Below are positions 1 through 64,000 of a stretch of DNA of 64,000 bases, in pieces. The position numbers and the translations under genes were made by a program. The stretch comes from Anoxybacter fermentans (lineage in GTDB: Bacteria > Bacillota > Halanaerobiia > DY22613). Positions within the stretch are counted from its first letter, which is position 1. The number at the start of each line of letters is the position of its first letter. Below the pieces are notes generated by a model. The model searched no databases. It was given only the letters and a program-made list of their open reading frames with translations, and was not told where the DNA came from. The stretch lies in the NCBI RefSeq assembly GCF_003991135.1, contig NZ_CP016379.1, positions 2,542,001-2,606,000 of the forward strand, written 5' to 3'.

Positions 1-1721
1 ACTGAACTTAAGTTTTGAGCTGTGGATGCCACCTCTTCTGATGATGCAGTAAGTTCCTCGGAAGATGCTGCTACTTCTTCTGTGGCTGCTGAATTTTCTT
101 CTGCTACAGCACTTGCACTTTCTACTTTTTCTATTACAATATCTTTTTTATCTACAATTCCTTGCATAGCCTTATATGTTTCTTCCATGTAAGGAGCGAT
201 TTTTTCTATAGATTCTAATATGTCATCAAAGGATTTTAATGTTTTGCTTAAAATATCTACTTGTTCATTTACAAGACTTTTGACATCATTTGATGTACGG
301 ATGACTTCATCTGTATCTTTTGCAGTAGATGATACCAAATGTGCAATTTTTTCCGTAGACTGCTTTGATTCTTCAGCAAGTTTTCTTATTTCTTCTGCTA
401 CTACTGCAAAGCCCCTACCATGTTCTCCTGCCCTTGCTGCCTCGATGGCTGCATTCAGTGCAAGAAGGTTAGTTTGTTCTGATATGGCTGATATAATTTC
501 TGTTATACCACCTATTTCTTTTACAGAATTTGTTAGCATTTCTACTCTTTCAACTACTATTTCAAAGGCTTTTCTTATATCTTCTATAGATTTTTCCAGT
601 TTGTCTATTTCTTTTTTGCCTATATCAGCTCTAGATGCAGTGTTTTTGGTTTCATCTGATACATTTTTTAAAGTTTCATATGCATATTCAATGCTACTTG
701 TTACATCTTTCATTGCATTGGCTATATCTGTTAAATCTTGTGCCTGACTATTTGATCCTTCTGCTACATGCTGCATAGTTGATGCCAATTCCTGTAAAGA
801 TGCCGACATTTCTTCTGATGCAGCAGAAAGACTTTCTGATTGTGATGATAAATTGTCTGCATTTTCTTTGATTTCACCAACAATTTCCTTTTGTGATAAA
901 ACCAATTTTTTAAAGCTTTCTTGTATTTTTCCTATTTCATCACTTGATGTAATATCTATGTCTATATTTAGATTACCATTTGCAACTTCTTGCATAATTT
1001 CTGACAATTCGTTAAGTGGATTAAGTTTTCTATTAAGGAACCATATAATAAGTGCAGAACCAACTATTAGATTTATTATTGATATTGTAAGTACGATATT
1101 AAGAACTTTTCTTGCTGGTCTATAAAAGTCTTCATCATAAGCACCAACATTTATAAACCAATCCCAAGGGGCAAAATAAGCAACAGCATTAGTTTTTGGA
1201 CGCATCTCTTTCTCACCGGGATTTTGCCAATAAAAATGTATAATACCATTATTTTTAGGATTTTTACCTTCTTCAATTATAAGATTAACTATATTGTTGC
1301 CTTTTGGATCAACTATTTTAGATATATCTTCTCCTTCTTTATATGGATGCATCATTTCTACTCCTTGGCTATTTATAGCATACATATAAGCCCCTATATT
1401 TAATTCTAATTTATCATTTTGACCTCTAGTTTTTCCGTCTTCCTTTTTAGGGTTTAACATCTTAGATTTAAATATTTCTTGTGCTTCTTCTCTTGTTATT
1501 TTTCCCTCTTGGACTTGTTTTTCTAATGCTTCCATGAAAGCAATACCCATGTTTATTTTATTTTTTAATGCTGTTTCTCCTAAATTTGAAAATGCTTTTT
1601 TAGATACTCTGTAAGTAGCAAAACCTAAAATAGACATACTAATTAAAATTACTGCAACGAACATGAAAACTAATGTTGTTTTAATACTTTTTGCACCTAT
1701 TATTTTTCTTAGTTTTTTCAT
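1..1721 (-). CDS. Methyl-accepting chemotaxis protein, 3' end outside window
   Basis: A transmembrane chemoreceptor that would pass ligand binding to the CheA/CheW array. About 573 codons are visible and the frame is open to base 1, so the C-terminus is cut by the window edge. A membrane helix lies near residues 15-35. The extracellular Cache-like domain contains MHPYKEGED and [12 protein letters not shown], as in sCache_2 sensors. A second membrane helix and a HAMP segment follow, then the signalling coiled coil with the conserved tip [18 protein letters not shown] at 1721 is chosen because GGGAGG lies about 10 bases upstream. The ligand cannot be read from sequence. It is a different subtype from the receptor at 42.7-44.7 kb. 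Confidence 0.95.
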
Positions 1722-1856
1722 TATCCATATCCTCCCTACACATTTTTAGTCTTTTGAATTTTTATTTTAAATGTTTTATAATAAAAATCATTTGTTAAAT
1801 TTGATTTATCTCCCTTTTTTTCTTAGTAGTGTATAATATTTTGTGTAAATGACTTT

Positions 1857-1886
1857 TGTGAGATCTCACATTTGTGAGATCTCACA
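1857..1886. promoter_or_regulatory. Tandem 14-bp perfect palindromes
   Basis: TGTGAGATCTCACA occurs twice (1857-1870 and 1873-1886) on a 16-bp period, between the divergent chemoreceptor start and the transposase relic. Each copy is a perfect palindrome. The arrangement resembles a double operator for a dimeric regulator, but could also be an insertion-sequence end. TATAAT at 1832-1837 lies close by on the plus strand. Confidence 0.45.
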
Positions 1887-1899
1887 TAAATAAAAAAGA

Positions 1900-1964
1900 G
1901 AATCCTCTTTGAAAGGTTGAAGTAATTGTTTGCCAAACAAAAATTTCAACCTAAAGTAGGATTC
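1900..1964. promoter_or_regulatory. Nested hairpin upstream of transposase relic
   Basis: GAATCCT (1900-1906) pairs with AGGATTC (1958-1964), and inside it GGTTGAA (1915-1921) pairs with TTCAACC (1945-1951). The outer 3' arm holds the weak ribosome-binding stretch just before ATG 1970, so the folded RNA would hide the start region. Read on the minus strand the same stem is followed by a T-rich run, like a terminator. Confidence 0.5.
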
Positions 1965-1969
1965 CACTT

Positions 1970-2242
1970 ATGAATAGTATACTTCAAAAGTTATTGGCAG
2001 GTCAAGTAAATTTAGATAGTTTATTAACTGATTTGATTAAAGAATTTATTCAAAAACTCCTCAAGGCTGAACTAACTGAGTTTTTAAATTATGAAAAATA
2101 TGACCCTAAAGGTAAAAATTCAGGTAATAGTCGCAATGGTTATTATACTCGCAACCTTAAAACTAAATATGGTAATATTCAGGATTTAAAGGTGCCACGG
2201 AATCGAAATGGTGAATTTAACTGGAAAGGGAAAATAACTTAA
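1970..2242 (+). pseudogene. Truncated IS256-family transposase
   Basis: The 90-residue frame matches the N-terminus of mutator-type (IS256) transposases. A leader predicted helical is followed by a segment ending LTEFLNYEKYD, then SRNGYYTRNLKTKYG and LKVPRNRNGEF, the conserved stretch before the DDE domain. Homology stops after that last motif, and seven unrelated residues precede a TAA. The DDE catalytic domain (roughly 300 residues) is missing and I see no remnant of it downstream. The remnant cannot catalyse transposition. The nested hairpin immediately upstream is probably part of the original left end. Confidence 0.8.
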
Positions 2243-2796
2243 CTTTTCCTGAGAAAACGATATCTTAAATTTAGGAAGAAACCATCTTCAAAAGATTCTT
2301 CTACATCCCTGAAAAAGGTAGGTTTTTTTAATTTCTAAAACTTTTTAAAAGGTTTTTAATCAATGTTCCTCCAAAAGTTTCAGTGATGCTTCACCTTCCT
2401 CAGCTTTACACCACCATCACCGGAGGTATAATTGTTCTAATAATTCTAAAACTGTTAGAAACCCCCTTGAAAACAAAGTTTTTTAAATAAACCTAAACCC
2501 TTATTTATAATTCAAAAACGGCATATTAAAAAACTGCCTTTTATTTTTTTGGAAACTTTTCGTTTTTGGTATAATAAAAATGGAGCAAATGACAACATAA
2601 AGCTTTTATACATTATCGTAAAACACATAAAATGGGTTTCTGAATTATGTAAGATCCTTATTTAATAAAAACTTACTGCGTAATATTATGTAAGCTTTTT
2701 CTTGCCAGTAAAAATGCTACAAAAACAAATAATATATAAGCCATACCTTTTATTATCAAATAATCACCTCTAATTCCCAATAAAAAAATCTACTTA
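2243..2796. other. AT-rich gap after transposase relic
   Basis: Apart from a possible 28-codon minus-strand frame (2673-2759), I see no gene, RNA gene or clear transposase remnant here. The stretch is low-complexity AT-rich DNA, consistent with decay after deletion of the rest of the insertion sequence. Confidence 0.5.
2673..2759 (-). CDS. Possible 28-residue membrane peptide
   Basis: A TTG start at 2759 is preceded by AGAGGTGAT at good spacing. It opens a 28-codon frame whose centre, AYILFVFVAFLLA, is a plausible single membrane span followed by a basic RKS. There is no homology I recognise, and in AT-rich DNA such a frame can arise by chance. Confidence 0.22.
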   Translation of the reverse strand: MIIKGMAYILFVFVAFLLARKSLHNITQ

Positions 2797-2949
2797 CAGT
2801 CGAAATAAGGTCTCATCTGAGGATTGATGAGCTAATCAAAGGCCAGGAGGACCCTTTGAGTCAGGAAGCCTTATTTCGGCGAAAATCGAGCTTTAGATGA
2901 TTCGAAAAATTTCTCAAAAAGCGAAAAATTAGCTTTTTGCAGTTTAATT
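2797..2949 (+). repeat. Family A repeat, copy A1 (left arm deleted)
   Basis: It contains the GC-rich two-hairpin core and the whole right arm ending ATTAGCTTTTTGCAGTTTAA, but most of the left arm is gone. It overlaps the 3' end of wecB: the wecB stop codon (2944-2946) lies in the terminal AATTAAACTGC of the element when read on the minus strand. Confidence 0.85.
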
Positions 2950-4059
2950 ACTAAAATATTTAAGCAAAGCATTTAAAATTCTCTTTGACGCCTGACCATC
3001 ACCATAAGGGTTAACTGCATTGGCCATTTTTTCATAAGTTTCTTTATCTGTCAATAATTGATTGATCATCTGTACAATAACTTCTTTTTTTACTCCCACA
3101 ACTTTTACCGTACCGGCCTTAACAGCTTCCGGTCTTTCTGTCTCAGTTCGCAGTACCAGGACCGGTTTCCCCAGAGATGGAGCTTCTTCCTGAATTCCTC
3201 CAGAATCAGTCATGACCAGATAGCATTTATTAATTAAATTTACAAATGGCTCATAATCAAGAGGCTCAATTAGATATATCCGACCTACATTTCCCAATCT
3301 TTCCTTTGCCAGTTCTCTTATCTTTGGATTACGATGCATCGGGAAAATCACTTCTACATCCTGATTATGCAGAACAATCTCTTTTACTGCTTCAAATATA
3401 TTTACCATTGGCTGGCCCCAATTTTCTCTCCGGTGGGTCGTTAACAAAATCACCTTTTTATTTTCAAAATCAATACCATCCAAAATTTTATCATTAAACT
3501 TATATTCTTTTTTGACCACATATAAAAGGGCATCAATTACTGTATTTCCCGTTACAATAATCCTTTTCTCCTCAACTCCTTCCCGCAAAAGATTTTCTTT
3601 ATTTCCCACGGTCGGTGCAAAATGGAGATTTGCAATTGTCCCCGTTAATTTTCGGTTCATCTCCTCTGGATAAGGTGAGTAAATATTTCCACTTCTAAGA
3701 CCAGCTTCTACATGTCCTACCTGTACTTTGTTATAAAAAGCCGCTAAAGCTGCAGCAAAAGTAGTGGTAGTATCACCGTGTACCAATACCATATCTGGCC
3801 TTTCTTTTTTAATAACCTTATCCACTCCGCTTATCACTCTATTAGTTATATCAACAATGGTCTGCCCATGCTCCATTATATTTAAATCATAATCTGGAAT
3901 AATATTAAATAGATTTAATACCATATCTAGCATCTCTCTATGTTGTGCAGTTACACAGACAATTGGTTGAATCAGATCATTTTTCTCCAATTCTTTAATT
4001 AGTGGTGCCATCTTGATTGCTTCCGGTCGTGTTCCAAAAACAGTCATTACCTTTATCAA
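2944..4059 (-). CDS. wecB: UDP-N-acetylglucosamine 2-epimerase (non-hydrolysing)
   Basis: Interconverts UDP-GlcNAc and UDP-ManNAc in the cytoplasm, supplying ManNAc for surface polymers. About 371 residues, normal for the family. Visible family motifs are FGTRPEAIKMAPL near the N-terminus, HGDTTTTFA, HVEAGLRSG, YPEEMNR and the C-terminal UDP-binding TDSGGIQEEAPSLGKP. TTG at 4059 is chosen over an upstream TTG at 4074 because GGAGGGG overlaps the latter and is well spaced from the former. It is flanked by repeats A1 and A2 and so is probably transcribed apart from the lpt-like genes. With the TagO/WecA-type transferase at 55-56 kb it suggests an enterobacterial-common-antigen-like or teichoic-acid-like linkage sugar. 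Confidence 0.95.
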   Translation of the reverse strand: MIKVMTVFGTRPEAIKMAPLIKELEKNDLIQPIVCVTAQHREMLDMVLNLFNIIPDYDLNIMEHGQTIVDITNRVISGVDKVIKKERPDMVLVHGDTTTTFAAALAAFYNKVQVGHVEAGLRSGNIYSPYPEEMNRKLTGTIANLHFAPTVGNKENLLREGVEEKRIIVTGNTVIDALLYVVKKEYKFNDKILDGIDFENKKVILLTTHRRENWGQPMVNIFEAVKEIVLHNQDVEVIFPMHRNPKIRELAKERLGNVGRIYLIEPLDYEPFVNLINKCYLVMTDSGGIQEEAPSLGKPVLVLRTETERPEAVKAGTVKVVGVKKEVIVQMINQLLTDKETYEKMANAVNPYGDGQASKRILNALLKYFSN

Positions 4060-4078
4060 TTTTGTCCCCTCCAAATCT

Positions 4079-4284
4079 TATTAAACTGCAAAAAGCTAAT
4101 TTTGAGCGACATAGAATTTTTTCGCTAAACCATCTTAGCAAGATTGAAGTCGAAATAAGGCCTCATCACAGTATCTGATAAACCAATCCATGGGTCGAAG
4201 ACCCATGGATTGCCCTGAAATCGAGCTTTAGATGATTCGAAAAATTTCTCAAAAAGCGAAAAATTAGCTTTTTGCAGTTTAATC
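4079..4284 (+). repeat. Family A repeat, copy A2
   Basis: About 206 bp with both terminal inverted arms (AAACTGCAAAAAGCTAATTT at left, its complement at right). The core differs from other copies: hairpin 2 is a perfect 13-bp stem (4184-4196 with 4200-4212, loop GAA), unlike the usual GGGCC/GGCCC stem. No convincing flanking direct repeat is visible. Confidence 0.9.
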
Positions 4285-4291
4285 ATTAAAC

Positions 4292-5014
4292 TTAATTTTC
4301 TTCATTCGACTCAGCAGATTCATCTTCTTTCTCATTATCAATAGTAAACTCTAACTGAACCTGGCCAACTGCTTCAAAACCTTCATCTTCACCCTCCAGG
4401 ACAAGGGTAAATTCATCACAATTCAACTTTTCTTCATCTTTTCCGATAACCTCTACATTCTCACGGGCTATAACCAATTTTTCATCTCCCTTATATTCTA
4501 AAAACTCAGATTTAATGGTCCGATCTTCAACTTCCATAATCACCTTTTTGGTGGCTATGAAATGATCCTTCTCACCACTTTGAAACTCAACATGACCTGC
4601 CCGAATTTCAATTACATCATTTTCTTTATCTTTATTATCTTTCTTTTTCGAAGCGCGGACATAATAGATATACACATCACCATCAATAATAAATTCTTCT
4701 TTTTTCAAATCAACAATCATCTCTTGACCGGTAAGTCGGGTCTCCCCCTGATAGACAACCACATTTCCCCTCAAGACAGCCCTATCCTCTTTTTGATAAT
4801 ATTTGATCAAATCAGCCTTAATAACATAATCTTTATACTCAATTTTGGAATTACCCTGAAAAAGAAAATATTCCTGATCTTTAAAATACTTTACTTTTTC
4901 AGCCTGAATCTGACCCTTTGAAGCAGCTTCTACCCATAAAGCTTCATTAAAAATCAAAAGACCTATCCAGAAAAGAATAATTATTTTCAATAATTTATTT
5001 TTTCTTTCCACCAT
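4292..5014 (-). CDS. LptA/OstA-like periplasmic lipid-transport protein
   Basis: About 240 residues with a signal-anchor (LLKIIILFWIGLLIFN) and then repeated OstA-type beta strands: KVKYFKDQEYFLFQGN, VIKADLIKYY, AVLRGNVVVYQGETRLTG. These are typical of the jelly-roll bridge that carries lipopolysaccharide from the inner to the outer membrane. The C-terminal tail is very acidic. ATG 5014 is preferred because GGAGGTGCTA directly precedes it; the frame stays open farther upstream inside the lptC-like gene, but no such signal is seen there. The start overlaps the upstream gene by 20 bases, indicating translational coupling. Assignment to LptA specifically is inference from order and domain; I see no residue that distinguishes it from other OstA-like proteins. 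Confidence 0.8.
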   Translation of the reverse strand: MVERKNKLLKIIILFWIGLLIFNEALWVEAASKGQIQAEKVKYFKDQEYFLFQGNSKIEYKDYVIKADLIKYYQKEDRAVLRGNVVVYQGETRLTGQEMIVDLKKEEFIIDGDVYIYYVRASKKKDNKDKENDVIEIRAGHVEFQSGEKDHFIATKKVIMEVEDRTIKSEFLEYKGDEKLVIARENVEVIGKDEEKLNCDEFTLVLEGEDEGFEAVGQVQLEFTIDNEKEDESAESNEEN

Positions 5015-5576
5015 TAGCACCTCCATCATCTCTTTCATCCCCATCCTCAATAATAAACTCTACTTTAACATCTCCCGAAAAATCATAAATATCATTATCC
5101 ACATCTACCAGCATTTTTTTAGCATGCAAGATTAGATCATTTGTTTTAACCTCTACTACTCCACTACTCAATTCACGCTTTTTGTGATCATATTTCATTT
5201 CATCTGTCCTTATAGATTCTCCATCAGTAGTTGTAACCAATACATTATGGGTTAAAGTAAAATTTTCTGTTAAACGGTCATATTCTCCACCATCAGCAGA
5301 AAGAAAATATTTGGGTTTGCCATCTTCATAAAGTTCCCCATGGTCTAAACCTTTTAAAATTGTTTTATTTTTACCATAATCCGCAATAGAATTTACCTTC
5401 AACATCCATTGTTTTTCTCCATCTTTGTGCCCGACAATTATAACATCTGATAACTCATACTGTTCTTTATATTCATCAGAACCGATAAACTCTTCCTGAT
5501 CTTTAAAGGCCAGAGGAAGCAAAAATAATAATATTAGTAAAATAACTGTGCCGATAGCGGAGATTTTATTGACCAA
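4995..5576 (-). CDS. LptC-like bitopic membrane protein
   Basis: 193 residues with one N-terminal membrane helix (IGTVILLILLFLLPLAF) and a beta-rich periplasmic domain of LptC type, which would pass lipid from the LptF/G transporter to LptA. Characteristic strands include KQWMLKVNSIADY, LSADGGEYD and VLVTTTDGESIRTDEM. The TTG start at 5576 has AGGAGG eight bases upstream, inside the 3' end of the lptD-like gene, which it overlaps by 11 bases. It also overlaps the following lptA-like gene by 20 bases. The three genes are therefore one tightly coupled unit in the order D-C-A. The C-terminus is Gly/Lys rich. Confidence 0.8.
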   Translation of the reverse strand: MVNKISAIGTVILLILLFLLPLAFKDQEEFIGSDEYKEQYELSDVIIVGHKDGEKQWMLKVNSIADYGKNKTILKGLDHGELYEDGKPKYFLSADGGEYDRLTENFTLTHNVLVTTTDGESIRTDEMKYDHKKRELSSGVVEVKTNDLILHAKKMLVDVDNDIYDFSGDVKVEFIIEDGDERDDGGANGGKKK

Positions 5577-7734
5577 TTGACATCCCTCCTAGATTTATAT
5601 CAAAGAGCACCGGTTCCTCTTCATTTGAACCCAATCTAAACTTTTGGTTTGGAAATGCTTTAATTGAATAATTAAACCAGATCTCTTTTTTGACAGCATC
5701 ATAACTCATACTGATCTCCCGACAGTGTAGATCACGGATAATTTCAATTTTTCCTTTGTTTTTGGGATTATCCGGGTCAAAACCTTTTTTGGGATCAAAC
5801 GAGGCATTTAGATTAATATGCCAATCTTTATTAACCTGCCAATCTAATTCAGTCTCAAATTTTTTAAACTCCCATCCTTCAGGATTTACTCTGGTATCAA
5901 GACTAAAAGTAAAGTTAGAGTAATTTATTTTAACATTTCCTGTTAGATCAGAAAACTTTTTCTGTTCAATATTATATGGAACAATAAGTTGGATGCTATT
6001 CTTTTCATTCCATCTATACCCTAAAGAATTGTTTAAGAGACTAAACCTTTTGGTAATCAGGTTATATCCTGTATAAGTGGTGATATTAAGACCATATTTA
6101 TTATAACTTAATCTTCCACTCACTAGTTTACTGAGTTTATTAGTTTGTCTGTCAAAGTAGAAAGGACTCTCACCTTCTCCATTACGGTAAGAATATTTTA
6201 TACTGGTACTAAAACCATATATCGGTCTTGTCTTAATTTCTACAGCCGGATTATATTGATAAACCACATCCCGGGTAGAATAATGCTTAACCATGCCTGT
6301 CCCGGTTAATACTAAAATGAATGGATCAATTAATTTTAAATCTTTTCTAAAATCCAGTCTATTGACCAATCGATAAGCATCAGTTTGAGAACGATTTTCT
6401 ATATATCTTCCAGCCTGAATAGTATAAGTAAAAGGAGAAATAAAGGGTTTTAAGTCAGTTTGTAGTGCATTAAAGTTCAGTTTCATTTCCAACTCAGGTA
6501 AAATATAAAAATTTAGGTTTGGATTTTTGTTACCTTTCTTTTTGGTCAAAAATGTCCAATTTAAGAAAGATTTATTCTGATATACTTTTAAATATCCACT
6601 CCAGTAATTATCAGTCGGTTCATGAAAATAGCGATCATCAGTTAATTCTCCCATAACGTTGATATCAGAAATTTTCAATTTAGTTTTAACGGTATTTTTT
6701 AAAATATATGTTCCATATTCACTAATATCCTGATAACTTCCTGTAAATTTACTATTCCAACTAAAAGTATTACCCTTTTTTGTATAACTTACAGAATTGG
6801 TATTAGTCATCAAATCACGAATTCCATAGCGATTTAAAGCTGTGTTAGTAGCAAATCTTAAGCCTTCATAGGTATAGTTATGCGAATGTTTGAAAACAAG
6901 GTAAGGAACGGTTTTTCTCTCATCCTGTCTTTGCAGATAAAGATAGACAGACCCTTTATTATTCTTTTCATCAACATAAAAATGTTTAAAACCTCCAGCT
7001 AATCCCAATTTCTGATAATAATCAAGATAAAGTTCTCCATGTCCAGTCCCCTTATTATAATAATTGTAAGCCGTCTTTAAAAACCACCCAGTCAATTTGC
7101 TATAACCCATCTTATAAGTAAATCTCTGGTCTTTTTCTTTTAAGCTAATGGAATAATAGGGCCAATAGAAAAGAGGTATTTTCCCATTAAATTCCCAAAA
7201 AGTTACATGATATAACTTGATCTCATCTCCGGGATAAATTTTCATTTTTCCCGCCTTGAAAAAATAATGGGGTTCATCAAGTTCACAGGAAGTCAGACTC
7301 CCAGGAGTAACTTCAATTAAATCAGGAGAATATTTAGCTTCTTTACCATATAAGTAAATTTTTTCTTTTGAATCCTTTAATTTACTTTCGCCCTGAAGTT
7401 CTAACACAACACCTGTCTTGCTTTTCAGATGATAGGTTAACTCTTTACCGAAATAGGTGTCTTTATCTTTGATTATCGTAACTCCACCTAATGCTTTAAA
7501 CTCTATTACCTGACCATCCCGGAAAGTAGCCAGAATCTCATCTGCTTTAATGGTAATATCTTTGGTGATAATCTGAGCATCTCCGGTAATAATCAATTGA
7601 TCTTCACTCATCAAATATTTTATTTTTTCACCCAATACCTTTACCTTCTCCTCTGCTAGAGATGGTGTAATCATACAAAAAAGAGTAATATTGATAATTA
7701 TAAAAAACATTAGTCTTTTCAATTTACCCACCAC
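5566..7734 (-). CDS. LptD/OstA-like outer-membrane lipid-transport barrel
   Basis: 722 residues with a signal peptide (FFIIINITLFCMITPSLAEE), an N-terminal OstA domain (ITGDAQIITKDITIKADEIL, then FKALGGVTIIKD) and a long region of alternating aromatic and polar strands (for example YKMGYSKLTGWFLKTAYNYY) fitting a large beta-barrel. LptD inserts lipopolysaccharide into the outer leaflet. A Cys at SLTSCELDEPHYFFKAG and one near DLHCREISM are visible, but the four-cysteine pattern of E. coli LptD is not. GTG 7734 is the most upstream start; a TTG seven codons later cannot be excluded. It heads the D-C-A unit, with repeat A3 just upstream. Confidence 0.88.
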   Translation of the reverse strand: MVGKLKRLMFFIIINITLFCMITPSLAEEKVKVLGEKIKYLMSEDQLIITGDAQIITKDITIKADEILATFRDGQVIEFKALGGVTIIKDKDTYFGKELTYHLKSKTGVVLELQGESKLKDSKEKIYLYGKEAKYSPDLIEVTPGSLTSCELDEPHYFFKAGKMKIYPGDEIKLYHVTFWEFNGKIPLFYWPYYSISLKEKDQRFTYKMGYSKLTGWFLKTAYNYYNKGTGHGELYLDYYQKLGLAGGFKHFYVDEKNNKGSVYLYLQRQDERKTVPYLVFKHSHNYTYEGLRFATNTALNRYGIRDLMTNTNSVSYTKKGNTFSWNSKFTGSYQDISEYGTYILKNTVKTKLKISDINVMGELTDDRYFHEPTDNYWSGYLKVYQNKSFLNWTFLTKKKGNKNPNLNFYILPELEMKLNFNALQTDLKPFISPFTYTIQAGRYIENRSQTDAYRLVNRLDFRKDLKLIDPFILVLTGTGMVKHYSTRDVVYQYNPAVEIKTRPIYGFSTSIKYSYRNGEGESPFYFDRQTNKLSKLVSGRLSYNKYGLNITTYTGYNLITKRFSLLNNSLGYRWNEKNSIQLIVPYNIEQKKFSDLTGNVKINYSNFTFSLDTRVNPEGWEFKKFETELDWQVNKDWHINLNASFDPKKGFDPDNPKNKGKIEIIRDLHCREISMSYDAVKKEIWFNYSIKAFPNQKFRLGSNEEEPVLFDINLGGMSIGQ

Positions 7735-7768
7735 TTCCCATCAACTTTCCAAAAAATTTTGCTTAAGA

Positions 7769-7990
7769 TATTAAACTGCAAAATGCTAATTTTGAGCAAC
7801 ATAGAAATTTTTCACCAAATCATCTTAGCGAGATTTCCGACGAAATAAGGCCTCATCTGAGGATTGATGAGCTAGTTCTAAGGGCCAGGAGGGCCCTTTG
7901 ATTAGGAAGCCTTATTTCAGCGGAAATCGAGCTTTAGATGATTCGAAAAATTTCTCAAGAAGCGAAAAATTAGCTTTTTGCAGTTTAATC
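7769..7990 (+). repeat. Family A repeat, copy A3
   Basis: 222 bp and essentially complete. The left arm starts TATTAAACTGC and contains TTTTGAGCAACATAG. The core has CTCATC...GATGAG and GGGCCAGGAGGGCCC hairpins, and the right arm ends TTTTTGCAGTTTAATC. It separates the divergent lptD-like and protease genes. No clear flanking direct repeat. Confidence 0.93.
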
Positions 7991-8056
7991 ATATATAAAA
8001 AAATTCTCGATAGGACTACTTAACTCCTTCAGAAAGAAGTAATATTAAACAGGAAT

Positions 8057-8085
8057 TTTACAACAAATCGACAATAATATTTAAT
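8057..8085 (+). promoter_or_regulatory. Putative housekeeping promoter of protease gene
   Basis: TTTACA (8057-8062) and TTTAAT (8080-8085) are separated by 17 bases and lie about 50 bases upstream of the protease start. Each matches the sigma-A consensus at five of six positions. The match is by eye and the region is AT-rich. Confidence 0.4.
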
Positions 8086-8133
8086 AAGAGAAATGTTCAG
8101 ACCCTAAATTTATTTTAATAGGAGTGTGATATT

Positions 8134-9939
8134 GTGAATAATAAACTGGTAGTAATTAGTTTGATTCTTCTGATACTATTCCTCACCGGCTGTCACCATT
8201 CAAATATAACATATATTGACGGTAAGGTAGTAGATCAGAATTATCAACCGATTGAGGGAATACGTGTTAAATATGAAGGTTCAGTGGTAGAAACCAATTC
8301 CTGGGGAAGATTCGGCTTCTCACTCTTTGTTGACCAGCCTGAATTTATTGAAATCACTTTTGACGGAACCCACCTTGGTTTCGGAAAAATGACCAGGACA
8401 GTACAAGTCTGTCCAAACACTAATTATTCAATGGGGACTATAAAAATGGAAAGAAACCTGGCCCTTGTCTATGGAACGGTGACCTACCCCCATCCGGACA
8501 CTATCTATGCTAATACACTGAATACTGAAAGGATAGAACTACCTGCTATAGATGGGCCAGCCTACGTAGATGGAGAAATCATTGTCAAGTTCAAAGACAT
8601 TATCCAGACCCAGTCAGTAAAAACACTCTCTACCGAAATAGGAATTGAAATTTTATCAAAATCTTCAAATGGACAATTTATCAATATAAAGACATCAGAT
8701 GATATTATAGAAACCATTCAGGCCTTAGAAAAAAGACCAGATGTTGAATATGCAGAACCTAACTATTATCTCTATCCCTTAAGCAATTCTAAAATAAACA
8801 GTTTAAGCTATGAACGCGATTATGACCAACAATGGAACTTGCAGGCAATCAACATTGAAAATGCTTTAAAAGAAGTTCCCAATAGTTCCGATATTATCGT
8901 AGCAGTATTGGATACAGGGATCAAAAAAGGAGTTCCCGATCTGGATTCCAATATTCTCTGGGATTTAGGATATGACTTTGTTGAAGATGATAATGATCCG
9001 GGTGTCTTCTGGAATTCCCATGGTACACGGGTGGCATATATCATAAATTCAGTTACCGGTAACTCAGTAAGTATTTTGCCCATTAGAATTTTAAGATCAG
9101 CCACCAATGATACTGCCTGGGGAACAACCTGGGAGTTGATTGAAGGTCTCGAATATGCCATTCAAATAGCTGATGTAATCAATTTAAGTGTTGCCATAAA
9201 AACACCTTATGGAGATATCCAATCTGTAAGTGATATAATAAAAGAAGCTGAAGAGGCAGGTGTACTAATCATTGCTGCTGCCGGGAATGATGGTTATAGT
9301 TCACCAGCCTACCCTGCATCCGATTCAAGGGTACTTTCTGTAGGTGCTGTAGGCCCTTCCTTACAACCTGCTTCTTATACAAATAGGGGTGTGGATATTT
9401 ATGCACCGGGTGGAGATTATAATCTTTACCCTATCGGAAAGGAAAATACCATCTGGGTAGGAGATGGCTGGGCTGAGGGAACATCCCTTGCTAGTGCCCA
9501 TGTAGCCGGAGTTGCAGCCATGATTCTAGCAAAGGAAGATCTGACACCATCCGAACTACGTTCGCGCCTCCGGAATACATCCCTGAAATTAGCTTATGAT
9601 GATGGCGCCGGTCTGGTTGATGCATACCGGGCTGTTACAGGCATAGAGCACGGGCGAATCTTTGTCTTTGTTGGAAAAAAAGATTATTGGTGGGATGAAA
9701 TATCTTATAATACTGAAGAATCAACCTATACTTACGCAAAAGAGATAAATGGATATTGGGAAAATTACTTTGAAATAACCACAGTTGAACCCGGTGACCG
9801 TTGGATTTATGCCTGGATTGATAGAGATGCAAACAAAACACTTAATAATGGTGACTACTTCGCAGAAAAATGGATACCTGATCTTAAACCCGGCGAAGCA
9901 AGAAGAGTAGATTTAGTTTTAGAATATTATTATGATTAG
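8134..9939 (+). CDS. Subtilisin-like (S8) lipoprotein protease
   Basis: 601 residues. A lipoprotein signal ends FLTGC (Cys about residue 20), so the enzyme is predicted to be membrane-tethered outside the cytoplasm. Order: a carboxypeptidase-regulatory-like beta domain (about 25-105), a propeptide-like segment (VDGEIIVKFKD to DVEYAEPNYYLYP, as in fervidolysin-type enzymes), then the S8 domain. The triad is Asp about 260 (AVLDTGI), His about 296 (NSHGTRV) and Ser about 451 (GTSLASAHVAG), with oxyanion Asn in AAAGNDG. A C-terminal beta domain (EPGDRWIYAWIDRDANK) follows. GTG 8134 has GGAGTGTGA upstream. The next gene encodes a BsuPI-type protein, suggesting an enzyme and inhibitor pair. The substrate is unknown. 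Confidence 0.94.
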   Translation: MNNKLVVISLILLILFLTGCHHSNITYIDGKVVDQNYQPIEGIRVKYEGSVVETNSWGRFGFSLFVDQPEFIEITFDGTHLGFGKMTRTVQVCPNTNYSMGTIKMERNLALVYGTVTYPHPDTIYANTLNTERIELPAIDGPAYVDGEIIVKFKDIIQTQSVKTLSTEIGIEILSKSSNGQFINIKTSDDIIETIQALEKRPDVEYAEPNYYLYPLSNSKINSLSYERDYDQQWNLQAINIENALKEVPNSSDIIVAVLDTGIKKGVPDLDSNILWDLGYDFVEDDNDPGVFWNSHGTRVAYIINSVTGNSVSILPIRILRSATNDTAWGTTWELIEGLEYAIQIADVINLSVAIKTPYGDIQSVSDIIKEAEEAGVLIIAAAGNDGYSSPAYPASDSRVLSVGAVGPSLQPASYTNRGVDIYAPGGDYNLYPIGKENTIWVGDGWAEGTSLASAHVAGVAAMILAKEDLTPSELRSRLRNTSLKLAYDDGAGLVDAYRAVTGIEHGRIFVFVGKKDYWWDEISYNTEESTYTYAKEINGYWENYFEITTVEPGDRWIYAWIDRDANKTLNNGDYFAEKWIPDLKPGEARRVDLVLEYYYD

Positions 9940-9941
9940 AA

Positions 9942-9999
9942 TTTTAGATGATTCGAAAAATTTCTATGTCGCTCGAAATTAGCTTTTTGCAGCTTAATC
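9942..9999 (-). repeat. Family A solo end, copy A4
   Basis: A single arm only: TTTTAGATGATTCGAAAAAT through TTCTATGTCGCTCGAAATTA to GCAGCTTAATC. It begins three bases after the protease stop codon and lies between the protease and BsuPI genes. The GTCGCTC form of the arm is at the right, so its orientation is opposite to A3. Confidence 0.8.
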
Positions 10000-10031
10000 C
10001 TTTATAAATTTTTGAAAGGAGTGCTTTAATT

Positions 10032-10811
10032 ATGAAAAAAAATAAAATTATATTACTTGCTTTTTTAACCATTACTATCATCTTTTCGAGCCTGGCTTTA
10101 GCTTATCATCATCAATACTTAGATCAGATTGGTGTGGATTTCGATATTTCTCCTGATAGTGATAAGGATATGAACTACTTACCCCTACAACCAATCGCCT
10201 ACTACTATAATTTCTCCCTCTCTTATGATGAAAAAGAAATTCACGGATATTGGAAAAATATAGACTTTAAATTAAAGATCGGCAGCCGCGTAGCTGAAGT
10301 TAAAGGGAGACGGGAAATTTATGATGATCCGGTTATAATGGTTAATGGTCATATCCTGGTTCCCCGTGTTTTTCTAGAAGACCTACTCAACATAGACTTT
10401 AAATGGCGCAAACCCAGTTCTAAGTTCATCATCCGAAAGAAAAGTTATCCTGATGATATCAAGATTTATCTGTACACCAATAAAGAAAGATATGAATTTG
10501 GTGAACAGATTGTTGTAACCATGATCATTAAAAATACCGGTAATTCCAGATTAAGAATTCCTTTAAGTTCAAGCCAGATTTATGACCTCTATCTCTTTTA
10601 TAAAGATCGTGAAATCTGGCGCTGGAGTAGAGATAAAATGTTCACATCAGCAATCACTTACTTTGAACTTGAACCCTATGAATCCAAAGTCTATACCATT
10701 ACTCTACCGCGTGAACTGATTCTGACCCCAGCCCAATATCAACTCCAGGGTACTTTTACCTCCAACCCTGAGATAAAATCTGACATCTACTTCTTCACTG
10801 TGGTAGACTAA
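10032..10811 (+). CDS. Exported BsuPI-domain protein (possible protease inhibitor)
   Basis: 259 residues with a signal peptide (ILLAFLTITIIFSSLALAYH). The middle (about 65-135) resembles copper-amine-oxidase-N-type repeats: VMVNGHILVPRVFLEDLL. The C-terminal half (about 145-255) has the BsuPI fold signature: KIYLYTNKERYEFGEQIVV, IIKNTGNSRLRIPLSSSQ and FELEPYESKVYTITLP. BsuPI is the Bacillus subtilis intracellular proteinase inhibitor family. The location directly after an extracytoplasmic subtilisin, same strand and only 92 bases away, makes an inhibitory or chaperone role attractive, but this is inference. AAAGGAGTG precedes ATG 10032. Confidence 0.8.
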   Translation: MKKNKIILLAFLTITIIFSSLALAYHHQYLDQIGVDFDISPDSDKDMNYLPLQPIAYYYNFSLSYDEKEIHGYWKNIDFKLKIGSRVAEVKGRREIYDDPVIMVNGHILVPRVFLEDLLNIDFKWRKPSSKFIIRKKSYPDDIKIYLYTNKERYEFGEQIVVTMIIKNTGNSRLRIPLSSSQIYDLYLFYKDREIWRWSRDKMFTSAITYFELEPYESKVYTITLPRELILTPAQYQLQGTFTSNPEIKSDIYFFTVVD

Positions 10812-10860
10812 TTATGAACAAAATAACCTTTGGACATTCTACATTTGGTCTGTAACCTTA

Positions 10861-10948
10861 TTTTACTGCAAGGAGCCAATTTTCATTAAACCATCTTAAT
10901 GAGATTGAAAAGAACAGCCTCATATGAGAATGTGATGAGCTAATCAAA
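10861..10948 (+). repeat. Family A repeat, degenerate copy A5
   Basis: Recognisable left end (TTTTACTGCAAGGAGCCAAT), CATTAAACCATCTTAATGAG and a worn core TGTGATGAGCTAATCAAAGG. The right arm is absent. What would be hairpin 2 of the element is now the stem of the terminator that follows. Confidence 0.65.
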
Positions 10949-10978
10949 GGGGGATTTTCATCCCCCTGAGTTTTTTTT
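10949..10978 (+). terminator. Rho-independent terminator after BsuPI gene
   Basis: GGGGGAT pairs with ATCCCCC (loop TTTC), followed within a few bases by eight T. It lies at the hairpin-2 position of degenerate repeat A5 and ends the plus-strand protease/BsuPI unit. The T-run reaches the stop codon of the convergent lptF/G gene. Confidence 0.85.
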
Positions 10979-12089
10979 ATCTTAATATAAAGAACTCTTC
11001 TCTAAGCAGCAGAATAATCCCTAACACCGCAAAGATAATATTAGGAAGCCAGGCAGCCCAAAAAGGCGGAAGTAAGCCATTACTACCAAAGGAACGGAAG
11101 AGTGATTGGATTACATAATAAGCAAAGACTACAACCAGGGTAAATACAACCCCCATCCCCCAACCTTTGCGGTTACGAAGACTTAAAGGCACTCCTACCA
11201 GTACAAAGATCAATGATGCAAATGGTAAAGCCAATTTCAAATGGTAATCAACCTGCCATGAGTCTACCTTGATTCCGCTCTTTAAAAAGAGTTTGATCTC
11301 TTCTTCCAATTCACTCCGGCTCATCTCAGAGGTGGTCTTCTGATTACCATAGAAATGTTCCAGGCCATCACTGACAGGGATGGACATCTGACTAAACTGG
11401 CCTTCCCTTACAATAAATCCCTCATCATCAAATTCGTGTATAACTCCATCCTTAAGCTCCCAGACGTCTTCATGGAAAACTCCTTTTTTAGCAGTAATTA
11501 CCCTTGGAAATGACCCCTCCTTACCCGAAAACTGGGGCTCATAAATCATGACATCATACAATACCTCTTTTTTACGATCCACCTTCCGGACGTAAAAATA
11601 ACGGTTTTCAGGACCTTTAAAGAAAATATTTTCTTTAATACTGGGGGTCACATCCTTTAAATAAATCTGTCTTACCAGATTCATAGACCGGTGATTGGCC
11701 CAGGGTACAACTTTTTCATTAATCCAAAAACTTCCAACAGAAAGTCCCAAACCCAGTAGTAAAAAGGGTATGATAATCCGGTGTATTCCATATCCGCTGA
11801 TCCGCATGATAGTGATCTCATTATCCTTTGCTAACCGTCCCAATGAGTAAATAGTAGCAAATAAAGCTGAGATGGGAAAGGCCATGACCAGAATAGCAGG
11901 CAGCCGATAAAGCAGAATTTTTATTACTGTTAATACAGGAACCTTTTTAATGATAATCATATCAGTTAGTTCATATAAAAGAGAGCTCATAAACATAACT
12001 GTAAATCCCATAATACAAAACAGGACAGGTTGAAGCATTTCAGCAAAAAGATATTTACTTAAAATAGAAAAAACTCCTCTTTTTTTCAC
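10977..12089 (-). CDS. LptF/LptG family permease
   Basis: 370 residues with the YjgP/YjgQ layout: three N-terminal membrane helices (about 12-35, 58-80, 102-122), a periplasmic beta domain (about 140-270) and three C-terminal helices ending near LGIILLLREEF. The motif ISGYGIHRIIIPFLLLG is typical. It would be the membrane part of the ABC machine that lifts lipopolysaccharide-type lipid from the inner membrane; the LptB ATPase is not in this window. Only one LptF/G paralogue is present, so it may act as a homodimer. It lies 40 bases downstream of the small barrel gene and closes the minus-strand run from bamA. Confidence 0.92.
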   Translation of the reverse strand: MKKRGVFSILSKYLFAEMLQPVLFCIMGFTVMFMSSLLYELTDMIIIKKVPVLTVIKILLYRLPAILVMAFPISALFATIYSLGRLAKDNEITIMRISGYGIHRIIIPFLLLGLGLSVGSFWINEKVVPWANHRSMNLVRQIYLKDVTPSIKENIFFKGPENRYFYVRKVDRKKEVLYDVMIYEPQFSGKEGSFPRVITAKKGVFHEDVWELKDGVIHEFDDEGFIVREGQFSQMSIPVSDGLEHFYGNQKTTSEMSRSELEEEIKLFLKSGIKVDSWQVDYHLKLALPFASLIFVLVGVPLSLRNRKGWGMGVVFTLVVVFAYYVIQSLFRSFGSNGLLPPFWAAWLPNIIFAVLGIILLLREEFFILR

Positions 12090-12129
12090 AAAATTCCCCT
12101 CCAGGACTCAACACCGCAGTTACAAAATT

Positions 12130-12768
12130 TTAAAATAAGCTGGTATACCCAATTCCATAGGTAAACTCTCTAAAATTGATCACACCTAAATTTAAAACAA
12201 AGTACTCATTTAAGTGAAAATCTGCCCCTAAGTTGATCTGATTATTATAAAACTCAAGTTTAAAATTGGTTACAGGTAAAAGAAACTCATTATCACTACT
12301 GGTAATGGTTATCGGGTTATATAATTTGTTAAAACCAAAATAAAGTCCATCAAATCTACCTGTTCCAATCCCTATATGGCCCCGGAGATTTGTTTTGTAA
12401 TCTACAGTCTTACTTGCAACTACAAACAAATCTTTGCCCATAATACCGATAGCTAAAGAAGGCTGTAGCTCAGTTTCATACATTACCCGAGCTTTAATAC
12501 CGCCGTTTACATTGGAATTATCAAATCCGGAGCCAAAATTAAAAGTCATGTAAACCTCAAAATTTTCCCAGACTCCGTAATTGAGAGATATAGTACTCTC
12601 ATTATCATTACCCATAATCTGAAGCCCAAGACTATACTTACCTTCAAGTTGAGTATCGGCACTGGGCATATAAATCAAACCTTTTGTTCCCTGTAGAGAG
12701 TTAGCCAGAGCAGGAATTGCAAGAAAGATAACCAGCATAACTGTCGTGATAAAAGTCAGTTTCTTCAT
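12130..12768 (-). CDS. Small outer-membrane beta-barrel protein
   Basis: 212 residues with a clear signal peptide (ITTVMLVIFLAIPALA) and then amphipathic strands: KYSLGLQIMG, STISLNYGVWENFEVYMTFN and FKLEFYNNQINLGADFHLN. The N-terminal GTKGLIYMPSADTQLEGKY resembles the start of YjbH/YbjH-type barrel proteins. I predict a barrel of perhaps 10-12 strands; cargo and function are unknown. AAAGGAGGAG precedes ATG 12768. It sits between lpxD and lptF/G, so a role in envelope assembly is inferred from position only. Confidence 0.7.
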   Translation of the reverse strand: MKKLTFITTVMLVIFLAIPALANSLQGTKGLIYMPSADTQLEGKYSLGLQIMGNDNESTISLNYGVWENFEVYMTFNFGSGFDNSNVNGGIKARVMYETELQPSLAIGIMGKDLFVVASKTVDYKTNLRGHIGIGTGRFDGLYFGFNKLYNPITITSSDNEFLLPVTNFKLEFYNNQINLGADFHLNEYFVLNLGVINFREFTYGIGYTSLF

Positions 12769-12792
12769 TATTCAACTCCTCCTTTTTAAAGA

Positions 12793-13827
12793 TTATTTAT
12801 CCTCCAACTTTTTCTCCAATTCAGCTAACCTTTTTTCCATTGTTTTTATTTGTTTAAGTAATTCCGGTACCCTGCGGCTGGCCGCTTTAATCTTATAGTT
12901 TTGCTTATGATCAATAGCCGGAAAACCTGAGAGGAATGAACCGCTTTCTACATTACTGGTAATCACACCTCTGGCCGCCAGAGTTACATAATCACCAACC
13001 TTTAAATGGCCAAAAACTCCTGATTGACCCGCCATTGTAACCCGTTTGCCCAGTTTTGTACTGCCTGCTATACCTGACTGGGCGACAATTAAACACTCAG
13101 GGCCAGTTTCTACATTATGAGCCAGGTGAACTAAATTATCAATTTTGGTTCCCCTTCCAATAATGGTAGAACCAATTGCTCCCCGGTCAATGGTTACATT
13201 AGCTCCAATCTCTACATCATCTTCAATGATTACATTACCCAACTGGGGAATTTTGTAATGTCCTTCTTTAGTTGTAACAAATCCATAACCATCTGAACCC
13301 AGAACGGTCCCACCGTGAATGATCACCCTATCTCCAATCCGGGTTTCATATTCAATGACCACATTGGCATGAATCTCACAATCTGCACCAATTTTTACCC
13401 CCTTTCCAACATAAACACCCGGGCCAATCACTGTACGCGGTCCAATCCTGACTCCTTCATCAATCACCGCATATGGATGAATGGAGACATCCTCCCCAAT
13501 AACTGCCGTTGGATGAATCACACTGGTAGGATGAATCTCGCCGGTAACAAGAGGTTTTGGCATAAATTCACGAGCTATACGGGCAAAAGCTAATCTGGGA
13601 TTATCAACTTGAACCAAGGTTTTACTGGATTTAGTAATAGTTTTAGGTACAATCACTGCGGCTGCTTCAGTCTTTTCTGCCTCTTTATGTATCTCTTCTG
13701 TTTCAGCAAAGGTAATGGTTCCATAGGAAGCACCTTCTTTAGCACTCCCTACTCCTACTATCATAATATCACCATCACCAATTATATTTCCACCAACAAT
13801 TTCTGCTAAATCTTTCAACCGTTTCAC
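12793..13827 (-). CDS. lpxD: UDP-3-O-acylglucosamine N-acyltransferase
   Basis: Adds the second acyl chain in lipid A synthesis (cytoplasmic, acyl-ACP dependent). 344 residues, normal for LpxD. The N-terminal uridine-binding domain (about 1-100) contains [16 protein letters not shown]. It is followed by a left-handed beta-helix of hexapeptide repeats ([20 protein letters not shown] and onward) with the catalytic His region LVHLAHNVE and [14 protein letters not shown], and a C-terminal coiled coil ([19 protein letters not shown]). Its presence implies a lipid A-like molecule although the lineage is Firmicute. It is preceded by the ompH genes in the same order as the classical proteobacterial bamA-ompH-lpxD cluster. 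Confidence 0.96.
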
Positions 13828-13848
13828 ACCCTATTCCTCCTCTGTTTT

Positions 13849-13891
13849 AAAAATCGGGTAAGGAGTAATTATTAATAACTACTCCTTACCC
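13849..13891 (-). terminator. Intercistronic hairpin between ompH and lpxD
   Basis: GGGTAAGGAGTA (13856-13867) pairs with TACTCCTTACCC (13880-13891). On the minus strand the stem is followed by GATTTTT. It may be a partial terminator or an mRNA-stability element within the operon, lowering lpxD expression relative to the chaperones. Confidence 0.6.
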
Positions 13892-13910
13892 ATAAAAGCT
13901 ACTATTTTTA

Positions 13911-14372
13911 TTACTGCAATTTGTTAATCACATCCTGAGTAATATCCACTCCACCATAGCGGACACTCTGTTTATAAAGAATAATATCCAGTCTTTTCTC
14001 TTTAGCTACCTCTTTGACTGCTGCTTCAATCTCCTGATTCAATTTCTGTTCTAGTTCTTTTTTCACTTTAATAAACTCCTGTAAAGCAGCTTCCTGTCTT
14101 TTTCTTCTTTCTTCTTCCTTTTGAAGTTTCTGTTCTTCAGTTAGGTTTTTATCTTCCTTTATATCCTCATTAAACTTATACTTTTCCTGAATCTCAGCCC
14201 CCTTCTCATCCAACTCATTCTGGTATTTTTGAGCCCTGGGGCTTTCTTTAATCACCCGGTTCATATCAATTACACCTATTCTTCTTTCTTGAAAGGTACA
14301 ACCAGCTATAACAGCTACTGCCAGAACCAGAATACTTAAAACTATAAAAAATTTCATCTTCGAAAATCTCAT
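13911..14372 (-). CDS. OmpH/Skp-like chaperone, predicted lipoprotein
   Basis: 153 residues. The signal ends VAVIAGC, a good lipobox (Cys about 25), so this Skp relative is probably lipid-anchored rather than free. After it come IGVIDMNRVIKESPRAQKYQ, the family's strand-helix start, a long charged coiled coil (LTEEQKLQKEEERRKRQEAA) and the closing strand RLDIILYKQSVRYGGVDITQ. Skp proteins hold unfolded barrel proteins in the periplasm before BamA inserts them. It is the third of three consecutive ompH genes, 21 bases after the second and 83 bases before lpxD. Confidence 0.88.
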   Translation of the reverse strand: MRFSKMKFFIVLSILVLAVAVIAGCTFQERRIGVIDMNRVIKESPRAQKYQNELDEKGAEIQEKYKFNEDIKEDKNLTEEQKLQKEEERRKRQEAALQEFIKVKKELEQKLNQEIEAAVKEVAKEKRLDIILYKQSVRYGGVDITQDVINKLQ

Positions 14373-14393
14373 GTCATCATCTCCTTAAAAATC

Positions 14394-15638
14394 TTACTGG
14401 TTTAATTTTTGTAAAACTTGCTCTGTTAAATCAACAGCCTGAACATTAACCCGTATATCTGTTAAAACTATATCAATACCCTGTTCTTCAGCAAGTTCAG
14501 CAACAATAAAACGAATCTCATCATCAATCTGTTTCAGGATTTGCTCATGTTCCTTTCTTGTCTTTTCAATATTGGAATTAATACGCTCTTTATTTTTCGT
14601 TATCTTTTGCTGAATCTCCTCCTCGGCTTTCATTAAACTAGTTTTGACCTGCTCTTCCAATCTGGTCTGCTTATCCTGCATCTCCTTATACATAGCAGTT
14701 TCCATATCTTTAATATAATTCTGAAGAATCCTGTCCAGTTCATTCTGTTTTTCCTTCAGAGATCTTTCTACTTCCTTCTGAATTTGATCCTGGTATTCCT
14801 GAAGTTCTTGATCCAGTTCACTCTGTTTAGTTTCAATAAATTTGTCTAACTCTTTTTCCAGTTCTACTCTTTTTTCTTCAATCTTTTGATCTCGCTCTAA
14901 CTGAATTTTTTCCAATTTAGCCTTATACTCTTTTAGCTCCTTTTCGGTCAATTGAATCAACTGGAGTTTTAATCGTAGATTGAGGATCTCTGGGAAATAC
15001 TTAGAATTAATCTCCTCTTCAAATTTCATTAATTTTTCCATCTGTTTTTCATGATATTTAGAAATCATATCCTTGGCCCTGGTTTGAAGATCTTCTTTTT
15101 TCTTCTGGATTTTGTTCATAGCCTCATTCCAGATCTGCTCTTCAAAAGTGGTCAATTCCTTTTGCAATTCTTCGGTTTTCTGGTCAATCTTTTTTTGATA
15201 TTTTTCCCTGATTCCTTCTAATTGGGTTTTTAATTGGGCATCCAGATCAGAATATTGAGCTTCAATCTGTTCCCTGGCCCGTTTTAATTCATCTTCCTGT
15301 CTAGCCAGTTCATTTAAATAACCCTGAATCTGATCTTCTAACTGGGAGACAATCTCACTTTTAGGATGATGGGTGCGGATGGTTTTCAAATCTACCACGC
15401 CTATTTGAATATCCTGAAAAATCTCCTCCTGGGATTCATTTTCAGACCCAGCGGTTTTTGTTACAGAAGTCTTATCCTCTGGATCTAAAATCTTTTCAGG
15501 CTCCCCTGTTATAGTAACTGGATCAACAGAGGTAACAGCCTGTTTCTCCTTAATATAATACTGATAACCAACAATAGTTAAAACCAGAAGCAGGAGCAAA
15601 AAGTAGAATATCCACTTCTGAAAATTTTCAACCCTCAT
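14394..15638 (-). CDS. Long membrane-anchored OmpH-like coiled-coil protein
   Basis: About 414 residues, against roughly 150-180 for ordinary Skp/OmpH. One N-terminal membrane helix (WIFYFLLLLLVLTIVGYQYY), a short linker, the OmpH opening IGVVDLKTIRTHHPKSEIVS, then about 280 residues of nearly uninterrupted Glu/Lys/Gln-rich coiled coil, closing with the family's end strand GIDIVLTDIRVNVQAVDLTE. It looks like a Skp fold whose tentacles have been greatly lengthened and tethered to the inner membrane. ATG 15638 is spaced six bases from AGGTGA; another ATG lies six bases upstream. Function beyond a chaperone or periplasm-spanning role is inference. Confidence 0.8.
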   Translation of the reverse strand: MRVENFQKWIFYFLLLLLVLTIVGYQYYIKEKQAVTSVDPVTITGEPEKILDPEDKTSVTKTAGSENESQEEIFQDIQIGVVDLKTIRTHHPKSEIVSQLEDQIQGYLNELARQEDELKRAREQIEAQYSDLDAQLKTQLEGIREKYQKKIDQKTEELQKELTTFEEQIWNEAMNKIQKKKEDLQTRAKDMISKYHEKQMEKLMKFEEEINSKYFPEILNLRLKLQLIQLTEKELKEYKAKLEKIQLERDQKIEEKRVELEKELDKFIETKQSELDQELQEYQDQIQKEVERSLKEKQNELDRILQNYIKDMETAMYKEMQDKQTRLEEQVKTSLMKAEEEIQQKITKNKERINSNIEKTRKEHEQILKQIDDEIRFIVAELAEEQGIDIVLTDIRVNVQAVDLTEQVLQKLNQ

Positions 15639-15656
15639 TATCATTCACCTGCTTCC

Positions 15657-16133
15657 TTATTGGTTACTATATTTTTTCAAAATCCGCTCTTTCACCTGTT
15701 CAGTTAAATCCTGTCCGCCGTAAATTACGTTTTTCTTATCCAGAACAACCTTAACGCCCATCTCATCAGCCACCTCTCGAATGGCCTCATCAATGGAAGC
15801 GATAACATGAGCAATTAACTCCTGTTCCCTTTGCGTCAGTCGATCCTGATATTTTTCCATAGTCGCTTTCCGCTCTTCCTGAGTCATATCTTTGATTTCC
15901 TCTTCCAAACGAGCCTGTAATTCCATTACTTCCTGATTTAACAATTCCTCAGCCGCTTTTTTCTCAGGATGGGATTCAAAAACCTCCATTACGTCAACAT
16001 AACCGATAATAGAAACCGGTTTTTTTTCAGTCTGAGCCTGAATCTTACCAAAACCGGCCAGAAAAATTGCTAATCCTGAAATAACAACAATAAACCCTAT
16101 CAATAACGCCAGTTTTATTTTTCTTTTCATCAT
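15657..16133 (-). CDS. OmpH/Skp-like periplasmic chaperone
   Basis: 158 residues with an N-terminal signal or anchor (LALLIGFIVVISGLAIFLAG), the OmpH opening strand IIGYVDVMEVFESHPEKKAA, a helical hairpin rich in Glu/Gln/Arg, and the closing strand MGVKVVLDKKNVIYGGQDLT. The lengths and the two end strands match Skp. It is the first of three consecutive ompH genes downstream of bamA. Whether the N-terminal segment is cleaved cannot be decided by eye, since no clear AXA site is visible before QAQTEKK. Confidence 0.88.
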   Translation of the reverse strand: MMKRKIKLALLIGFIVVISGLAIFLAGFGKIQAQTEKKPVSIIGYVDVMEVFESHPEKKAAEELLNQEVMELQARLEEEIKDMTQEERKATMEKYQDRLTQREQELIAHVIASIDEAIREVADEMGVKVVLDKKNVIYGGQDLTEQVKERILKKYSNQ

Positions 16134-16181
16134 TAATTTTACCCCTTTCTATTAAAGTTAATTAGTGTTGCTCTAAAAGAC

Positions 16182-17474
16182 CTATAATCTCTGCTGAAGC
16201 GATAACCATAAATGATTATTCTGATAAACTAATGAAGTCCTGGTATAAGGTCCGGGATAAAAATTGCAAGCCAACCTGAAAGACTTAATCTCTCCCGGTA
16301 AGTTTTGAGAAAAGGTAAAACCAAAATTATCTTTACGCCAATCCAGAGCAGCATTCCATCGGGATTCCTGAATCCGATACTCAATTGCTGTACTAAGGCC
16401 AGCACCCAGATAATGTTCAAGCCTCACACTGAAGATACCTGACAATTTATTCAGGATAATCTGATCCCTCAATTTAAGCATAGTATCCGGCCCCACCTTT
16501 TTTCCAAGGGATAGGTGAAGAGCAGGTTCTGGAGCATTTATACCAATATTCAATTCACCGATAAAATCAATTTGATAATCAATCCAATCCACATTTAGAG
16601 TTAAATGAGTAGTAGAACCAATCCTAACTTCCGGTTTACTATTCAAATAGATAAATTTGCTCCATCCCCGTTTATCAATCTCATCCTCAATGGCCTGAAT
16701 TAACCTATCCCGATATTTCTCCAAAAATTCGACCGGTATCCCCTCAAAGACAGCCAGTTTTTCTTCAATACTCTCTTCTAAAAGAATGACTAACAACTGC
16801 GGAAGAGAATCGGTCTTTAAATCTAACTGAATATCGTTTACAAGTTGGCCTTTGGGAATAAGGGTTAAATCTACTTTAATCTCAGATCCAATATCCAATT
16901 TAACAGTGGACTCAAAACCCGGTAGTTGCCACTGAATCAGGCGGTGCAATAAGGGTTCAATTACATCGGAAGCCCAGACTAAAGACTCTATGGGTAAACC
17001 CACCATAAAATTTTCCACATCCTGAACAATAGCAGCTATCTCTCTATCTACAGCCCTGACTATTCTATCATTGATCCCGCGCAATTTTAAATTCAAATTC
17101 ACTTTTTCTACCAGGATACTAGTTGGTTCTAATTTAAGAAAAATTATCGTCTTTTCACCGACAATTAGACTGACATCTATGACCCGGTAGCCCTTTAAGA
17201 CCCGGTTAAAGACAGTTTTCATTATCTGGCAAATCTCATCTCTGGTCTTTTTTATCACTATAATCTCCTGACCAACTAAAACCTTGTTTGCCACTTTTAA
17301 AATACTCTCTTTAATCCTCTTAGCAATTTTGGGATGGAGCTCATTTCCGGATGGAAATTCCAGGTATACCACAACAGAATTGACTAATTGAATATCTTTT
17401 GCATAAGCCAGGGGGCTTATGGTAGTTATCAAAAATACGATAACCAACCATAAGCAACCCTTTCGCTTATTCAT
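16182..17474 (-). CDS. Unrecognised exported protein between bamA and ompH
   Basis: About 430 residues with a signal peptide (CLWLVIVFLITTISPLAYAK). I do not recognise the family. Residues about 25-300 look like repeated alpha/beta modules (for example YRVIDVSLIVGEKTIIFLKL and QLVNDIQLDLKTDSLPQLLV), faintly POTRA-like. The last 130 residues alternate hydrophobic and polar in strand-sized pieces (RLEHYLGAGLSTAIEYRI, NFGFTFSQNLPGEIKSFRLA) and end LWLSLQQRL, compatible with membrane strands. ATG 17474 is six bases from AGGAGGGG, which overlaps the bamA stop. Being sandwiched between bamA and ompH suggests an envelope-assembly partner. Confidence 0.7.
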   Translation of the reverse strand: MNKRKGCLWLVIVFLITTISPLAYAKDIQLVNSVVVYLEFPSGNELHPKIAKRIKESILKVANKVLVGQEIIVIKKTRDEICQIMKTVFNRVLKGYRVIDVSLIVGEKTIIFLKLEPTSILVEKVNLNLKLRGINDRIVRAVDREIAAIVQDVENFMVGLPIESLVWASDVIEPLLHRLIQWQLPGFESTVKLDIGSEIKVDLTLIPKGQLVNDIQLDLKTDSLPQLLVILLEESIEEKLAVFEGIPVEFLEKYRDRLIQAIEDEIDKRGWSKFIYLNSKPEVRIGSTTHLTLNVDWIDYQIDFIGELNIGINAPEPALHLSLGKKVGPDTMLKLRDQIILNKLSGIFSVRLEHYLGAGLSTAIEYRIQESRWNAALDWRKDNFGFTFSQNLPGEIKSFRLACNFYPGPYTRTSLVYQNNHLWLSLQQRL

Positions 17475-17486
17475 CTCCATCCCCTC

Positions 17487-19160
17487 CTAGAAGGTCTGAC
17501 CAATACTAAAGTGTGGCATACCACCATTCTCACCAATAGCATAATCTAAACGAATCTGACCGAGAGGTGTATTCATCCGCACTCCAACACCGCCGGAAAA
17601 TTTTAGATCATCCAGCCTGATCTGGTCATCTTTTTGCCAGGCATTACCTATATCAACAAAGACAGCACCCTGTAAATTCTTTACCAACGGAAAACGGTAC
17701 TCTGCATTTGCCAACAGCATCCGATTTCCGCTCAAAGAATTAGGCTCATAACCGCGCAGGGTTTCTGCACCACCAATCTTAAACTCTTCATGGAATGGTA
17801 ATTCGCCCGTACCCAATCCGGTTTTTAAGCGAAAAGCCCAGGTATGCTCATCTTTAAAGCCCGGATAGTAACGGCGCAATTCAAATCTATACTTGGTGAA
17901 ATCATAATCTCCGCCTAACAGTTGGCCCGCATATTCAATGGAAGCAATATCTTTCGCTCCACTGCCCGGGTTGAATGGATTATCAGTGGTATCACGGATA
18001 GTTGTCAGGGTTAAACTCCGGGTATCACCACTCTCATCAACCAGATTCTCATTGGCCCAATTAGTGAGGGTATTTTCATACTTAAATTTGAGTGTAGCAG
18101 TGATATCTTCAGCAATTGGTTTACCAATTTGAATACTTCCACCTTTCGAGTGTTTAGTATATTCTCCATTGACTATATCTTTGACATTTTTATTGGTACG
18201 ATTATAAAGGTCTATACCAAAAGAGAATCTCTCACCAAATGCCCAGGGGTCATAAAAGCTCAACTCATAGTTAGTAACCTCACCAAACTCCCATTTAAAG
18301 CCGAGTTTCTGGGCACGGCCGAAAAGGTTCTTTTCTTTAATTTCCATATAACCTAACCAACCATCTTTTGAACTATAGCCAGCCCCCATTTGAAATTGGC
18401 CTGTTTTCTTTTCTTCAACTTCGATCACCAGATCTACTTCATTAGAGCCATCTTTGGCCCTCTCAAGTCGGGGTTTAACATCATTAAAGAAACCCAGGTT
18501 ATAAATCTCTCTTAAGTCATCCTGAACTTTTTTTAAGTCAAAAACTTCACCCGGTTTAATGTGAAGTTCACGCCGAATAACATAATCCTTGGTTTTCTCA
18601 TTTCCTAAAATCTTAATTCCCTTTAAAAAACCTTCATTGATAGTAATAGTCAAAACTCCGGTATTACTTACGGATATATCCTCAACATAAGCCAGAATCA
18701 AGCCCTGGTCTTGATAGTAGGCTTCAATTGTTCTTAAGTCCTTATTTAAGATATTGGTATTTAACATTTGACCGGGTTTAAGTTGCATTAATTCTTTCAA
18801 TTTTTCTTCTGAAATTCTCTCATTTCCTTTTATAACCACTTCAGTAATCTTCGGATTTTCCACTACTTCAAAAATCAGTTTAATCCCACTTAAATGGTTT
18901 TCAAACCCAACACGAACATCAAAGAAATATCCAAGGTCAAAAACTGCCTGTAAATCCTTTTTCAGTTTCTCATGATTAATCTTTTCACCAACTTTAGTTT
19001 GAATAACATGCAAAATCTCCTCAGTCGGGATCACATTATTCCCCCGAACTTCAATGGCCGTAATTATATTAGTAGGTTCATCTTCAGCTAAGGCTGTCCC
19101 TACCATTATAACACAGATCATACCAATAATAATTAATGAACCTGTAATTTTCCTCTTCAA
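17487..19160 (-). CDS. bamA: BamA/Omp85 outer-membrane assembly factor
   Basis: Inserts beta-barrel proteins into the outer membrane. 557 residues, shorter than E. coli BamA (about 800) because only about three POTRA domains are present: after the signal peptide (SLIIIGMICVIMVGTALAED), IEVRGNNVIPTEEILHVI, VVIKGNERISEEKLKELM and IKILGNEKTKDYVIRREL start the modules. The C-terminal half is a D15 surface-antigen barrel with the conserved GYEPNSLSGNRMLLANAEYR and the closing GQIRLDYAIGENGGMPHFSI ending in Phe. A TTG start at 19160 has AAGGAGG upstream. The neighbours ompH and lpxD repeat the classical cluster. Confidence 0.96.
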   Translation of the reverse strand: MKRKITGSLIIIGMICVIMVGTALAEDEPTNIITAIEVRGNNVIPTEEILHVIQTKVGEKINHEKLKKDLQAVFDLGYFFDVRVGFENHLSGIKLIFEVVENPKITEVVIKGNERISEEKLKELMQLKPGQMLNTNILNKDLRTIEAYYQDQGLILAYVEDISVSNTGVLTITINEGFLKGIKILGNEKTKDYVIRRELHIKPGEVFDLKKVQDDLREIYNLGFFNDVKPRLERAKDGSNEVDLVIEVEEKKTGQFQMGAGYSSKDGWLGYMEIKEKNLFGRAQKLGFKWEFGEVTNYELSFYDPWAFGERFSFGIDLYNRTNKNVKDIVNGEYTKHSKGGSIQIGKPIAEDITATLKFKYENTLTNWANENLVDESGDTRSLTLTTIRDTTDNPFNPGSGAKDIASIEYAGQLLGGDYDFTKYRFELRRYYPGFKDEHTWAFRLKTGLGTGELPFHEEFKIGGAETLRGYEPNSLSGNRMLLANAEYRFPLVKNLQGAVFVDIGNAWQKDDQIRLDDLKFSGGVGVRMNTPLGQIRLDYAIGENGGMPHFSIGQTF

Positions 19161-19176
19161 ACCCTATTCCTCCTTT

Positions 19177-19956
19177 TTAATAAGTAGCATATAAAACTTT
19201 TGTAGCAAGGTCAACTAACATATCCAGATCATAATTAACTTTATTCACTTTAGTTATATAGGTCCTATCGGTAGCTAGCGATTGACTAGAATAACCTGTC
19301 AGATATATATTCCTCCTACCTAGAGGTTTTAATTCCCTGGATATCAATGTTAGTTGATCTTTCAATTCAAGGTCAGAACTCTTGAACTTTATGGTTTTTA
19401 CATTCACCTCCTCCGGTGTATAAAAAGTCATCTTTTTAATATTAAAATGTAAGGGCATCTGGTTATAAACACGCCTATTAATCTGAGCAGGCTTTTCAGT
19501 CTGTTTTTTTGAAACAGATTGAACCTCTACCGGGCCAGCACTAAGCTCATCAAAAACCTGGGGTTCTTCCTTTAAAGTTTCGACTACCTTTTGAGGGATA
19601 TCCTCAAAGACCACCGGTTGCCCTGTATCCAGCTTCTGATTAAAAAAGGGAGTTAATCCTACCAAAAGAAAAAGTACTATAGCAGCAACCAATCCAATTT
19701 GATGTTTAACCAACCAGCTAAATCTCTTTTCTCCTTTCTTAGAATCTCTATAGTTAGAGGGAATATAAACCACCTGCTTTTCACAGTACAGTCTTCGACT
19801 CTCCTCAAAGGCCTTTTTAAGCTCAGCGCGAGCCAGATTTAAATTTAACTCCCCCTGCAGAATCCGGTCATTTTTATACTCCATTTCAGCCCGGTCCAAC
19901 CAATCCCGAACATTTTCGAGATGGTTTAAAATTCGATCTTTAAGACTGATATACAT
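19177..19956 (-). CDS. Uncharacterised single-pass membrane protein
   Basis: About 259 residues and not recognised. The N-terminal 70 residues are a charged helical segment (NHLENVRDWLDRAEMEYKND, RAELKKAFEESRRLY), a membrane helix follows (HQIGLVAAIVLFLLVGLTPF), and then an extracytoplasmic part of about 150 residues with VKTIKFKSSDLELKDQLTLI. It is the first gene of the bamA unit, 16 bases upstream of bamA. I chose ATG 19956 after GGGGGTG; a TTG at 19974 in the same frame is possible. A role linked to barrel assembly is inferred only from position. Confidence 0.65.
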   Translation of the reverse strand: MYISLKDRILNHLENVRDWLDRAEMEYKNDRILQGELNLNLARAELKKAFEESRRLYCEKQVVYIPSNYRDSKKGEKRFSWLVKHQIGLVAAIVLFLLVGLTPFFNQKLDTGQPVVFEDIPQKVVETLKEEPQVFDELSAGPVEVQSVSKKQTEKPAQINRRVYNQMPLHFNIKKMTFYTPEEVNVKTIKFKSSDLELKDQLTLISRELKPLGRRNIYLTGYSSQSLATDRTYITKVNKVNYDLDMLVDLATKVLYATY

Positions 19957-20174
19957 CACCCCCACATCGCCCAATAATCAGCTACATTAATAATATCCTA
20001 CCTCGAGTAGAAAAAGTGACATCCCATTTTAGCTAAATAAGAACGATATAAACAGAAAAGATTAATTTATCTGCTTCTTTCTCCTTTATTTGACCTATTT
20101 TCTTTCAATAATACGTTTAAAAAAGAGGGAACAAACCAGACCTATTTAACACAGTTTTAACATAAATAACACAT

Positions 20175-20391
20175 GATTATAATGCAAAAAACTAATTTTG
20201 AGCGACATAGAAATTTTTCCAAATCATCTTAGCAAAATTTCCGACGAAATAAGGCCTCATCACAGGAAATGATGAGCTAGTTCTAAGGGCCAGGATGGCC
20301 CTTTGATTAGGAAGCCTTATTTCGGCGAAAATCGAGCTTTAGATGATTCGAAAAATTTCTCAAGAAGCGAAAAATTAGCTTTTTGCAGTAT
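20175..20391 (+). repeat. Family A repeat, copy A6
   Basis: About 217 bp. The left arm starts GATTATAATGCAAAAAACTA and carries TTTTGAGCGACATAG. The core is CATCACAGGAAATGATGAGC with GGGCCAGGATGGCCC, and the right arm ends TTAGCTTTTTGCAG. No flanking direct repeat is evident. Confidence 0.92.
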
Positions 20392-20429
20392 CCACAACCT
20401 ACGAAAAAGTATAATTTCCTAAATATTAA

Positions 20430-20456
20430 AAAAATACCACCCTAAGTCAGGGTGGT
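20430..20456 (-). terminator. Terminator after methyltransferase fragment
   Basis: ACCACCC and GGGTGGT pair around TAAGTCA (20436-20456). Read on the minus strand a run of seven T follows; on the plus strand TTTTAT follows, so it may act in both directions. Confidence 0.8.
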
Positions 20457-20538
20457 TTTATAACACAAAAAAGTTATTTAACTTCTAAATAAAACAATCT
20501 GCTATTTACGCCTTTAAACACTACCTTCTGGAACTGCT

Positions 20539-20838
20539 TTATCTTAAAATATTGCGAAGTAATATTTCGTATTTTAACACCTTTAGACCATCTTCGGGCA
20601 TCAGATTATCAATTATATTAAATAAAATCCCTGCATCAAAACTTTGATCATTAATTCTGGATAATATAGAAGAATCTCCACACCAAAACTCACTTTTATT
20701 CTCTACCCCATTTTCTACTGCCAATTTCTTTGCGAGTACAATGGCCATTGGTGATATATCAATACCCACTATACTTCTGATCCCTAATTCCAGACAGCGG
20801 AAAAGAATTTTCCCATGCCCACAGTCAAAATCTATCAC
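20539..20838 (-). pseudogene. SAM-dependent methyltransferase fragment
   Basis: About 99 residues corresponding to motifs I-IV of a class I methyltransferase: VIDFDCGHGKILFRCLELG (glycine-rich SAM loop), GIDISPMAIVLAKKLA and FDAGILFNIIDNLMPEDGL. Both the N-terminal and C-terminal substrate regions expected of a complete enzyme (usually over 200 residues) are missing, and the frame closes soon after motif IV. A good AGGGAGG lies about 23 bases before the first usable start, too far for normal initiation. I read it as a truncated remnant, though a very short enzyme cannot be excluded. Confidence 0.6.
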
Positions 20839-20885
20839 AGATGCAGATTTATTATCAACTTTTTCCTCCCTAAATGTCGGTAACT

Positions 20886-22151
20886 TTAAGCAGTCTGTTT
20901 TTCAAATTCCTCATATTCTTTAGATGCAGTAATCTGAGCAGCTATACGTATTGAATTTATTTCTTCATAATTCTTGATTAAACTTGATACAATCATTGGA
21001 TCTAACGCTGAATTATTAACCATCTTTTTTAAAACATGAAGTGCTTTATCTTTTGTCATTCCCTTTCTATAGGGCCGATCTTCAGTAATAGCTGTAAATA
21101 CATCTGCAACAGCCATAATTCGGGCCCCTAAAGACAGATCATCAGCTTTGTGATGGAAGGGATACCCCTTACCATCCAGACGTTCATGATGGAAAGAAGC
21201 CCAGGTATTAATCTCCTCTAGACCTCCAACATTTTCAAGGATACGGTATGTGTAAAATGTATGTCCTTTAATTATATTAAATTCATCCCCAGTTAATTTA
21301 CCGGGTTTCTCTAAAATTTCTGCAGGTACTGCCAGTTTTCCCAGATCATGAAGATAACCTGCAATTCTCATCATCATACATTCTCTTTTTGACATTCCCA
21401 TTATTTTTGCCAATGCTTCAGCAGTAGCCGCTACCCCACTGGAATGTGTGGCGGTAAATCTACTTCTAAAATCTATAATTCTACTAAATAACCTGGTCAG
21501 ATTAAGAAGCTCTTCTAAATCCAATCCAACTGTTATAAATCTTGCTTTTCTCGCTAAAACCTGGTTAATTGATGAGGAGACCGCATCTAACCAGAAATAT
21601 TCTTTTTCTGCCAATCTATTAAAAACTTCAACAAGATCAGGTATAAATAACTCTCCAGAGTACTGATTAATCTTCTCACAGATTTCTTTAACCTGGCCAA
21701 GTACCTCTTGTTGTTTGTTAATCAGGGCATCAATCCGATCAGCCAGATGCAAAATATGACTTCCTAAGGGCACAGACTCTCCCTTAAACTTAGAACCCTC
21801 TCCATTATTCCAAGGTACATGGTGATAACGTACCAGAGGAGCTACTCTGGCAAATGGTTCAAAGATCTTGAGGAGAAAATATCCCTTCTCTGCATGTTGA
21901 TGGGGAAAATCCAGTTCAAAGTTTAAACTGCTAAGCCTTTCTTTTAGAGAAAAAGCACCGATATCATGTAATATGCCGGCAATAATTAACCCGGTCTGTT
22001 CTTCTTTAGATAAACCCATTTCAGCAGCTATGTTTAAGGCAATATAGGCTACCCTTTTATGATGGTTAATTACAGCTGGACTTATCAAATCCAGTGCATC
22101 CGATAGACATATGATAATATCGAATAAAGAAACATGTAATTCTTTTATCAT
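20886..22151 (-). CDS. HD-GYP domain protein (probable cyclic-di-GMP phosphodiesterase)
   Basis: 421 residues with two HD-type halves. The N-terminal half has HHKRVAYIALNIA, ILHDIGAFSL and a later LVRYHHVPWN. The C-terminal half (about 220-400) is a complete HD-GYP domain: THSSGVAATAEALAK, GYLHDLGKLAVPAEILEKPG, FHHERLDGKGYPFH and IMAVADVFTAITEDRPYRKG. The HHERLDGKGYP stretch supports hydrolysis of cyclic-di-GMP, though activity must be shown. No sensor or membrane segment is present, so it is cytoplasmic. It is isolated between a methyltransferase remnant and a disrupted gene. Confidence 0.9.
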   Translation of the reverse strand: MIKELHVSLFDIIICLSDALDLISPAVINHHKRVAYIALNIAAEMGLSKEEQTGLIIAGILHDIGAFSLKERLSSLNFELDFPHQHAEKGYFLLKIFEPFARVAPLVRYHHVPWNNGEGSKFKGESVPLGSHILHLADRIDALINKQQEVLGQVKEICEKINQYSGELFIPDLVEVFNRLAEKEYFWLDAVSSSINQVLARKARFITVGLDLEELLNLTRLFSRIIDFRSRFTATHSSGVAATAEALAKIMGMSKRECMMMRIAGYLHDLGKLAVPAEILEKPGKLTGDEFNIIKGHTFYTYRILENVGGLEEINTWASFHHERLDGKGYPFHHKADDLSLGARIMAVADVFTAITEDRPYRKGMTKDKALHVLKKMVNNSALDPMIVSSLIKNYEEINSIRIAAQITASKEYEEFEKQTA

Positions 22152-22195
22152 ATTTATCCTATCCTTTCTATACTGATTAATTTTTACTCACTACC

Positions 22196-22224
22196 AAAAA
22201 AGACCTGAAATAAAATCACAGGTC
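22196..22224 (-). terminator. Terminator between disrupted gene and HD-GYP gene
   Basis: On the minus strand GACCTGTGATTTTATTTCAGGTC forms a stem (22202-22224) followed by six T. It ends transcription of the disrupted small gene upstream of the HD-GYP gene. Confidence 0.75.
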
Positions 22225-22373
22225 CCTTTCGCTCAAATGTTTATATTTTTCTACTATTAAAGTTGAGTTTTTAAAAGATATTTTATCCTCTTTTTTATAT
22301 CTATATTTGGCTATATATCATTGATCGAAGCAGATCATGATTTTTAAACTTTCTCTTTAATTCAAAGGAGATT

Positions 22374-22987
22374 CTATATAAAATTAATTGTATCATTTTT
22401 TTCAGTATTGTTTAATAAAAACTTTTGGTTATCTAACAATAATAATTCTTCTTGCGAGGTTATAGTTAGAGTATTAAACATCCTTTTCATAAAAGGAATA
22501 TATTCTTGCTCTAACCATTTTTTTAATTATTATTAGTATTATTTGGAGTAATCTTTTCTAATAAACTATTAATAACAGTTAATACATCTCTATTAAAATT
22601 CATAAGCATCGTTATTCCTAAATATTTCATTATATCTTTACTACCCATATTTATAATATTATCTGTATTTTCACGAAACTTTTTAATTGTATGATTAAAC
22701 TGCAAAAAGCTAATTTTGAGCGACATAGAAATTTTTCGTTAAACCATCTTAGTGAGATTTCAGTCGAAATAAGGCCTCATCACAGGATGTGATGAGCTAA
22801 TCATGGGCCAGGAGGGCCCATTGATTAGTGTGCCTTATTTCGACTGAAATCGAACTTTAGATGGTTCGAAAAATTTCTCTTGAAGCGAAAAATTAGCTTT
22901 TTGCAGTAAAATCATTGTATCATTTTCTTCTTTAAATTTAAAAGTTTTTCTTCTAAGATCTTCCAACACATTTTCATCCACAAACAT
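22374..22987 (-). pseudogene. Small gene disrupted by repeat A7 and a frameshift
   Basis: Unrecognised. ATG 22987 follows AAGGAG and begins MFVDENVLEDLRRKTFKFKE. At codon 24 repeat A7 (221 bp) is inserted. Beyond it the same frame resumes with TIKKFRENTDNIINMGSKD and ends at TAA 22523, so removing A7 plus one direct repeat gives a 78-codon frame. Just past that stop, in another frame, lies WLEQEYIPFMKRMFNTLTIT, which looks like the natural continuation to 22374, separated by an AAT-rich slip-prone tract. The ancestral protein was perhaps about 130 residues, charged and helical. Both lesions should inactivate it; the alternative is two tiny separate genes. Confidence 0.65.
22693..22913 (+). 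repeat. Family A repeat, copy A7, with target duplication
   Basis: 221 bp. It is flanked by the direct repeat ATTGTAT at 22686-22692 and 22914-22920. The arms of about 83 bases match closely (CAGTCGAAATAAGGC at the inner end of the left arm, GCCTTATTTCGACTG at the right). The core has CTCATCAC/GTGATGAG and CTAATCA-TGGGCC/GGCCCA-TGATTAG hairpins. It interrupts a small gene, which makes it the best evidence in this window that the family moves. Confidence 0.95.
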
Positions 22988-23123
22988 CCATCTCCTTAAC
23001 AGCAATCAGTTCGTTAACTACATAATTATTATAATGTAAATTCTCCTAAATTTTAGTTCGGCACCTCTTTTGTAATTCCTCCTTCTTTTATTAAAAAACA
23101 CTATTAGCAAGCAATAATTAAGT

Positions 23124-23146
23124 AAGACCCACACAACGTGGGTCTT
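23124..23146 (-). terminator. Terminator after sigma factor gene
   Basis: AAGACCCAC pairs with GTGGGTCTT. On the minus strand it directly follows the sigma-factor stop codon and is followed by ACTTAATTATT. The T-run is poor, so termination may be incomplete. Confidence 0.65.
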
Positions 23147-23787
23147 TAAGCACCTTTCATCTCCTGCATTAAACCAGAGAGCATCCCGCGGATTCGCCGG
23201 ATGGCTTTCCGCTGAAGCCGGTAAAAATGTCCAGTAGAAATCTTCATCTTCTTTGCCATATCTTTAGCAGCTTTTTCACCATAAAAGAGAGATTTAATAA
23301 TCTCCTGCTCTTTATCAGAAAGCCGCTCTATAGCATTCTGGATCTCTTTTTTTAAATAACGCTCTTCTACCTGCCCTTCCAGACTTAAACCTTCTTCCTT
23401 CAACCTCTCTAATAATGAAAGCCCATCCTCACCCACTATATGGTCAAGGGAGATCAAATCCAGATCATAATCCTGTTTAAGATAATTCAACACTCGTCCT
23501 CGAATCCGATAGGTAGCATAAGTGCTGAAACGAATTTTCCTTTCGGGTTCAAAGTTTTCCACAGCCTCTATCAAACCAATAATCCCTTCCTGAATTAAAT
23601 CCATCAATATATCACTGCTGACTGCTAATCTGGCTACCAACCTGTATACCAATGGCTGATATGCAGTGATAAGCTCCTGGCGGGCACTCCGGTCACCGTT
23701 TTCTTTGTAACGTCTCCAGAGAGCCTGCTCTTCTTCACGTGATAAAAGCTGGATTTTATTTAATTCCCCCAAGTAATGTTCCAGCAT
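23146..23787 (-). CDS. Sigma-70 family RNA polymerase sigma factor, lacking region 3
   Basis: 213 residues. Region 1.2/2.1 is seen in LLSREEEQALWRRYKENG and LITAYQPLVYRLVARLAV, and region 2.2-2.4 in DLIQEGIIGLIEAVENFEPE and RFSTYATYRIRGRVLNYLKQ. Region 4 follows almost at once (AIERLSDKEQEIIKSLFYGE, MKISTGHFYRLQRKAIRRIR). Region 3 is reduced to a linker of about 50 residues. This places it among small alternative sigma factors resembling the sporulation/flagellar group 3, but I cannot name a known one. It follows tamB by about 70 bases on the same strand, so it may be co-transcribed with the outer-membrane block. Its regulon is unknown. Confidence 0.88.
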   Translation of the reverse strand: MLEHYLGELNKIQLLSREEEQALWRRYKENGDRSARQELITAYQPLVYRLVARLAVSSDILMDLIQEGIIGLIEAVENFEPERKIRFSTYATYRIRGRVLNYLKQDYDLDLISLDHIVGEDGLSLLERLKEEGLSLEGQVEERYLKKEIQNAIERLSDKEQEIIKSLFYGEKAAKDMAKKMKISTGHFYRLQRKAIRRIRGMLSGLMQEMKGA

Positions 23788-23857
23788 CAGTTACACCAAC
23801 TTCCTTTTCTGGGATTTCTAAAGACAAGTATAACATATTTTTTTTATTCCGAACAGA

Positions 23858-26800
23858 CTAAAACGGAAAATCAACCTTCAAACCGAACTGGTAATTTCCA
23901 GCACCTTTATAAGTTCCTTCTATACCAATATTGGGATGAATTTGGTACTCAAAACCGATGGATTGTTCAGGATTTTGGGAAAAAGTTCGGCTATAAACCA
24001 CATACAGGTCATCATCCAGATATTTACCAATCTGAATATTAATTCTGGCATCCCCCAGAAGTACCGGGTCTAGATAAAAAGCATCCAGGCTCAGGGCTTT
24101 TTCTATAGACTCTTCTAGCCTATTTAAAAACTCATTACGAAGTCCCTGGTTAATATATCTCCAAATCTCCTCTGAGATCACATCAGTAACATCTCCATTT
24201 CCAGCTAAAAATTCTCCTAAACCTCCCTGGTTTGCCAATAACATAGTAATTTCATGTTCTGTTAACTCCGGTTCTGAATACAGTTTCATCTTCAGGTTAT
24301 TATCTGTCGGGAGACCGTCCAAATCAAGAAAAATAAGATAATTTCTTATATTGGTCTGGGCCTGGACATGGAGTATAGGAATATATTTATTAAACTTAAC
24401 AAAAGAAGCAGTGGCCCAATTAATTCTAAAGTTGGAATTATAAATGTTAAATGTTCCACTCCTTGCATGCAAATCTCCGCTTAAAATCAGTTCTTTTCCG
24501 GTTGTATCGACCACCAACTTATCTTTATTGCTTTTTATAATGGTTACATTGAGATTTACCGGACTTGTTCCGGTAACCCGTACATTATCCCCCGGATATA
24601 GCTCCAGATAAAAGATCGGATTGATTAACATAGCTCCATCAGACTGAGGCCACTCAAAAGGAACTACTCCTATCTCTGCATCATGGACAAGAATTGAACC
24701 GCGCACTTCCGGAGTTAAGAAAGGACCTTTAACCTTAAGATTCGCATCTCCCAGGGCATCAATAGAACCATAAACAAAATGATAGTCTTTAGTCTTTAAA
24801 TCAAAATTAACCTCATCAGGTATAAAACCATTTAAAGTCACCCATCCCTTTAGATTCAAATGGCCTTTACCTATTCTACCTTCCAATTTCTTAATATGAG
24901 CTTTTCCCTGAGTCAGAATAATTTTACCTTTGATATCTTCTATTAAATCCAATCCATAAATTTTAATAAATCCAGAAGAGATATCAATCTCTCCTTCCAG
25001 TAACGGTTTTGCCATTGTACCGGAAATCTTAAAGTACGCTTCACCTTCACCACCGGCATCTTCAACACCTGGTACCAGAAGAGGTAAAACTTCTAAGTTA
25101 CCCTGAATCATATCGATTTTCAAATTCAATAAACCATCACTATCAAACAAAGGTACAGTTCCTCTAACCTTAATATCATTTCCATCAGGTAAAATCAGTT
25201 CCTGATTTAATACTACAGTAGAGCCATCTATGATTTTGATAGTTCCAGCTAAATACTCAAACAGATAATTATCAAGATGACTATTGCTAAACTCCAGATT
25301 TAGATTTGCATTTACATTGCCAATTTTAATTTTATCAGAGTCTAAAAGGTCTGCTTTTTCTGTAGTATTTTTTCCAATGGGCAGATAGGCCTTTAAAGGA
25401 GTCAAATCAAATTTATTCCCTTTAAGATCAAGATCAATTTCATTTAAATTAAAGATTCCTTTTACCGTCAAAGTACCTGCATGAGCATCATTCAAAATTA
25501 CATTTAGCCTTGCAGTCGGTTCAAATAACTTGCCCAGAACCAAAATTTCTCCATCAAGGGTATAGTCAAAATCATTGCCGGCCAGATATAACTTAAAGGG
25601 GCTTAAATCAAATTTATTACCTTTCAGCTGAAGGCTCATCCCTTGCCCAAAATCATAAATACCCTTTAATGCCAGAGAACCTTCCTTTCCATCATCAAGG
25701 ATTACATCCAGTTTAACCTCCGGAGCCGGCAGATTTCCGCGAATCCATATTTTCCCATCCATAGTATAATCCAGATCCTTAATAGACAGATCAGTAAACC
25801 GGAGCAATTCGGAAATCCTGGCATGTTTAGTTCTGATCTGCATATCCAGAACCATCTGATCAAAAGAAATTTTACCAATCAACGTATACTCATTTTTACC
25901 ATTGATGACCTTCATTGGTCTTATCATCAAAAGCCCTTCCTCATATTGAAGGAGAGCAGATAACTGTTCAATGGGTACTCCTTTATACTGAATCGAATCA
26001 CTGGAGATAGTACCCCAGAATGATGGAGAGGTCGTCTTTCCAGTCAGTCGGCCGCGGAAATTGGCCCGGCCTGTTAGACTGGGGAAATGATCACGAATTT
26101 GCTGAATATCAGTAAGATCAAACCCTTGTCCTTCCATCTCTATTTCCAGTCTCTCATAATCCTCTATCACACCCGAAGCCTGTAAAACAGTATTCTTATA
26201 GCTAATCTCAAAATTGTTGAAAAGAATGTCATTCTCTTTCCAGCTAAAAGATAATACTGCCCTATCATAAGGCTGATTTAAAACTACACCCTGTGTTGCC
26301 ACTAAATCCCCAGCCACCTGAATTCCAGACCAGGGCCCAACCAGGGTAACTTTTCCTGTAATATCACCCGTAAAATCAAAGGGTATATCCATAAAGGCCA
26401 ATGTTTCCCGCAGCATTGTAATAGATGATTTGAGAATTTCTGCTCGAAGATCTAAATTCTCACTTATAAAATCTATTCTGCCTGTTAAATGAAAATCACT
26501 TTCACCCTTAATTATAGCAGTATCAAAAAGGGTCAGTTCTGATTTATCTACTTTTATCCGTCCCTTCAATTGATCAAATTCCTGATTCCAGAGCTGACCT
26601 TCACTTAAATTTATTTCCCCTATGAAATAGGGATCGGTGATTGAACCACGAACCTCTCCCTGAATGATACCTTTACCCCTGGCAGGAAAATCTAACCGTT
26701 CTCCTAACCAGATCAAGTCAATAAAAGAAGGCTCAATGGTTAAATCTATTTCTCCATCTATGTCTATATTTCCCGTTAAAGTGGTAACCAAATAAGGAGT

Positions 26801-28324
26801 ATTCAGTTCTACTTTACTTAAACCCAATTCCCCTGCTGTAAACCAGAAGTTGGCTTTTAAGCGATTAAAATTTATCCCCTGATACCTACCATTCCGAAAA
26901 TCAACATACCCAATAGTACTCAAATGATCGGGATTAAATCCTTCTCCAAAAACGTAGAAATTACCGGTCAGTAATCCTTCCGGAATCTCTTTCAATCCCG
27001 GTTCCAATGCAGAAAGGAATTTATAAAGATTAAAGTTTACCGTTTCAACATTAACGGAATAGAAAAATTCTTCCTGATTTTTGAAATTAATATAACCGCT
27101 ATAACCTTTAAAACTTCCTCCATCAAAATTAAACACTAAGTCCTGTAAAGTTAAAAAGGAGTTTTGATACCACCAGCTGGTATGGAAATTGCTAAATTTT
27201 AAATTCTGATACCCTATTTCAGGAACAGTAAGGTTAACTTTTATAAGAGGATCCTTTAAATTACCTAATACTTCTATATTACCTTTTGCCAGACCGGTTA
27301 AATCTTTTCCTTTCAGTATTGGAATTAGAGAACTCAGTTTAGCTAACTGAAATCTGTCAGTGGTGATATTCAAAGACACAACCGGATCGGCCAAATTAGA
27401 GATCTGCCCTCTGACAGCAAAACTTCCAGCAGCTGTCTCTCCATTCAATTTCTGAATCAATATCTGTTTATCATTAAAATTAATCTGGCCCTGTACCTGT
27501 GTAATCTCTATTGGTATTTTACTTAAGATCATCCCTCCATCAACTATGGTAATCCGGCCAGAATAACTCAATGCCTTGTCTTCTATCCTTTTAACCTGAA
27601 CCGAACCGGTTCCTTTTCCTTTAAGTTTTTCAACCCCGGATATAGTAACCCCGTATCGTTCAAATACAGCAAAGGGTAAATCTGTAAAGCTAAGTTCAAA
27701 TTTCAATTCAGGACTAACAGATCCCTTCAATTCAATTAAAGACTGTTTTAACCCTTCTATTTGAAAGTCCACATCTATTTCAACCTTTGTTTCTTTAATT
27801 TTAATCCTTCCATTCAGTTGATTTAAACTTTCACTTATTCTTCCATCATTATAATATAACTTACCATCAATCAAACGAATCCAGGTAGAAAAAGCAGGAA
27901 AACTATCTCTGTTCCCTTCTCCTTGCCCGATATATTTCTCAAAATTGAAACCATCTTCTCCTTTAATCAAATGCACTTCCGGGCGGATAATTTGAATCTC
28001 TTTAATACCTTCTAAAATCCCATCCACTCCCTTAAATAAGTTATGAAGGTAAAAAGATACAACAATCCGTTCCGCCTGAAAAATAGTTTGCTCAGCAGTA
28101 ATTACTTTAACCTGATGCAGTGTTACTCGATTCAAAGGAAACAAAGTCATACCACCAATTTGAATATCTTCACCCAAATACTTTTTTAGCACTTGTATTA
28201 AGGCAGTTTTAGCCCGTTCAGTAATCTGGTCTGTATTGAAAAAGACAAGTAAACAGAACCCAGCAAATACTAACAGAATAAATAGGGGTATAACTTTTTT
28301 TCCCGTTTTTAAGATTAATCTCAT
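23858..28324 (-). CDS. tamB: TamB/YtfN-like inter-membrane protein
   Basis: About 1488 residues. An N-terminal signal-anchor (VIPLFILLVFAGFCLLVFF) is followed by an AsmA-like start and a very long series of beta-strand repeats forming the hydrophobic groove typical of TamB/VPS13-like bridges. Repeats such as LKGNKFDLSPFKLYLAG and LKGNKFDLTPLKAYLPIG show internal duplication. The C-terminal DUF490 domain closes with EHEITMLLANQGGLGEFLAG and an aromatic end (LKVDFPF). TamB carries phospholipid or assists barrel insertion between the membranes. ATG 28324 is preferred over an upstream ATG at 28348 because GGAGG lies nine bases before it. It is the largest gene of the window and begins the minus-strand outer-membrane block. 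Confidence 0.93.
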   Translation of the reverse strand: MRLILKTGKKVIPLFILLVFAGFCLLVFFNTDQITERAKTALIQVLKKYLGEDIQIGGMTLFPLNRVTLHQVKVITAEQTIFQAERIVVSFYLHNLFKGVDGILEGIKEIQIIRPEVHLIKGEDGFNFEKYIGQGEGNRDSFPAFSTWIRLIDGKLYYNDGRISESLNQLNGRIKIKETKVEIDVDFQIEGLKQSLIELKGSVSPELKFELSFTDLPFAVFERYGVTISGVEKLKGKGTGSVQVKRIEDKALSYSGRITIVDGGMILSKIPIEITQVQGQINFNDKQILIQKLNGETAAGSFAVRGQISNLADPVVSLNITTDRFQLAKLSSLIPILKGKDLTGLAKGNIEVLGNLKDPLIKVNLTVPEIGYQNLKFSNFHTSWWYQNSFLTLQDLVFNFDGGSFKGYSGYINFKNQEEFFYSVNVETVNFNLYKFLSALEPGLKEIPEGLLTGNFYVFGEGFNPDHLSTIGYVDFRNGRYQGINFNRLKANFWFTAGELGLSKVELNTPYLVTTLTGNIDIDGEIDLTIEPSFIDLIWLGERLDFPARGKGIIQGEVRGSITDPYFIGEINLSEGQLWNQEFDQLKGRIKVDKSELTLFDTAIIKGESDFHLTGRIDFISENLDLRAEILKSSITMLRETLAFMDIPFDFTGDITGKVTLVGPWSGIQVAGDLVATQGVVLNQPYDRAVLSFSWKENDILFNNFEISYKNTVLQASGVIEDYERLEIEMEGQGFDLTDIQQIRDHFPSLTGRANFRGRLTGKTTSPSFWGTISSDSIQYKGVPIEQLSALLQYEEGLLMIRPMKVINGKNEYTLIGKISFDQMVLDMQIRTKHARISELLRFTDLSIKDLDYTMDGKIWIRGNLPAPEVKLDVILDDGKEGSLALKGIYDFGQGMSLQLKGNKFDLSPFKLYLAGNDFDYTLDGEILVLGKLFEPTARLNVILNDAHAGTLTVKGIFNLNEIDLDLKGNKFDLTPLKAYLPIGKNTTEKADLLDSDKIKIGNVNANLNLEFSNSHLDNYLFEYLAGTIKIIDGSTVVLNQELILPDGNDIKVRGTVPLFDSDGLLNLKIDMIQGNLEVLPLLVPGVEDAGGEGEAYFKISGTMAKPLLEGEIDISSGFIKIYGLDLIEDIKGKIILTQGKAHIKKLEGRIGKGHLNLKGWVTLNGFIPDEVNFDLKTKDYHFVYGSIDALGDANLKVKGPFLTPEVRGSILVHDAEIGVVPFEWPQSDGAMLINPIFYLELYPGDNVRVTGTSPVNLNVTIIKSNKDKLVVDTTGKELILSGDLHARSGTFNIYNSNFRINWATASFVKFNKYIPILHVQAQTNIRNYLIFLDLDGLPTDNNLKMKLYSEPELTEHEITMLLANQGGLGEFLAGNGDVTDVISEEIWRYINQGLRNEFLNRLEESIEKALSLDAFYLDPVLLGDARINIQIGKYLDDDLYVVYSRTFSQNPEQSIGFEYQIHPNIGIEGTYKGAGNYQFGLKVDFPF

Positions 28325-28409
28325 TTTTCTATTCCTCCATCTATTCAACTACTATAATGATATTATATTTATTGATTTTATGCAAGAAAAGAAAAAGATT
28401 CAATCTGAA

Positions 28410-28603
28410 CTTGTTGACAAACCTTTCTTTTTTAGAGACTTGCCTGTGCAATGCCAGAAAAACTAAATATAATTTCTGAAACATATAAGTCAAGGCTTAA
28501 AGCCAGGAGGGCGGAAGCCTTGAATTTTAAGGACGCGCAGCCAGAATGGCAGAGCGTCCGGTAACGGAAGAAATTATATTTAGTTTTTTTTCAACAGCCT
28601 GGA
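28410..28603 (+). repeat. Family B repeat, copy B1
   Basis: About 194 bp. It opens CTTGTTGACAAACCTTTCTT, then AACTAAATATAATTTCT (inner left arm) around a GC-rich core with AGCCAGGAGGGCGGAAGCCT and GACGCGCAGCCAGAATGGC, then AGAAATTATATTTAGTT (inner right arm), ending TTTTCAACAGCCTGGA. It matches copy B2 in inverted orientation, minus a stretch near its right end. Confidence 0.88.
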
Positions 28604-28692
28604 TTCAATCTGAATAATCTCAAAAATGTAATTTATGGATAAAATCCTAGATTCTGTTTGAAGTGAAAAATTGGCTTTTTGTTATAAATAAT

Positions 28693-28723
28693 AAGACACA
28701 GGTATGAATCACTCCTGTGTCTT
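28693..28723 (-). terminator. Terminator overlapping the S55 gene end
   Basis: AAGACACAGG pairs with CCTGTGTCTT. On the minus strand the ascending arm contains the last codons of the S55 gene and the descending arm is followed by ATTATTTATAA. Confidence 0.7.
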
Positions 28724-30703
28724 GTATTTCTCAATAATCTTTTGTTCTTCACTTTGAATCTCTTCAACAGTTACGTCATTTTCAGAAATGGTAATCTCCA
28801 GAGTCAGGCCACCTTCCAGCACATAATCTGTCTTAAAAGTCTTCTTAACAGATAGACTGGCTTCTTCTCCATTAGAAGACTTTTTTTCAGAAGTTTCCCC
28901 TTCATAATCCTTCTCTTGAACCTGTTCTTCCATCACTTCCACATAATAGGGTAAAATTTCAATAATCAACTCATTATTCTTATATTGATTTAAATAATCA
29001 TCTAAAAGTTCTTTTAAACTTTTATAATGGCCTCCCACCACATAAGGTACCTGTTCTTGCTCCTGTTGTTGTTCATTCATAGAATCATACATCTCCACAT
29101 CTTGATAGCTACCATAGATTCCTCCAGATATAGAGAGAGATGCATCCCCGGTCTGTATATTTTCCGGGATTTTAATCTCAAAAATCTGTTTGAAAGGCGT
29201 ATCCCTATAGGGACGTAAAGTTACTTCTACCCGTGCAGTATCTCCAGGTTTGAGCTTTTCATTCAACAACTTAGCTTCTTCAATAATAGCTACCTGACGT
29301 GCCCTCTTTACCTGAAGATTTACATTGATACTGATTAGATTCACTCTGTCAAAAGGATTAGTAACAATTATATTCAGGAGGTTATATAGATCATACAGTG
29401 ATTGAGCAGCTATATCATAGTTACTAAAGTACATATTATTATATTGGATAATATGATCAGGTAATTTATCAGCCATAATCTCAATATCTACCGTCGAAGT
29501 TCCATACCCCTGACGATCAATAGCAGTATCAATGGCTTGAAGAACGGAATTAACTACCAATGGTATAACCAATTCTTCATCCCGAATTACCTGAAACTCG
29601 ATTTCCCGTTTTCGATCTAAATCAAGATCATGTACCTGGACAGTTACAGGAATAATCTTAGGTAATCTATCTAATCTACCTCCAAGCCCGGCATTTCGAT
29701 CCTGGGTGATAACCCCTTTCAGATCAGTTGGTACTCCCAACTTAAAAGGCATATCCTGATGGTTTACAACGGTCATAATCTCAGCACCTGAGAGAAAATA
29801 TTCCACCTGACCCAATTTCAAAAAAGGGTGACCAAATCCCAGGATTTTTTTTCCCTTTATATAGGTTAAAGTCCCGATAGCAGAAATGTTAATATCACCT
29901 CTAACTAGCTGTACAGCAATGGCACTTCCGGGCTCTAATGACTGCACTCCACTTCCTGAGATAGTAATTCCGCCTGTCACAATTGGCACCAGATCAAAAC
30001 TTTTGAGATCATTGATAAGGTACTTTAATGCCCGACCGGTTAAACCATTAACTAATAATGGTGTTTTAACTGGATAAGCTGCTAAAGCATTATCTTCTTC
30101 TTCGGATATCTTCAAGGCTTCATGGTAGGAATCACAAAAATAAATACGATCTACCACTCTGTCCTTAAGCTGGAGTGGTTCAAAGAATACGACCTTATCC
30201 TTCCTTCCCTGATTTACAGATTCCGGAGATTTCTTTATATTAGGTTGCAAATATTTATACTCCATTTGATTGGATTTTAATTTTTTTTCTCCCTGCTTAT
30301 CCATCTCGAGAACCTGTAACATTGATTCAATTGGAGTCACCAATCCAACGGTATGATCAGTTAATCCCCAACTATATCCAATTGCTCCTATCAATTTGCC
30401 ATTAATATAAACGGGACTTCCACTCATTCCGGCAGCTATACCGCCAGTTCTCTCAATCAAAGAGCCGCTAACTTTAACTAAAATTAAATCTCCGACTTGA
30501 TTCTGACTTTTTAAAATACCTAATATTTCTACATCAAATTCTTCAACTACTACTCCAGAAATTACGGTCTTACCTACTCCCTTCATCCCCTTTTTAATCC
30601 CTGTAATAGGCATAATTTCATCCTGCGCCAGAACAATTGCTGTAAATTGCATTAAAATTAGGAGAACGTAGACAATGACCACTGTAAAAAATAATTTCTT
30701 CAA
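28709..30703 (-). CDS. Exported S55 (SpoIVB-type) peptidase-like protein
   Basis: 664 residues with a signal peptide (VVIVYVLLILMQFTAIVLAQ). The N-terminal 330 residues match the S55 domain: IKKGMKGVGKTVISG, GGIAAGMSGSPVYINGKLIG (candidate nucleophile Ser in GMSGSP), GAIGYSWGLTD and KILGFGHPFLKLG (candidate His). The C-terminal half is beta-rich and ends in a charged tail. SpoIVB is the forespore protease that activates sigma-K processing, but it has a PDZ domain and is about 425 residues. This protein is longer and I see no PDZ, so it is a family relative and not necessarily SpoIVB. It lies 31 bases downstream of the mbl gene. TTG start at 30703 after GAGAGG. Confidence 0.85.
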   Translation of the reverse strand: MKKLFFTVVIVYVLLILMQFTAIVLAQDEIMPITGIKKGMKGVGKTVISGVVVEEFDVEILGILKSQNQVGDLILVKVSGSLIERTGGIAAGMSGSPVYINGKLIGAIGYSWGLTDHTVGLVTPIESMLQVLEMDKQGEKKLKSNQMEYKYLQPNIKKSPESVNQGRKDKVVFFEPLQLKDRVVDRIYFCDSYHEALKISEEEDNALAAYPVKTPLLVNGLTGRALKYLINDLKSFDLVPIVTGGITISGSGVQSLEPGSAIAVQLVRGDINISAIGTLTYIKGKKILGFGHPFLKLGQVEYFLSGAEIMTVVNHQDMPFKLGVPTDLKGVITQDRNAGLGGRLDRLPKIIPVTVQVHDLDLDRKREIEFQVIRDEELVIPLVVNSVLQAIDTAIDRQGYGTSTVDIEIMADKLPDHIIQYNNMYFSNYDIAAQSLYDLYNLLNIIVTNPFDRVNLISINVNLQVKRARQVAIIEEAKLLNEKLKPGDTARVEVTLRPYRDTPFKQIFEIKIPENIQTGDASLSISGGIYGSYQDVEMYDSMNEQQQEQEQVPYVVGGHYKSLKELLDDYLNQYKNNELIIEILPYYVEVMEEQVQEKDYEGETSEKKSSNGEEASLSVKKTFKTDYVLEGGLTLEITISENDVTVEEIQSEEQKIIEKYKTQE

Positions 30704-30733
30704 CGAAATCCCATCCTCTCAGTGTAATTCATC

Positions 30734-31774
30734 CTAAAAACCACGTCCCAGAGAACGATGGTTATTAGAAATCAAACTATCTTGAAGATAATCTAGATTT
30801 TCCAAAGCCTTTCCAGTACCAATGGCAACACAAGATAAAGCATCTTCTGCCAAAACTACCGGAATTCCTGTTTCCTCACTCAACAGACGATCTAAACCTC
30901 TAAGCATTGCTCCCCCACCAGTTAATACTAAACCCTTATCAATAATATCAGAGGCTAACTCAGGAGGAGTTTGCTCTAAAACACGTTTTACTGCGGCTAC
31001 AATAGCCTGAACCGGGTCTTTTAAGGCTTCATAAATCTCTTTTGGAGTCAAAATAATATTTTTTGGCAAACCGCTCATAATATCCCTACCGCGTACTTCA
31101 TATGTAGTATCTTCCTGGACATCCAGATGGGCAGTCCCAATGGCAATCTTAACTTCTTCTGCAGTCCTTTCCCCAATCATCAGATTATATTTGGACTTAA
31201 CATAGCGAATAATAGCTTCATCAAAATTATCACCAGCTACCCTTAACGACTCGCTTACTACAATACCACCCAAGGAAATTACAGCTATATCACAGGTACC
31301 ACCGCCAATATCTACAACCATACTTCCACAAGGTTCATGAATCGGCAAACCGGCACCAATAGCGGCTGCCAAAGGTTCTTCAATTAAAAACGCCTTTTTT
31401 GCTCCAACCTGCATAGCTGCTTCAATCACTGCTCGTTGTTCAACACCGGTCACATTAACAGGTACACAAACCATAATTAAAGGTTTTATAAAAGTGTATT
31501 TGCCACAAACTTTGGAAATAAAATGTTTGAGCATAATCTCTGTTACCTCAAAATCAGCAATTACACCTTCACGTAATGGGCGAATGGCAACAATATTGCC
31601 TGGAGTGCGCCCTAACATTCTTCTTGCCTCTTCTCCTACTGCAAGGACTTTCTTGGTTCCCTTTTCCATTGCTACAACAGATGGTTCCTTTAAAATAATA
31701 CCTTTACCTTTTTCATAAACCAAAATTGTAGCCGTTCCCAGGTCTATTCCAATCTTTTTTTGTAACCCAAACAT
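30734..31774 (-). CDS. mbl: MreB/Mbl rod-shape-determining actin homologue
   Basis: About 346 residues. Actin-fold phosphate loops are visible: [19 protein letters not shown] at the N-terminus, [19 protein letters not shown] in the middle and [16 protein letters not shown] near the end, plus [17 protein letters not shown]. It forms membrane-associated filaments guiding lateral wall synthesis. ATG 31774 is chosen because AAGGGGGACT precedes it; the longer frame to 31804 starts with residues not seen in MreB proteins. The neighbour spoIIID is upstream as in Bacillus subtilis spoIIID-mbl, which is why Mbl is preferred over MreB. Sequence alone does not distinguish the paralogues. Confidence 0.95.
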
Positions 31775-31906
31775 TTCAGTCCCCCTTCGGCATACTGGTG
31801 TCATTATTTCTAATAATCCAAAAATTTTTAACTAAACTGGTACAATTATTAGTTCTATATATCTTCAGTTATTTCCTTCTTTTTTTTAATATAAACAGGT
31901 ATAGAT

Positions 31907-32164
31907 TTACTCTTTCTTCTCCTTCAAATATTTACGTCTGGTAGCTTCACCACCACGAATATGACGTTCAGCCTTATTAAACTCCAAAACCTCTTTAACC
32001 CTTTGAGAGAGGTTTTCATCAATTTCACTCAAGCGTTCAGTCACATCTTTATGAATAGTACTTTTACTTACACCGAAAATTTTTGCTGCCTGTCTTACGG
32101 TTGCACGTGTCTGATATATGTAATTTGCCACCTCCAATACACGCTTACGTATATAATCTTTCAC
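31907..32164 (-). CDS. spoIIID: Sporulation transcription factor SpoIIID
   Basis: About 85 residues, close to the Bacillus subtilis protein (93). The helix-turn-helix is TVRQAAKIFGVSKSTIHKDV, and the C-terminal basic region RHIRGGEATRRKYLKEKKE matches the family's second DNA-contacting helix. SpoIIID switches mother-cell transcription from sigma-E to sigma-K genes. GTG 32164 is selected because GGGGGGAA lies just upstream and the protein then aligns with SpoIIID from its first residues (VKDYIRKRV); an upstream TTG at 32191 is unlikely. It is positioned between the spoIIQ-like gene and mbl, as in Bacillus. Confidence 0.96.
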   Translation of the reverse strand: MKDYIRKRVLEVANYIYQTRATVRQAAKIFGVSKSTIHKDVTERLSEIDENLSQRVKEVLEFNKAERHIRGGEATRRKYLKEKKE

Positions 32165-32238
32165 AAAAAATTCCCCCCTACCCTTCTTCAATCCTACTCT
32201 ATATATATGAAAGGGATAGGGGGAATATTCTTTCTAGA

Positions 32239-33075
32239 TCAAGGCAAATATTTACGCGGATTTACAGTTTTATCATCCTTAATAATTTCAAAATGTAAAT
32301 GGGGTTCAATAGCTGTTACACTTTGTCCAATCTTTCCAAGCTGCTGACCTTTAACTACTTGATCACCAGTTTTAACTTTAACCTCTCCAATTTGACCATA
32401 AACAGTCTTCCAGCCATTACCGTGATCTATAGTAACAATTATAGCTTCCTGGTCACTTTCTCTCACAGTGATTACTTTACCTGAAGCTGATGCCATGACA
32501 AGATCTCCTTTTTTGCATCTTAAATCTACACCCTGATGAAAACGCCAAACTTCAAGAATTGGATGAAAATACCAACCATAATCAGTAATTACTGCTCTTT
32601 TATACCGTAATGGATAAATTACTTTTAAGCCTTCAGTTTGAATCCTATCTGAAACCTCCGATCTCTCTATAAATTTAACTGTAGTTTCAGCAGGTTCTTT
32701 AGAAAATTCTTCTTTTAATTCTTCAGATTGGTTCTCCAATAAAAGACCGGAGCCATCCAATTTAACCTCCGGAAGAGAAGGTACCTGAGTCGTCAGACGC
32801 CCCTTCTCATCAATAACTACATCCATCCTTCCCGGATCTGACAAACCATCTTCTAAATCAGGTTTTATCTGTGGTTCACCAGCAAATTTAGCAATCAAAA
32901 CTATAAGAAAAATACCAACAACTATAACAAATGATGACCATAACTGCCTGGGAAGCTTTTCATATTGCTTTGAAACCTCTTCAATAGTCTTTTTAATTTT
33001 TAATCGTATAAAATTTTGTTTATCCTTTACAATATGGAAAGGCAAACGTTCTTTTTTATTATTCTTCTTTTCCAA
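32239..33075 (-). CDS. M23 peptidase-domain membrane protein, SpoIIQ-like
   Basis: About 278 residues with one membrane helix (SSFVIVVGIFLIVLIAKFAG) and an extracytoplasmic LytM/M23 domain. HQGVD (first metal ligands) and PHLHFEI (second) are both present, so unlike some SpoIIQ proteins it may keep zinc-dependent endopeptidase activity. SpoIIQ forms the forespore half of the channel with SpoIIIAH. Position between spoIID and spoIIID matches Bacillus order. TTG 33075 is preferred because GGAGGTGATAAA precedes it; the frame is open to 33156 but the extra residues look untranslated. Assignment as SpoIIQ is from context. Confidence 0.85.
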   Translation of the reverse strand: MEKKNNKKERLPFHIVKDKQNFIRLKIKKTIEEVSKQYEKLPRQLWSSFVIVVGIFLIVLIAKFAGEPQIKPDLEDGLSDPGRMDVVIDEKGRLTTQVPSLPEVKLDGSGLLLENQSEELKEEFSKEPAETTVKFIERSEVSDRIQTEGLKVIYPLRYKRAVITDYGWYFHPILEVWRFHQGVDLRCKKGDLVMASASGKVITVRESDQEAIIVTIDHGNGWKTVYGQIGEVKVKTGDQVVKGQQLGKIGQSVTAIEPHLHFEIIKDDKTVNPRKYLP

Positions 33076-33163
33076 ATTTATCACCTCCATAAAAATATTC
33101 TCACCAGTTATTAGTATTTTATACCCATTACTTAGAACAAAATGCCCTTCGGCCACTTAATCT

Positions 33164-33385
33164 TATTTTACTGCACAAAGCTAATTTTTCGCTTTATGAA
33201 GAAATTTTTCGAACCATTTAATGTTCGATCTCAGTCTAAATAAGGCACACTAATCAACGAGCCCTCCTGGCCCTTGATTAGCTCATCACTTCCTGTGGTG
33301 AGGTCTTATTTCGACTAAAATCTCACTAAGATGGTTTAACGAAAAATTTCCATGTCACTCAAAATCAGCTTTTTACAGTTTGATC
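33164..33385 (-). repeat. Family A repeat, copy A8, inverted
   Basis: 222 bp in the opposite orientation to A7. The left arm is the TTTTTCGCTTTATGAAG form and the right arm carries CATGTCACTCAAAATC. The core reads GGGCTCGTTGATTAG/CTAATCAAGGGCC when reversed. The terminal left CTGCACAAAGC and right GCTTTTTACAG have diverged. Confidence 0.92.
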
Positions 33386-33430
33386 ATAATGTTATCTACA
33401 ACCTGCGAAAAAGTATAATTTCCTTGATAT

Positions 33431-33475
33431 AAAAAAAGCAATCCTTCACAAGGATTTAATCCTTGTAAGAATTGC
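33431..33475 (-). terminator. Terminator after spoIID
   Basis: On the minus strand GGCAATTCTTACAAGG pairs imperfectly with CCTTGTGAAGGATTGC, followed by seven T (33431-33437). It lies 15 bases past the spoIID stop. Confidence 0.85.
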
Positions 33476-33489
33476 CCCAACAACTTAAC

Positions 33490-34491
33490 CTAATTCTGTT
33501 TTACCTGCGCTAACCGGGTTCCTGGATAGTAATGACTTAAAATCTCAGTATAGTCACTTCCATATTTCGCCATCCCATTTGCCCCATATTGGCTCATCCC
33601 TACCCCGTGTCCTTTTCCATAGGTTACAAATTTTATTCCTTCAGCGGTAGGAATAATCTCACATTTTGTAGACGGTAAATTAAGTTTTCTCCGTAAATCT
33701 TTACCACTAAAGATAAATCCATCAATTCTGACTTGCAAAATACGTTGGGTTGGACTAACTTCCAGAATTTCCACTAACCCTTCCCCTGCACCTGCAATAG
33801 CAGTTTTTGAAAGCTCTTTTATCTGCTCAATTCCAGCGGTTAAATTAGTTCCAAGTTTTTGGTCCAGCTCCTTCCAACTAAAGATAAACTCCCCGCGATA
33901 ATCTGGAGCTTCAAGGTCATATTGGCTGGGTACACTTTTTAAATATGGAACCGGATTCCCCCAAACATAGGCAGGATCCTCAGTCTTACCTCCTGCATTG
34001 GAATGGTATAAAGCATCAATCAGTTCTCCATTATAGGTTAATACCTGTCCCCGGGTGGCCTCAACTGCCTCAGAAATTTTTTTCCAGTTAAGGAGATAAC
34101 CTATAAGACCCCACTTTTTCTGCAATTCCTTTCGACTAGCCCAGGCCTGACCAGATTGATAATCAGTACTGACTACCGCCTGAGGATGCTCCGGAACAGT
34201 ATATCCTTTCTTGAGCCGATAAAGTACATAGGTTCGTGCTACAACAGCCTGGGCCTTCAACGCTTCCATATCAAAACTGGCTGGCATCTCAGCAGCTACT
34301 ACTCCTTTAATATACTCTTCCAACTCCATATCCAGAATCTCTTTTTTCTGATGATTAAAAACTTTTATCACAGAACCACGGGGCCTTTTTATCTCAGAAC
34401 CGCCAAAAGTACAGCCCCTGACCAGCAGTGTTGGAATAATAATCACTATCACTGAGACGAGAACCAGGAGTAATGCTAAAAAATTACGCAT
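33490..34491 (-). CDS. spoIID: Stage II sporulation protein D, glycan transglycosylase
   Basis: 333 residues with an N-terminal membrane anchor (LLLVLVSVIVIIIPTLLV). SpoIID domain motifs: LEEYIKGVVAAEMPASFD (catalytic Glu region), LKAQAVVARTYVLYRLKKG, ALYHSNAGGKTEDPAYVWG and, at the end, KFVTYGKGHGVGMSQYGANG. It cleaves peptidoglycan glycan strands during engulfment, working with SpoIIP and SpoIIM, which are not in this window. AGGAGGGGGG precedes ATG 34491. It is directly downstream of murA, as in many spore formers. Confidence 0.96.
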   Translation of the reverse strand: MRNFLALLLVLVSVIVIIIPTLLVRGCTFGGSEIKRPRGSVIKVFNHQKKEILDMELEEYIKGVVAAEMPASFDMEALKAQAVVARTYVLYRLKKGYTVPEHPQAVVSTDYQSGQAWASRKELQKKWGLIGYLLNWKKISEAVEATRGQVLTYNGELIDALYHSNAGGKTEDPAYVWGNPVPYLKSVPSQYDLEAPDYRGEFIFSWKELDQKLGTNLTAGIEQIKELSKTAIAGAGEGLVEILEVSPTQRILQVRIDGFIFSGKDLRRKLNLPSTKCEIIPTAEGIKFVTYGKGHGVGMSQYGANGMAKYGSDYTEILSHYYPGTRLAQVKQN

Positions 34492-34602
34492 CCTGCCCCC
34501 CTCCTGACCAATAAATCGATCTGTTATTATCTCTATTCCTGACCTGAAAGGTTTATTCCAATTACATTATAACAGAAAAAGCATACCGTATATGGCATGC
34601 TT

Positions 34603-35853
34603 TTACTCAGAAACACGTTTAATTTTTGCACCTATCCCTCTTAATTTATCTTCTATATTCTCATAACCCCTTTGAATATGGTAAATATTACTCACTTCTG
34701 TTTCGCCCTGGGCAGCTAAACCTGCCAGAATCAGTGCTGCACCTGCCCGCAAATCTGTTGCTGTAACTTTAGCACCGGTAAGAGGTGCCGGCTTAATTAG
34801 CGCAGCCCGACCATCCAGCTTAATATCCGCTCCCATTCGCTTTAACTCATCAACATGCATAAAACGATTCTCCCAGACTGTTTCAATTACCAGACTTGGG
34901 CCGTTAACCTGAGTTAAAAGAGCCATCATCTGCGCCTGCAGGTCAGTGGGAAAACCAGGATGTGGCAGTGTTTTTATATCAACACCTTTTAACGGTCGAT
35001 TTACCGATACTCTTACTCCTTCAATCTCTTCTTCAATGTCCACACCCATCTCTTTCATTTTAGCTATCAGTGATTTTAAGTGTTCACTCAGCACATTGCG
35101 AACAAAGACGTCTCCTCTAGTAATAGCCGCTGCAATCATGTATGTACCTGCTTCAATACGGTCAGGTATAATCCTGTGTTCTACACCATGCAGCTTTTTT
35201 ACACCCTCCACTTTAATCACATCAGTACCTACACCGCGAATCCTGGCACCGGCAAAGTTTAAATAGTTAGCCAGATCAACAATCTCCGGTTCACGGGCCG
35301 CATTTTCAATAACAGTTTGACCTTCAGCCAGAGTGGCAGCAAGTAAAATGTTAATAGTTGCCCCTACACTGGGATAATCGAGATAGATCCTATTGCCCTG
35401 TAATTTTTTTGCTTTCACCTCAACAATACCATGATCTATATAAACTTCGGCTCCCAGGGCCCGAAAGCCTTTTAAGTGAAGATCAATAGGCCTATTTCCA
35501 ATCTGACAACCCCCAGGTAAAGCACATCTAACCTGTCCTAACCTGGGTAGTAAAGCTCCAAGAATATAATATGATGCCCTCAACTTGCGCACCAGTTCAT
35601 ATGGAGCCTCAAAGGCATTAATAGTATCCGGATTTACTCTCATCTCATTGTTATTAAAAGTTACTTTAGCACCGAGAGATTTCAATATCTCTTTTAAATT
35701 ATATACATCCCGCAATTGGGGAATATCTTTTAAGATACTTTCTCCTTCAACCATGAGGGTGGCACAAATAATGGGTAAAGCTGCATTTTTTGCTCCACTT
35801 ACAGGAATTTCTCCTTTTAACTGTTCACCGCCAGTAATCAATAGTTTTTCCAT
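34603..35853 (-). CDS. murA: UDP-N-acetylglucosamine 1-carboxyvinyltransferase
   Basis: First committed step of peptidoglycan synthesis: transfers enolpyruvate from PEP to UDP-GlcNAc. 416 residues, full length. Visible motifs: the N-terminal GEIPVSGAKNAALPIICATL, RKLRASYYILGALLPRLGQV, and the active-site loop ALPGGCQIGNRPIDLHLKGF with the catalytic and fosfomycin-target Cys in GGCQIG; later PGFPTDLQAQMMALLTQ and the C-terminal ATDLRAGAALILAGLAAQG. ATG 35853 follows GAGGAGG. It lies in the atp-murA-spoIID-spoIIQ-spoIIID-mbl order of Firmicutes. Confidence 0.98.
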   Translation of the reverse strand: MEKLLITGGEQLKGEIPVSGAKNAALPIICATLMVEGESILKDIPQLRDVYNLKEILKSLGAKVTFNNNEMRVNPDTINAFEAPYELVRKLRASYYILGALLPRLGQVRCALPGGCQIGNRPIDLHLKGFRALGAEVYIDHGIVEVKAKKLQGNRIYLDYPSVGATINILLAATLAEGQTVIENAAREPEIVDLANYLNFAGARIRGVGTDVIKVEGVKKLHGVEHRIIPDRIEAGTYMIAAAITRGDVFVRNVLSEHLKSLIAKMKEMGVDIEEEIEGVRVSVNRPLKGVDIKTLPHPGFPTDLQAQMMALLTQVNGPSLVIETVWENRFMHVDELKRMGADIKLDGRAALIKPAPLTGAKVTATDLRAGAALILAGLAAQGETEVSNIYHIQRGYENIEDKLRGIGAKIKRVSE

Positions 35854-36027
35854 AACCAGGCCTCCTCATTATGATCAATTATCATAAATTTCAACTATGA
35901 TTTTAATTAGAACCACATTTTTATTATATGCATACATTATATTTTTCGTCACAAATAAAATTAATCCTTTAACCAATTGTTATTTTGTTACCAGGAAAAA
36001 TCCGGTTAACCCAATAATATGAAAATT

Positions 36028-36588
36028 TTATTTCTTTCTAGAACAAACTGCACACCTTGTTCCAGTAAGACTTTCTAACCACGTTATTCGTCGATAATTT
36101 ATCAATTCCTTTGGGTACAAAGTCTCTATTTTATTCCAGCATTTTAAACAAAGCTTTTTACCAACTGCATTAATCAGATCTTCTGATAATCCCAGGGCCC
36201 GTAACCGCTCTTTTCGATCCTCAACTAAAATATGAGACTCATCAACAGCATTGGAACTGACTACTACAAGACCGATGTCTCCTTTAAATTTTGGTGAATC
36301 TACCCGTTTAAAGGCCACCTTCTTTTTTTTGGCCAACTCCAGATAATCTCTTGCCCGTTCTAAGTCTATATCCCGTCTGAGAATCAGTTTACTGGCCCTT
36401 GGATCACATAAAGCGTCCAGGATTTCAGGATATACTCCTGGTTCTTCTACCTGTTCTACAGTTAAAGCCTTTAATACCCTTTCTCGAAATTCTCCCAGAT
36501 ATCTTAAACGTTCTTCTTTTTTCAATTCCGGTGTCCCGTAAAGTCCATATTCCACAGTTTTTTCTAAATTTGATTTTCTCTCCACCAT
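36028..36588 (-). CDS. YueI-family (DUF1694) protein with C-terminal cysteine pairs
   Basis: About 186 residues. The body (TVEYGLYGTPELKKEERLRY, LGEFRERVLKALTVEQV, IDLERARDYLELAKKKKVAF and FKGDIGLVVVSSNAVD) matches DUF1694/YueI, whose function is unknown. The C-terminal 45 residues contain CLKCW and CAVC, two CxxC pairs that could bind one zinc. I do not remember these in Bacillus YueI, so this may be a lineage-specific extension. ATG 36588 is seven bases from GGGAGG; an in-frame ATG at 36603 lies in the ribosome-binding region. It precedes murA on the same strand. Confidence 0.8.
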   Translation of the reverse strand: MVERKSNLEKTVEYGLYGTPELKKEERLRYLGEFRERVLKALTVEQVEEPGVYPEILDALCDPRASKLILRRDIDLERARDYLELAKKKKVAFKRVDSPKFKGDIGLVVVSSNAVDESHILVEDRKERLRALGLSEDLINAVGKKLCLKCWNKIETLYPKELINYRRITWLESLTGTRCAVCSRKK

Positions 36589-36733
36589 TCCATTTCCTCC
36601 CATGAATTGGTATATTTATACCTATTATTACCTCAATAAGCTCAAATTATCCCCTTGTTCAAATTTTTAGAGGCATTTCCCGGGAAATACTCAATCTTCG
36701 ATAACATTCAACACAGAAATAGTCATTTTTATC

Positions 36734-36961
36734 TCCAGGCTGTTGAAAAAGGGGAGGTGCACATAACTTGCTCCTACAGAAGAACAACTAAATATAATTT
36801 CTTCTGCTATCGGACGCTCCGCCGTCCTGGCTGCGCATCCTTAAAAGCCAAGGCTTTCGCCCTCCTGGCTTTAAGCCTCGACTTATATGCTTCAGAAATT
36901 ATATTTAGTTTTTCTGGCAGTACAGGGGCAAGTCTCTAAAAAAGAAAGGTTTATTAACAAG
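36734..36961 (-). repeat. Family B repeat, copy B2, inverted
   Basis: About 228 bp, the reverse complement of B1 with about 35 extra bases near TTCTTCTGTAGGAGCAAG. It keeps the arms AACTAAATATAATTTCT and AGAAATTATATTTAGTT and both GC-rich hairpins. It sits between yueI and the TauE-type permease. Confidence 0.88.
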
Positions 36962-37055
36962 CTTGATTATTTTTATCTCCTTAATTTCTTCTAAATACGA
37001 AATATTTATGGTATGATTAATATATATCCTAATCTTCAAAAGGAGGTATTTTACA

Positions 37056-37814
37056 ATGTCCTTATTTAAGGTAATCTTAATTTTACTTGCCGGAACCGCA
37101 GCAGGATTTCTCAATACCGTGGCAGGAGGTGGATCATTAATTACCATGCCAACTTTAATTTTCCTCGGTTTACCTTCTGCCATTGCCAATGGAACTAACC
37201 GGATCGCTTTAATGATCCAAAATATTGTAGCCATCACCAATTTTCGACGCAAAGGTTTTTTCGATTTAAAACTTAGCCTAATGTTAAGCATTCCCGCCAT
37301 CCTGGGAGCAGTAATCGGTTCTAAAATTGCTGTTGATTTACCTGATGAAATCTTCAATAAAATCCTGGCTATAGTTATGATTGGGGTACTGGCACTGATT
37401 CTCTTAAAACCCCAGAAAAAGCTGACATCAAATATGGAAAACTTAAGCACCAAACGTCAGATTGCTGCCATGATTGCCTTTTTCTTTGTAGGAATCTACG
37501 GAGGATTTATTCAGGCGGGTGTAGGGTTTATCATCATTGCTACATTATCGGTCATTACCGGATTATCTCTGGTCAAGATTAATAGTTTAAAAGTATTTAT
37601 TGTCGCTTTGTATATGGTATCTTCCCTGGCAGTCTTTATCATTAACGGAAAAGTGAATTGGATTCTGGGTTTAACCCTGGCCGTTGGGAATGGGTTAGGA
37701 GCCTGGCTTGGAAGTAACTTTGCTGTGGCAAAAGGTGATAAGTGGATTCGTATTATACTTGTTATCGCTGTTTTAGGAATGGCTGCTAAATTACTAGGGG
37801 TATTCAATTTTTAA
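37056..37814 (+). CDS. TauE/SafE (TSUP) family permease
   Basis: 252 residues and very hydrophobic, with about eight membrane helices. The signature GTAAGFLNTVAGGGSLITMP is the TSUP N-terminal repeat, followed by PSAIANGTNRIAL, and the second repeat is IYGGFIQAGVGFIIIATLSV. Members export or import small sulfur-containing or organic anions (sulfite, sulfoacetate); the substrate here cannot be predicted. AAAAGGAGG precedes ATG 37056. It is one of few plus-strand genes of the window and lies between repeats B2 and A9, at the start of the accessory island. Confidence 0.92.
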   Translation: MSLFKVILILLAGTAAGFLNTVAGGGSLITMPTLIFLGLPSAIANGTNRIALMIQNIVAITNFRRKGFFDLKLSLMLSIPAILGAVIGSKIAVDLPDEIFNKILAIVMIGVLALILLKPQKKLTSNMENLSTKRQIAAMIAFFFVGIYGGFIQAGVGFIIIATLSVITGLSLVKINSLKVFIVALYMVSSLAVFIINGKVNWILGLTLAVGNGLGAWLGSNFAVAKGDKWIRIILVIAVLGMAAKLLGVFNF

Positions 37815-37825
37815 CATAATACTGT

Positions 37826-37983
37826 AATTAAACTGTAAAAAGATAATTTTGAGTTGTTAGTGAGATTGAAGGGAATGGCCTCATCACAGGATGTGATGAG
37901 GCCTTATTTCTCCCTCAATTTCACTAAAAGGGTTTAACGAAAAATTTCAATAGCGCTCAAAATTAGCTTTGTGCAGTTTAATC
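37826..37983. repeat. Family A repeat, internally deleted copy A9
   Basis: 158 bp: ends AATTAAACTGTAAAAAGATA and TTAGCTTTGTGCAGTTTAAT enclose hairpin 1 only (CCTCATCACAGGATGTGATG), with hairpin 2 missing. It starts 12 bases after the permease stop. Both arms carry the TTTTGAG form, so orientation is unclear. Confidence 0.8.
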
Positions 37984-38007
37984 AGTTGTTTATTTTAAAA
38001 ACAAAAT

Positions 38008-38025
38008 GCTGCCCCGTAGGGCAGC
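38008..38025 (-). terminator. Terminator of decayed lipoprotein gene
   Basis: GCTGCCC pairs with GGGCAGC. On the minus strand ATTTTGTTTTT follows, about 40 bases beyond the lipoprotein pseudogene stop. Confidence 0.75.
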
Positions 38026-38062
38026 CTCTTTTGGCAATTACTTCCTCTCTTCTTATTTTTTA

Positions 38063-39014
38063 TCATTTACCACTACTATAAGTAAATTCTCTACCACTTG
38101 ATTCCATATTGGCATAGGGATGACCGGCCAGGTCCATTAAAAGTGCCCCAATGTACCACTTATACCGAGTTCCATCTTGCAGACTATATTCAGGGTCGAA
38201 TTGGAGAGTATAATTACTATCCACTAAATCATAGTAACTATCTATTCCATCTACCCATTCCCAGCTATTATAAGTTTCATCATAATAAAATAATCTAAAA
38301 TTATACATAACTAATCCATCCATCTCTTCCCAGGTAAAAGTAGGATTAGCATCACTGATTATAGCACCTTCCCCAGGACTGATTAACTCAGGCCTATGGA
38401 AGATAACTGTCCTGGTAAACTGCTGTTTCTGAACCCCATTTTTATCCTTAACTGTAACCCTGACCTCATATTCAGTATCAAGATTAAAGATCTCAGTTAC
38501 ATCGCCTCCAGTATCAGTTATATCAATATATTCACCATTATCCAGATATTCTATGGTAAAGGTATCTTCATCTTCACAGATAAATAAAGGTACTAACCAT
38601 AATTCATAGGAATCATCATATATGTTGTAATCCATATCCAACCAAAATCCACCTAGTTCAGCATTTAATTTTAAACCAGTAATTCCATCAGCAGTAACAT
38701 TGATTTCATATTCCTTTGAATATAGTCAATTGTCTTCAACCTTCAAGGTATGTTTACCTACAGGTACATTATGAAAGGCAAAACATCCAGTTAAATCAGT
38801 TACATCATATTTTTCTCCATCGAGATAAACCACCGTGCTGGTTATCGCATTATTATTTACATTCAACGGAATATAATAACCAGAGTCTGCATCAGGATAA
38901 ATTACCTGACCATAGATATCAGCCACCCCGACGCTGTCATTCTGATTAGTACAACCTGCAAAAAAAAAGCACTACTCCCACCAGAACTACCATCAATAAA
39001 TATTTTTTTTCCAA
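38063..39014 (-). pseudogene. Decayed lipoprotein gene with frameshift and nonsense codon
   Basis: AGGAGG precedes TTG 39014, which encodes a signal peptide (YLLMVVLVGVVLFF). A run of nine T (38959-38967) then shifts the frame; with eight T the sequence would continue AGC as a lipobox, AGCTNQNDSVGVADIYG. The next segment has a carboxypeptidase-regulatory-like fold (SGYYIPLNVNNNAITSTVVY, FAFHNVPVGKHTLKVEDN). It is stopped by an in-frame TGA near 38728, after which LYSKEYEINVTADGITGLKL continues in frame into a fibronectin-type-III-like domain (ISDANPTFTWEEMDGLVMYN). The intact protein would be about 316 residues. Two lesions make sequencing error alone unlikely. Confidence 0.78.
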
Positions 39015-39531
39015 ATAAAAAACCTCCTTTAATAAATTTTATGTATTATTAAATATTTTAACGATTAAACTGCAAAAAGCTAATTTTTCGCTTCATGAAG
39101 AAATTTTTCGATGAATTAAAAACATGCCCTTTTTAATAATTTTATTACCTTTTAATTCAGAAAAAAGTAACCATACTATTATTATTATTTTCAACTTCAA
39201 GCTTTGTACTATTTTTGTTTATTATTGAAATCTATATCAAATATAAGACCACCTTACTCTAATTAAAAAATGGTTCTTTATTATAAAAAAGATATATTTT
39301 ATAAATCACTCGACCTAAGAAATTTTTCTTAAATCATATTTTATCTATATTTAATTCAATTTCGTAGAAGTAACATTATATTCCATAGTATATAATAACA
39401 TAACTTAATCTCTTTTTCAATCCTAATTAGAAAAAATATTCAGAATATAATTTGATCCGAATCCGTAATTTTTAAAATTAGAAAAGGGAGAAATCAAGCG
39501 AAAATAGAAGTATTATTTAAGAAAAATATAT
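39015..39531. other. AT-rich gap with one solo family A end
   Basis: Between the decayed lipoprotein gene and repeat A11 I see no gene, terminator or RNA. Apart from A10 it is very AT-rich, low-complexity DNA. Confidence 0.5.
39063..39114 (-). repeat. Family A solo end, copy A10
   Basis: One arm only: GATTAAACTGCAAAAAGCTA, then TTTTTCGCTTCATGAAGAAA and TTTTTCGATGAATTAA. It lies upstream of the decayed lipoprotein gene. Confidence 0.8.
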
Positions 39532-39738
39532 GATTACACTACAAAGAGCTAATTTTGAGCGACATAGAAATTTTTCGTCAAACCATCTTAGTAAGATTGA
39601 AGAAGAAATAAAGCCTCATCACAAGATGTGATGAGCAAATTAAAGATCAGGAAGATCCATTGATTATTGTGTCTGATTTCGTCAGATGATTCAAAAAATT
39701 TCTTTTTAAATGAAAAATTAGCTTTTTATGATAAAATC
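39532..39738 (+). repeat. Family A repeat, diverged copy A11
   Basis: About 207 bp. Left arm GATTACACTACAAAGAGCTA with TTTTGAGCGACATAG, core CATCACAAGATGTGATGAGC, right arm shortened to TTAGCTTTTTATGATAAAAT. The final ATC overlaps the TGA stop of the MFS gene (39737-39739). A weak direct repeat, ATATAT/ATACAT, flanks it. Confidence 0.8.
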
Positions 39739-40705
39739 ATACATATATTTTTTCCTTTCTTTTATTTATTTTATCTTGAATTATTTTTATATTAAAATAT
39801 AACATTATACATAAACTACATAAAAAGCCATACTCTATTTTTAAAGAAAATCTCTTAAGAATGCTGTTATTTATAAACATAGAAATTGGAACTATAATAC
39901 CTACCAATATTGTATGAATACTTCTCAAATAACCTAGAAAATCATTACTTATTTCTATTTGATAATACAATTGTACTAATCCATTTAATACATTAAAAAT
40001 TAAACCGTATAACAAAATCGAACTTGCAAAAATCCAAATATTATCAATAATCATATATGGTAAAAATATTATATTAGATAAAATTATGAATTTTTTTAAA
40101 GATTTAATTTTATCTTCTTTTAAATAACTAATCAATCCTGAACCAATTACTGCACCTATGGCAAAAAGTGTCTTGAATACCCCTATATAATAAACACCAT
40201 TTACTATCTGTTTTTCATCTATATATTGCATTATAACTAGATTTAATGTAACCGAAACAAACGTCAAAACCATAGCTGAAACATAAATAATACTCATATC
40301 AGGAAACATTTGTAAAGCCTTTCTTATATTTTTCGTTTCCAAATCTATATACTTTTTCTGGGTAATCAAACTATGATTATATTCAACTCTTATAGTTAGC
40401 AACGCTGAAATAAAGAATGATACAGCATTTATGAAAATAAATATATATGGATTGATTTTTTGAAGTATTAAAGCAGCCAAGGAAGGTAATGTCACATTTA
40501 AAAAGTTTTCTGTAACTAAAAGTAAAGAAATATACTTATTTTTTTCTGTCTTACTTAAAATACCTTTTAAAACTTTTTCCCTTACAATTTTATACACAGA
40601 AAATATAAAACTAAAAATAACTTCAAATATTATTAGGTACAAAACTTCAAACTTATATAATAATAAAAATAATAATATTAACATAAATATGCCATAAAAA
40701 ATATC
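39737..40705 (-). pseudogene. MFS transporter gene, 3' part (split by IS)
   Basis: Encodes about 320 residues with roughly nine membrane helices: FEVLYLIIFEVIFSFIFSVY, YIGVFKTLFAIGAVIGSGLI and SSILLYGLIFNVLNGLVQLY. It is the C-terminal four-fifths of a major-facilitator exporter. It reads without a stop up to 40705, where the ISL3-type element begins. Joined to the 5' part (42101-42342) with one copy of the 8-bp duplication, it restores one 400-codon frame, within the usual MFS length. The ATG at 40684 has no ribosome-binding site, so translation of this part alone is unlikely. Confidence 0.88.
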
Positions 40706-40751
40706 GGGTCTATAATTAATGTTGTGAAGAAAAAATTATAAAAAATAAAAA

Positions 40752-40820
40752 GGCATTTGCTGGCTCCGTTGAATTAATTAGTTGCGAACTAAAAACCAAA
40801 GAAAGGAGTCCAGCAAATGC
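40752..40820 (+). promoter_or_regulatory. Hairpin sequestering transposase start
   Basis: GGCATTTGCTGG (40752-40763) pairs with CCAGCAAATGC (40810-40820), burying ATG 40817 and the end of the AAAGGAG site. A transcript started outside the element would fold and be poorly translated, a known protective device in insertion sequences. Read on the minus strand, T-rich sequence follows the stem. Confidence 0.6.
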
Positions 40821-42019
40821 AATATAATAATATCATAAAATTTCTTGATTTGCCAGACATTATTGCAACTGAAATTATTTCAACGGAGGACAGATATATT
40901 TTTATCGCTGAAGCAAAGAAAAATCACATTGTGTGTCCTCAGTGTGGTAATATCACTAATAAAATCCATGATACAAAATGGCAAAATATTAGAGACATCC
41001 CCATAAGAGGTAAACTAGTAATCATTAGACTTCTAAAGAAAAGATATCGTTGTCCTTATTGTCATAAGAGGGGTATCCCTGAAAAATATGAAAGTATTGA
41101 TAAATATGCCCGTAAAACCAAACGCTTTGATAAATATCTTGCTAAAGAAACTGTCAGCAAGGATTATTCTAAAGTTGCTAGAGAAAACGGGTTAAGTTAT
41201 ACAGCTGTTAATAATGCAGTTAAAAAAGTAGTTGACCCTCTCATTAAACAACAAGTTTCAAAACTTAGTCAATTAAAAGCCATCAGTATCGATGAATTTG
41301 CAGTTTTAAAACGCCATAAATATGGAGTTAGCATTACAGATCCAATTAATCGGGAGTTAATTGACATTTTACCTACTCGCAAAAAGGATGATTTAATTGA
41401 CTACTTTAATTGTTGGGAAGATGAACAAAGACGACAGATTCAATCGATCTCTATGGATATGTGGCGGCCGTTCAAAGCAGTAGCAGATGCAGCATTTACT
41501 CATGCAAAAATTGTTATAGATAAATTTCATCTTGTAACTTTAATGAACAGAGCCCTTGATGAAGTTAGAAAACAAGTTCAACAAACAGTAAATAATCATC
41601 AGAGAAGAAAGTTTTTTCAAAGTCGTTTATTACTCCAAAAACGAGCTGAAGAATTGACAGATGAAGAACATGAAAAGCTCATCAAATTATTTGAACTCAG
41701 TCCAGCTCTAGAAAAGGCCTGGGAATTAAAAGAGGAATTCAGAGACTTATTGCAGCTAGATGATGTGAAAGAAGCCACCAGAGCTCTAAAAAGGTGGTAT
41801 AAAGAAGTAATAAAAAGCAAGCTGATGCCTTTTTACCAGGTAAAAAAGATAATACAAAGATGGGAAGAAAAAATACTAAATTATTTTAAGACTAAGATAA
41901 CCAATGGCTTTGCTGAGGGTATCAATAACAAGATTAAATTGATCAAAAGGATTGGATATGGTGTTCCAAATGTTATGAATCTAAGGAGAAGAGTATTTAA
42001 TGCAATGTTAAGTTATTAA
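40817..42019 (+). CDS. ISL3-family transposase
   Basis: 400 residues. The N-terminal zinc-binding region has CPQCGN and CPYCHKRG, followed by a helix-turn-helix (YSKVARENGLSYTAVNNAVK). The DDE catalytic domain shows Asp in LKAISIDEFAVLKRHKYGV, Asp in HAKIVIDKFHLVTLMNRAL and Glu in ITNGFAEGINNKIKLIKRIG. The frame is intact and full length, so the enzyme is probably active. AAAGGAG is eight bases before ATG 40817 but lies in a hairpin. No passenger gene is present. Confidence 0.97.
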   Translation: MQYNNIIKFLDLPDIIATEIISTEDRYIFIAEAKKNHIVCPQCGNITNKIHDTKWQNIRDIPIRGKLVIIRLLKKRYRCPYCHKRGIPEKYESIDKYARKTKRFDKYLAKETVSKDYSKVARENGLSYTAVNNAVKKVVDPLIKQQVSKLSQLKAISIDEFAVLKRHKYGVSITDPINRELIDILPTRKKDDLIDYFNCWEDEQRRQIQSISMDMWRPFKAVADAAFTHAKIVIDKFHLVTLMNRALDEVRKQVQQTVNNHQRRKFFQSRLLLQKRAEELTDEEHEKLIKLFELSPALEKAWELKEEFRDLLQLDDVKEATRALKRWYKEVIKSKLMPFYQVKKIIQRWEEKILNYFKTKITNGFAEGINNKIKLIKRIGYGVPNVMNLRRRVFNAMLSY

Positions 42020-42100
42020 ATTTAAATGTTTATTTCAAAATCAATTTACCAATCAATTCAACGGAGCCAACTTATCTTTCACAACATTTGACGGAGAGCC

Positions 42101-42342
42101 AAAATATCTAAATAAATCATTGCTTTTTTTTCATTTATTTTATCTACTTTCTTTGATATTAAAATTGATGTTAAAACTCTAACTACAGCATTTATTGCCA
42201 CTAATATACCCATAATGCTGGTAGCATTCTTTTGACCTAAAAGCAATGACATAATTACTAATGAATGAAAAATATCTCCTGTTATACTTATATTTCTAGA
42301 ATAATAATAATATTTGAAATTTTTATTTAAACTTAAAAACAA
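42101..42342 (-). pseudogene. MFS transporter gene, 5' part (split by IS)
   Basis: TTG 42342 follows GAGGAGG by about eight bases and encodes the first 80 residues: a basic N-terminus, helix 1 (DIFHSLVIMSLLLG), helix 2 (SIMGILVAINAVVRVLTSIL) and the MFS loop-2 motif ISKKVDKINEKKAMIYLDI. The element interrupts immediately after; reading into the element adds a few foreign residues to a stop. Substrate unknown. The gene would need precise excision to work. Confidence 0.85.
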
Positions 42343-42438
42343 CTTACCCCCTCCTCAAATATCAAATATTCCGTCAAATTTTTTCCTTTTTTCAAAGGAC
42401 AAAAGCTTGATTTTTCCTTGTAGGCTCGAGATTTTCCT

Positions 42439-42509
42439 AAAAAAAAGAATCCCTCCCCTTTGAGTAATAAGGGCCAAACCACAACTTGCTACTCAGAATG
42501 GAGGGATTC
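42439..42509 (-). terminator. Hairpin terminator at end of transposase relic
   Basis: GAATCCCTCC (42447-42456) pairs with GGAGGGATTC (42500-42509), and inside it TGAGTA pairs with TACTCA. On the minus strand eight T follow. It resembles the hairpin at 1900-1964 and was probably an insertion-sequence end. Confidence 0.65.
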
Positions 42510-42524
42510 ATAAGTTCTGATTCG

Positions 42525-42650
42525 TCAATACAATACATAATATCCTCTTAAAATCTTTATTAAATTCTTCTTAATCTCTTTTTGGTTCTCTCTTAATATT
42601 TCCGATTTGATTTTAAACCATCTAACCAGATTGATAACAGCTACTATAAA
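42525..42650 (-). pseudogene. Probable transposase C-terminal relic
   Basis: A frame of about 40 codons reads VAVINLVRWFKIKSEILREN followed by LIKILRGYYVLY and TGA. It has the look of the closing helices of a DDE transposase. A TAG lies just upstream in the same frame. Family not determined. Confidence 0.35.
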
Positions 42651-42677
42651 CTAAACAGTTTTGATGATTCTTTACCT

Positions 42678-44657
42678 TTATATCTTAAATTTCTTCACTA
42701 TTTCCTCAAGCTGTTCTGCAATTAAGTTCAACTCTGTACTCGCACTACTCACCTGCTGTGCACCTTCACTCTGTTGCTCTATTCCCTTTGCCATCTCTTG
42801 TATCTGCATCGCCACATCTGACACTGCCTTCGATCCCGTATCCATTGTACTTGCCATCTCTTCCGCTACTACGCTCTGTTCCTGTGTGCTCGCAGCTATG
42901 TTTTGCGTCATATCGAGTACGTTATTTATTTGCTCCTCTATCTCCTTAAATTGCTCTGTAAGCTTCTTTACCTTTTTTACCGTTTCATTTACCATCATTT
43001 CTACACTACTCGTTGCCGTATTCGCTTTCTCAGTTCCTTCTTGTATCTGTTTCAAAATGTTTGCTATCTGTTCCGTTGAAATCCTGCTTTCTTCTGCAAG
43101 TTTCCTTATCTCATCAGCAACTACCGCAAAACCCCTTCCAGCTTCTCCTGCCCTCGCCGCTTCTATAGCCGCGTTAAGTGCGAGTAAGTTAGTCTGTTCC
43201 GCTATTCTCGATATCGTATAAACTATCTCTCCTATGTTCTGTGTTTGAGATGCAACCTTCTGTACTATATGCAATGTTTCTTTGACCTCTTTTGCTTCCT
43301 TGTTCATACTCGCCACAACCTCATCTACAGCCTTTCCACCAAGCTGAGCTACTTCTACAGCATGCTCTGCATTTACTGAAAGTTCCTGTGCTGCTTTAGA
43401 GATGTTTTGTATGCTTGCCGATACTTCTTCAACAGCACATGTTACCTCTTCAATAGACGCCGAAGCGTTCTGTACGTTCTTATCTACATTCTCAGCCTGT
43501 GAGGAAAGCTCCTCGGAAGATGCACTCTGTTCCTGTGCAACTGCTGCAAGGTCCGTTGCAGCTTTGTTTATGTTTCGTGCTGTTTGAACTACATTAGCTA
43601 TTGTTTCCCTCAAACTATTAGCCATTTCGTTGAGCGCCCGTGCCATCTGTGCAATTTCATCTTTACCTTTTGCATCAAATTGCACAGAGAAATCTCCTAA
43701 AGCAAGAATTTTTATTTTTTCCTCCATAGTTTTGAGAGGTTTCAATTTTTTATTCAAATATAAGTAAATAATAAAAGATACAAAAATGATAACACCAAAA
43801 ATTATAATACTCTGATAAGTTTTCTCCTTCAACAATTTGAAATAGTTAGTTTGGATAACGGCTTTAAGATATGCAACAATCTTGCCCTCAAAATTCTCAA
43901 TTGGTATCAGCATAACTGATTTATCATAACTTTTTAGTAATTCATAAGTAACTTTCCCTTCTTTAACATCTTTAATGTTTTCTTCGCTAATTTTATAAAT
44001 ATCGTTCTCTTGAGTACCTATGAAATCTTTTCCTTCCCAGCTAATACCCTTCTGGAGGATATAAAGAAACCACTCACCACCGTATCGTTTTTTCAACTCG
44101 TTCAAGAACGCTAGCCCAAAATCCATACCGAGTTCAACCGATCCTATATGTTTTCCCCTATAAAAGACGGGAACAACTCCCCTTATACCAAATCCAGCTT
44201 TCCCCTGCTCCACACCTTTTACAGGTTTTAATGAGGTGTTAACGTCCACAACCGTTTTTCTGAACGAAGATAGTTCATCACCGTATTTCTGTGGTGAATG
44301 GACTCTTAGAAAACTAGTTGCTACTGGTTTATGGTATTGGAACTGGCTAGTTTTAAAGTCCTCCTTTAAGCCTTTCCATAGGCTCTCCATCATTTTATAG
44401 AGTTCTTCTCTATTCTCATTTGCAAAAAGTGAATTGGCTTCTTGATTCTGGGCAATAATATATGCCCCCAAAAAGGCAGAATAGGATTTTGACTCAATCA
44501 AATCTTTGACGATTTTAGATAGTTGCAGCATTCTTTCTTCTTCCATTAATTTCATCATTTTTTGTTGATCTTTAAATTCAAAAAATAGAAATAATGCCAT
44601 TGTTACACTGAAAATCATAATCATTATAAGTACCACCTGAGTTTTCAAACTCTTCAC
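42678..44657 (-). CDS. Methyl-accepting chemotaxis protein with dCache_3-like sensor
   Basis: 659 residues. Membrane helix about 8-27 ([20 protein letters not shown]), an extracellular domain about 30-275 with [20 protein letters not shown] and [20 protein letters not shown], the pattern of double-Cache dCache_3 sensors, a second helix ([20 protein letters not shown]), HAMP, then the signalling domain with tip [19 protein letters not shown]. The signalling half is visibly richer in G+C and in GC-ending codons than neighbouring genes, and the flanks are full of insertion-sequence debris, so acquisition by transfer is plausible. No chemotaxis kinase genes are nearby. Confidence 0.95.
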
Positions 44658-44750
44658 GATAGAATACCTCCTGAATATCTAGTAAGTATATATTAGGCAA
44701 TTATAAAATCCCAAAATAGCTATAAATGCTTCAATCGACAGGAATCAAAT

Positions 44751-44945
44751 TTATACGAAAGCATTTACTATCGCATCAAAACCACCGGCTATTCCTATTA
44801 TCAATCTATCCGGATTGTAAACCCGTGATAGGTGATAATAAGAAAGCCTATCTTTTAAGCAAGCATAGGTACCCAGATTTGAGTCCAGTTCAAGGCAGAT
44901 AACTTTGTTATTCAACGAAACTAGAAGGCTTATGGAAAAGTCAAC
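44751..44945 (-). pseudogene. Remnant resembling a ParA/MinD-type ATPase
   Basis: A frame of about 65 codons without its own start reads VDFSISLLVSLNNKVICLEL, DSNLGTYACLKDRLSYYHLS, and RLIIGIAGGFDAIVNAFV before TAA 44751. The strand ending in LELDSNLGTYA resembles the post-P-loop strand and Asp of ParA-like ATPases. This is a weak similarity seen by eye; the P-loop is gone. Flanking DNA is AT-rich and non-coding. Confidence 0.3.
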
Positions 44946-45057
44946 CTTTTAAAAATGAAAAAAATTTTTTCAAAGGTATCTTGTTTGAAAAATTTTAATT
45001 AAACCATCTTTAACTTATTGTAAGGAATAGTTTTCCCTCCTTTCTCCTTTAACCAGT

Positions 45058-45555
45058 TTAACTAAACCTTTTGAGGTTTGCTACTAATGCTGTCCAAATA
45101 GCTTGAAAACCAAATTTTCGCTTGACAAAAAACTGTCTCTGGCGTAATCTATGACGGTTTAGCACTTCATTATTCATTCGTTCAATTCTCTTTGGAAATT
45201 TTTACGAATACTTCAATCTCATGTTCCCTAAATTCAACCCGGCCATCAGCATTCCCACAAGCACAACCTGCAAAGACTTCTTTCGGATGTTCTCCATATA
45301 TTTCTTTTTAATATGTATTAAAACGAATCAAAGTAGATATATCAAACCCTTCGTAATCAAGCGAAATGTTTAAAACATACTCCCAGGAGAGATCTCATCT
45401 GACGCGGCGAATAGCTTTCGTATCTGAAACATTATCATGATATTGTAGAAGGATAGTCTTATAAAGAATAGAAGAAGATACACTTTTTTGATTGCTATTT
45501 TGACAATATAATTCAGCAAAGTCATCTTCTTTAACCAAGATATCCTCAAATTCAT
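45058..45555 (-). pseudogene. IS1182/IS5-type transposase relic
   Basis: Fragments in order on the minus strand: an N-terminal piece (LVKEDDFAELYCQNSNQKS, ILLQYHDNVSDTKAIRRVR, a TGA in place of Trp, then DLSWEYVLNISLDYEGFD), a TAA, a cysteine piece (EVFAGCACGNADGRVEFREH) and, in another frame, the C-terminal KRIERMNNEVLNRHRLRQRQ and FQAIWTALVANLKRF. The middle of the DDE domain is deleted. At least two stops and one frameshift make it dead. Repeat A12 starts about 28 bases beyond its start region. Confidence 0.7.
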
Positions 45556-45582
45556 AAAGTATATAATAAAACTAATCTTTAT

Positions 45583-45803
45583 AGTTAAACTGCAAAAAGC
45601 TAATTTTTCGCTTCTTGAGAAATTTTTCAAATCATCTAAAGCTCGATTTCCAACGAAATAAGGCTTCCTAATCAAAGGGCCCTTCTGGCCCTTGATTAGC
45701 TCATCACCTCCTGTGATGAGGCCTTATTTCGTCGGAAATCTCGCTAAGATGATTTGGCGAAAAATTTCTATGTCGCTCAAAATTAGCTTTTTGCAGTATA
45801 ATT
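45583..45803 (-). repeat. Family A repeat, copy A12, with target duplication
   Basis: 221 bp, inverted relative to A7. It is flanked by the direct repeat ATCTTTAT at 45575-45582 and 45804-45811. Left arm AGTTAAACTGCAAAAAGCTA with TTTTTCGCTTCTTGAG; right arm TATGTCGCTCAAAATTAGC and GCAGTATAATT. Core GGGCCCTTCTGGCCC with CATCACCTCCTGTGATG. Same length as A7. Confidence 0.95.
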
Positions 45804-45958
45804 ATCTTTATCAAAACATCTGTAAAAATTACATCAATATCAAAAAGTGATTTTTGTTTAGATCGATAATAAATTTCCCTTTATTAATTGGTATTAATAT
45901 GTGTTTATTATATCACATTTTATAAAAATATTAAAGATTTTAAAGATAAACACATAAA

Positions 45959-45993
45959 AAGCCCTTTATCTCGAAAAACGAAATAAAGGGCTT
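45959..45993 (-). terminator. Terminator of the atp operon
   Basis: AAGCCCTTTAT pairs with ATAAAGGGCTT around CTCGAAAAACGAA, with TTTTTAT following on the minus strand. It lies 13 bases past the atpC stop. Confidence 0.92.
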
Positions 45994-46005
45994 GAATCGT
46001 CTAAT

Positions 46006-46416
46006 TTATTCACCAAGTTTGCCAGCAGCTTTTAAGCGGGCAATAGCACGCTCTAAGGCAGCCCTGGCCCTGGCTTCATCGATCTTTGCTGTCTTATTTC
46101 TAAGCCGTTCCTCTGCTCTTTGTTTAGCCCGTCTAGCCCGCTCTACATCAATCTCGTGAGGAAGTTCAGCAGTTTCAACCACCATTTTAATCTGATCAGG
46201 ATGAACTTCCATAATCCCTCCACTGGTTGAAACTAAAAACTCCTCACCATCTTTTTTAACTTTAACTACACCAATCTTTATACCTGTTATAAGTGGAGCA
46301 TGGCCTGGTAAAACTCCTAATAGTCCATCCAGAGCGGGAACTATGACCATTTCCACCTCATCACTAAAGACAACCCGTTCAGGAGTAATAATATCCATGG
46401 CAATGGTCCGTGCCAT
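46006..46416 (-). CDS. atpC: F-type ATP synthase epsilon subunit
   Basis: 136 residues. The N-terminal beta sandwich is [39 protein letters not shown], and the C-terminal helical hairpin is [18 protein letters not shown] onward. It is part of the central stalk and can inhibit ATP hydrolysis. The last gene of the operon, it starts three bases after atpD and is followed by the terminator. Confidence 0.97.
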
Positions 46417-46418
46417 TT

Positions 46419-47900
<1,482 letters not shown>

Positions 47901-48749
47901 TTACTTCAGTGCTTCAGCACCACCAACGATCTCAGAAATCTCTGTGGTGATGGCAGCCTGGCGCGCACGGTTGTAAGAGAGAATCAGATTGTCGATCATT
48001 TCTTGAGCATTCTCAGTGGCATTATCCATGGCTGTCATCCGCGCACCAAACTCACTGGCTTTCGCTTCCAATAAAGCACTGTAAATAATATTTTCCACAT
48101 ATCTGGGTAAAATCCAATCTAGCACTTCAACCGCAGAAGGTTCATAAATATAGTCGATTCTGCGCCCTTCCTCCTTTTTTTCTGGTACAACCGGAAGAAG
48201 GGGTATAATTGTCGGAATTTGAGTCATAGCAGATTGAAAGCGCATATACCCCAGATAGACTCTATCAAAAACTTCTGCTTCGTAAAGTTGAATTAATTCT
48301 GCACTGATCTTTTTTGCTATACGAAAATCAGGATAATCTTCAATTCCCAGATATTCAGAAACAATATTATATCCACGACGTTTGAAATAATCCCGTCCTT
48401 TACGACCAACAGTAATTAAACTGGTCTTGGATTTATCTTCAATATGTTGCTCAACTTCATTATTCATCTTCACATTATAACCGCCAGCAAGTCCCCGATC
48501 AGCAGTAATAACAAGATAGCCTACCTTTTTTCCACCCCGGTCAACTAAAAGGGGATGAGTTTCATCAAGCACAGCATTAGCTACATTTTTGAAGATGGAT
48601 CTGGTTGCTTCAAAGAAGGTTCTAGCACCTTCAGCCCGCTCCTGGGCCCGCCTGAGTTTGGCAGCAGCAACCATCTTCATCGCCCGTGTAATCTTTTGAG
48701 TATTCTGTACACTTCTAATTCGACGTTTGATATCACGCATGGACTGCAC
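47901..48749 (-). CDS. atpG: F-type ATP synthase gamma subunit
   Basis: 282 residues. The rotor shaft: N-terminal helix MRDIKRRIRSVQNTQKITRA with KMVAAAKLRRAQ, the Rossmann-like middle (VITADRGLAGGYNVKMN) and C-terminal helix NATENAQEMIDNLILSYNRA ending ITEIVGG-like. Start is GTG 48749 after GAGGTGAA, though an in-frame ATG three codons later is possible. Confidence 0.97.
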   Translation of the reverse strand: MQSMRDIKRRIRSVQNTQKITRAMKMVAAAKLRRAQERAEGARTFFEATRSIFKNVANAVLDETHPLLVDRGGKKVGYLVITADRGLAGGYNVKMNNEVEQHIEDKSKTSLITVGRKGRDYFKRRGYNIVSEYLGIEDYPDFRIAKKISAELIQLYEAEVFDRVYLGYMRFQSAMTQIPTIIPLLPVVPEKKEEGRRIDYIYEPSAVEVLDWILPRYVENIIYSALLEAKASEFGARMTAMDNATENAQEMIDNLILSYNRARQAAITTEISEIVGGAEALK

Positions 48750-48789
48750 TTTTTATTCACCTCACTTCCATGCCTTCAACCATTTTTCA

Positions 48790-50370
48790 CTATGCTAAGT
48801 CTTCAATGGCCTCCTCAAGGGCCTCCTCTGAATTATTTTCAGTAAATCCCTCATTCTTACTGCTGACCTCAAATTTATCTAAAAATTCACGGATTGCTTC
48901 AACCAGTTTTTCTTCTATGTCTTTTTCCAGACGACCGGTTTCTTTGATAGCTTTAGGTACCTGTGGATAGTTATTATGGACAAATCTTAAGAATTCTTTT
49001 TCAAAACGTCTAATATCGCGAACAGGTATCTCATCAAGATAACCTTTAACAGCAGTATAAATAGAGATAACCTGATCTTCTACTTCCATTGGTGAATATT
49101 GCGGCTGTTTTAAAAGCTCAACAAGCCTGTTACCACGTGCCAGTCGTCTCTGCGTTGCTTTATCTAAATCAGAACCAAACTGAGCAAAGGCCTCCAATTC
49201 ACGAAACTGAGAAAGATCGAGACGGAGAGAACCTGCTACAGATTTCATTGCTTTAATTTGAGCAGCCCCACCTACCCGGGATACGGAAATACCTACATTG
49301 ATCGCAGGCCGCACACCGGAGTAGAAGAGTTCACTCTCCAAATAAATCTGTCCATCAGTTATAGAAATAACATTTGTCGGAATATAAGCTGATACATCTC
49401 CTGCCTGAGTCTCGATAATTGGCAGAGCAGTTAATGAGCCTCCGCCCATCTCCTCATTTAAACGGGCAGCGCGTTCCAAAAGACGGCTATGAAGATAGAA
49501 AACATCTCCAGGATAAGCTTCCCGTCCTGGTGGTCTTCTCAACAGAAGTGACATAGCACGGTATGCCACCGCATGCTTGGAAAGGTCATCATAAACAATC
49601 AATACATCCTTCCCCTGATACATAAAATGTTCTCCCATAGCACAACCAGCATATGGAGCGATATATTGGAGTGGTGCACTTTCACTTGCTGTAGCACTAA
49701 CAACGATAGTATAATCCATAGCCCCATACTCTTTTAATCTCTCTACAATTTGTGCTACAGTAGAAGCTTTTTGACCAATCGCAACATATATACAGATTAC
49801 ATCTTTACCTTTCTGGTTGATAATGGTATCAATAGCAATGGCAGTTTTACCGGTCTGACGGTCTCCAATGATTAACTCACGCTGGCCACGACCAATGGGA
49901 ATCATTGCATCGATAGCTTTGATACCTGTTTGTAATGGTGTATCTACCGGCTTTCTGTCAACTACACCCGGAGCCGGTGATTCAATAGGACGATAACCCT
50001 CGTTTTCAATAGGACCGCGACCATCAATAGGTTGTCCTAATGCATTAACAACACGACCAATCAATCCCTGACCAACAGGAACTTCAACAACCCGACCGGT
50101 CCGTTTGACGGTATCTCCTTCTTGTACTTTAGTTTGATCACCTAAAAGTACGCAACCAACACTATTTTCTTCCAGGTTAAAAGCCATACCCATTACACCA
50201 TTGGGAAACTCCAACAACTCACCGGCCATAGCATCCTTAAGACCAAAAACCTGAGCAATTCCGTCACCAACACTGAGAACTGTACCCACACCTACTGTTT
50301 CAAGTTGGGTCTCATATTTTTTAATCTGTTCTTTTATAATGGAACTGATCTCTTCAGGTCTCAGATTCAC
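48790..50370 (-). CDS. atpA: F-type ATP synthase alpha subunit
   Basis: 526 residues, slightly longer than usual owing to an acidic C-terminal tail ([15 protein letters not shown]). P-loop [35 protein letters not shown], and [20 protein letters not shown] with the family signature [20 protein letters not shown] 50370 follows GGGGGTGAG, two bases after the atpH stop. Confidence 0.98.
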
Positions 50371-50372
50371 TA

Positions 50373-50936
50373 CTAACTCACCCCCAACTGACTAACCTGT
50401 ATTTGAGCCAGATCTTCTCTCATTCTTTCTAGATGCCGCTTGATACTTCCATCAATAACTTTATCTCCAATCCGTAATCTTATCCCGCCAATGAGAGATG
50501 GATCTACAGTCACCTGTAATTCCACCTCTTTACCAGTCAATTCCTTCAACTTTTGCTTTAATTTGCTCTCATTTTCGGATGAAAGTTCAAATGCAGTATA
50601 CACCTGAACTTCCACAATTCCCCTGGCTTCTTTAACCAGGTATTGAAAATATTCGATAATATCTTTCAACAGAGTTTGTCTACCTTTATCAATCAGTAGC
50701 AAAATAAAATTAAGAATCAGTGGCGAGAATTCAGACCCAAGGATTCTTTTAATTAAATCTCTTTTTTCAAAGTCAGGAATCTGCGGATGATTAAGTAATC
50801 TTTCCAGATCCGGTTGATCTGTTAATAATCGATTAATTTCGATAAGTTCCTGGTTAAATTGATCCAAACTATTCTCTTCAACAGCAAGATCAAAAAGAGC
50901 TTTTGTATATCTCTCAACTGCAGCATTTTTTAACAT
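50373..50936 (-). CDS. atpH: F-type ATP synthase delta subunit
   Basis: 187 residues. The N-terminal helical bundle starts [20 protein letters not shown], and the C-terminal [20 protein letters not shown] and [20 protein letters not shown] are the OSCP/delta signature. It connects the stator stalk to the alpha3beta3 head. It overlaps atpF by seven bases. Confidence 0.96.
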
Positions 50937-51436
50937 TTTGCTTCACCTAGCTTATCCTTATCTAATTGATCAATAAATTCCTCAACCAGGCGTTGATGCA
51001 GATTGTAATCAACAGATTCCTTCAGAAACTTGGTTGCAATCAACAAACTAATATCTGAGACTTCATCACGCAGTTGGCTCAATGCATGCCGCTTGGCCTG
51101 AGCAATCTCTTCCATGGCCCGTTCTTTAATTCGTTTTGCCTCTTCACGTGCTTCAGCAATAATTTCCTCACGCCGTTCATTACCCCGCTTCTCCGCTTGT
51201 GCAATAATCTCTTGAGCTTCATCACGGGCGGCTTTAAGTCTGGCTTCATATTTTTCAGCTAGTTCAGCTGCTTTCTTTTTACTTTTTTCAGCTTCTTCTA
51301 AATCAGACTTAATTTTTTCTCTCCGCTTATCTATCAAGTTCAGTAAGGGCTTATAAAAATATCTTTTTAAAAGAACGATCAAGACCAGGAAGTTAATAAT
51401 CTCCCAGACCATAGTATAGTTTGGCAATATGCTCAT
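50930..51436 (-). CDS. atpF: F-type ATP synthase b subunit
   Basis: 168 residues: one N-terminal membrane helix (TMVWEIINFLVLIVLLKRYF), then a long Ala/Glu/Lys/Arg coiled coil (IDKRREKIKSDLEEAEKSKK onward) forming the peripheral stator. Only one b gene is present, so it is a homodimer. It is separated from atpE by 122 bases holding strong hairpins. Confidence 0.97.
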   Translation of the reverse strand: MSILPNYTMVWEIINFLVLIVLLKRYFYKPLLNLIDKRREKIKSDLEEAEKSKKKAAELAEKYEARLKAARDEAQEIIAQAEKRGNERREEIIAEAREEAKRIKERAMEEIAQAKRHALSQLRDEVSDISLLIATKFLKESVDYNLHQRLVEEFIDQLDKDKLGEAKC

Positions 51437-51479
51437 TTATGCAAGCCCCCTCTCCTGGTTGGATCGTAACCTAAATATG

Positions 51480-51537
51480 CAAAAAAAAACTGTTTTTCAA
51501 ACGGTGACAGAAGGAAAGATTTTTATCTTTCCTTCTG
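51480..51537 (-). terminator. Intercistronic hairpin and attenuator-like element after atpE
   Basis: ACAGAAGGAAAGAT (51506-51519) pairs perfectly with ATCTTTCCTTCTGT (51524-51537) around TTTT. On the minus strand a weaker stem, ACCGTTT/AAACAGT, follows and ends in nine T. It could stabilise the upstream atpB-atpE message and terminate part of the transcripts, giving the extra c subunits the ring needs. Confidence 0.7.
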
Positions 51538-51558
51538 TATTTAAATAGCTATACTTTT

Positions 51559-51822
<264 letters not shown>

Positions 51823-51878
51823 TTATAATTTCCTCCTCTCTTAAAAGTAAAAATATAGATATATTAATTGTTAAATTT

Positions 51879-52535
51879 TTAGCCGTCCTTTGCGACAGCA
51901 ATATAAACAATAGATAACATGGTAAAGATAAGAGCCTGAATCACTCCCACAAATAAGTCAAACCAGGCAATCAGTGGAACTGGCAAAAACCAGGGAATAA
52001 ACTTCATGGCAATTCCCAGAATAATTCCTCCACCCAAAATATTTCCAAAAAGACGGAAGGAGTGAGAAACAGGTTTTGCCATTTCCGAGATTATATTTAA
52101 AGGCAGTAAAAAAGGTACCGGTTGAGCAAATCCCTTTAAATAATTCCAGACGCCCTGTGCCTTAGAACCGGCATAGTGACTGACAACAAAAACTACCAGG
52201 GCAAAACCCAAAGTAGTATTCAAGTCAGCTGTCGGATTATTAACAAAAGGAATAAAACCGCTCAGATTGGAAACTCCGATAAAGAGAAAAATAGTTCCAA
52301 TCAATGGTAAATATTTGCGCCCTTCACCGGGCATCAACCCATCAATAAAATCTATAATGGTAGTTACAAATACCTCAGCTACCATTTGCAAACGTCCCGG
52401 AATCATCTTAAGATTGCTAGTAACCACCTTTGCAAAAATAATCAAAAGGATTACAATAACCCAGGCAGTTACTAAAGTATCAGTAATAAAGGGGACGTTA
52501 TTAATTGAAACCAACACCTTGGGCCCTACATTCAA
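51879..52535 (-). CDS. atpB: F-type ATP synthase a subunit
   Basis: 218 residues, five to six membrane helices. The essential Arg is in MAKPVSHSFRLFGNILGGGI, and the final helices VGVIQALIFTMLSIVYIAVA are typical. It is the half-channel stator facing the c ring. TTG 52535 after GAGGTGAAAGG; it starts 19 bases after the atpI-like gene stop. Confidence 0.97.
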   Translation of the reverse strand: MNVGPKVLVSINNVPFITDTLVTAWVIVILLIIFAKVVTSNLKMIPGRLQMVAEVFVTTIIDFIDGLMPGEGRKYLPLIGTIFLFIGVSNLSGFIPFVNNPTADLNTTLGFALVVFVVSHYAGSKAQGVWNYLKGFAQPVPFLLPLNIISEMAKPVSHSFRLFGNILGGGIILGIAMKFIPWFLPVPLIAWFDLFVGVIQALIFTMLSIVYIAVAKDG

Positions 52536-52554
52536 AACCTTTCACCTCACTTTC

Positions 52555-52971
52555 TTATGGCTTTTTTAAGAATGTTTTGAACTTAGATTCATAAAGATTA
52601 ACAAGCACCTGCCAGAAAGCCCAACTTAAAAGGCCAATTTTAATGGTTAAAAGTCCAATTATAGCTCCACCAAAGCTAAAATCTTGACGTTTGTAAGCTA
52701 CAGCCAGAGTACCTGCATAAATCAAATAACGAATCAGATACTGTACCATTATATAACTTTTGGCCTTCTTCTCAGACATCTCAAGAGCTTTCTTTGTTGT
52801 ACTGGCCAATCGAAAAAACATTAGTAAAGAAATAACCAGGCCAAAAAGATAACCCCGTAAAATATTAAAATTTCCCGATATCAATATAAGTATAACCAAA
52901 AACCCCGCAGTTCTTACCACTTGTTTGATAATTTGCCTTTCTGTTCTTAAATTTATTTTCACATCAATCAT
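52555..52971 (-). CDS. atpI: ATP synthase subunit I-like membrane protein
   Basis: 138 residues with about four membrane helices (VVRTAGFLVILILISGNFNI, YLFGLVISLLMFFRLA). The position directly before atpB and the hydropathy match AtpI, a c-ring assembly helper. Sequence conservation in this family is low. It overlaps the previous small gene by eight bases. Confidence 0.85.
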   Translation of the reverse strand: MIDVKINLRTERQIIKQVVRTAGFLVILILISGNFNILRGYLFGLVISLLMFFRLASTTKKALEMSEKKAKSYIMVQYLIRYLIYAGTLAVAYKRQDFSFGGAIIGLLTIKIGLLSWAFWQVLVNLYESKFKTFLKKP

Positions 52972-53200
52972 CCTTTTTTCGCCTGTTAAAGTACCGACTT
53001 ATCAACTGATAGATTGACCAAAATCCGGCACCTACACCTATTATCATAAAAAAAGGTGTTAGAAAAAATGAGTACCCTAATAACCGATCCAGAAATCGAC
53101 CAATAAAAAAGGCAATCCCAACTGAAACAACCATAGTTAATCCTAACTGAGAGATTAGAGCGATCATTTGGATAATAAGTTGCCAATCTTTGCTTTTCAT
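52964..53200 (-). CDS. AtpZ/AtpQ-like small membrane protein
   Basis: 78 residues with two membrane helices (ISQLGLTMVVSVGIAFFIGR and FFLTPFFMIIGVGAGFWSIY), an AtpZ/AtpI-family hairpin. It is the first gene of the atp operon and overlaps the atpI-like gene. Members together with AtpI form a Mg/Ca-channel-like pair in some bacteria; the role here is inference. Confidence 0.85.
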   Translation of the reverse strand: MKSKDWQLIIQMIALISQLGLTMVVSVGIAFFIGRFLDRLLGYSFFLTPFFMIIGVGAGFWSIYQLISRYFNRRKKDD

Positions 53201-53423
53201 AATATAACCTCTCTTCTAAAAAAATACCATATAACTGAGATTGCCCAACTCTTTTATTTAAAATTCTACATTCTCCCTGCTAATCCTGCTTTTAAGTCAA
53301 AATATTAAATTTTCAGACAAATTTTAATTAACTAATGGTAAAGCCTTACCATCTGGTTTTCTTGTTCATAAAAACAACAAAGTCAGAAGAAATTTTTTGT
53401 TTCCTCCCAAATATCAATATCAT

Positions 53424-53460
53424 AAAAAATGAAATAAGACTGATATTATTTATCAGTCTT
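53424..53460 (-). terminator. Terminator after TPR gene
   Basis: AAGACTGATA (53436-53445) pairs with TATCAGTCTT (53451-53460); on the minus strand ATTTCATTTTTT follows. It begins at the base after the TPR stop codon and separates this gene from the atp operon. Confidence 0.8.
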
Positions 53461-54579
53461 TTATATGAGCCCTAATTTAACAGATAAAACCCGGGATTTG
53501 GAATAAGATTTAGTCTTAACCGGTTGACCAGTTATTCTCTGATACAAAATTTCCGCACTTTTTTTCTCCTTTTTCATATCAAATTTATGAAAAATCTCGC
53601 CTGCTTCTATCAGATTGCTCATTGCCTCTTTCTTCTCATTTTTTTGTAAATGATAAAGGGCCATTAGATAAAAAATTTTACCCATTAGCCTTTCACATTC
53701 CCATCTGGTTTCAGCAGTTATATTTTCAATCAATTTATCTAAAGAACGCTCACAAAAAAAAGCTGTCTTTTCAGGGTCAAAATCTAAATACAATCTCCCA
53801 ATCTCGCGCAAAGTAGCTGCAGAAGTAAGAAAATCTCCTGTTTTTTCTGATATTTCTAAACTTTTCTCATATTTCTTTTTAGCCTTTTCAAATTGACCCA
53901 ATTTGGTAAAGATATCACCTAAACAGTGAAATAAGCGCCCCATAAGAACCTGATCATTGTTTTTTCGAATCAGTTTAAAGGCCTGGTAATATAACTGAAG
54001 AGCTAATTTGAATCTACTTTCCCGATGATAAGTTACTCCAATTCCCATCTTACATTTGCCCATCAAAGCCGGATCCTTTAATTGCTGGCTATAAGAAAGT
54101 CCTTTAGCATAATTGGATCTTGCTTCCTTATAACGGGATAAAAGAATTAAAACCTCGCCCAATTTTATATGTATTTTTGCTTTTGACCTTAATTGTGCCA
54201 TACCATCATTAAAGAAAGAAATCGCTTCTAAAGCTAATTCCCATTCTTTTACCGCTTCACTATATCTACAAAAATGATGAAAGATATTACCCATTAACTC
54301 TCTAATCCGGTAAATCTCCATATAATCATTGCGCTTTGTAAAAAAACTGAGAGCTTCTTTAGCTGAATTTAAAGCCAACTGAAATTTCCCCTGATATTTA
54401 TAAATCATTGCATATAAACGTTTAGCACCCCCATAGGCATAATGCTCAGGACAATCTTTAATCAAATCCATCAATTTTTCAAGTGTTGAAAGTGCCCTTT
54501 TATAATCATTATTTTTGATTTCTACTTCTGCCTGTTCATATAAGACAGTGATTAGACTCTCTGTAGCACTACTATTCAT
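53461..54579 (-). CDS. Tetratricopeptide-repeat protein
   Basis: 372 residues made almost entirely of TPR helices: DYKRALSTLEKLMDLIKD, GKFQLALNSAKEALSFF, CRYSEAVKEWELALEAIS, SRYKEARSNYAKGLSYSQQ, GQFEKAKKKYEKSLEISEK. There is no signal peptide, membrane helix or DNA-binding domain, so it is probably a cytoplasmic scaffold. The arrangement recalls the TPR part of SARP/Rap-type proteins, but no partner is adjacent. Clear GAGGGGTG site before ATG 54579. Confidence 0.85.
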   Translation of the reverse strand: MNSSATESLITVLYEQAEVEIKNNDYKRALSTLEKLMDLIKDCPEHYAYGGAKRLYAMIYKYQGKFQLALNSAKEALSFFTKRNDYMEIYRIRELMGNIFHHFCRYSEAVKEWELALEAISFFNDGMAQLRSKAKIHIKLGEVLILLSRYKEARSNYAKGLSYSQQLKDPALMGKCKMGIGVTYHRESRFKLALQLYYQAFKLIRKNNDQVLMGRLFHCLGDIFTKLGQFEKAKKKYEKSLEISEKTGDFLTSAATLREIGRLYLDFDPEKTAFFCERSLDKLIENITAETRWECERLMGKIFYLMALYHLQKNEKKEAMSNLIEAGEIFHKFDMKKEKKSAEILYQRITGQPVKTKSYSKSRVLSVKLGLI

Positions 54580-54654
54580 CTTAACACCCCTCTACAAATT
54601 TAGTCTTTCCACAAACACTAGTACTGAATCGGGGATTTAAAATTTTTTAATACT

Positions 54655-54877
54655 GATTATACTGCAAAAAGCTAATTTTGAGCGACATAGAAATTTTTCG
54701 CCAAATCATCTTAGCGAGATTTCCGACGAAATAAGGCCCCATCACAGAAGGTGATGAGCTAGTTCTAAGGGTCAGGAGGGCCCTTTGATTAGGAAGCCTT
54801 ATTTCGGCGAAAATCGAGCTTTAGATGATTCGAAAAATTTCTCAAGAAGCGAAAAATTAGCTTTTTGCAATTTAACC
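54655..54877 (+). repeat. Family A repeat, copy A13, with target duplication
   Basis: 223 bp, flanked by AATACT at 54649-54654 and 54878-54883. Left arm GATTATACTGCAAAAAGCTA with TTTTGAGCGACATAG; core CATCACAGAAGGTGATGAGC and GGGTCAGGAGGGCCC; right arm ending TTAGCTTTTTGCAATTTAAC. It is close in sequence to A3 and A6. Confidence 0.94.
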
Positions 54878-54883
54878 AATACT

Positions 54884-55164
54884 AAAAAATTATACAACTG
54901 TGAACAACTTTCATCCCTGGCATCAACAAACTTTCTCTAATAAAATATTATGGCCAAAGGCCAATTTGTTTCTGCAAGTTAAAATTTATCTTTAATATAA
55001 TAATACCCTAAAAAAACAAATTTTCCTCCTTATTAAAAAAATTTTTTAAATTAATTGCAATTTTATCTATTTAGTCTATATACAATATAGAACATATATA
55101 AACTATTAGTTTTACATTTATCATATGTAAAAATAACTAATATTAAACAATATTTTAAAAATCA
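54884..55164. other. AT-rich intergenic stretch
   Basis: Very AT-rich DNA between repeat A13 and the tagO terminator. I see no gene, structured RNA or further repeat. It may hold the TPR gene promoter nearer 54600, which I could not identify. Confidence 0.5.
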
Positions 55165-55208
55165 TAAAAAAAGCTTTGCTCAGAGAAAAATATTTCTCCA
55201 AGCAGAGC
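55165..55208 (-). terminator. Terminator after tagO-like gene
   Basis: On the minus strand GCTCTGCTTGGAGAAA pairs with TTTCTCTGAGCAAAGC, followed by eight T (55165-55172). Confidence 0.92.
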
Positions 55209-55234
55209 CAGGTTAAAAAATTAACTAATATTCT

Positions 55235-56299
55235 CTATACTTCTTCACCAAATTTACCAGCATGACGCTCGCTGTGTGTAAATTCTATCTCAAAGATACC
55301 CAGTTTCCAGGCACCCCATACGAGAGCACCAACCGTCAGTACAACCAGAATAATCGCTTCAGAAGTTGAAGCACCATTGATAGCAATAGCAGTAAAACCA
55401 AGACAAATGCTAATCAAATAGACTACAATCACTGCTTGACGATGGCTCAAACCAATTTGAAGCAAGCGATGATGCAAATGGCCTTGATCCGCCTGTGAAA
55501 CTGGTTTACCATTAAAGCTTCTACGAATAATAGCAAACAGAGTATCAAAAATAGGTACACCCATTGCCATAATAGGAACCAATACTGTTGCAGCAGTTGC
55601 ACTTTTCAATGCACCTACTGTCGAAACAGTCGCTAACATAAATCCTAAAAACATTGACCCCGTATCGCCCATAAAAATCTTAGCCGGGTTAAAGTTATAT
55701 CTGAGAAAACCCAACGCACCTCCAGCAAGAGCTGCTGTCATCAATACAGTCAAAATATTACCTTCCTGAATGGCTACAAAAAGCAGTGTAAATGCTGCAA
55801 TCGTAGATACACCAGCAGCTAAACCATCCAATCCATCAATTAAATTGATAGCATTAATGATACTGACAACCCAAAAAATAGTTAATGGGATTCCCCAGAT
55901 TCCCAGATACACCATTCCACCAAAAGGATTGGTAATGAACTCAATCCTTACTCCAAAAGCAACCAATATTGCAGCTGCCAGAATCTGTCCAATTAATTTG
56001 TATCTAGGACGAAGTTCCTTAAGATCATCTACAATACCCAAAATCAAGATAAAAGTACTGCCTACCAGCACTCCCTGGATAGAACGGTTAGAACTTAAAT
56101 CAGTTACAGTCGTTAAAATAGCTAAAACCACACCAAGATAAATAGCTATTCCTCCAAGACTTGGTACAGGGCGAATATGCACCCTTCGTTCACCAGGTTT
56201 ATCAACTGCCCCAGTTATTAAACTTAAGTTTTTAATCAAAGGAGTCAATAGATATGCCACCAGAAATGCAATTATAAAAGCAAACAGAGCACTTTGCAT
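55235..56299 (-). CDS. Undecaprenyl-phosphate GlcNAc-1-phosphate transferase (TagO/WecA type)
   Basis: 354 residues with about eleven membrane helices. Catalytic motifs: RVHIRPVPSLGGIAIYLG, ILGIVDDLKELRPRYK (DDxxD-type Asp pair), NAINLIDGLDGLAAG and FMGDTGSMFLGFML, ending with the HLHHRLLQIGLSHRQA His motif. It loads GlcNAc-1-phosphate on undecaprenyl phosphate to start wall teichoic acid or O-antigen/ECA-type polymers. It belongs to the same pathway as WecB at 2.9-4.1 kb. The protein cannot be assigned to TagO or WecA by eye. AAAGGATG precedes ATG 56299. Confidence 0.93.
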   Translation of the reverse strand: MQSALFAFIIAFLVAYLLTPLIKNLSLITGAVDKPGERRVHIRPVPSLGGIAIYLGVVLAILTTVTDLSSNRSIQGVLVGSTFILILGIVDDLKELRPRYKLIGQILAAAILVAFGVRIEFITNPFGGMVYLGIWGIPLTIFWVVSIINAINLIDGLDGLAAGVSTIAAFTLLFVAIQEGNILTVLMTAALAGGALGFLRYNFNPAKIFMGDTGSMFLGFMLATVSTVGALKSATAATVLVPIMAMGVPIFDTLFAIIRRSFNGKPVSQADQGHLHHRLLQIGLSHRQAVIVVYLISICLGFTAIAINGASTSEAIILVVLTVGALVWGAWKLGIFEIEFTHSERHAGKFGEEV

Positions 56300-56383
56300 C
56301 TTAAGGTCATCCTTTCTAAGGACAGGGGACTGTCCAACATGATTCTACCTTCTTTACGGCTTAAAGTCAATCAAATTGGACTG

Positions 56384-56845
56384 TTACTTTTTGTCAGATC
56401 GGAAAACCCTAACTTTAATCCCCGCCTGATCAAACATCTCTTGAGAAAGGGAATCAGGATATTCCCCCTCATAAACAATTTCAACAATTCCTGCATTAAT
56501 AATCATTTTAGCACAAACCACACAGGGCTGATGTGTACAGTAAAGAGTGGCACCTTTAATGGATGAACCGTGTAAAGCAGCTTGAATAATGGCATTCTGT
56601 TCAGCATGTAGGCCCCGGCAGAGTTCATGTCTTTCTCCGGATGGTACTTTTAATTTGGCCCTTAAGCATCCTACTTCACCACAATGAGGGAGATTACTGG
56701 GAGCACCATTATATCCAGTAGCTAAAATTCGCTTATCCAAAACAATGATAGCACCCACCTGTCTTCTCAGACACGTAGAACGTCTGGCAACAACATGAGT
56801 AATCTCCATAAAATAAGAATCCCATTCCGGTCTATTTGGTTCCAT
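56384..56845 (-). CDS. dCMP/cytidine deaminase (ComEB type)
   Basis: About 153 residues. Zinc ligands are in [13 protein letters not shown] (HAE) and [17 protein letters not shown] (PCxxC). [19 protein letters not shown] is the substrate-binding stretch typical of dCMP deaminase, which makes dUMP for thymidylate synthesis. ATG 56845 (before EPNRPEWD) is preferred because GGGGGATC precedes it; the frame continues upstream to 56866. It overlaps upp by 14 bases, so it is translationally coupled. Confidence 0.92.
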
Positions 56846-57461
56846 ATAATCGATCCCCCGCATCACCTAAGCCCGGTACAATATAGGCATGATCATTTAA
56901 ACAATCATCCACTGCTGCAACATAGATATCTACATCAGGGTGATCTTTTTGAATAACTTCAATACCTTCTGGGGCAGCAATTAGACACATCAATTTAATA
57001 TTTTTTCCACCTCGCTCTTTAACAAACCGAATAGCTGCTGAAGCAGAACCGCCTGTTGCCAGCATAGGATCTACTATAATCAAATCCCGCTCCTCTATAT
57101 CGGTAGGCATTTTACAGTAATACTCAACCGGTTCTAAAGTCTCCGGATCACGATAAAGACCAATATGACCAACTTTAGCTGTAGGAATTAAACGAAGGAT
57201 TCCATCAACCATTCCCAAGCCTGCTCTTAAAATTGGTATAATTCCTAGTTTCTTCCCCTCTATCATTTTTGCTTTAGCAACAGTGATAGGTGTCTTAATT
57301 TCAACTTCAACTAAAGGTAAATCTCTTGTAACTTCATAAGCCATTAACATGGCGATTTCATTCAATAGCTCCCTGAACTCCTTGGCACCTGTTCTCTCAT
57401 CACGAATTAAAGTTAATTTATGTTGAATAAGCGGATGGTCAATAACATGTACTTTACCCAT
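56832..57461 (-). CDS. upp: Uracil phosphoribosyltransferase
   Basis: 209 residues. Salvages uracil plus PRPP to UMP. Visible: [20 protein letters not shown] at the N-terminus, [20 protein letters not shown], and the PRPP loop [20 protein letters not shown] with uracil-binding [17 protein letters not shown] at the end. ATG 57461 overlaps the rpiB end by eight bases. In Bacillus glyA and ywlG lie between rpiB and upp; here they are absent. Confidence 0.98.
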
Positions 57462-57906
57462 TATTTATTCCCCTTTCCAGAGAGGTTATTTTATCAATAC
57501 GACGTTGATGGCGTCCACCTACAAATTCAGTCTCTAGCCAGATCTTTACAATATCTAAAGCCAATCCTTTTCCAATAACCCGTTCGCCCAAACAGAGAAC
57601 ATTCGAGTCATTGTGTTCACGGGTTGCCCTGGCTGAAAAACAGTCATGGCAAAGAGCAGCCCGGATTCCAGGAACCTTGTTAGCAGCAATAGACATCCCA
57701 ATACCTGTACCACAAATCAAAATTCCCCTATCAAATTCACCTCGAGCCACTCCTTCAGCCACAGGGCGAGCAAAATCAGGGTAGTCTACAGACTCCTCTG
57801 AATATGTCCCAAAATCCTTATACTCAATCTGTAAACTCTCTAAATATTTTTTTATTTCTTCTTTTAAACGAAAACCCCCATGATCTGAACCAATAGCAAC
57901 TTTCAT
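57454..57906 (-). CDS. rpiB: Ribose-5-phosphate isomerase B
   Basis: 150 residues. Interconverts ribose-5-phosphate and ribulose-5-phosphate. Motifs: [15 protein letters not shown], the catalytic Cys region [20 protein letters not shown] and [28 protein letters not shown] precedes ATG 57906. LacAB-type function cannot be excluded, but the context (tdk-prfA-upp block) supports RpiB. Confidence 0.97.
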
Positions 57907-57983
57907 TTATACCTTCCTCCTCATAAATATTCTTTATATTCAAATTAAATTCCTTCACCTCTAAAAAAGTTAGGACAAATTTA

Positions 57984-58451
57984 CTATAATTGTTCTAATA
58001 AACGTTTGAGATAAATCTCTAATTCTCCTGCACATTTTTGATATACTTCAACAGGTTGTCCGAAAGGATCTGCAATATCCAGATTTGATTCTTCTTCAGG
58101 CCGAATAGTATATTCTTTCAGGGTAAATACCTTTTCTTTTGCATCAGGATAAAGATCTAAAAGCATCTTTTTGTGAGCCTGGGTCATGGTCAAAATCAAA
58201 TCAGCATCCTGAACCAATTCCTCATTAATCGGTGTGGCCTTATGTTTCTGAATAGCAGTAATTCCCTTATCCCCTAGTACTTCAATAGCCTGATCTGCTG
58301 CCGGATCATTTTCTATAGCAGCCACTCCAGCAGATCGAACAATGAATTCATCACCCCTCCCTGCTTCTTCTGCTAGATGTCTAAAAAGATATTCAGCCAT
58401 ACTGCTCCGGCAGGTATTACCTGTACAGACAAATAAAATCTTTTTTTGCAA
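57984..58451 (-). CDS. Low-molecular-weight phosphatase, YwlE-type protein-arginine phosphatase
   Basis: 155 residues. P-loop FVCTGNTCRSSMAEYLF has Thr in place of Ile/Leu after CxGN, the change that gives YwlE specificity for phospho-arginine; the general acid Asp is in LDIADPFGQPVEVYQKC. It would counter the McsB arginine kinase (not in window). Position between mntP and rpiB matches Bacillus ywlE. TTG 58451 follows AAGGAGG. Confidence 0.93.
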   Translation of the reverse strand: MQKKILFVCTGNTCRSSMAEYLFRHLAEEAGRGDEFIVRSAGVAAIENDPAADQAIEVLGDKGITAIQKHKATPINEELVQDADLILTMTQAHKKMLLDLYPDAKEKVFTLKEYTIRPEEESNLDIADPFGQPVEVYQKCAGELEIYLKRLLEQL

Positions 58452-58463
58452 AATAACACCTCC

Positions 58464-59015
58464 TTAAAAAAATAACATTTTTAATCCCAGAGCAACCAAA
58501 ATTCCACCACCAAAAATGCTGGTCTTTTCAATAAAATGACCAAGCCGGAATCCCAAAAAGATTCCAGCAAGAGTCATTGCTGCGGCCACAATTCCAAATA
58601 TCCCGGTAACAAAAATTAACTTTTGTACACCAAATGTACCCAGACTAAAACCGATACTCAAGGAATCTAAACTCACACTTAAAGGTAAGACAATAAACTG
58701 CCAACCTGAAAGTTTTTCAATATTCTCTTCCTCTTCTGTGGTAAACTCTTCATAAATCATTTTAGCACCTAAAATAACAAGCACAGCTGCCCCTACATAG
58801 GCTGCAATATCTCCAGCCAGAGTTCCCAAAGCCTGACCAAGAAAAATCCCAACCAGAGGAAGTAGAATATGTAAAACCCCTACCGTTAAACATAATTGAC
58901 CTGTTTGATAAGAACTTACTCCCTGCATCCCAATTCCGATGGATAATGAGAATGCATCCATCCCAAGAGCTATTGCTATCAAAAAAACTGTTATTAATCC
59001 TAATTCTTGATTCAT
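58464..59015 (-). CDS. mntP: Manganese efflux pump MntP
   Basis: 183 residues, six membrane helices with the paired MntP repeats: AIALGMDAFSLSIGIGMQG and LPLSVSLDSLSIGFSLG. The Asp residues (MDAFS, LDSLS) are the metal-binding ones. Exports manganese(II). The gene starts 16 bases after sua5 and thus has no room for the yybP-ykoY manganese riboswitch that controls many mntP genes. Confidence 0.95.
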   Translation of the reverse strand: MNQELGLITVFLIAIALGMDAFSLSIGIGMQGVSSYQTGQLCLTVGVLHILLPLVGIFLGQALGTLAGDIAAYVGAAVLVILGAKMIYEEFTTEEEENIEKLSGWQFIVLPLSVSLDSLSIGFSLGTFGVQKLIFVTGIFGIVAAAMTLAGIFLGFRLGHFIEKTSIFGGGILVALGLKMLFF

Positions 59016-59031
59016 GGCATACCTCCAAATA

Positions 59032-60096
59032 TCAGACCCGTATTATTTGATATCCCGCTGCTTTCCGCAAGCGATTCATCACTGCAAGTCCTAATCCATG
59101 TAATGGCAAACCTTCAACAAGAATCAAATCCACTTCTGTCTCATCAAATTCACGCAGCAATTTGAAAAGATTTATCCCTATTTCTTCCAGTTTTTCCCGG
59201 CTTCCCAGAACTTTTACCGTAATGGGTGGAAGGTCAGTATCAAGACTTTCTACCAGCTCCCGAGTAGCCAGTAGGCCTAATTTCTTTTGAGAGTTTTTTA
59301 TTAACTCTATTAACTTTTCTTTGACCCGTTCACTTTCACCTTCTACTATTAAAAGTTCTGCCTCAGGTGAATAATGGCGATATTTCATCCCGGGACTTTT
59401 AGGCTTTTTATGCTGAACCTCTTTTGTAGCTATACCTGCATCCAGCTTAAGAGGCCCTATTAAGTCTTCAATAGCTTCTAAGGAAATACTTCCCGGACGC
59501 AAAAGGATGGGTTTATCCTCTGAAAAATCCAGAACAGTTGACTCAATTCCCGTATGGCATGAACCACCATCAATAATCATCTCTACACGACCATTAAGAT
59601 CGTGGATGACATGTTCTGCCAGGGTAGGACTGGGACGTCCGGATAAGTTAGCACTGGGAGCTGCCACTGGAACATTAGCAGCAGCAATCAGTTCCCGGGC
59701 AATAGGATGGGATGGCATACGTACGGCAACTGTATTCAATCCTCCAGTAACCTCATCGGGTACATGATTTTTTTTCTTTAAAACCAGGGTCAATGGCCCA
59801 GGCCAGAACTTTTCGATGAGAACTTTTGCTTTTTTCGGTACCACAGTCACCAATTCTTCCAAATCACTTAAATCTGCAATATGTAAAATTAACGGATTAT
59901 CTGAAGGCCGGCCTTTTGCCTGATAGATTTTTTTTACTGCTTTCGGGTCTAAACCGTTAGCCCCTAGTCCGTAAACTGTCTCTGTAGGAAAAGCCACAAG
60001 CCCACCCTCGCGTAGAATCTTACCTCCTTTAATAATCCCCGGATGAGAGGAGAGATCTTTATCCTCAGGATCAAGCTTTAAGACTATTGTTTTCAT
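59032..60096 (-). CDS. L-threonylcarbamoyladenylate synthase (Sua5)
   Basis: 354 residues: the YrdC domain (LREGGLVAFPTETVYGLGAN, KIYQAKGRPSDNPLILHIAD, PVAAPSANLSGRPSPT, ILLRPGSISLEAIEDLIG) followed by a C-terminal Sua5 domain of about 130 residues (SPGMKYRHYSPEAELLIVEG). It makes threonylcarbamoyl-AMP for the t6A37 tRNA modification. It overlaps the YtxJ-like gene by 26 bases. Confidence 0.97.
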   Translation of the reverse strand: MKTIVLKLDPEDKDLSSHPGIIKGGKILREGGLVAFPTETVYGLGANGLDPKAVKKIYQAKGRPSDNPLILHIADLSDLEELVTVVPKKAKVLIEKFWPGPLTLVLKKKNHVPDEVTGGLNTVAVRMPSHPIARELIAAANVPVAAPSANLSGRPSPTLAEHVIHDLNGRVEMIIDGGSCHTGIESTVLDFSEDKPILLRPGSISLEAIEDLIGPLKLDAGIATKEVQHKKPKSPGMKYRHYSPEAELLIVEGESERVKEKLIELIKNSQKKLGLLATRELVESLDTDLPPITVKVLGSREKLEEIGINLFKLLREFDETEVDLILVEGLPLHGLGLAVMNRLRKAAGYQIIRV

Positions 60097-60439
60097 ACAT
60101 CATCACCACTTGCTTCAACTTATTTTCTGTAATCTCATAATGGGAATCATTCCATACCGCCCTACCATCTACCACCAGAATAGCCTGAGGAGATTCATGT
60201 TTGACTCCTAACCGCTCAGCGATGGCATTAGATATATCGCGATGTTCCCTGATTCTGATCAAAGTAAATAGGATATCTTCTTTTTCATAACCTCTAACAA
60301 AAGCTTCATAGTGTCTAAATGCACCAACACTGATGGGGCATATATGATTATGTTTAAAGATAAAGATCGGTTTATTTGAAGATTCACCTAGAATTTGATC
60401 CACTTCTTCTATTCGAGTTAATTCTTTCATTTCTGCCAT
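60071..60439 (-). CDS. ytxJ: YtxJ-like thioredoxin-fold protein (DUF2847)
   Basis: 122 residues. The single active-site Cys lies in IFKHNHICPISVGAFRHYE, as in the bacilliredoxin-related YtxJ, followed by LTLIRIREHRDISNAIAERL and the cis-Pro region KHESPQAILVVDGRAVW. Proposed monothiol redox protein of the bacillithiol system. Whether this organism makes bacillithiol cannot be judged here. Confidence 0.9.
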   Translation of the reverse strand: MAEMKELTRIEEVDQILGESSNKPIFIFKHNHICPISVGAFRHYEAFVRGYEKEDILFTLIRIREHRDISNAIAERLGVKHESPQAILVVDGRAVWNDSHYEITENKLKQVVMMYENNSLKA

Positions 60440-60536
60440 TGGTTACTATTCCTCCTTAGTAAAATGATCGAAATTTCCGTTCTTATCTTTCTCCAAAAGA
60501 TCATCAATTAATCTTTTCGCCTCTATAAAATCCAGC

Positions 60537-60568
60537 AAAAAAGCAGGGTTACGGTTAAACCGCCCTGC
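60537..60568 (-). terminator. Terminator after prmC
   Basis: On the minus strand GCAGGGCGGTTTAACCGTAA pairs internally with CCCTGC, followed by six T. It starts two bases beyond the prmC stop codon and separates it from ytxJ. Confidence 0.9.
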
Positions 60569-60569
60569 C

Positions 60570-61430
60570 TTATTTTTTAATTCCCATAACTACCCGGTCA
60601 ATTCCAGCCAGATCTTTAAGGACAGTAATTTTATCAAAACTTTTTTCCATCATTGTTGCCACTTCTTCTGACTGCCCAATTCCCACCTCAAAAGCGAGAA
60701 GCCCACCTGAACTGAGAACCTCTGCCCCGGAAATTATCTGACGATATGCATCAAGCCCATCTTCTCCCCCATCTAATGCCACCCTGGGTTCAAATTTGAC
60801 CTCAGGTTGAAGATTTTTAAGATCACTTCGTTTAATATATGGTGGGTTAGAAACAATCACCTGAGGGTGAAGGTTAGCTTTAATGATTGGATCAAGAAAA
60901 GAACCCTTAATAAATTTTACTCTCTTTTCAACCCGATGTCTTTTACCATTTTCTTTAGCTACTTCTAATGCTTGAGGAAAAATATCTATTCCAATCACTC
61001 TAGCTTCGGGAAGATTATGGGCAAGGGAAATAGCAATAGCACCACTCCCGGTACCCACATCCACAATCAGGGGATCTTTAAACTTCGCTTCATTTAAAAA
61101 TTTAATTACAGCCTGCACCAGATGTTCTGTCTCAGGGCGAGGAATGAGAACATTCTTATTGACCTTAAAATCAAGAGACATAAACTCTTGATGACCAACA
61201 ATATATTGAACAGGCACCCGTTTAGAGCGGAGAATAACCCGTTCACGATATTTATCAATTTCACTTTTAGTCAAAGGCTGATCAAATCGGACATATAGCT
61301 GGATGCGTTCCAGTCCTAAAAGATCAGCCAATAAAACTTCTGCATCAAGACGGGGGTTTTGAATTCCATATTTTTCAAAATGTTTAATTGTCCGTTCCAG
61401 AATCTCTTTAATATTCAAACTCTTACTCAA
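60570..61430 (-). CDS. prmC: Peptide chain release factor methyltransferase
   Basis: 286 residues. Methylates the GGQ Gln of release factors. Motif I is IVDVGTGSGAIAISLAHN, the catalytic/substrate motif is VIVSNPPYIKRSDL, and the N-terminal domain has NPRLDAEVLLADLLGL and VPVQYIVGHQEFMSLDFKV. TTG 61430 overlaps nothing; its AAGGTG site lies within the end of prfA, two bases away, giving a coupled prfA-prmC pair. Confidence 0.97.
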   Translation of the reverse strand: MSKSLNIKEILERTIKHFEKYGIQNPRLDAEVLLADLLGLERIQLYVRFDQPLTKSEIDKYRERVILRSKRVPVQYIVGHQEFMSLDFKVNKNVLIPRPETEHLVQAVIKFLNEAKFKDPLIVDVGTGSGAIAISLAHNLPEARVIGIDIFPQALEVAKENGKRHRVEKRVKFIKGSFLDPIIKANLHPQVIVSNPPYIKRSDLKNLQPEVKFEPRVALDGGEDGLDAYRQIISGAEVLSSGGLLAFEVGIGQSEEVATMMEKSFDKITVLKDLAGIDRVVMGIKK

Positions 61431-61432
61431 TT

Positions 61433-62509
61433 TTATTGCACCTTCTTTAAACGTTCTGTCTGATCAAAAGTAATTAGTGCATCAATAAATTGATCCAATT
61501 CCCCATCCAAAACCTGATCTAACTGATGAACTGTAAGATTAATACGATGATCAGTTACACGACCCTGAGGAAAGTTATAAGTTCGAATCCGTTCACTTCT
61601 ATCACCAGTCCCAACTTGACTCTTACGTGCCTCATCAATCTTTGCCTGAGCTTCTGCCTTTGCAAGTTCATACAGCTTAGCTCTTAAAACACGCATAGCC
61701 TTCTCTTTATTTTTATGCTGGGACTTTTCATCCTGACAACTAACAACAATACCTGTAGGAAGATGGGTTATGCGAACCGCAGAGTCAGTAGTATTAACAT
61801 GCTGACCTCCATGACCACTGGAACGGAAAGTATCAATCCTTAAATCTTTAGGATCTATCTCAATTTCTACTTCCTCCGCCTCCGGTAAAACAGCTACTGT
61901 AGCTGTAGAGGTATGAATACGACCACTGGATTCAGTAACAGGAACCCTCTGTACGCGGTGAACACCACTTTCATACTTTAATCTACTGTAAGCACCCTGA
62001 CCTTCAACAATAAAGATTACCTCTTTGAAACCACCAATACCAGATGCGTTAGAACTTAAAATTTCAATTTTCCAACCCTTACTTTCGGCATAACGGGTGT
62101 ACATTCTAAAGAGGTCTGCAGCAAAGAGTCCAGCTTCATCTCCCCCTGCACCAGCCCGAATCTCCATAATAACATTCTTCTCATCATTGGGATCTTTAGG
62201 TAATAATAAGATAGGAATCTCTTCTTCTAATTTCTCTTTTAAAGGCTCCAGTTCCTTTAACTCCATCTGAGCCAGTTCTTTTAACTCAGGGTCGCTGCTT
62301 TCAGATAAAACTTTTTTTGCTTCTCTAATACCATTTATCGTATCCCGATATTGATGATACTTTTCGACTATCTCACTCAAGGATGCATGTTCCCGGGCAA
62401 TCTTTTGATATTCTTTTGGATTTTTATGAATAGATGGATCTGCCATTCGCTGACCAAGTTCATTATACTTTTCTTCAATCTGTTTCAACTTCTCCATTAA
62501 ATTTTCCAT
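61433..62509 (-). CDS. prfA: Peptide chain release factor 1
   Basis: About 358 residues. Reads UAA/UAG: the GGQ loop is [20 protein letters not shown] and the codon-recognition PxT motif is PVT in [18 protein letters not shown], matching RF1 rather than RF2. ATG 62509 is nine bases from AAGGAGG; a TTG abutting that site, upstream in the same frame, is disfavoured. Confidence 0.98.
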
Positions 62510-62548
62510 AAAATACAACCTCCTTAATAAGGTTAAATAACAACAAAA

Positions 62549-63424
62549 TCAAGATTCTTCTTCCAAAACGGCTTTTAAAGAGGCAATGGCTACTTCAATT
62601 TGATCATCAGAAGGAGTACGGGTGGTCAATTTTTGTAACCATATTCCTGGTTGGGCAATAACATAAATTATTGGATTGACCTTTTCTCCCCCTGCCTTTT
62701 TAATCACTTCATATGCAGTACCAGCAATCACTGGCAATAAGGCCAGATGGATCAAAATACGCTTTAAAAATGCCGGACGACCGAAGAATGAAAAAAAGAT
62801 GATACTAATTATAATTACAACAAAAATGAAATTGGTTCCACACCGCGGATGAAGTGGACTATATTTGCGAGCATTCTCTATGGTAAGTTCTTCACCCTTT
62901 TCGTAGGCATGGATTGTTACATGCTCTGCACCGTGGTATTCAAAAATCCGTCGGATATCTTTCATAAGAGAAATAACAAGAATATATCCAATAAAAGCAG
63001 AAGCCTTAACAATACCTTCAATAAGATTCAAAACCAGGTTACTGGCAACATAGCCCTGTATTAGCTTGACAACCCAGGCAGGTAAAGCAATAAAAAGCAG
63101 TACTGCCATCCCAAAAGCCAAAAGAATTGAAAAAAACATCTCCAGAAAGGACAGCTCTTCTGCTTCTTCTTCATCATCCAAAGCCTGATTAGCAGAAAAA
63201 GTAATGGCTTTCATCCCGATAATTAAAGTTTCAATAAGTGCCACAACTCCGCGAAAAAAGGGCCATTTTAAAAACGATAGCTTTTGAGTTATGGAATTTA
63301 GCTTTTCTTTTTTTACTATAATTTCGCCATCAGGACGACGAACTGCTATTGCCAGCCATTCTTTTCCCCTCATCATTACACCTTCAATAACAGCCTGGCC
63401 ACCATATTGAGATTTTTTAGCCAT
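62549..63424 (-). CDS. DUF1385 (YqhQ-like) membrane protein
   Basis: About 291 residues. Motifs [20 protein letters not shown] and [20 protein letters not shown] and the [18 protein letters not shown] stretch identify DUF1385, followed by membrane helices. Function unknown; in many Firmicutes it is next to prfA. ATG 63424 is preferred because AAGGGGGGAAAG precedes it; the frame is open to 63478. It overlaps tdk by eight bases. Confidence 0.92.
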
Positions 63425-64000
63425 TCTCTTTCCCCCCTTTTCCGGGAACTTCATGGCACTTACGGCATCTAGCCTCATAGACTTCCTGAGCTCCTACTAA
63501 AATTACCGGATCATCATACTGAGCGGGTTTCCCATCAATCAAACGCTGGGTTCGACTAGCAGGATTGCCACATTTAACACAGATAGCATGAAGTTTATCC
63601 ACATATTCCGCCAAAGCCATTAATTGAGGCATCGGACCAAAGGGTTTGCCTCTAAAATCCCGATCCAGACCTGCCACAATCACTCGAAGGCCGCGGTCAG
63701 CCAATTCCTCACAGACACCGATAATCTGCTGATCAAAGAATTGAATCTCATCAATAGCAATCACATCTGTCTTAGGATTCAGCCGCTTTAAGATTTCATC
63801 CGGATGATCTATAGGAATGGCTTCTACCTGATCACCATTATGGGAAACCACATTGGTTTTGTGATATCTATCATCTATTATAGGTTTAAAAACCTGTATC
63901 TTTTGTTTAGCAATTTTGGCCCGACGAACCCGACGGATCAATTCCTCACTTTTGCCGCAATACATGGGCCCAGTTATAACTTCAATCCAACCTGTATTCT
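63417..64000 (-). CDS. tdk: Thymidine kinase, 5' end outside window
   Basis: Phosphorylates thymidine to dTMP. The reading frame continues past base 64000: reading back through [20 protein letters not shown], so the N-terminus is only partly visible. The P-loop is [10 protein letters not shown], followed by [19 protein letters not shown] (catalytic Glu), and the C-terminal zinc lasso [14 protein letters not shown] with CRKCHE and ligands for type II kinases. An internal ATG at 63965 is not the start. Confidence 0.97.

Follow-up and report, generated by a model that had tools for sequence, protein, structure and literature searches.

A7, a member of a target-duplicating hairpin repeat family with a conserved two-hairpin AGGA-loop core in Anoxybacter fermentans

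A short reading frame in the genome of Anoxybacter fermentans is split by a palindromic repeat, which raises the questions of how the repeat arrived at this position and whether a gene was interrupted by it. The repeat, designated A7, was found in the window, i.e. the whole stretch of 64,000 nucleotides analysed here. Read directly from the sequence, A7 is 221 bp in length and runs from GATTAAACTGCAAAAAGC to GCTTTTTGCAGTAAAATC at positions 22693-22913 of the plus strand; its boundaries are supported by the family-wide register of target-site duplications (TSDs) and by the hairpin fold. Exact copies of ATTGTAT are present at 22686-22692 and 22914-22920, in agreement with the same register, so that the flanking repeats recorded in the preliminary description could be read directly on both sides as a duplication of 7 bp. 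The terminal inverted repeats, located by end-pattern matches, lie at 22693-22723 (plus strand, GATTAAACTGCAAAAAGCTAATTTT...) and 22883-22913 (minus strand, where it reads GATTTTACTGCAAAAAGCTAATTTTTCGC). As DNA, A7 folds into one long hairpin with an energy of -84.7 kcal/mol, compared with -21.2 in shuffles (z -19.8). The apex of this hairpin (22762-22845, plus strand; 108.1 bits with the covariance model R1) consists of a three-way junction and two AGGA-loop hairpins, CACAGGATGTG and GGCCAGGAGGGCC. The strand of each family copy was defined as the one on which the apex loops read AGGA.

Profile search identified other copies of the A7 family in the window, at 7770-7990, 20175-20390 and 54655-54875 (plus strand) and at 33165-33385 and 45585-45802 (minus strand). 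TSDs were detected by the TSD test for two of these, namely AATACT for the copy at 54655-54875 and ATCTTTAT for that at 45585-45802. Further copies have an altered apex (4080-4284, plus strand), are diverged (39532-39727, plus strand) or truncated (2794-2948, plus strand), or are partial (37879-37983, minus strand). A second inverted pair of 183-nt repeats with 89% complementarity, which was missed by the A-family profile, is located at 28410-28592 and 36779-36961.

The genome to which the window belongs (G000) is a single contig of 3,557,532 bp. Searching it with the end pattern CTGCAAAAAGCTAATTTTTCGCT yielded 402 forward and 393 reverse matches (control, 0), from which the family was estimated to comprise approximately 400 copies. 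Members carry the inverted ends GATTNNACTGCAAAAAGC at both termini, are about 220 bp long (typically 120-221 bp) and have no coding capacity. For an unbiased view, the window and 20 evenly spaced 20-kb stretches (464 kb) were subjected to the profile search, and 94 elements were identified, 70 of which have both ends. ORFs of 100 aa or more occupy 81% of the sample, yet none of the 94 is located within one.

Exact flanking duplications of 6-8 bp were found at 26 of the 70 two-ended copies in this sample, compared with a mean of 1.3 and a maximum of 7 duplications of at least 6 bp in 2000 shuffles; the absence of an exact duplication of at least 6 bp at the other 44 copies, which speaks against insertion at these sites, may be due to decay or other events. 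When 58 copies chosen by similarity were placed in the register GATTNN...NNAATC, an exact 6-bp match was found for 14 and an exact 7-bp match for 10 (together 24/58), the means for shuffled flanks being 0.8 and 0.3 (0.29 expected for 7 bp), respectively. The same register occurs with related ends in other genera (ATAATAT in G003, ATATAAT and AAAATAT in G026, and ATAACT in G017). The AT-rich duplications of 6-8 bp across the family point to cut-and-insert transposition with a stagger of 6-7 bp, whereas local duplication predicts none. The earlier proposal that A7 arrived by a transposition-like insertion is thus well supported, mainly by the family-wide TSD statistics and far less by the A7 site alone. 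Its corollary, that local duplication or recombination was not involved, also holds, because neither process accounts for the duplication of target sequence seen at 26 of 70 unrelated sites. The repeat is palindromic, intergenic and present in high copy number, as might be expected of a REP/RAYT-type sequence or a product of local recombination; such an origin, in place of DDE-type transposition, is nevertheless very improbable, given the target duplications and fixed inverted ends of the family, the length of A7 (221 bp, not 20-40 bp) and the presence at unrelated sites in G000 of copies up to 99% identical to it.

Two unusual arrangements of family sequences were also observed. A 60-bp mini-element consists of only the two ends, with ATTTAA on either side (L006, near position 1116). 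Approximately 14 copies in a single orientation are found in an array in L164 (G000 positions 1940000-1959999), L165 (1960000-1979999) and L004; many of them have flanks in common and are spaced at about 2 kb. The units of this array code for an RHS-type C-terminal end and, after it, variable small genes. Duplication of these units, and not a series of independent insertions, seems to have multiplied the copies.

Under cut-and-insert transposition, a DDE transposase acting in trans would recognise the ends GATTNNACTGCAAAAAGC and excise the element, which would then be inserted at AT-rich intergenic sites through staggered cuts of 6-7 bp. Among the members of PF01609 (DDE_Tnp_1), searched genome-wide in G000, no transposase with A7-family ends was found, and the sampled stretches hold no long element with such ends. 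Related ends in six other genomes gave clean matches only in the form of pairs separated by approximately 200-260 bp or at the ends of contigs, all others being at control level. An IS1182-type IS present in 20 copies was considered as an autonomous partner and rejected because its ends differ (GGGGCTGTCCCAAAAGT); copies of this IS lie at or near the hairpin centre of MITE variants (L144 near 1296-2400 and L134 near 2390-2430). IS1380-like copies, with the ends CCTGAATCCGTGAT, were likewise rejected, as their only link to the family is a MITE copy situated close to one of their ends. Two contigs of G017 (L190 and L196) end in the same stretch of about 50 bp, finishing in GATTGTAACACAAAAAGC on the other strand, which resembles a MITE-like repeat end; these shared contig ends could form the border of a longer element that has termini of this kind. 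No match to the element was found in the phages, plasmids and viral contigs searched.

At 22686-22692, A7 appears to have landed in a short reading frame on the minus strand, cutting it after codon 24. Direct reading places the 5' part of this frame (MFVDENVLEDLRRKTFKFKEENDT) at 22914-22987, with an ATG at 22987 and AAGGAG upstream, and the 3' part, which begins with IKKFRENTDNIINMGSKD and ends in NNN and a stop, at 22523-22692. As previously described, excision of A7 together with one repeat joins MFVDENVLEDLRRKTFKFKEENDT to IKKFRENTDNIINMGSKD in a frame of 78 codons that starts with the ATG following AAGGAG (84 codons if started at an upstream TTG). The preliminary description took this frame to be a small gene. 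Its continuity is borne out, whereas its status as a gene is not, since the search for orthologues was empty and junction-spanning frames of at least 78 codons arose in 2.9% of trials with random flank pairs. The rebuilt frame has no paralogue in G000, no convincing match among 40 relatives, no match in 50,697 phage records or 72,556 plasmid records, and nothing above the cut-off in Pfam or PHROGs. The single match among 84,980 species genomes, to part of a 318-aa protein encoded by a Patescibacteria MAG, was dismissed as due to chance, the protein being unrelated. Because A7 was chosen from several copies, restoration of the frame alone counts for less.

There is an even chance that no gene was interrupted, the target of A7 having been an AT-rich non-coding stretch with a fortuitous 78-codon frame. 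The lack of any orthologue, paralogue or protein family, the frequency with which random flanks yield a frame as long, and the location of every sampled copy outside long ORFs are all in line with this reading. So is a 51-codon stretch (KKWLEQEYIPFMKRMFNTLTITSQEELLLLDNQKFLLNNTEKNDTINFI) on the minus strand at about 22374-22526, which follows immediately on the 78-codon frame and its stop, lies in another frame and has a second NDTI/ATACAATT at its end; it is possibly the frameshifted remainder of a longer gene, and its position in another frame suggests that the region may be a decayed gene. The suitable spacing of AAGGAG from the ATG argues against a chance frame, however, as does the length of the frame: among the other sampled copies with a TSD, the longest frame restored has only 38 codons. 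The region may therefore represent a lineage-specific gene, a gene that was already decaying or a chance frame.

An empty-site orthologue of A7, suggested earlier as a check, was not found. An empty site was identified in another genus for a relative of the element, in the gap between two genes that we take, from our own reading of their translations, to be kdgA and kdgK. This gap measures 13-21 bp in G014, G024, G032 and G048 and 83 bp in G020, and is filled by a hairpin element in G008, G030, G035, G038, G045, G046 and G047; one arm of the element is retained in G037. At this orthologous locus (L101, L103, L115, L226 and L227), the relative is thus retained by seven genomes, all belonging to a single genus. 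Two types of apex are found among the filled sites, with paired changes at 13 of 30 pairs (0-3 in slid controls), which reflect compensatory evolution or, alternatively, the replacement of one copy by another. Parts of the element seem as conserved as the adjoining coding sequence, suggesting that this copy may have been put to use.

For the analysis of apex conservation, 13 sequences were aligned, drawn from four genomes that represent four families. Both sides were altered at 17 of the 33 apex pairs, compared with 3-7 in slid controls, indicating compensatory change, and the CAGGA of the second apex loop is invariant. Of 59 genomes of the class, 16 are matched by the covariance model R1 of the apex, and these represent seven families. 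Across the class, the apex persists while the stems and terminal repeats differ by lineage: in the distant families f2, f9, f10 and f11, the stems and termini are largely unrecognisable and the loops and junction are kept. All 30 apices inspected, from 16 genomes, have at least one AGGA-type loop; in 13 of the 30, the other loop reads ACGA and GGA is found in one loop only, whereas paired GGA-loop hairpins are present in A7 and G000. Within G000, the apex loops are as variable as the rest of the element, and in the 464-kb sample 36 copies have the same orientation as the neighbouring gene and 31 the opposite (p 0.63), so that there is no sign that the resident copies serve their sites. Constraint can be seen only when lineages are compared, which would be expected if the target of selection is the line of elements that gives rise to new copies. 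The apex may thus have been retained as helping the element lineage to persist, not for the gene beside each copy.

Seven copies without an apex are scattered on the tree of elements (seven changes for seven rows; 6.8 when shuffled), and because of this scatter nothing shows that apex-less forms spread. They are best read as in-place deletions; their use as proof of apex-free transposition was rejected, as they do not cluster on the tree and deletion between TCGAA repeats could produce them. Repeated in-place deletion between short repeats would also fit a palindrome that is kept only as DNA, as a cruciform or single-strand hairpin aiding transposition or replication, with covariation arising from arm-to-arm copying. 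The folding of the whole element into one long hairpin and the strand-neutral placement of copies agree with such a role as well, but copying between arms would give covariation in stems, not constant loop and junction letters across lineages with wholly different stems, and we regard this alternative as possible though not probable. We hold it very probable that A7 belongs to a non-autonomous DNA transposon (MITE) of a Halanaerobiia-type bacterium, an element that would be moved in trans by a DDE transposase and whose apex would have been kept for the persistence of the element lineage. A protein would most plausibly recognise this apex, either as an RNA or as a single-strand structure, and CsrA appears to be the best candidate.

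Comparison with Rfam bears on this candidate. One copy in G000, bounded by A7-family ends, scores 51.7 bits for TwoAYGGAY (RF01731; Rfam cut-off, 43), another scores 27.7 bits, below the cut-off, and a relative in G035 scores 30.4 bits; A7 itself has no credible Rfam match. Membership of the A7 family in RF01731 holds through one member only, and the motif AYGGAY was not found in the two terminal loops, which read AGGAN or ACGAN in the A7 family. Relatives in G003, G046 and G008 resemble Bacillaceae-1 (RF01690) on the opposite strand, and G015 also has matches; the best RF01690 score in the class is 31.3 bits, under the 35-bit cut-off, and no match was found in G000. Gardner and colleagues put forward TwoAYGGAY and Bacillaceae-1, the latter in reverse complement, as RNAs that bind CsrA, and remarked that the discoverers had been unsure of the strand (PMC4333381).

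The apex might be a working CsrA/Rsm-type site, in which transcribed copies would offer two AGGA hairpins to one CsrA dimer; the hundreds of copies would then act as decoys, or CsrA would be used by the element in regulating itself or its host. The repeat of CsrB, CAGGA(U/A/C)G, is located in loops, and the SELEX consensus is RUACARGGAUGU (PMC7652899). In A7, each of the two loops matches the CsrB repeat fully or with one letter changed, and all of the SELEX ACARGGAUGU except its R is present in hairpin 1 (CACAGGATGTG) (PMC7652899). The occurrence of an AGGA-type loop in every apex inspected and the earlier proposals for the two Rfam families favour such a site. A csrA gene is present in G000, in 34 of 41 genomes and in every carrier tested (G002, G003, G005, G008, G017, G026, G030, G035 and G038), but also in most non-carriers. 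Further points against it are the ACGA sequence of the second loop in 13 of 30 apices and of both loops in the kdgA-kdgK element of G030, the loop AGGAN in place of an ANGGAN hexaloop, and the preference in SELEX against long stable stems (PMC7652899). Since the copies show no orientation bias and the loops in G000 are conserved no better than the rest, CsrA binding is put forward as a hypothesis, and a functional site of this type is regarded as possible though not probable.

The family resembles prokaryotic MITEs (PMC10969869) in being short, non-coding, intergenic and present in many copies, with inverted ends, TSDs and a long hairpin, and differs from them by a conserved two-hairpin AGGA-loop core that outlasts the terminal repeats. 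TwoAYGGAY (Weinberg 2010, PMC2864571) shares an outer stem and two GGA-loop hairpins with the A7 family, where they form the core of a repeat that is flanked by TSDs and present in hundreds of copies; the loops of the family are AGGAN, not AYGGAY, and most copies score below the cut-off. Bacillaceae-1 was described by its authors as a Bacillaceae RNA gene located on the CCU strand, whereas the relatives in this class match the opposite strand, all below the cut-off. CsrB/RsmZ-type RNAs have CAGGA(N)G in hairpin loops, in pairs, in common with the A7 apex, but the A7 family consists of strand-neutral mobile copies known from DNA, in which one loop often lacks GGA. The Rickettsia palindromic elements and QMITE1 of Coxiella are palindromic mobile repeats of similar size (PMC10969869), a likeness by description; QMITEs give rise to small RNAs (PMC10969869). 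No in-frame fusion is seen here; A7 breaks the frame. The A7 family is best filed as a MITE carrying a CsrA-site-like core, and deserves attention for this conserved core more than for the insertion site of A7.

TwoAYGGAY and Bacillaceae-1 have stood for more than 10 years as candidate CsrA-binding RNAs of Firmicutes with no assigned role and, for one of them, no assigned strand. If their architecture is also that of the core of a repeat that duplicates its target, favours neither strand and occurs in hundreds of copies, the ambiguity of strand would be explained. An inner fold that is conserved longer than the ends is the reverse of what is expected for MITEs derived by internal deletion of an IS. 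It is conceivable, though rather unlikely on present evidence, that the two RNA families are, at least in part, cores of selfish transposable elements that spread CsrA decoy sites through genomes, their conserved payload being paired hairpins bound by this global regulator of the host, with lineage-specific transposases. Reading the architecture as a MITE core would turn a vague small-RNA hypothesis into a testable one, through transcription, CsrA binding and the interaction between copy number and csrA.
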